From the IMG/VR virus record IMGVR_UViG_3300036785_000399, positions 1 to 22,030 of that record: DNA of 22,030 nucleotides; one strand, 5' to 3'. The notes beneath the pieces were generated by a model, which was given only the letters and a program-made list of their open reading frames with translations, had not been told where the DNA came from and ran no database searches. The position numbers and the translations under genes were made by a program. Shown here piece by piece: positions 1-22,030 of the stretch (its first letter is position 1; the number at the start of each line of letters is the position of its first letter). This stretch comes from a virus.

Positions 1-541
1 ATTTGGTGGGCTTACCAGCCTTCAGGTGTCTGAAGCGCACGTCCACTCTAAGTTTGGCTCGCGCTATTACTTCAGGATCTACTTGCTTCTTCACTGAGCC
101 ATTGCGTTGAATAATATCTTTATAATCTTTACTCACATCATCAGCAATTTGCACAACTTCTTCTTCAAATATATTGAGCCTGTCAGTAATTGACTGATTA
201 AATAGTTCTTGAAATTCTGGATGAGATCTGAGCCATTGATTACAGCGGCGCACTGTTGGCATATGTGACTCATTGCATACATTGATCAATAATTCTCCAG
301 CACTGATGCGCTCACATATCTCATTGGCTATAACGTCATTGAAGTCTAATTTATTCTTAATGGGCCAAAGGCGCTTGCGCTCAGCCTCTTCATGGGCTTT
401 GCGCATTTCTTCTTGTTCTTTTCTCATTCTTACGCGTTGATTATGCTCACGCTGAAGGCGCTCATACTCTTCAGCTGACATGATGCGCTTTTCACCTGGC
501 TCTAATGGCCCAAATGGATCAAATCGTTCTGAATCACCCAT
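1..541 (-). CDS. terS: Terminase small subunit, Sf6-type (partial, C-terminus outside window)
   Basis: DNA-recognition subunit of the packaging motor: it binds the phage packaging site and hands DNA to the large terminase. Read leftward from ATG 541-539, the visible 180 codons begin MGDSERFDPFGPLEPGEK. A charged helix follows, then a helix-turn-helix-like stretch (ISAGELLINVCNESHMPT, then VRRCNQWLRSHPEF), then EEEVVQIADD and, near the cut, IARAKLRVDVRFRHLKAG. That order of motifs (small-gate HTH, 'WLRxHPEF', 'ADD', 'RAKLRVDxR') is what I know from Sf6-type small terminases, where the last segment usually continues as W..KLAPKKYG. The end lies outside the window. Its ATG overlaps the stop of the upstream gene by 8 bases (ATGGGTGA), so the two are probably translationally coupled. 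It is unusual that it lies on the opposite strand and about 6.4 kb from the large subunit gene. Confidence 0.8.
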   Translation of the reverse strand, partial: MGDSERFDPFGPLEPGEKRIMSAEEYERLQREHNQRVRMRKEQEEMRKAHEEAERKRLWPIKNKLDFNDVIANEICERISAGELLINVCNESHMPTVRRCNQWLRSHPEFQELFNQSITDRLNIFEEEVVQIADDVSKDYKDIIQRNGSVKKQVDPEVIARAKLRVDVRFRHLKAGKPTK

Positions 542-824
542 TTGTATTCTCTCTATATTCAGCTCTGAGGCGCCTCAATTTCTCTTTCAATAAAATTTTG
601 TGACGATGGTGAATAGATATCATATATTTACTCAGAATCTCATTATTTTTGTGAGCAAATATTTTAAGTATTTCTTCTCTGAGTGATAGGGATTTTCGTA
701 GTCGCTCTGTGGCTTGTGGTGTAATGGTGTGTATCTTATTTGCTTCACGCATCACTTTTCTATTATGCCATAGCCTAGTGGCGCGCTCCCTTGCGGTTTC
801 TATTTTATGATCTATATCTTTCAT
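534..824 (-). CDS. Small basic helical protein upstream of terS
   Basis: Unrecognised 96-residue protein rich in Arg, Lys, Glu and His, with no membrane segment or signal peptide. It looks almost entirely helical (for example TARERATRLWHNRKVMREA and KILLKEKLRRLRAEYRE). The frame remains open 12 codons further upstream to a TTG at 860, but I prefer the ATG at 824. A TATAGT -10 box lies exactly 7 bases before it, which would give a leaderless mRNA, and the TTG would fall inside the -35. The stop overlaps the terS start, so the two form one leftward operon and the product may assist packaging or be an early DNA-binding protein. Function is unknown; being an operon partner of terS is the only positive clue. 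Confidence 0.65.
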   Translation of the reverse strand: MKDIDHKIETARERATRLWHNRKVMREANKIHTITPQATERLRKSLSLREEILKIFAHKNNEILSKYMISIHHRHKILLKEKLRRLRAEYRENTNG

Positions 825-831
825 GAAATAG

Positions 832-860
832 ACTATAGCACAGTTTCGATAAGAAAGCAA
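832..860 (-). promoter_or_regulatory. Candidate sigma70-type promoter, leaderless, for the leftward terS operon
   Basis: On the minus strand TTGCTT (860-855) is followed after 17 bases by TATAGT (837-832). The A of the ATG at 824 lies 8 positions beyond the -10 box, where transcription would be expected to start, and there is no Shine-Dalgarno sequence. The -10 is a 5/6 match; the -35 matches only 3/6. Confidence 0.45.
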
Positions 861-929
861 GGTTGATATTCCACTAATTTACTTAGTGTTATAGGGCTAT
901 GCCTATTTTGCAAAATTTTCAGCTTGCAT

Positions 930-957
930 TTCACATTCGTTTGTGCAATAATATAAT
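930..957 (+). promoter_or_regulatory. Strong sigma70-type promoter for the rightward helicase operon
   Basis: TTCACA (930-935, 5/6 match) and a perfect TATAAT (952-957) are separated by 16 bases, 23 bases before the ATG at 980. The spacer contains TTGTGCAA (941-948), the same 8-mer that forms one arm of the operator-like inverted repeat at 4200-4220, so the two promoters might share a regulator. That last point is inference. Confidence 0.6.
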
Positions 958-979
958 TTCGTTTCTATGGGAGATGGCT

Positions 980-1159
980 ATGTCTAGTGCCGAAACTACT
1001 GCATTGAAGAAAGATTTATTTGCTTGGCCAAAGAGCCGTAGAGGCGCCACCAATAAATTCAAAAGAGATATTCCCAATCATAGTGATTGGAGAAAGGAAC
1101 ATGGCTCGTGGGCTGTGAAAATGGGTATTGTTAAGTTTAGTGATGGGAGGGTATCATGA
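980..1159 (+). CDS. Small hypothetical early protein
   Basis: Unrecognised 59-residue basic protein (begins MSSAETTALKKDLFAWPKS). The frame is open to an ATG at 899, but I chose 980 because GGGAG (969-973) sits 6 bases before it and the TATAAT promoter ends at 957, inside the longer version. Two more ATGs (974 and 980) are possible; 974 is too close to the ribosome binding site. Tryptophan and Arg/Lys residues are spread throughout, and there is no recognisable domain. It overlaps the next gene by ATGA, so it is the first gene of a coupled early operon ending in the helicase-like ATPase. Confidence 0.6.
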   Translation: MSSAETTALKKDLFAWPKSRRGATNKFKRDIPNHSDWRKEHGSWAVKMGIVKFSDGRVS

Positions 1160-1392
1160 CTATATCTGATGGGCTCGTTAAAGAATGGCATATGTGGGCA
1201 TATATCAATAACAAGCATATATTCACGCCAGTTCCAGATGAAAAGGTAACACCAGAATTTAAAGATATTATCAAAAGAATAAATGATCATCTTCACTATT
1301 TATTGTCACTAGATGATTTAACGGCTCTCAATATGTTCGTACATGATTTAAACAGTTTACATGTATTTGCTGAGAATATCAAAACTCACTAA
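1156..1392 (+). CDS. Small hypothetical early protein
   Basis: Unrecognised 78-residue protein, acidic/neutral and probably helical in its C-terminal half (FKDIIKRINDHLHYLLSL, then DDLTALNMFVHDLN). The start is well supported: GGGAGG lies 5 bases upstream and the ATG overlaps the preceding TGA (ATGA). It lies 21 bases before the helicase-like gene and is presumably co-transcribed with it. It could be a small accessory replication factor, but nothing in the sequence shows this directly. Confidence 0.6.
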   Translation: MTISDGLVKEWHMWAYINNKHIFTPVPDEKVTPEFKDIIKRINDHLHYLLSLDDLTALNMFVHDLNSLHVFAENIKTH

Positions 1393-1413
1393 TCTATCCT
1401 GTGGGAGGGCACT

Positions 1414-2964
1414 ATGGCAGATGATGATGATGGTGACAATACTTATCCAACACCAGAAGAAATGGCGCAATATAAAAAGGATTTATTCGGTGATAATGTT
1501 GTACAGTTTCCTACTGGGCAGAAAGATGATACGCCACAAGATAGAGCGTTGGCATTAAGTAAAGATTATGCTATAGTCACTAAAAATGCCAGAGTCAAGG
1601 TCATTGATGAGACGCGCCCAGATGATATTATATTTCTGGACAAAAAAGATTTTTATGATAAACTTTCTTATCGTAAAGTAACCATTACAGTTACACAGCC
1701 TAAAGGTGGAATAAGTGCGAGATTTGAACCAGAAGCTAAATTATGGTTTGAAAATCCTAAAGCTAGAAGATATGAAAGAGTTATATTTAATCCACATCCA
1801 AGCAAAAAACATAGCCCAAACGGTGGTGGTGATTATAATTTATGGCCAAATTTTGTTGTTAAGCCAAAACATGGTGTTTGCATTAAAACATTGAGATATT
1901 TCAGAAAGATATTGAGTAATGGCAATAAGACAGTACATAGATGGCGTATGGCTTGGGCAGCACAAATGTTCCAGCGCCCATGGGAAAAGCCTGAGACAGC
2001 TATATGTTTACATGGTGAAGAAGAAGGAACTGGTAAATCTTTTTTCCCATTAATACTTTCGAAATTAATGGATGGTTATGATTCTAGTCGCGCCCATAGA
2101 TTGTATTTTAAAACGTCAAACGCTAAAATGATTACTGGTGATTTTAGTGGCCATCTTGAACATTGTTTATTATTACATGCTGAAGAAGCATTCAGAGCAG
2201 AGAGTGAGCGAGAAGATAGCATAATCAAAGCTATCATATCAGAAGAGGATCAAGGTATTAATCCAAAAGGAGTTGAGGCTAAAATAACTAAGAATTACAT
2301 TAGATTGATATTGACTGGTAACCCACCACATATTGTTAAGGCTGGTCGATTTGCTAGACGATTTCTTATATCAAATGTATCATCAGAGCATAGAATGGAT
2401 TTCCAATATTTTAGGGAAATATTAGATGAACTCAATAATGGTGGATATGAGGCGCTCATGTATTATTTCATGCACTATCCAATTGATAAATTCAATCTCA
2501 GAGAGGCGCCCAAGACTGAAGAATTATTGGAACAGAAATTAGAGAGTTTGAATGCTGAGGAACGTTTTTGGTACAATATGCTTTGTATTGGTGAATTGCC
2601 ATTTGTTGGCACAAGTGAGAATAAATATTATGGAAATGGTATTGAATATCATGTGATGAAACATAAGATGTTCAATCAATTCCAAAAGTTTACTAATAGG
2701 CGTGTGGGAAGAAATAGATCAGATGAAACTAGTTTTGGTATGCGTTTTGCGCAATTCTTTCCTGTGATAAATGGTGATGGTACTATCAGGAGGGAGCGTA
2801 ATGGTAAGAATATGCGTTTTCTGAAAACCGATAAGCATCACGATACTAACTGCTATATCATTCCTTCAATATCATTATGTAAAGCCATGTTTTCTGCATA
2901 CGAGGGACAGTATATTGACTGGCCAAATAGTGAGGAATGGATAGAAAAGCAATTTGGAGATTAG
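1414..2964 (+). CDS. DUF5906/SF3-like helicase ATPase (replication)
   Basis: P-loop ATPase of the DUF5906/D5-primase-C type, expected to unwind DNA at phage replication forks. Visible motifs: Walker A GEEEGTGKS (about residues 201-209), an acidic Walker B-like CLLLHAEEA (about 251-259), a sensor-like LTGNPP (about 300-305) and an arginine pair ARRF (about 314-317). The N-terminal ~150 residues show no archaeo-eukaryotic primase catalytic motifs, so at 516 residues it resembles a stand-alone helicase and not the long primase-helicase fusions. The C-terminal ~120 residues (NQFQKFTNRRVGRNRSDETS onward) resemble a winged-helix or DNA-binding tail. GGGAGGG 4 bases upstream fixes the start. A 930-base repeat-rich noncoding region follows immediately, which suits an origin next to its helicase. 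The ATPase family is well supported; the exact role is inferred. Confidence 0.8.
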   Translation: MADDDDGDNTYPTPEEMAQYKKDLFGDNVVQFPTGQKDDTPQDRALALSKDYAIVTKNARVKVIDETRPDDIIFLDKKDFYDKLSYRKVTITVTQPKGGISARFEPEAKLWFENPKARRYERVIFNPHPSKKHSPNGGGDYNLWPNFVVKPKHGVCIKTLRYFRKILSNGNKTVHRWRMAWAAQMFQRPWEKPETAICLHGEEEGTGKSFFPLILSKLMDGYDSSRAHRLYFKTSNAKMITGDFSGHLEHCLLLHAEEAFRAESEREDSIIKAIISEEDQGINPKGVEAKITKNYIRLILTGNPPHIVKAGRFARRFLISNVSSEHRMDFQYFREILDELNNGGYEALMYYFMHYPIDKFNLREAPKTEELLEQKLESLNAEERFWYNMLCIGELPFVGTSENKYYGNGIEYHVMKHKMFNQFQKFTNRRVGRNRSDETSFGMRFAQFFPVINGDGTIRRERNGKNMRFLKTDKHHDTNCYIIPSISLCKAMFSAYEGQYIDWPNSEEWIEKQFGD

Positions 2965-2990
2965 ATTACACAGCCTATGGACGTGAAATA

Positions 2991-3207
2991 CCTACCTTTT
3001 CGGAGGAAGGTAGAGGCGAAAAAGCTAACGATTTCAAGGGCCTAGGGAGCCACCATGAAATCCTACCTTCACGTTCAACTTGCCTATGATTTTCTCATGA
3101 ATTACGCGAGACAGTATTCAGATAGTAAAGGTTAGCAAGGTGTCTAAGTCGTTGTTATTACTAGTGAAATATACTTCTACCTTTATTTAAAAGGTAGGAA
3201 AGGTAGG
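2991..3207 (+). repeat. CTACCTT / AAGGTAG inverted repeat cluster
   Basis: The 7-mer CTACCTT occurs at 2992-2998, 3063-3069 and 3177-3183, and its complement AAGGTAG at 3007-3013, 3191-3197 and 3200-3206. That is six copies in 215 bases. The copies can pair as hairpins (2992 with 3007; 3177 with 3191 or 3200), or the 3007 arm can switch to the 3063 copy. Whether it acts as DNA (protein sites) or RNA (attenuator-like switch after the helicase gene) cannot be decided from sequence. Confidence 0.7.
3055..3135 (+). CDS. Possible 26-residue peptide inside the CTACCTT cluster
   Basis: A short ORF from ATG 3055 to TAG 3133-3135 (begins MKSYLHVQLAYDFLMNYARQ). GGGAG lies 5 bases upstream, a ribosome binding site like those of the early genes. 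Its second to fifth codons contain one CTACCTT copy that can pair with AAGGTAG at 3007-3013, so the start could be sequestered in a hairpin. It could be a regulated small protein or a leader peptide, but a chance ORF of this length is common. The evidence is the ribosome binding site and location only. Confidence 0.3.
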   Translation: MKSYLHVQLAYDFLMNYARQYSDSKG

Positions 3208-3262
3208 AAGAACTAAGCGCATCAAAGACAAACTATGGGCTATACTGTTTTTTAGAAATTCT

Positions 3263-3571
3263 ATGGTGGCGCAACCAAGATGGTGGTGGATGGTGATGGT
3301 GGATGGCTAACATAATAATGGCTTAAAATTGTAAAAATTGATGGTGGGTGATGGGGATGGTGGATGGTGGATGGTGATGGCTATGGTGGATGGTGAATAC
3401 TTCAACCATCATGAATTCATGGTCCAAACCTCATCATGATGGTGAATGGTGGCGCGGCTATGGTGGATGGTGATGGCTATGGTGGATGGTGGATAGTGAT
3501 GGCCTATGGTCACCATAATGGTTACCATAGTCTATAGCCATTACTTCATAATCACTATACCATAGCCATGT
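3263..3571 (+). repeat. ATGGTGG/GGTGGATGGTGATGG direct repeat field with inverted CTATGGT arms
   Basis: A noncoding field of iterated GGTGGATGG and GGTGATGG units. An exact 30-base direct repeat lies at 3366-3395 and 3462-3491, 96 bases apart. On its right side the orientation flips: CTATGGT (3504-3510) faces ACCATAG (3524-3530), and GGCTATGG copies (around 3379, 3457 and 3477) have a complement CCATAGCC near 3564-3571. No frame across it gives a plausible protein. It resembles an iteron or origin-like region, but the function is inferred. Confidence 0.7.
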
Positions 3572-3673
3572 AATGCATTGGGCGCGACTATAGCCTGTGA
3601 ATTCATGAATTCATGAGCATTGTATCAGAGCATATATACTCATGTAAACGCGTGATAAAGTTGTACGTGCTTT

Positions 3674-3688
3674 GTTCTCGGTTTGTTC
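3674..3688 (+). promoter_or_regulatory. SOS-like box GTTC-N7-GTTC
   Basis: GTTC at 3674-3677 and 3685-3688 are separated by seven bases, inside a larger 11-base-period direct repeat TTTGTTCTC. A direct repeat GTTC-N7-GTTC is the LexA operator known from Alphaproteobacteria such as Rhodobacter and Sinorhizobium. Host LexA control is an inference from that match. Confidence 0.6.
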
Positions 3689-3725
3689 TCAGTCATTCTT
3701 GAGGGGTGAATAGTGTACAAATCCA

Positions 3726-3740
3726 GAACATATCCAGAAC
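3726..3740 (-). promoter_or_regulatory. Second SOS-like box, opposite orientation (GAAC-N7-GAAC)
   Basis: GAAC at 3726-3729 and 3737-3740 is the reverse complement form of the box at 3674-3688. It lies within its own 11-base-period repeat ATCCAGAAC. The two boxes face one another across 37 bases. This pairing makes chance occurrence of either one less likely. Confidence 0.6.
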
Positions 3741-3850
3741 TAGTGATATGTGACATGTGAATTGAATAAGTGATATTATGAAATTGATAAAATGATAAAG
3801 TGAAATGAACTAGTGATAAAATGAAATAGGCAAATGATAATATGATTATA
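3741..3850. other. AT-rich strip with repeated TGATA/GATAAA words
   Basis: About 110 bases rich in A and T between the SOS-like boxes and the last two palindromes. It contains many short repeats of TGATA, GATAAA and ATGAAAT, and CTAGTGATA twice (the first straddles 3740). No reading frame of note. Such a strip next to iterated sites would suit a DNA unwinding element, but this is inference from composition alone. Confidence 0.4.
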
Positions 3851-3948
3851 TCATGAATTCATGACCAAGTCCAATTCACTCATCATGAATTCATGACGCC
3901 CCAGGTGAGGCCGACCAAGCCAGGGCCAGGTCCAGCCGGCCACGCCGG

Positions 3949-4143
3949 GCTCAAGAGCCAGGCCAAGCTCAAGCCTCAGCCAAGGCTCAAGGCCAGGTCA
4001 ACTTCGGAAAAGCAGAAGCTCAGCCCAACTTCGGAAAAAGAGAAAGAGCCCAGCTCACCTTCTGCAAAGCAGAAGTCCAACTCAACTTCGGAAAAAGCAA
4101 AATCGTCTCCGACCAGTTTCGGAAAACGAGAACATTCGGAAAA
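3949..4143 (+). repeat. 18-bp tandem repeats followed by TTCGGAAAA repeats
   Basis: GCTCAAG begins at 3949, 3967 and 3985, an exact 18-base period. Then TTCGGAAAA occurs at 4003, 4030, 4087, 4118 and 4135, with the variant TTCTGCAAA at 4060. Spacings of 27, 30 and 27 are multiples of three, later 31 and 17. In the forward frame open from 3893 this gives LK-xxxx and TSEKxK peptide repeats, so the array could have been coding. However, there is no ribosome binding site, and spacing loses the three-base rule at the right end. The base composition is GC-richer than the flanking phage DNA. Confidence 0.6.
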
Positions 4144-4199
4144 TCCAAAATTGTCTCCGAGATCACATGATATTCCGAAAAAACTTTTTTTAAAATTAT

Positions 4200-4241
4200 T
4201 TGTGCAACAGACTTGCACAAAGGCCGGACTTCCCTTATATA
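4200..4241 (+). promoter_or_regulatory. Operator-like inverted repeat and promoter of the GC-rich gene
   Basis: TTGTGCAA (4200-4207) and TTGCACAA (4213-4220) form a perfect 8-base inverted repeat with a 5-base centre. The right arm supplies a weak -35 (TTGCAC, 4213-4218), followed after 17 bases by TATATA (4236-4241). A repressor or activator bound to the repeat would cover the -35. The -35 is only a partial match to consensus. Confidence 0.5.
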
Positions 4242-4289
4242 GGAGGTCCGGCCGGTTTCGGTCGGGCCGGTTCCGCCGCGTGCGGCCCG
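4222..4289 (+). promoter_or_regulatory. GC-rich leader with competing hairpins
   Basis: GGCCGGAC (4222-4229) can pair with GTCCGGCC (4246-4253). CCGGCC (4248-4253) can instead pair with GGCCGG (4265-4270). CGGGCCG (4263-4269) can pair with CGGCCCG (4283-4289). These pairings exclude one another and lie just before the AAGGA ribosome binding site (4303-4307). If transcription starts near 4248, only the second and third exist in RNA. Regulation by structure is a hypothesis. Confidence 0.45.
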
Positions 4290-4315
4290 GTTTCCCTCTA
4301 AAAAGGACTAGTAAC

Positions 4316-4801
4316 ATGCTTAAGACCGTCTCGAAAAAAGTCGCTGCTCGCACCTCTGCTAAGGCCGCAATGCTCTCTGCGAAGCGCGAACGCGCTATCG
4401 TTGCGCATGCGGACGCGATCGCGTTCTGCGAGGCCGAGGGCATTACAGGCAATGCCCGCAAGGGACTTGTCGCCTCCGCCTCTACCGCAATGCATGCGGA
4501 CAGCGCACGCGGCAAGATCGCGCACGCAGTCCTCGTTGCGGGTGTCTCGGCAGATTATTCCTTCGCGGACGTTGCGAAGGCCGCGAAGGTCTCGCGTGCG
4601 GACGTTAACCGCGCGAACCTTTTCTATATCGCGCGCAACGTCGCGTTTCGTCGCGATCTAGTCGGGTTTGTTGTTTCGTTCGATATGCCGAGCGAAACAA
4701 TTAGCGTCCGCGTCTATCGCGCAGAGGCCGCTAAGGCCCCTCGCAAGGCCGCTAAGGCCGCCCCGGTTGCGGCCGAGGTGTCCGGCCCGGACGCGGCCTA
4801 A
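4316..4801 (+). CDS. GC-rich, Ala/Lys-rich moron-like protein of unknown function
   Basis: A 161-residue basic protein I do not recognise. ATG 4316 is chosen because AAGGA (4303-4307) lies 8 bases upstream. The frame stays open back to 3893, but that part is repeat DNA without a ribosome binding site. Residues 1-30 are rich in Ala, Lys and Arg. Residues 82-100 (FADVAKAAKVSRADVNRA) look like a helix-turn-helix. The tail is a low-complexity AKAPRKAAKAAP-type segment similar in style to histone H1-like proteins. Codons are dominated by GCC, GCG and CGC, very unlike the AT-rich genes on either side. With its own promoter/operator, leader and two terminators it forms an independent unit, as moron genes do. 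A DNA-binding role is plausible, not shown. Confidence 0.75.
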   Translation: MLKTVSKKVAARTSAKAAMLSAKRERAIVAHADAIAFCEAEGITGNARKGLVASASTAMHADSARGKIAHAVLVAGVSADYSFADVAKAAKVSRADVNRANLFYIARNVAFRRDLVGFVVSFDMPSETISVRVYRAEAAKAPRKAAKAAPVAAEVSGPDAA

Positions 4802-4822
4802 CAGCCGCGTAGACCGCCTCTA

Positions 4823-4848
4823 AAGGCCGCGAAAGCGGCCTTCTTTTT
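4823..4848 (+). terminator. Rho-independent terminator of the GC-rich gene
   Basis: AAGGCCGC (4823-4830), GAAA tetraloop, GCGGCCTT (4835-4842), then CTTTTT. A perfect 8-bp GC-rich stem and T-tract 22 bases after the stop codon. Confidence 0.9.
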
Positions 4849-4864
4849 GCCCTGCCCTTTCTGC

Positions 4865-4898
4865 AAAGCCGGAAGCCCTAGCGGGCTTTCGGCTTTTC
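4865..4898 (+). terminator. Second intrinsic terminator or hairpin, backup
   Basis: A 14-base stem (4865-4878 with 4883-4896, one G-U pair) closed by TAGC, and ending in a short T run. It backs up the terminator at 4823. It might also help stop leftward transcription arriving from 5000, although a T-tract on that strand is lacking. A further perfect palindrome GTGGCCATGGCCAC follows at 4914-4927. Confidence 0.65.
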
Positions 4899-4999
4899 CG
4901 TTTTCACCTGTTTGTGGCCATGGCCACCAGGGTGGCCCCCGTCTATTACCGCCAATCCAAACCACATCGTCCAATATATAACAATTGAACTATGTGGTA

Positions 5000-5461
5000 T
5001 TATATCCAAAATACATCATCAAACAAAACTGAAACTAACTTGGCCGCAATCTCTAAATTAGTAATTCCGAATACTGGAAACATTTTCACAATGCCTTGGG
5101 CGCAACCAGAGGAAGGATCTGAAGAGTAATCACGAAGAGGAACATGATCTCCGCGAATTAAAGTGAGAAATGGATTGCCCTCCAAAGTGAATAGGAGGCA
5201 GGTGCGATTTCCATGTTTCATCGAGGAATGATGGAAACGCCTTTGGGCTGGGCGCAACGTGAACTTGATTCCGCGTTTAGTGTGATACAAATGTTTGAGT
5301 TCTACGTCTACTTTGACACCATCCTTCTTTATCACAACGTCAGCTGCGCCTGTGGATGAGCCGTATAGGGATGGTTCCACCCATTGAAGATTCACACCGC
5401 GCACGTTGGCGCTGAGCCACTTTCTCAAATTGAGTTCTGAATTTATCTCAGATACATTCAT
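5000..5461 (-). CDS. PD-(D/E)XK nuclease, VRR-NUC-like
   Basis: A 153-residue predicted small nuclease. The core GAADVVIKK followed by KVDVELKHLYH supplies the Asp and the Glu-x-Lys of a PD-(D/E)XK fold. The later PAQRRFHH supplies the Gln often found in VRR-NUC and Holliday-resolvase-like enzymes, so DNA structure or end cleavage is likely. I start at ATG 5461 because GAGAGGTGG lies just ahead of it. An ATG at 5476 that overlaps the previous stop (ATGA) is an alternative, but it would put that ribosome binding site inside the gene. It is the last gene of a leftward cassette after an HNH nuclease and a NusG-like factor, and converges on the terminators at 4823-4898. The substrate cannot be told from sequence. 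Confidence 0.65.
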   Translation of the reverse strand: MNVSEINSELNLRKWLSANVRGVNLQWVEPSLYGSSTGAADVVIKKDGVKVDVELKHLYHTKRGIKFTLRPAQRRFHHSSMKHGNRTCLLFTLEGNPFLTLIRGDHVPLRDYSSDPSSGCAQGIVKMFPVFGITNLEIAAKLVSVLFDDVFWI

Positions 5462-5472
5462 TTGACCACCTC

Positions 5473-5994
5473 TCATAAGGCCAATTTGAATACCTCTATG
5501 GTGGCGCGCCATCCGCCTATGCTGATGGGCACCTTCTTTGCTCCAGACATGTCTGATGGGATATTGGCCAAAAGTTCAACTTTGCGGTCTGAGAAATCCC
5601 CATTGATGATGGTTACAATGGAGCCTTTACCGTAAAATGGCCTTTTGAATATAATGTCATCGAAAGTACCTAAATGAAATAATTTCATGCTTTCATTGAT
5701 CATACTTTTTCTGACGAGAATAGGTTGGTTATCTATACTGAGTATTTTGATGAAATTACTAGTGGAACGACATATATTGATAGTTATGTACTGTCTGAAT
5801 TCTATGAATAAATAGTTGCGCCATAAAGGTACAAAGTCACCAAGTCTATTGCGTTTAAATGGGTAGTACGTTTTAAGTGACTGATCATTAGCTCTTCTGA
5901 TTACTTGTGTAGCGCCTTTGTCTTTGAACATAGCTACTGACCAATTGAATTCTTCTGGGGTGGCGCAGCTATCGTGAGTAAATAGGTCCAGCAT
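5473..5994 (-). CDS. NusG/RfaH-like transcription elongation factor
   Basis: 173 residues. The N-terminal part (FNWSVAMFKDKGATQVIRRA, then TYYPFKRNR and PLWRNYLFIEF) has the spacing of a NusG NGN domain: W-x-V near the start, a 'yyP' in the middle and 'lFpgYlFv'-like LWRNYLFIEF. The C-terminal part has a KOW-type GKGSIVTIINGDFSDRKVELL. Such proteins bind RNA polymerase and suppress pausing or termination, often on specific operons as RfaH does. GGAGG 7 bases ahead of the ATG gives a strong start. It may serve as an antiterminator for the long phage late operon or act on this cassette; that is inference. No tail motif identifies an operon-specific ops-like target. Confidence 0.75.
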   Translation of the reverse strand: MLDLFTHDSCATPEEFNWSVAMFKDKGATQVIRRANDQSLKTYYPFKRNRLGDFVPLWRNYLFIEFRQYITINICRSTSNFIKILSIDNQPILVRKSMINESMKLFHLGTFDDIIFKRPFYGKGSIVTIINGDFSDRKVELLANIPSDMSGAKKVPISIGGWRATIEVFKLAL

Positions 5995-6009
5995 GATTTA
6001 TCCTCCACA

Positions 6010-6513
6010 TTAAGCAAAAAGATCAATCTTTTTGCTAAATCCAAAAAGATCAATCTTTGGTTGATGATCAAAGAGAGTGATTCTTTTTTGATATAAATAT
6101 TTATTTAAAAATTCTTTCCAAGAATATGTACTTTTTAAACAATGACATTTTTCACACAAGGCTTGAATATTTTTGATATTATTTATACCATTTCTACAAA
6201 ATGGTATAATGTGATCTACTTCCCAATTATTTTCTTTGAGATCACATTTACAATATGGGTTATTACATTCCCAAAATTGTTTTTCTAGAATATGTCTAAT
6301 ATGCCATTCTGTTAATATTTGATTTTCTTTAAGTGGTTTACCATTTAATCTGAGTGCTTTACGATTAGCACCATACGCTCTTCTTTCAATAAATCCCATT
6401 TGGCTCATCAATGAATAACGCCAAGGCTTATCTATATCATCTATGTAGTCTGGTAATAACCAGCCTTCGTCATATCCATATTTTTCATGATATCTGATTA
6501 TAATGTCATTCAT
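6010..6513 (-). CDS. HNH endonuclease
   Basis: 167-residue endonuclease with a zinc-binding pair CNNPYCKC and CEKCH around the HNH core. The core reads WEVDHIIPFCRNGINNIKNI then QALCEKCHCLKS, so the catalytic His is in VDHII. It could be a homing-type nuclease or a packaging-associated one (HNH proteins often accompany terminases). The start at 6513 is favoured by AAAGG 8 bases ahead and a TATAAT box just before it; the frame extends upstream to a TTG at 6603 with no ribosome binding site. The last 16 codons repeat a KIDLF motif, produced by two copies of a hairpin-forming DNA repeat just before the stop. It is the first gene of the leftward cassette, with a 15-base gap to the NusG-like gene. 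Confidence 0.8.
   Translation of the reverse strand: MNDIIIRYHEKYGYDEGWLLPDYIDDIDKPWRYSLMSQMGFIERRAYGANRKALRLNGKPLKENQILTEWHIRHILEKQFWECNNPYCKCDLKENNWEVDHIIPFCRNGINNIKNIQALCEKCHCLKSTYSWKEFLNKYLYQKRITLFDHQPKIDLFGFSKKIDLFA
6013..6060. repeat. Tandem hairpin repeat at the end of the HNH gene
   Basis: AGCAAAAAGA (6013-6022), loop TCAA, TCTTTTTGCT (6027-6036) is a perfect 10-bp stem. A second copy of its core (AAAAAGATCAATCTTT) lies at 6043-6058. It falls at the 3' end of the HNH coding frame, encoding its repeated KIDLF motif, and could influence read-through into the NusG-like gene. Confidence 0.6.
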
Positions 6514-6537
6514 TATGTGAACCTTTAATTTTGCAAA

Positions 6538-6566
6538 ATTATAGCATGTCGGTTTTTTGTCGTCTA
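6538..6566 (-). promoter_or_regulatory. Promoter of the leftward HNH-NusG-nuclease cassette
   Basis: On the minus strand TAGACG (6566-6561, 4/6) and TATAAT (6543-6538, perfect) are 17 bases apart, 24 bases ahead of the HNH ATG at 6513. This also argues against the longer HNH start at 6603. Confidence 0.55.
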
Positions 6567-6603
6567 GAGGTTTCATGAAATATATTTTCTGCAACAAAAA
6601 CAA

Positions 6604-6990
6604 AGACTTACAGGCCGCCTTATTTGGAACACAATTAAATGCCTATGCTAAGGCGCGAAGTAAAATGATCCCCTCAGTTTGCTTCGCGATTAATGCTACG
6701 CTAAACTACCCCAGAGCCTCATAAACCCTGAGCCCCCCAGCCGGTAGAGGCTCTGGGGATTACAAGTTGCCCCCAGGTTCCGAATTGAGTACGAATACAG
6801 GGCGCGCAACGTGAAGCGCATAATTTTGGAGAAGTGATCTCTCCAAAATTTAGGGAAATATCCTCTGACCCTTACCTTTGACAACGCTTCACAACTCAAC
6901 TTCATCAGACGCACACGTTACTTTCGGCTCATCAAGGAGCAATGGTGGCGCGACTGTAGAACGTCACTTTTAAAATGGTCAAAGGAGTGC
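6604..6990. other. Noncoding, hairpin-rich spacer before terL
   Basis: No convincing gene. It holds three inverted repeats: 6654-6664 with 6678-6688 (11 bp, one T-G pair), 6709-6720 with 6747-6758 (perfect 12 bp, CCCCAGAGCCTC arm), and 6822-6832 with 6840-6850 (perfect 11 bp, AATTTTGGAGA arm). A consensus-like TTGACA is at 6878-6883 but has no good -10 box at the right distance. The word ATGGTGGCGC appears at 6942-6951. A packaging site, late promoter region or structured RNA are all possible. Confidence 0.6.
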
Positions 6991-8367
6991 ATGGGTGATT
7001 TTGGGTTCGTGCCTGCCGCGCATCATGAGTTATTGATTAAAAAATTAGAAGATGTTATATCTGGTAAAATAGATCGTTTGATGGTGTTTATGCCGCCGGG
7101 GAGCGCAAAGTCAACGTATGTATCTGAGCTGCTACCGCCTTTTTGGTTCAAAAAATTTCCTAGGTCATCAATAATTGGATGCAGCCACACTGGAGAACTA
7201 GCTGAGCGCTTCGGGCGCAAGGTGAGAAACAGAATACTACAAAAGGCGGATGTACTTGGATATACACTTGATGAATCAAACAGAGCCGCAAGTAGATGGG
7301 AAACCACAACAGGTGGAGAATACTTTGCTGCTGGCGTGGGAGGAGCTATTACTGGTCGTAGAGCTGACCTTGCAATCATTGATGATCCTGTCAAGTCTCG
7401 TGAAGAAGCTGAATCAGAACTCGTTAGAGAGAAAACTTTCGAGTGGTATAAGAGTGACTTGGTAACACGTCTCAAGCCTAATGCGCGCATTATACTTATA
7501 CAGACGCGCTGGCACCTAGATGATTTAGGAGGAAAGCTGATACACGAAATGGAAAAAGGTGGTGACCAGTGGAATATCATCAATCTACCGGCCTTTGCGG
7601 TAGCTGATGACCCAATGGAGCGCGACGTGGGCGAACCACTTTGGCCAGCTTGGGAAAGCGCTGAGGCACTGGAAAGAAAGCGCAAAATTCTAGGCCACAG
7701 AGATTTTGAAGCACTTTATCAACAAAATCCGCAGCCGCCTGGTGGTACATTCTTTTTGGAAAAGGATTTCCTTAATGATGGCAATCCTGTTGACTATCCT
7801 ACTTGGTGTGATTGTGTATTCGCTACTATTGACACTGGTATCAAAACCGGATCACAACATGACGCAACAGGAGTTATTTATTGGGCGCTGAATGAATATG
7901 ATAAAGAGACGCCATTAACGATTCTAGATTATGACTTGTGCCAAGTTGACGTATCGCTATTGATTGAATGGATACCGCAAGTTTATGAAAATTTGGAAGT
8001 TTACGCCAAGCAATGTAAGGCGCGCCTCGGAAGCACTGGTCCTTTGATCGAAGATAAAGGATCTGGAACCGTACTTCTTCAGCAATGTAACCGCAATAAT
8101 TGGCTCGCCACAGCGATTGATTCAAAATTGGTACAGCTGGGGAAAGAGCCGCGCGCCCTGTCAGTGTCTGGATATACCAATCAGGGAAAGATTAAAATCT
8201 CTGAACATGCGTACAGAAAAACCATAGACTACAAGCAGCGCCACGCGAATCACCTGATGAAGCAAGTGTTCACGTTTAATGTTGGAGTAAAAGATCAGGA
8301 AGATGATTTGGTGGATTGCTTGTGCTATGGAATTATCTGTGGGCTTGGGAACATTGAGGGGTATTGA
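6991..8367 (+). CDS. terL: Terminase large subunit (packaging ATPase-nuclease)
   Basis: Motor that pumps phage DNA into the prohead and cuts it. Walker A MPPGSAKST (about residues 34-42), Walker B LAIIDDP (about 127-133) and coupling motif QTRWH (about 171-175) make the ATPase. The nuclease domain has Asp in FATIDTG (about 277-283), EDK in LIEDKGSG (about 352-359) and Asp pairs in EDDLVD (about 437-442). At 458 residues from ATG 6991 it is short at the N-terminus. The same frame is open back to 6838 and encodes a sensible helix (CRTSLLKWSKEC before MGDFGFVPAAHH), but contains no ATG, GTG or TTG. AAAGGAG lies only 3 bases before the ATG, so the annotated start is usable but not certain. Family assignment is secure; the start is the weak point. 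Confidence 0.9.
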   Translation: MGDFGFVPAAHHELLIKKLEDVISGKIDRLMVFMPPGSAKSTYVSELLPPFWFKKFPRSSIIGCSHTGELAERFGRKVRNRILQKADVLGYTLDESNRAASRWETTTGGEYFAAGVGGAITGRRADLAIIDDPVKSREEAESELVREKTFEWYKSDLVTRLKPNARIILIQTRWHLDDLGGKLIHEMEKGGDQWNIINLPAFAVADDPMERDVGEPLWPAWESAEALERKRKILGHRDFEALYQQNPQPPGGTFFLEKDFLNDGNPVDYPTWCDCVFATIDTGIKTGSQHDATGVIYWALNEYDKETPLTILDYDLCQVDVSLLIEWIPQVYENLEVYAKQCKARLGSTGPLIEDKGSGTVLLQQCNRNNWLATAIDSKLVQLGKEPRALSVSGYTNQGKIKISEHAYRKTIDYKQRHANHLMKQVFTFNVGVKDQEDDLVDCLCYGIICGLGNIEGY

Positions 8368-8370
8368 CCT

Positions 8371-8433
8371 TGGTAAGGGAATGGCGGTGAAGTGCTCTTG
8401 TTCTCCCACAATTGAGCTACCTTACCATTTTTT
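8371..8433 (+). terminator. Possible terminator or structured RNA after terL
   Basis: TGGTAAGG (8371-8378) pairs perfectly with CCTTACCA (8420-8427), directly followed by TTTTTT. The 41-base loop can form a smaller GCTC/GAGC stem. The T-tract suits an intrinsic terminator, but the long loop weakens it. If real, terL and the structural genes would be partly separate units or depend on antitermination. Confidence 0.5.
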
Positions 8434-8481
8434 ATTCGTAGATTGTCATCGATCTTGGTGACATAAAAAGAGGTGGTACAA

Positions 8482-9036
8482 ATGGCCGGTGTTGATGTTA
8501 CTATTGTCGGCACAATGACACAGACAGGTTTGGGTGTGGGTGGTGGGCCAATGCCTGGTGGTCCTGGACCAGCCCATCCGATTGCTCCTGGTGGTCCGCC
8601 TCCGGTAGTGTGGCCTGGACCAGGATACCCTGCGCACCCTATTGCACCTGGTGGGTCACCTCCTGGCATTTGGGGCGGTGGCAATGAAGGTTTTCCAACT
8701 CACCCAATAGTGATTCCACCAGGGTTCATTGACGGCGTTCATCCTGAACATCCTATCGTCATTGTTCCTCCTGGTCATCCGACACATCCAATTGTCATCC
8801 CACCGGATGTGGGCATTTGGCCGCCGGATGCTCGTCCTGAGCATCCCATCGTGATTCCGCCGCCAACGACAATTTGGCCGCCATTGCCGTCACATCCTAT
8901 CGTGATCCCTCCTGATGGACCGCCGCAGGTACTTAGTAATTGGGATGTGAAAACGTATTGGACGGAAGAAGGCGGCTGGGCTGTGGCAATCGTTCCGAGC
9001 GAGAGCCACCCTGGCGTGCCGACGCCAAGCAAGTAA
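8482..9036 (+). CDS. Proline-rich HPI-repeat protein (virion or assembly protein, unknown)
   Basis: 184 residues with a highly repetitive core: seven HPI motifs (two as HPIAPGG, five as HPIVIPP or close variants) with spacers such as IWPP. The first 20 residues (MAGVDVTIVGTMTQTGLGVG) are a short Gly-rich lead. The last ~40 (LSNWDVKTYWTEEGGWAVAI onward) look like a small folded domain. The repeats suggest an extended polyproline-type fibre. Similar HPIAPGG-type proteins are, to my knowledge, found in phages and annotated as hypothetical. Start 8482 is set by AGAGGTGG 5 bases upstream. It lies between terL and portal, where head-assembly and decoration genes are usual. No function can be assigned from sequence. 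Confidence 0.7.
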   Translation: MAGVDVTIVGTMTQTGLGVGGGPMPGGPGPAHPIAPGGPPPVVWPGPGYPAHPIAPGGSPPGIWGGGNEGFPTHPIVIPPGFIDGVHPEHPIVIVPPGHPTHPIVIPPDVGIWPPDARPEHPIVIPPPTTIWPPLPSHPIVIPPDGPPQVLSNWDVKTYWTEEGGWAVAIVPSESHPGVPTPSK

Positions 9037-9084
9037 TGGTTAGGCTGGTGGTGAGGCCACCTCTACCATCAGCTTTTCCGTCGG

Positions 9085-9119
9085 GACGGTGGCCCCACTA
9101 CCCTTCTGGGGCCACCGTC
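9085..9119 (+). terminator. Strong GC hairpin before the coiled-coil gene, terminator-like
   Basis: GACGGTGGCCCC (9085-9096) pairs with GGGGCCACCGTC (9108-9119), a perfect 12-bp stem with an 11-base loop. Only two T follow (TTCG), so it may be a pause or stability hairpin more than a terminator. It ends 8 bases before the next ATG, which lacks a ribosome binding site, so it may affect that gene's translation. Confidence 0.5.
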
Positions 9120-9127
9120 TTCGAACC

Positions 9128-9310
9128 ATGATAAATAAAGACAAATTGAGTGAATATATTGCGGCGTTTCGTCGTCAACCAGTTTTGAAACAAGAAGATA
9201 TACAGAGGATGAATCAATACTTTGAAGATTTTCAAGATGTTAAGGAACGATTGAAGCGAATTGAAGATAAATTGAGCGCGCTGCAAACGAGCGTGAATAA
9301 GTTGATGTAA
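9128..9310 (+). CDS. Small coiled-coil protein
   Basis: 60 residues, mostly one predicted coiled coil (FEDFQDVKERLKRIEDKLSA then LQTSVNKLM, regular Leu/Ile/Val spacing). No domain recognised. The ATG at 9128 follows the hairpin by 8 bases and lacks a clear Shine-Dalgarno sequence, while the longer reading from 9089 runs through the hairpin. Its stop is 1 base before the portal start (TAAAATG), so it is probably translated together with the portal. It may be a portal or head accessory factor; this is position-based inference. Confidence 0.6.
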   Translation: MINKDKLSEYIAAFRRQPVLKQEDIQRMNQYFEDFQDVKERLKRIEDKLSALQTSVNKLM

Positions 9311-9311
9311 A

Positions 9312-10886
9312 ATGGCTGAAGTTCTTATAGAAGGAGGCGGAGGATTTGAAGGAACAACATTAGGATCATCTCTGAATAAGATCCTGATGTCTGATAATAT
9401 CGAACCTGGTTCTAGCGCGTCGTATCAATTATGTAAGACAATTTATACTTATCACCCATTAGGCGCAAAACTTGTTGATAATCCTGTTGAATTAGCGCAA
9501 TCACAGGGACGCACGATAAATATTGCTGGTCGTGCTGAAGATCGCGTCAGAAAAGCCTTTTTAGATGAGTGGGCGCGACTAAATTGCGATAGAATCATTG
9601 CGAATGTGGTGCGCCTCGGCAGAATTTATGGAATTTCTTCTGTAGCTGCAATGATATTAAAGGATGAACCTGGAAGACCATTAGATTTTGTTAAATTACC
9701 GTATCAAAAAATAACTTTTAATACTTTTGATCCATTAAATACTGCTGGTTCATTAGTTTTGAACCAAAATCCTAATGATGCAGATTTTTTAAAGCCATAT
9801 TCGATACAAGTTCAAGGGCAAACCTATCATTCCACAAGAACTTGCATCTTTCAAAATGAAGATCCGATTTATTTAGAATATACTTCATCAGCATGGGGCT
9901 ACGTTGGCCGTTCTGTTTACCAACGCGCTCTATTCCCGATGAAATCATTTATACAGAGCATGATTACAGACGATTTGGTAACAAAAAAGGCAGGTGTCAT
10001 TGTAGCAAAATTGAAAGCGCCTGGTTCTATTATAAATAATGTGATGCAAGCGATTTCTGGCGTTAAAAGACAGCTATTGAAAGAGGCAGTTGTTGGAAAT
10101 GTACTGAATATTAGCATTGATGAAAGTATAGAATCATTAAATTTGCAAAATATTGATAATTCTTCCAAAACTGCACGCAAGAATATATTGGAAAACATTG
10201 CTGCAAGCGCTGGAATGCCAGCAAAATTGGTTAATTCAGAGACTTTAGCCGTTGCTTTTGCTGAAGGTGAAGAGGACGCAAAGGCGATAGCGCGCTTCAT
10301 AGACAAATTAAGGCAATCAATGAAGCCTCTATATGACTTTTTCGATAAGATTTGTCAATTTAGGGCTTGGAATATTGAGTTTTATGAAGCAATTAAGGCC
10401 GATTATCCTGAAGATTACGGGAAAAAGAGCTTTAATGAGGCTTTTGTAGAGTGGTCAAATAGGTTCGTTAGCGTGTGGCCATCCCTGTTAACAGAGCCAG
10501 ATAGTGAGAAAATTAAGGTTGCCAACGTTAAATTGCGCTCTGTAGTGGCTATGTTGGAAGAACTTCTTCCAATGGCAGATCCAGACAATAAGGCTATTTT
10601 GCTAGAGTGGGCATCCGACAATTTCAATGATCTTAAGATTTTGTTCCCATCTCCGCTAGTCCTTGATACTAAGAAAATGGCCGAATTTAAGCCCGATCCA
10701 ATGGAAATGGGCGCTGGGATGGGTGCAAAGCCTAAAAAGCCAGGTGGTTTTGGATTTGGTGGTGGAGGTGGTGGCGCCTCAGCAGGTACGAAAACGGATT
10801 CATTAGATGCTGCTGTAATTGATTATATTAGTGAAATTGAAGCGCGAAAATCTAAAATGAAACCTCTTCCTGGAGCTAGTGAATAA
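9312..10886 (+). CDS. Portal protein, DUF1073-type
   Basis: 524 residues, dodecameric portal through which DNA enters and leaves the head. The sequence has the features I associate with the DUF1073 portal family: an N-terminal SASYQLCKTIYTYHPLGAKL segment, a GISSVAAMILKDE stretch, DDLVTKKAGVIVAKLKAPGS in the middle and EGEEDAKAIARFIDKLRQ near the stem. The C-terminus turns low complexity (GGFGFGGGGGG, around residue 480), with an acidic/basic tail. Position after terL and before protease, scaffold and capsid is the usual portal position. One base separates it from both neighbours (TAAAATG at both ends), so expression is coupled. Family name rests on recall of sequence patterns, so treat the exact family as probable. 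Confidence 0.8.
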   Translation: MAEVLIEGGGGFEGTTLGSSLNKILMSDNIEPGSSASYQLCKTIYTYHPLGAKLVDNPVELAQSQGRTINIAGRAEDRVRKAFLDEWARLNCDRIIANVVRLGRIYGISSVAAMILKDEPGRPLDFVKLPYQKITFNTFDPLNTAGSLVLNQNPNDADFLKPYSIQVQGQTYHSTRTCIFQNEDPIYLEYTSSAWGYVGRSVYQRALFPMKSFIQSMITDDLVTKKAGVIVAKLKAPGSIINNVMQAISGVKRQLLKEAVVGNVLNISIDESIESLNLQNIDNSSKTARKNILENIAASAGMPAKLVNSETLAVAFAEGEEDAKAIARFIDKLRQSMKPLYDFFDKICQFRAWNIEFYEAIKADYPEDYGKKSFNEAFVEWSNRFVSVWPSLLTEPDSEKIKVANVKLRSVVAMLEELLPMADPDNKAILLEWASDNFNDLKILFPSPLVLDTKKMAEFKPDPMEMGAGMGAKPKKPGGFGFGGGGGGASAGTKTDSLDAAVIDYISEIEARKSKMKPLPGASE

Positions 10887-10887
10887 A

Positions 10888-11292
10888 ATGCCTTACTCAT
10901 CGCTAGTTCGTGCTCAAACTGTAGCTGGTTCAACACAAGCTACGTATAAATTTAGAAAATTGATGCCGTGGTGGTTCCAACGTGGTGGCGGGCCTATCGC
11001 TCCTGGCCAAGGTCTAATAAATGCTGTTTCGCCAGTAGTCACTGCAACTTCACTTTCTGTTGCTGGCACTGGCACCGCTACTTGCACTAGTGGTACTTGG
11101 AATGGACCGGCTACAATTACTTATACTTATCAATGGTTGCGGAGTGGTGTTGTTATTGCTGGCGCCACTACTGGTACTCACGCATTGGTTTCTGCTGACA
11201 TAGGAAGTTTGCTTAGTTGTAATGTGAAGGCAACTAATCCAACTGGTAATGTCACTGTTACCTCTAATTCTATTGGACCTGTGGTTGCTTAA
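10888..11292 (+). CDS. Ig-like domain protein, candidate head decoration
   Basis: 134 residues. After ~45 residues (MPYSSLVRAQTVAGSTQA start), the rest reads as one Ig-like beta domain: GTATCTSGTWNGPATITYTY, then QWLRSGVVIAGATTG, then ALVSADIGSLLSCNVKATN, ending NSIGPVVA. The pattern (G-x-x-x-C..W..YQW..G..I.GAT..y.v...D.G....C.v.AtN) is the bacterial Ig-like repeat seen in phage surface proteins, where it can bind sugars on cells. ATG 10888 is in the TAAAATG junction after the portal. I take it as a capsid decoration protein, from the fold and neighbourhood; it could instead be a minor tail component. Confidence 0.65.
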   Translation: MPYSSLVRAQTVAGSTQATYKFRKLMPWWFQRGGGPIAPGQGLINAVSPVVTATSLSVAGTGTATCTSGTWNGPATITYTYQWLRSGVVIAGATTGTHALVSADIGSLLSCNVKATNPTGNVTVTSNSIGPVVA

Positions 11293-11306
11293 TCAAGGAA
11301 AAGCAA

Positions 11307-11594
11307 ATGGCTGATCAACCTAAATCTCAAGAAGCTCCTAAAGAATTGGCAAAAGAACAGCCAAAAATGCAGCTAGAAAAGGATCCAGTGTATGGAAATT
11401 GGGTATATTGGAGAGACCCTTGGCTTTATGGACCTGGAATAGACAAAAATGGAGTTATTCCAGTTAATACTGTTGAACGTGCGGATGCTGAGCGCTACAT
11501 AAATGGTCTTTATCCTGGTGCATTCCCTGAGCCTGTACCAGCATCAACACCAGCACATGCAGCATCACATACGACACACGCTGAAAAGAAATAA
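11307..11594 (+). CDS. Small hypothetical protein, charged N-terminus
   Basis: 95 residues of unknown function. Residues 1-25 are a Lys/Glu/Gln-rich, probably disordered segment. A compact stretch follows (DPVYGNWVYWRDPWLYGPGI, then ERADAERYINGLYPGAFPEP). The tail is Pro/Ala/His-rich and ends HTTHAEKK. Starts after AAGGA in the gap following the Ig-like gene. Neighbours place it in head morphogenesis. It could be a minor structural or scaffold accessory protein. Confidence 0.6.
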   Translation: MADQPKSQEAPKELAKEQPKMQLEKDPVYGNWVYWRDPWLYGPGIDKNGVIPVNTVERADAERYINGLYPGAFPEPVPASTPAHAASHTTHAEKK

Positions 11595-11596
11595 TA

Positions 11597-11971
11597 ATGC
11601 CTTTAACCAATAAAGGTGAAAAAATTAAAGGCGCCATGGAAAAAGAATATGGCGCAGAAAAAGGTGAAAAAATATTTTATGCATCAAAAAATAAAGGTGT
11701 AATATCTGGAGTAGACGCAATGGCTTATGGGCATCCAGTAGTAGAAGTTGCTAAAAGAATGTCTGATATGGTAGGAAGAATGGATGCTTTTATTAGCAAA
11801 AGAATGAAGCGTGGTGATACTTTTGAAGAACCAAAGCATCCTAGAAATGCTGGTGGTGTATTTACTCCAGCAGGTGAAGAAGGGAAAGAAGAAAAAACTG
11901 ATAAAGCTAAGAAGGATCAAGATTTGGAACAACGCCCTGAACTTCGTGAAGGTGCGTTGAGTAAGAAATAA
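11597..11971 (+). CDS. Small phage protein with KGEKI...YASKNKG motif
   Basis: 124 residues. The start NKGEKIKGAMEKEYGAEKGE followed by KIFYASKNKGVISGVD is a short motif I associate with phage head-gene clusters, often fused or next to prohead protease genes. The middle (VVEVAKRMSDMVGRMDAFIS) is helical, and the tail is charged and disordered. It lies 2 bases after the previous stop, and its TAA overlaps the next ATG (TAATG), so it is translated with the Nudix-protease-scaffold protein. It may be a scaffold helper; not proven. Confidence 0.6.
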   Translation: MPLTNKGEKIKGAMEKEYGAEKGEKIFYASKNKGVISGVDAMAYGHPVVEVAKRMSDMVGRMDAFISKRMKRGDTFEEPKHPRNAGGVFTPAGEEGKEEKTDKAKKDQDLEQRPELREGALSKK

Positions 11972-13782
11972 TGGCTGAGACAGAGCGTTGCGCTGGGATT
12001 TTATTTGTTTCAAGCCGAGGTAATGGGCTATTTTTAAAGCGTTCTGATCATGGTGATTATGCAGGGTGGTGGGGATTACCTGGTGGGCACCTTAGACCTA
12101 GTGAAACACATCATCAAGCTGCACGGCGTGAATGTCGAGAAGAAATTGGTCAATGCCCTAGAGGTGAATTAATAGAGGTAAATCGCCAAGTAACAACAAT
12201 CGAAGGAGATGATCAAAAACATACTAGAACAGTTGATTATGTTACTTATCTTCAAAATATAGAATATGAATTTATACCAGAGTTAAATAAGGAACATCAA
12301 GAATTTATCTGGGCACCTCCAGGTAATACACCAAAGCCTCTGCACCCAGGATTAGAAATCACATTAAAGAAAATGCATTCAGACGAACTTGGTATTGCTG
12401 AATTAATGCAACAAGGATTGGTTAGTTCGCCACAAAAATACGGTAATATGTGGCTTTTCGATATAAGAATTACTGGAACAGGTTTATCATATAGATCCGG
12501 TCCTAAAGAATTTGTTTGGAGAGATGCTTCTTTATATTTGAATGAAAGATTTTTAAAGCGTATTAACGGTTTACCAGTAATATTTGAACATCCTAAAACA
12601 AGTACGCTGAATACTAAAGAATACGTTGAGCGCAACATTGGATCTGTATTTATTCCATATATAAAAGGTGATGAAGTTTGGTCAATTGTTAGGATTTATG
12701 ATGAATTTGCTGCAAAAATTATGTCTGAGAACAGATTATCAACTTCTCCGGCTGTAGTATTATCTGGTAATGACGTAAAGGTTCAGTTAGAAAAGGATGA
12801 AGATCCTATATTATTTGAAGGTGTTCCTAGAATTGTTGATCATATTGCGATTTGTTTATTAGGTGTTTGGGACAAAGGAAATGAACCTACTGGCGTGGCC
12901 AGTATAGCAGTTGGAGATTTAGTTATGGCCGATGAAGATACCAAAGCTGCCGCAATGGAAGCCGCTCGTAAAGCTGATGTAGAAAAGGCTGCTGATGCAA
13001 AGGCTAAGGCTGATGCAGAAAAAGCTAAGGCTGATGCTGAGGCGAAAGCTAAGGCTGATGCGGCAAAAGCTAAGGCCGATGCTGAGGCCGGCGAATTATT
13101 GGATAAGACATTGAAATGTCTTGATTCTATGAGCGCGCGCTTTGATGCTTTTGAAGAAGCAGAGAAAACTCGCCAAGACAGAAAAGCTCAAAAGCGAGCA
13201 GATAAAGCAAAAGCAAAAGCTGATGCGGCAGCTAAGGCCAAAGCAGATGCTGGTGAAGACGAAAAGAAAAAAGAGGAAGAAAAAGAAAAAGCTGATGCGA
13301 AAGCTAAAGCGGATGCTGAAAACGAAGTTCGGAAAAGAATTGCTGATGTTGAACAGCGTCTACCAAAACAGATTACAGATGCTGATTATGCAGCGATGGC
13401 TGATGCTCAGGTAAAGGCCGATCGTATTATGCTAATGCATGATAAGCGCGCACCTGGTCCTTGGGGTGGGGAGGCGCTACTTGCCTACCGCCGTCGCCTT
13501 TCTGAAGGACTAAAGGAGTTTTCTCCCAGGTGGAAAGAAGTTAACTTGGGTGTTGTCGCAGCAGATGAGACAGCATTTTCAAATATTGAACAAATGATCT
13601 ATGCAGATGCCGAAGCTGCTGGATTAAATCCTCCTGCACCTGCTGAGGGTTTTCTTAGAGAAATCGTCGATCAAGACAGAACTGGTCGTAAAATTTCAAC
13701 ATTTGTTGGAAATCCGTCTGCGTGGATGGAACAGTTTTCTTCTGGTAGACGGAGATTGGCCGGTATCCGAAATAAATCTTAG
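11971..13782 (+). CDS. Nudix hydrolase + DUF2213 prohead protease + KADA scaffold fusion
   Basis: 603 residues with four parts. Residues 1-150 are a Nudix domain: GGHLRPSETHHQAARRE then CREEIG at 39-60 fits the Nudix box (G-x5-E-x7-RE-x2-EE-x-G). About 155-320 is a DUF2213-type prohead protease, with His in VIFEHPKT and Ser in LSTSPAVV as the likely catalytic residues. About 320-450 is a Lys/Ala/Asp/Glu repeat (KADA, AKAKADA), a long helix or coiled coil typical of scaffolds. About 455-603 is a folded tail (ITDADYAAMADAQ to RRRLAGIRNKS). The protease and scaffold parts suit capsid maturation just before the structural genes. The role of the Nudix domain, on the same chain, is unknown. A fused gene error is unlikely because the frame is uninterrupted. 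Confidence 0.8.
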   Translation: MAETERCAGILFVSSRGNGLFLKRSDHGDYAGWWGLPGGHLRPSETHHQAARRECREEIGQCPRGELIEVNRQVTTIEGDDQKHTRTVDYVTYLQNIEYEFIPELNKEHQEFIWAPPGNTPKPLHPGLEITLKKMHSDELGIAELMQQGLVSSPQKYGNMWLFDIRITGTGLSYRSGPKEFVWRDASLYLNERFLKRINGLPVIFEHPKTSTLNTKEYVERNIGSVFIPYIKGDEVWSIVRIYDEFAAKIMSENRLSTSPAVVLSGNDVKVQLEKDEDPILFEGVPRIVDHIAICLLGVWDKGNEPTGVASIAVGDLVMADEDTKAAAMEAARKADVEKAADAKAKADAEKAKADAEAKAKADAAKAKADAEAGELLDKTLKCLDSMSARFDAFEEAEKTRQDRKAQKRADKAKAKADAAAKAKADAGEDEKKKEEEKEKADAKAKADAENEVRKRIADVEQRLPKQITDADYAAMADAQVKADRIMLMHDKRAPGPWGGEALLAYRRRLSEGLKEFSPRWKEVNLGVVAADETAFSNIEQMIYADAEAAGLNPPAPAEGFLREIVDQDRTGRKISTFVGNPSAWMEQFSSGRRRLAGIRNKS

Positions 13783-13823
13783 TTCCATATGGGATTAAGA
13801 ATTTACAGAGGTAGGAGAATATA

Positions 13824-14450
13824 ATGGCGATTACTCTAAATCCAGTCCAAACCACAAATGCCCCTGGCAGTTTTTCCATCACTCTTGATGGTCTTATGCA
13901 AGGTATGGCACTTGATGATCCTGCTGCGCGGTTTGCTCTTGCCGGCGGCATGTTGGATCCTGCTGAAACATTACCGATGTGGGGCGGCGTGCCCATTGGT
14001 GAATATCTTGTTACCACTGCTGGCGCGGCTGCACTTAATCCAGCTATCAGAGATACTGTCAAACGCGCTACTAGTGCGGCTACTATGACAGGTATTAGTG
14101 TTTTTAATCAAAATCACGCAATGCTTAATACTCCACAAAGCCCTGTTCCATTGGCATCTAATGGAATGCTTGTGAATTATTATCGCAATGGTTCCGGCGC
14201 GCGCATCCCAATGCAAGCTGATCCGGCACTTATTTCAACATTGTCAGGTGTAATTATTGGTCCTACAGCCCTTTATTGGGATGTGGTGAATTATCGCGTT
14301 ACTGCCACAGCTGCTGGTAATTGGGCGCTTCCGACAACTCTAAGGGTCTTGTCGTGGAATGCTGCTAATTCTATGGTAGTCACCTATAATGGCGCCACTG
14401 GTTTTGCAACTTGGACAAGAAATGGACCTGGCGTTGTTCTCTTGATCTAA
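13824..14450 (+). CDS. Structural protein next to the capsid gene (possible decoration)
   Basis: 208 residues, hydrophobic and Gly/Ala/Thr-rich, without a recognised fold. The N-terminal part (VQTTNAPGSFSITLDGLMQG) and a later NSMVVTYNGATGFATWTRNG look like beta strands. AGGAG lies 6 bases before the ATG at 13824. It sits between the protease/scaffold fusion and the DUF2184 capsid, where small structural or cement proteins are common. No signal peptide is seen. Calling it a decoration protein rests on position. Confidence 0.6.
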   Translation: MAITLNPVQTTNAPGSFSITLDGLMQGMALDDPAARFALAGGMLDPAETLPMWGGVPIGEYLVTTAGAAALNPAIRDTVKRATSAATMTGISVFNQNHAMLNTPQSPVPLASNGMLVNYYRNGSGARIPMQADPALISTLSGVIIGPTALYWDVVNYRVTATAAGNWALPTTLRVLSWNAANSMVVTYNGATGFATWTRNGPGVVLLI

Positions 14451-14495
14451 AGGTGCTGAAGTAGTCCCACAACTCTATCCTAGAGGTGATTCAAA

Positions 14496-15524
14496 ATGCC
14501 TGGCATTTCTCCGTCTTTTGCGATCGTCAATCCATCATTCATTGAGCCCGGCTTTATCTTGCCCTATGTGCAAGCGTCAGGCGCATTTGATACACTTGCC
14601 GATGGCCAACCACTTGTGCGCCTTAAAGAGGGTGATCTTTACGTTTATATGAAACGTGTTGATTTCCGCACACAGATGGCTGCAGCTCAAGCTGCTTATA
14701 ATCAATTGCCCTCTGTATCAGTTGCGTTGTCTATGATCAATACTGCATCTTATTTGATGCGCGTTCGTGCTGAATATGATCATCACGACACTAACGCGAT
14801 GAATAATTGGGGCGTAAATATTGCTGAAGCGCAACGTCTTGGAATGCGCCAAGGACATTTCCAGCTGTCCCGTGATGCTTTGCTATATGGATTCAATCCT
14901 ACATATGGTGAAGGGTTGATGAATGCGCAGGGCGCGACTGCGGTCAATTTGCCTCCAGATAGCAATGGTAATTCAACTGTTGTTACTTATGATAACGGTG
15001 AACTTGGTATTTGGCTGCTTACTCAAATTAGCGGTCTTAAGACCAGATGCAATCAACTTGGCATTGGTCGTCGGTTTGTTATTCTTGGGCCGCAGAGAAC
15101 TTTGGCGGCAATGGAATATCAAAATATTGTTCAACTTGTTCAATATCAAAGAGCAGGTGCTGGTTCTACTAGTACTGCTGGATTGATCAAAGATGTTTTG
15201 GCAATGAACGAGGATGAGATTACTTGGTGCTATGACGACACTCTAATCGGCAAGGGTGCTGGCGGCGGCAATAATGATGCCATTATTCTTGTTATGCCAG
15301 AAGTTAAAAAGCCAAATGGTGGCAAGATCAATACTAATGAGGTTGCTAAATTGGCGCCTGGTATTGAAGGTTGCACTATGATGTATGCAGATATGGCGGC
15401 GCCAAAGGAAATTCCAACACCGCTCGCTGGTGGAGCCATCGATGTTCTTAGTGAGTGGAGAATTACTTCTGGTTGGGGTGTTCGCCCTGAGGCAATTTCC
15501 ATTCTAACGTTACAGTATCAGTAA
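14496..15524 (+). CDS. Major capsid protein, DUF2184-type
   Basis: 342 residues forming the head shell. The pattern is that of the DUF2184 capsid family as I know it: an N-terminal SPSFAIVNPSFIEPGFILPY, VDFRTQMAAAQAAYNQLPS, then YGEGLMNAQGA and a C-terminal SEWRITSGWGVRPEAISILT end. AGAGGTG lies just before the ATG at 14496. The preceding protease/scaffold gene and following connector genes fit a capsid position. Its TAA overlaps an ATG that opens a 20-codon ORF (TAATG). Confidence 0.85.
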   Translation: MPGISPSFAIVNPSFIEPGFILPYVQASGAFDTLADGQPLVRLKEGDLYVYMKRVDFRTQMAAAQAAYNQLPSVSVALSMINTASYLMRVRAEYDHHDTNAMNNWGVNIAEAQRLGMRQGHFQLSRDALLYGFNPTYGEGLMNAQGATAVNLPPDSNGNSTVVTYDNGELGIWLLTQISGLKTRCNQLGIGRRFVILGPQRTLAAMEYQNIVQLVQYQRAGAGSTSTAGLIKDVLAMNEDEITWCYDDTLIGKGAGGGNNDAIILVMPEVKKPNGGKINTNEVAKLAPGIEGCTMMYADMAAPKEIPTPLAGGAIDVLSEWRITSGWGVRPEAISILTLQYQ

Positions 15525-15586
15525 TGACTCGTCAAGGTAGACCTAGTACACCACAAAATCCGAAATTAAGATCTTTTTGGAGATAA
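15524..15586 (+). CDS. Possible 20-residue basic peptide
   Basis: ATG 15524 overlaps the capsid stop in a TAATG junction, the arrangement several real genes in this operon use. The peptide is MTRQGRPSTPQNPKLRSFWR, then TAA at 15584-15586, and the next gene starts 4 bases later. It may be a coupling ORF that carries ribosomes over to the next gene, or chance. Very short, so low certainty. Confidence 0.3.
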   Translation: MTRQGRPSTPQNPKLRSFWR

Positions 15587-15590
15587 ATAG

Positions 15591-16115
15591 ATGCGTATGT
15601 ACGTGGCTAATGGTACGCACCAAAACATAGATTTCCAGTATCGTTTGCCAGAAGTGAAAAATTTACGACAACAAAGTATCCCTATTGGTGGACAAATTAG
15701 GATTTCTGGAGATCTTTCTCAAAAAGATATAGATTCAATTATTAATTGCCATGTTATCTATGGACTTGTTAATACGAAAGAAATGCGTAATAGACGTGGA
15801 TGGTTTGTTCCATATGTTTATTCTATTGATGAACCAATAGCACATGATATTATTCGAGAGCTTATTACTCAAAATAGATTAATAACTGATGAAAGAGGTA
15901 GGCAACAGCGTGAAAATGCTGCTGTGACAGTTCATAAACAAATACAGGATGGAACTACAGATAGATTGATGAATTTAGAAATGGTAATTGAGGAGCAAGC
16001 TACAAAAAATAAAGATGCTGAATTTTACGAGAAAATACAAGTTACAAATCTTCAAGAGAAAGGGGCACCACAAGATCCAAAAAATCCAACTATTAGAAGA
16101 AATGCACTTTTCTAA
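15591..16115 (+). CDS. Hypothetical head-tail region protein
   Basis: 174 residues, not recognised. The first ~75 residues look like beta strands (NIDFQYRLPEVKNL, IPIGGQIRISGD, then GLVNTKEMRNRRGWFVPYVY). The rest is helical and charged. GGAG 8 bases before the ATG gives a fair start. Its TAA overlaps the next ATG. Neighbours on both sides are capsid and connector genes, so it may be a head-stabilising or head-tail joining protein. Confidence 0.6.
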   Translation: MRMYVANGTHQNIDFQYRLPEVKNLRQQSIPIGGQIRISGDLSQKDIDSIINCHVIYGLVNTKEMRNRRGWFVPYVYSIDEPIAHDIIRELITQNRLITDERGRQQRENAAVTVHKQIQDGTTDRLMNLEMVIEEQATKNKDAEFYEKIQVTNLQEKGAPQDPKNPTIRRNALF

Positions 16116-16591
16116 TGACTGGTACTTTAGATACTGTCCCAAGTGAACCTGGTTTTATTAATTGGATTTATACTATTATGGGCGTGCCTTCTAATGTTTT
16201 GGAAACTACTAGTCCTTATATTAATATGGCATATGATATATCACTTGAAACAGTCAATTTATATTTAGATTTAGCTAGTCCAATTCTTTATACGCAGGCT
16301 TGCTATAATCTTGGTGGTGATATATTGTGTAATATGGTACAAGATGATTCTACTCTTTCACCTCCTGAGAATACATATTGGCAAGATTTAAGATCAAGTT
16401 TTAATTTAAATACTTTTATTCCTGGTATTATTAATGCAGCTAATGATGAAGATACCTCTGCTGCATCGTTTGTTCCTTTGAATATGCAAAATTTAACTAT
16501 CTCAGATTTACAGAATTTAAAAACTCCATGGGGTCGTATGTATCTTTCTATTGCTCAAAGTGTAGGCACTATGTGGGGTCTTACAGTATAA
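16115..16591 (+). CDS. Head-tail adaptor-like protein
   Basis: 158 residues. The sequence NMAYDISLETVNLYLDLASP with LYTQACYNLGGDILCNMVQD, and the end DLQNLKTPWGRMYLSIAQSV, GTMWGLTV, follow a pattern I associate with phage proteins encoded between capsid and sheath genes, usually annotated hypothetical. Both ends are TAATG overlaps (starts at 16115, ends at 16591), with no separate ribosome binding site at the start. It is likely a connector subunit; the exact role is not shown. Confidence 0.6.
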   Translation: MTGTLDTVPSEPGFINWIYTIMGVPSNVLETTSPYINMAYDISLETVNLYLDLASPILYTQACYNLGGDILCNMVQDDSTLSPPENTYWQDLRSSFNLNTFIPGIINAANDEDTSAASFVPLNMQNLTISDLQNLKTPWGRMYLSIAQSVGTMWGLTV

Positions 16592-17085
16592 TGGCTAAAA
16601 ATATAGTATTACATTTTGGATTTGAAAATATGCCATATACTGCTAAAACTATGGCTGCCCCAATGCGCGCAGCTGAAGCAGCAAGAGGAAAGAAGCGCCG
16701 CGCCTTTAGAAAATCAAGAACTGTGGAAAGAGTAGCTGGTATATTGGAAGACAATTATGGTATTGTACAACAATTTAATGAGAAATATAAAGATGAAATT
16801 GAAGATACTTTAAGAGATAGTGTGCAACTTTCATTAATAGATATTTTGCCTATTGGTGATGAAGAAGTGGGATATAAACAGTTTAAAGTAACTAGTCAAA
16901 AAATGGTTAAGTATTTACAACCAGATACAATAAAAATTGAAAAAATGTTTAGAAGATTTTTGGATAGAAGTGAAGTTGAAGTTATGGGAGAACCAGTTAA
17001 AATTGCTGCTAAAAAACATAGACCTCCATTTATAGATACTGGACTTTATCGTGCTAGTTTTCGTGTTTGGGGTGATATCAAATAA
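16591..17085 (+). CDS. HK97 gp10-like head-tail/tail completion protein (tentative)
   Basis: 164 residues. The start at 16591 is the TAATG overlap with the previous gene; a longer reading from 16528 runs inside that gene. The C-terminal RPPFIDTGLYRASFRVWGDI resembles the 'P-x-DTG-x-x-R' end of HK97 gp10-type completion proteins. The N-terminal half is helical and very basic (AAEAARGKKRRAFRKSRTVER). Position before the tail genes agrees. The match is short, so the call is tentative. Confidence 0.5.
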   Translation: MAKNIVLHFGFENMPYTAKTMAAPMRAAEAARGKKRRAFRKSRTVERVAGILEDNYGIVQQFNEKYKDEIEDTLRDSVQLSLIDILPIGDEEVGYKQFKVTSQKMVKYLQPDTIKIEKMFRRFLDRSEVEVMGEPVKIAAKKHRPPFIDTGLYRASFRVWGDIK

Positions 17086-18380
17086 TGCCAACTATTAATG
17101 AAGCCTTATCAAACAGTAATACATCAGGTAGTCCAATAGCCTCCTTACTAGATGGAGGTATGCGCCAACTTTCTCTTAATCAAGTAATTCAATTTAGTCT
17201 ATATAAGAGATATGTTTTCCCACTTGATGGTATGAATTACTTTATTAAGGTTTTACCAAATACTGTTAATGCTACAACTAGGCTAGTTTCTGGATTAATT
17301 AATTCGATATTAGTCGGTGGTGAAGCTGTTCAAGCTGTCCCTGGTAATGTTGCTATTTTTGACATTACTGGAGGCTATATTGTTAATCCACTCGATGCTA
17401 TAGATCAAAGTATTGCGGAAGCTGAAGATCTCATTATTTCAATAACAGCAGATCGTACTGATAAAATATATCTTGAGCCTGGAGAAAGTTTTAGTTTCCC
17501 TGCCGCGCCACAAAATGGTGTTTGGGTAACTGGCGCTACAGGTGGACATCAATTTACGGTAGTTGTTGAGATTGCTGTTTCTGTTTCTGGAGATTTACCT
17601 TTAACTACTAGTGTAAGTGGATCATTACATGTTGCTATTGATACTCAACAAGAAGAAGATTATAGTATGGATGTAAATACGGTGATTTTTAATACTGAAA
17701 CAGATATTAAACCATTTAATGAAGTTGGTTTGGATTATTGTTATATTGGAAATTATGGTAACATTCGTTTTTCATTTACTTCTCGAAGAAATTTTTATGA
17801 TGCTGCAAATGTATATCATTATGTTGGAGAAGCTATTTATTCAATACATTCTTCATTAATTGTAGATAATCCTCAATCTTGGACTCCAACATTAACAGTT
17901 AGTAATAGTTTACCAATTTGGCTAGGGATGCCTGGCTATGTTCCTCCATATCCTGGGTTTACTTGTCCGGTCCCTTTATTCTCAAGTTATCTTGTTCCAG
18001 ATAATCTAAATATTCCATATGGATCGGTACATATTGAAGATACGATTGCTTTAGCATCTATTCCACTTTTTAGTCCTGATAATAGTCAAGGTCAACTTTG
18101 TCGTGATGAAGTAAATATTACACTTTATGGTGTAGATAATGCTGCTTCTGAAACATTTCTTGCTTTTGTTGAACAATATTCTCTTGATTGGGGTAAAATA
18201 GGAATGGCAAATATGCCGATTATTTCTGATTCAAAACGAATACAATCTGAATTGAATATTGTTGCTCAGAAAAAGAAAATAACATTTGAAGTAAATTATT
18301 TTCAAGGGGTCGCGCGAAATGAGGCAAGACAGCTTATAGAGGCTGCAAAAGTTCAGTTTACTCCGTCGCAATTGTCTTGA
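17085..18380 (+). CDS. Hypothetical virion structural protein
   Basis: 431 residues, rich in beta-type segments and aromatic residues (for example GNYGNIRFSFTSRRNFYDAA, then SNSLPIWLGMPGYVPPYPGF). A helical C-terminus ends KVQFTPSQLS. It starts in a TAATG overlap and ends 17 bases before the sheath gene. Proteins of this length at this place are common in DUF3383-type myoviruses and remain unnamed. No catalytic motif is seen. It may be a tail-terminator, baseplate-like or head-tail interface protein. Confidence 0.6.
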   Translation: MPTINEALSNSNTSGSPIASLLDGGMRQLSLNQVIQFSLYKRYVFPLDGMNYFIKVLPNTVNATTRLVSGLINSILVGGEAVQAVPGNVAIFDITGGYIVNPLDAIDQSIAEAEDLIISITADRTDKIYLEPGESFSFPAAPQNGVWVTGATGGHQFTVVVEIAVSVSGDLPLTTSVSGSLHVAIDTQQEEDYSMDVNTVIFNTETDIKPFNEVGLDYCYIGNYGNIRFSFTSRRNFYDAANVYHYVGEAIYSIHSSLIVDNPQSWTPTLTVSNSLPIWLGMPGYVPPYPGFTCPVPLFSSYLVPDNLNIPYGSVHIEDTIALASIPLFSPDNSQGQLCRDEVNITLYGVDNAASETFLAFVEQYSLDWGKIGMANMPIISDSKRIQSELNIVAQKKKITFEVNYFQGVARNEARQLIEAAKVQFTPSQLS

Positions 18381-18397
18381 TAGAAAGGGTTTAACCA

Positions 18398-20089
18398 ATG
18401 CCCAGCACTTCTCGTGTTATGCTTCCGCGTTCTCATCCACTTGCTAATCGGGTTCGTAGTCGAGGTAATCCCACTATTCGTGTAAATCCATTCTTACCTG
18501 TTAAGCGTTCTCAATCTCCAAGGGTTTTGCGTGAAACTGAAGAAAGATCACGTCGTGAAGCCGAAGCGCGAGAAGGAGGTGGTGCAGATTTATTTGCTAT
18601 ACAACCATCACCTCCGCCGGTACATTTTGCCAGTGATCCTAACGCGATTGTCACTGTTAATGTATCCACCGTTATTGCCCCCACCCCGAATACTTATCAA
18701 CAATGTGGCGCGCTACTGAGTTTTGGCGGAACTGAACTTGCGGCGCAACAGTGTTATGAACTTACTCAATTCTTAGATCTTAGTGATATCATTGTTCCTG
18801 CTGGAACAGTCACTTCTGCTGCTTGGGCTACTGGTGTAGTGACGATTACAACTACTGTACCATTGCCGACTAATTGGACTGTTGGATCAACGCCACATGT
18901 GGTTATTAGTGGGTTCGTTCCTGCTCTATTTAATGGTTCGTTCGCGGCGCAAGTTACTGGGCCAAATACCTTCACTTATCCGTTGGCTACAACGCCTGGT
19001 ACTGCTACCACTATGGGAACTTATCAGCCAAATGCTTCGGTTGAATTGTCGCAAATGGCAACTACGTTCTTCTCTCAAGGCAATATGATTTCTGTTTATG
19101 TTCTTGAGATGGGCTTAAATGCTAGTGATGCTGCTGATGTAACAGCATTGGAAAATTGGCTATCGCTTAATCCGCGTTCATTTTATGGCTATTTATTCCC
19201 GCGCAGATTTGGATCTGTTACGGCTACATTGACAGCTCTTGAAAATTTGCTTAAGCAGTATCAAGCTCCAGAATCAATGACTTATTTTTGGTTAACTGTA
19301 ACACAAACTACTATGAATCTATTGCAGCCGCAGCCTACTATTGATGCGCCGTATAAGGATGTTATTCAATTTATTGAAGCGCCAATTCTTACTGATCCTA
19401 CTAAAGTTAATTTGACTGATCCTGAAGGAGAGTTTTCAGCGGCAGCAATGTTTTATAATGCTATCAATTATTCTCCGTCGCAGATTAATATGATTGCACC
19501 AATGGCATTTAAGTATCTTTATGGTGTAACCATGTTCCCCACACAGGGTAATGGCCCACTTCTCAAATCAATTAAAGCTAATAATACCAACTATGTTGCA
19601 ACTGGCGCGCAAGGCGGTATTGCCTATAATATCGTCTATCCTGGTTGGACTATGGATGCGCAAGATTATTTTAATTGGTGGTATACCATCGATTGGGTAC
19701 AAATTGCTGCCCAACAGAGTGTAACCAATGCGGTAGTCAATGGTGCAAATAATCCTATTGCGCCGCTTTATTATAATCAAGATGGAATTAACACATTGGC
19801 TGCAACATTAGCTGGTACTATGTATCAGGCCGCCACGTATGGCATGGTACTTGGTACTATCACTGTTACCAGTCTTAATCAACCTGGGTTACAGCAAGCG
19901 ATCACTGGTAATGCGTTTGCTGGCATGTGTGATGTCAATGCCGTACCGTTCCTAGATTATACTCTCGCTAATCCAGGAGATTATAAGATTGGTGAATATG
20001 ATGGTTTGTCAGTGCTGTTTATCCCGCAGCGCGGGTTCATCCACATTTTGGTCACCATCGTCGCTTCTGATCTGATCAGCGTAGGTTAA
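18398..20089 (+). CDS. Tail sheath protein, DUF3383-type, with inserted beta domain
   Basis: 563 residues; contractile sheath that drives DNA injection. The N-terminal ~55 residues are Arg-rich and probably flexible. The core (IVTVNVSTVIAPTPNTYQQC, VYVLEMGLNASDAADVTALE, FYGYLFPRRFGS and a C-terminal QRGFIHILVTIVASDLISVG) matches the DUF3383 sheath pattern. About residues 131-210 are an insertion: a beta-rich TVTSAAWATGVVTITTTVPL, then VVISGFVPALFNGSFAAQVT and NTFTYPLATTPGTATTMGTY, resembling small Ig-like or fibre-type repeats displayed on the sheath. AAAGGG lies 8 bases before the ATG. The following gene is the tail tube. Confidence 0.8.
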   Translation: MPSTSRVMLPRSHPLANRVRSRGNPTIRVNPFLPVKRSQSPRVLRETEERSRREAEAREGGGADLFAIQPSPPPVHFASDPNAIVTVNVSTVIAPTPNTYQQCGALLSFGGTELAAQQCYELTQFLDLSDIIVPAGTVTSAAWATGVVTITTTVPLPTNWTVGSTPHVVISGFVPALFNGSFAAQVTGPNTFTYPLATTPGTATTMGTYQPNASVELSQMATTFFSQGNMISVYVLEMGLNASDAADVTALENWLSLNPRSFYGYLFPRRFGSVTATLTALENLLKQYQAPESMTYFWLTVTQTTMNLLQPQPTIDAPYKDVIQFIEAPILTDPTKVNLTDPEGEFSAAAMFYNAINYSPSQINMIAPMAFKYLYGVTMFPTQGNGPLLKSIKANNTNYVATGAQGGIAYNIVYPGWTMDAQDYFNWWYTIDWVQIAAQQSVTNAVVNGANNPIAPLYYNQDGINTLAATLAGTMYQAATYGMVLGTITVTSLNQPGLQQAITGNAFAGMCDVNAVPFLDYTLANPGDYKIGEYDGLSVLFIPQRGFIHILVTIVASDLISVG

Positions 20090-20103
20090 GAGGATTTTGA
20101 ATC

Positions 20104-20631
20104 ATGCCGCAGATGACTCCATACGTTGCTCAAGGTACACTCAATCGCCTTTATGCAACAATTGTACCAACTAATTCTGATCTAGTTGCCAAAGGCCTAA
20201 AGGTCACCCCTGGATATTTGGGCGCAGATGGGATCAGAATGACTTTTGATGATACAGCAACTGATCTTTTGCCAACTATGACTGGTATGGTAACTAGTCC
20301 GCGTCCATATCAAGGGATTACTTTAACGATAGCATTGGTTAAAACTACGAGCGTTGCTGCGGTTTATATGGCTCAATTTCTTGATAATACTTATATTGGA
20401 CAAGTAATTGTAGTTCCAGATGTAGCACCGCAATCTGGAACAAATGGCGCAGCCGCTGGTCTTACTACTTTTATGCTTTATAATATGACACTTGAAACTA
20501 TTCGTGAAATGATGTTTAATGGTACTGAGCCAGTTGTTGTCGTTACAATGCGTGGTTATCGTTATGTTAACGATAATGCATTTGGTGATTCTGGATTAGC
20601 ATTCCAATCTCCTGGAGTTGTAGCAGCTTAA
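20104..20631 (+). CDS. Tail tube protein
   Basis: 175 residues, forming the inner tube of the contractile tail. It follows the sheath directly. Beta-rich: LKVTPGYLGADGIRMTFDDT, TGMVTSPRPYQGITLTIALV, TYIGQVIVVPDV and VVVVTMRGYRYVNDNAFGDS. Size and the sheath-tube-chaperone order fit. I did not identify a named family with certainty. AGAGGA lies 9 bases before the ATG. Confidence 0.7.
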   Translation: MPQMTPYVAQGTLNRLYATIVPTNSDLVAKGLKVTPGYLGADGIRMTFDDTATDLLPTMTGMVTSPRPYQGITLTIALVKTTSVAAVYMAQFLDNTYIGQVIVVPDVAPQSGTNGAAAGLTTFMLYNMTLETIREMMFNGTEPVVVVTMRGYRYVNDNAFGDSGLAFQSPGVVAA

Positions 20632-20641
20632 AGAGGCTTAA

Positions 20642-21256
20642 ATGGTTGATGAAGTCAAACTTAATCGTAAGCTTAATTTGATTGCTACGATTGAAAGTGA
20701 GCGTGGAACATTACATATAATCGCAGCACCAATAGCACGGACTGTATTTGAAGATAATTTTATGATTATGTGTCGTGCTTATTCAGCAGTTTATAGTAAT
20801 GGACTCGGTGTTCTTACTGGCCCGCGTGCGGCCGCGTTATTGATAAAACGTGAAGCTAAAGAAATTGGTGAAGAAATTAAAGGCAATATGTTAATTGAAG
20901 AAATACATCGTTTAACTAATGTACTTGCTCCAACTATGAACGGTGGTGGTTATGAATTAATGGATTACAATATTGCAGTTAAACAAGGAATAATTGATGA
21001 AGATGCAGCAGCTGATATTGATGCTGCTATTTGTTTTTTTACATTGGCCTTGCGGGCAGGGCCACAACGCCAGGTTCAAACTCTTTTAGAAGCTTTGGGT
21101 ATCTTTTGGAATGCGGAAACTACATCATTGACGCTTACGGAATACATGCGTTCCTTGCAGACATCGATGACAACAGAAATTATTGGTCAGAAAGCGGAAA
21201 CAGTAGTGACTCCAACGCTAGCAAATGCTATACCAGTTACGGTGATTCCTCAATAA
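20642..21256 (+). CDS. Tail assembly chaperone (short form)
   Basis: 204 residues, helical, position of lambda gpG between tube and tape measure. Recognisable only by position and style (start MVDEVKLNRKLNLIATIE; helices around LLIKREAKEIGEEIKGNMLI). AGAGG lies 5 bases before the ATG. The ORF carries a U7 run (TTTTTTT, 21034-21040) in a CFF context that fits a -1 slippery site. Its TAA (21254-21256) overlaps a -1-frame extension that continues to 21399. In tailed phages the chaperone is usually made in a short and a frameshifted long form. Confidence 0.7.
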   Translation: MVDEVKLNRKLNLIATIESERGTLHIIAAPIARTVFEDNFMIMCRAYSAVYSNGLGVLTGPRAAALLIKREAKEIGEEIKGNMLIEEIHRLTNVLAPTMNGGGYELMDYNIAVKQGIIDEDAAADIDAAICFFTLALRAGPQRQVQTLLEALGIFWNAETTSLTLTEYMRSLQTSMTTEIIGQKAETVVTPTLANAIPVTVIPQ

Positions 21257-21399
21257 TTCATTTTATTCTTGATTGGCTAATAACTGAAGGCTTTAATGCC
21301 TTCATGAAGCAATTTGGTTTACATGATGAGGTTGATATCTCATCACCTATGGCGTGGCGCCAGCGCCATTTGATTCGTGCCATGAGCTGGAGAATTTGA
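21256..21399 (+). CDS. -1 frame C-terminal extension of the tail chaperone (T-like)
   Basis: A 47-codon stretch reading IHFILDWLITEGFNAFMKQF then GLHDEVDISSPMAWRQRHL and ending IRAMSWRI, stop TGA 21397-21399, just before the tape measure ATG at 21404. It is coherent protein (helical, Trp/Arg/His-rich) yet has no ATG at its left edge. Two explanations fit: a -1 ribosomal frameshift from the chaperone, as in lambda G-T, or initiation at ATT 21256, which overlaps the chaperone TAA exactly as TAATG does elsewhere in the operon. The frame is also open back to the U7 run. Confidence 0.6.
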   Translation: MHFILDWLITEGFNAFMKQFGLHDEVDISSPMAWRQRHLIRAMSWRI

Positions 21400-21403
21400 A
21401 AAA

Positions 21404-22030
21404 ATGGCGACTAAAACATCCTCCGTCAAAATTGAACTTAATGATGAAAAATTCCGCAGGTTCGCTGCGGTATTTGATAAATATGTTGCGCAGCTCAGAG
21501 GTAGCCTTTTAGATTGGCAAAAAATTAATAAAGAAATGGCTAAAGCCCTTGCTTCTGTTGAGGCAATGGAAGCAGCAGTTCAAAAAGCTGCGCGACCAGT
21601 AAGTTCTCGCCCATCTGCTACTGTCACACAATTAAGAACAACAACTCAGGCACAAGCACAACCATCCGCAGCAGCGCCACCACGTCCGACAACTGTCCCA
21701 GGTGCTGGCGGTAGTCAAAGTTCTTCTTCAACTCCATCTAGTGCTACTTCAAATGTTGGTAGTATTATAAGTGCTCAAAGTGTGCGCAATATTACACAAT
21801 TCAATAATAATTTGCAAAGCATTACGCTAAATTTTGTTAAATTAAATCAAATGATGAAACAAGGTTCGCCATTATATTCATTATTTGGCACTTCTCCTTC
21901 TGGCCCTATGGGATTGCAATTATTTAATAATCTTGCTAGATATGGAATAGGTGGTGGAATACTTTCTTCGCTTATTGGTAGAGGTGGAGGTGGAGGCGGA
22001 GGTGGAGGTGGTATTTTAGGAACGGCGGTA
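21404..22030 (+). CDS. Tape measure protein (partial, C-terminus outside window)
   Basis: First 209 codons of the tail-length ruler and chaperone client. It begins MATKTSSVKIELNDEKFRRF, then a helical segment (LRGSLLDWQKINKEMAKALA). A long Ser/Thr/Pro/Ala/Gln-rich linker and a hydrophobic/Gly stretch (IGGGILSSLIGR followed by ten Gly) reach the window end. Position directly after the chaperone and its frameshift product is diagnostic. The gene start is 4 bases after the extension's stop. The rest lies outside. Confidence 0.75.
   Translation, partial: MATKTSSVKIELNDEKFRRFAAVFDKYVAQLRGSLLDWQKINKEMAKALASVEAMEAAVQKAARPVSSRPSATVTQLRTTTQAQAQPSAAAPPRPTTVPGAGGSQSSSSTPSSATSNVGSIISAQSVRNITQFNNNLQSITLNFVKLNQMMKQGSPLYSLFGTSPSGPMGLQLFNNLARYGIGGGILSSLIGRGGGGGGGGGGILGTAV

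Follow-up and report, generated by a model that had tools for sequence, protein, structure and literature searches.

A pair of LexA-type boxes kept behind the replication helicase gene in a family of tailed phages, a candidate binding site for host LexA

Between a helicase gene and a small GC-rich gene of a tailed phage lie two copies of the direct repeat GTTC-N7-GTTC, the core of which is described as the LexA operator of Alphaproteobacteria (PMC12700426, PMC3323433). This raises the question which protein reads such boxes in a phage genome: the SOS repressor of the host, or a protein that the phage itself supplies. The window, by which we mean the whole 22,030-base stretch of DNA analysed here, holds the following features around the boxes:

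2-541, minus strand: terminase small subunit gene, Sf6 type (PF20901), cut by the window edge
1414-2964, plus strand: DUF5906 (PF19263) phage primase/helicase-type gene, upstream of the gap
2965-4315: long intergenic gap in which the box pair lies, together with ATGGTGG-type repeats and four palindromes of the TCATGAATTCATGA type
3619-3648, minus strand: weak promoter-like site directed away from box 1
3671-3692, plus strand: 11-bp direct repeat that contains box 1, TTTGTTCTCGG/TTTGTTCTCAG
3674-3688, plus strand: box 1, a LexA-type direct repeat GTTC-N7-GTTC, GTTCTCGGTTTGTTC
3717-3738: 11-bp direct repeat that overlaps box 2, ACAAATCCAGA/ACATATCCAGA, repeat family D13
3726-3740, minus strand: box 2, GTTCTGGATATGTTC as read on that strand
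3750-3779, plus strand: weak promoter-like site directed away from box 2
4316-4801, plus strand: GC-rich small gene for a predicted winged-helix protein of 161 aa
6991-8367, plus strand: terminase large subunit gene, the query with which relatives were found

The initial annotation had taken this DNA to be that of a phage, and the terminase, portal and capsid genes identify it as a tailed phage. Its helicase is about 29% identical to the best cultured relatives. The genes for the small and the large terminase subunit lie on opposite strands, about 6.5 kb apart. At 11971-13782, a NUDIX domain starts a 603-aa phage protein that matches phrog_6216, and 5476-5994 gives a weak NusG-like match (E 0.0027, below the Pfam cut-off). 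No tRNA genes were found.

The two boxes face each other with 37 bases between them (52 bases from start to start), and they are the only exact matches to GTTC-N7-GTTC in the 22,030-base record. In the position, spacing and facing arrangement of the boxes, and in the 11-base-period repeats that surround them, the initial annotation was accurate; it had also placed them in noncoding DNA, which is correct for the gap except that the frame of the GC-rich gene stays open upstream as far as 3893. The comparison with shuffled DNA that it had proposed gave a divided answer. Count alone is insignificant, since two boxes stand against an expected mean of 0.54 and 11 of 100 shuffles reach at least two. 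The pairing, in contrast, was never reproduced: under a first-order Markov model of each gap (20,000 runs each, with a pair defined as two boxes 15-80 bp apart), 0.009-0.027 boxes are expected per gap in five family members (0.027 in the window), and not one pair arose in the 20,000 runs for any of these five, the window and four relatives. Thus, the number of boxes is unremarkable by itself, whereas their pairing within one noncoding gap is remarkable.

A search with the terminase returned 15 related loci, of which 14 are 73-89% identical. The gap is present in six of the latter, namely L004, L005 and L007 with a near copy each (L006 and L008, respectively), and L015, such that four distinct, divergent relatives can be compared with the window. 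(As a query in IMG/VR, the window helicase alone found no relative, while an alignment succeeded.) Locus L009 starts near its GC-rich gene, has no helicase match and for this reason stands outside the comparison. All four relatives carry boxes in the gap, and in each of them, as in the window, the pair lies downstream of the DUF5906 helicase gene. The pairs of L005, L007 and L015 are exact, at 30-31 bp from start to start, and in L004 an exact box is followed, at a distance of about 60 bp, by a facing box with one core mismatch, read from the sequence. The 18-mer TGTTCTCGGTTTGTTCTC at box 1 of the window is found again in L005-L008. The orientation of the boxes varies: they face each other in three genomes (the window, L004 and L007), and in the other two (L005 and L015) they are tandem. 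When L005 and L007 are aligned, box 2 falls inside an unchanged block; box 1 occupies the same aligned spot in both, on opposite strands and within unrelated letters, a picture that we read as selection on box position with orientation left free. The GC-rich gene accompanies the boxes in all five genomes in either orientation, and its inversion in L005 and L007 leaves the boxes there between convergent genes, with a terminator-like hairpin in L005. A more distant member, L019, has a helicase 33% identical to that of the window and 44% to that of L004, but it lacks an exact box and has only overlapping matches, each with one mismatch, some 140 bp past the helicase gene; the E. coli-type LexA motif CTGT-N8-ACAG does not occur in L019.

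With respect to the letters of the boxes, we collected operators from alphaproteobacterial lexA loci (31 sites) and recA loci (15 sites). Nine exact phage boxes give the consensus TGTTCTcGgTTTGTTCTc, which is close to alphaproteobacterial recA sites (ATGTTCTtaTtTTGTTCT) and to the promoters of second lexA genes (GTTCTC....TGTTCTC). Most phage boxes have matrix scores above those of unpaired background matches, a background of only 13 sites, and the fit is weaker for box 2 of the window than for box 1, as well as for one box each of L007 and L015. Among the matches listed in a genome scan for the facing pair are Gammaproteobacteria that carry it directly before a lexA-like gene, and also some alphaproteobacterial places; the three such gammaproteobacterial genomes that were tested have two lexA genes each, with the facing pair at one of them. 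The pattern that yielded the second-lexA set prescribes some of the letters, which are therefore unusable as evidence, but at positions that it did not prescribe (5 and 16, both C) the likeness to the phage boxes persists. The likeness to LexA operators put forward in the initial annotation therefore appears to reach beyond the eight core letters, and the position of the boxes is kept in relatives. The matches listed also include rumen Bacteroidales (L073-L152) with dispersed hairpins of 11-base units like GTTCTTCGATT, which fit the facing pattern yet look like another repeat family.

Pairing beyond simulation, conserved position, operator letters and the facing pairs before lexA genes all support the reading that host LexA binds this pair, a double site conserved behind the replication helicase gene. 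We put the probability of this reading at about 0.5. No S24/LexA-like protein was found in the family contigs, which indicates a host protein as the reader. Two LexA dimers would occupy the box pair and repress transcription that starts in the gap, presumably of an origin or leader transcript and not of the next coding gene. DNA damage or infection would then provoke the SOS response, and with the cleavage of LexA, replication from the gap region would be released. On this view, the phage listens in on the DNA-damage alarm of its host or disturbs it. Several observations argue against host LexA: there is no convincing promoter at the boxes, L019 is without an exact box, the neighbouring gene may encode a winged-helix protein, and cultured relatives of other box-carrying phages lack pairs.

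What, then, would be controlled from this gap? The initial annotation had considered the GC-rich gene downstream, and this is unlikely, as 575 bp separate the start of the gene from the boxes and its orientation is reversed in L005 and L007; in L005, the convergent genes and the terminator leave no coding gene for the boxes to regulate. No convincing promoter overlaps the boxes in the family members scanned, only weak promoter-like sites, and the two of the window are given low weight because such sites outnumber shuffles all along this gap. The initial annotation had called the region origin-like, and it may be so: as at iteron-type origins, direct repeats stand beside a replication gene in the window. 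The cumulative GC skew has no extreme at the boxes in four records and shows no clear switch, and no DnaA box is found in the window gap, even when one mismatch is allowed, an exact one being present only in the family member L004. DnaA boxes near the box clusters of other phages are too few to support a conclusion (5 in 51 kb, versus 6 in 588 kb elsewhere). The gap also contains ATGGTGG repeats, which are G-rich, and the 14-bp palindrome TCATGAATTCATGA, which occurs four times, at 3409-3421 (without the last base), 3603-3616, 3851-3864 and 3883-3896.

The strongest rival to host LexA is a protein of the phage, likeliest the predicted winged-helix product of the GC-rich gene, which would bind the boxes as an origin binder or local regulator and whose LexA-like sites would be a case of convergence. 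The constant company of this gene and the boxes speaks for such a role, as does the resemblance of the direct repeats beside the helicase gene to iterons. The gene has a GC content of about 60% as compared to 41% for the phage, and the model of its 161-aa product (mean pLDDT 77) matches winged-helix proteins at Z about 6, such that the product may be a winged-helix DNA-binding protein; however, Z values under 8 are common, Foldseek gave no match to the model with E below 0.1, and no family can be named with confidence. Furthermore, the boxes share their letters with genuine lexA and recA operators, the gene has no match in the contigs tested from phages of other lineages that have the same box pairs, and L019 possesses a GC-rich gene of similar sequence (8003-8599) with no exact box. 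We regard a phage-encoded reader as possible but doubtful.

A second alternative keeps LexA as the binding protein and changes the purpose of binding. Replicated boxes would act as a sink that draws LexA off the chromosome and switches host repair genes on, with no phage promoter being controlled. The location between convergent genes in L005 and L007, the terminator-like hairpin of L005, the free orientation of the boxes and the clusters of many boxes in some other phages would all suit a sink. However, two boxes per genome are few where more copies would be favoured, and there is no reason for a sink to stay in one place behind the helicase, which makes this explanation unlikely.

It is very improbable that the boxes are a DNA packaging element recognized by the terminase. 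Box clusters do lie near terminase genes elsewhere (58 bp before TerS in L320, and before TerL in L392), and the window family also has a TerS of the Sf6 type, but the boxes of the window are kilobases away from both terS and terL, and phages whose terminases are of other types (T7-like, HTVC033P-like) have this motif too. An RNA hairpin or intrinsic terminator formed by facing repeats can practically be dismissed, since, although the arms are able to pair in the window, in L004 and strongly in L007 (z -4.1), the fold of the window has z = 0.15, and the free orientation of the boxes between L005 and L007 and the tandem boxes of L005 and L015, which cannot pair with each other, mean that pairing arms are not kept in all members. 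Rfam gave no match at the gathering threshold.

The boxes had initially been taken as the best host clue in the window; as a specific sign of an alphaproteobacterial host they are not supported: the same facing pair precedes the second lexA gene of several Gammaproteobacteria, so that the host need not be alphaproteobacterial, and the portal and capsid proteins of the window (49% and 60% identity) have their nearest relatives in phages that infect Enterobacteriaceae and other Gammaproteobacteria. An alpha-type lexA in Acidobacterium is the subject of a title cited in PMC3323433. The motif would fit Alphaproteobacteria, Gammaproteobacteria with a second LexA or, going by that cited title, Acidobacteria alike. 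No terminase relative was found in genome_contigs, and no host is therefore assigned. The host inference is thus corrected, in that a GTTC-N7-GTTC box by itself does not mean Alphaproteobacteria.

Box pairs also occur outside this family. In IMG/VR, the facing pair is present in 16 contigs, as compared to none for the letter-matched control, and the matches come from two lineages only. The tandem pair is present in 118 contigs, versus 14 for its letter-matched control, part of these matches being coding or simple repeats. Among the tandem contigs analysed, a cut-off of 60% protein identity yields 39 groups, against 13 among the controls; cut-offs of 50-70% identity were used to define lineages, 35% having merged most tandem contigs into one group. 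Since facing and tandem pairs both exceed their controls, the feature may be widespread. Some phages have large clusters in which several GTTC-N7-GTTC boxes on one strand are followed by several on the other (L285 2549-2890, L310 472-752, L284 5487-5827 and L392 4534-4687). About nine viral contigs form a group in which a promoter-like TATATAAT stretch has a box on either side (L321 3797-3861, L358 6502-6566). For three box-carrying lineages, Roseobacter or Pelagibacter phages are among the best cultured matches of the terminase. The cultured relatives HTVC033P, CRP-125 and CRP-361 have scattered single boxes and no close pair, and a DNA search of the box-cluster regions against cultured phages returned no match or short weak ones. 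A general device, by which many unrelated uncultured phages would use LexA-type boxes, clustered between genes in facing or tandem order, to read or titrate the host SOS repressor, is a tentative and rather unlikely extension; it would be the LexA counterpart of the CtrA-site signature, with the window family as one case.

That signature consists of clusters of CtrA sites in the gaps and terminal repeats of phages of Alphaproteobacteria, for which binding and gene control were tested (PMC9437464). There, too, sites for a host regulator are concentrated in phage gaps across unrelated lineages, but the regulator differs. The alphaproteobacterial LexA operator shares with the phage boxes the eight-letter core, the spacing and much of the wider motif at lexA and recA, whereas the phage boxes are paired within a gap and, in two relatives, lie between convergent genes and not before an SOS gene. 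Closer in layout is the operator pair of the gammaproteobacterial second lexA, likewise two facing GTTC-N7-GTTC boxes with GTTCTC...TGTTCTC letters; that pair, however, is located at a lexA gene, whereas no lexA was found in the phage, where the boxes are sometimes tandem. Host LexA-type sites in a phage genome are also found in GIL01, a temperate phage in which the host LexA boxes lie at a known promoter and a protein called gp7 acts as helper (PMC4551915). No tyrosine integrase was found in the eight records searched here, which may be fragments.

Phages that use host LexA are known mainly as temperate phages with the boxes at a promoter. A conserved, orientation-free pair of LexA-type boxes behind a replication gene and at a distance from coding promoters, if true, would be a sign of damage sensing in replication itself or of LexA titration, and the pattern is one that can be searched for and tested over many phages.
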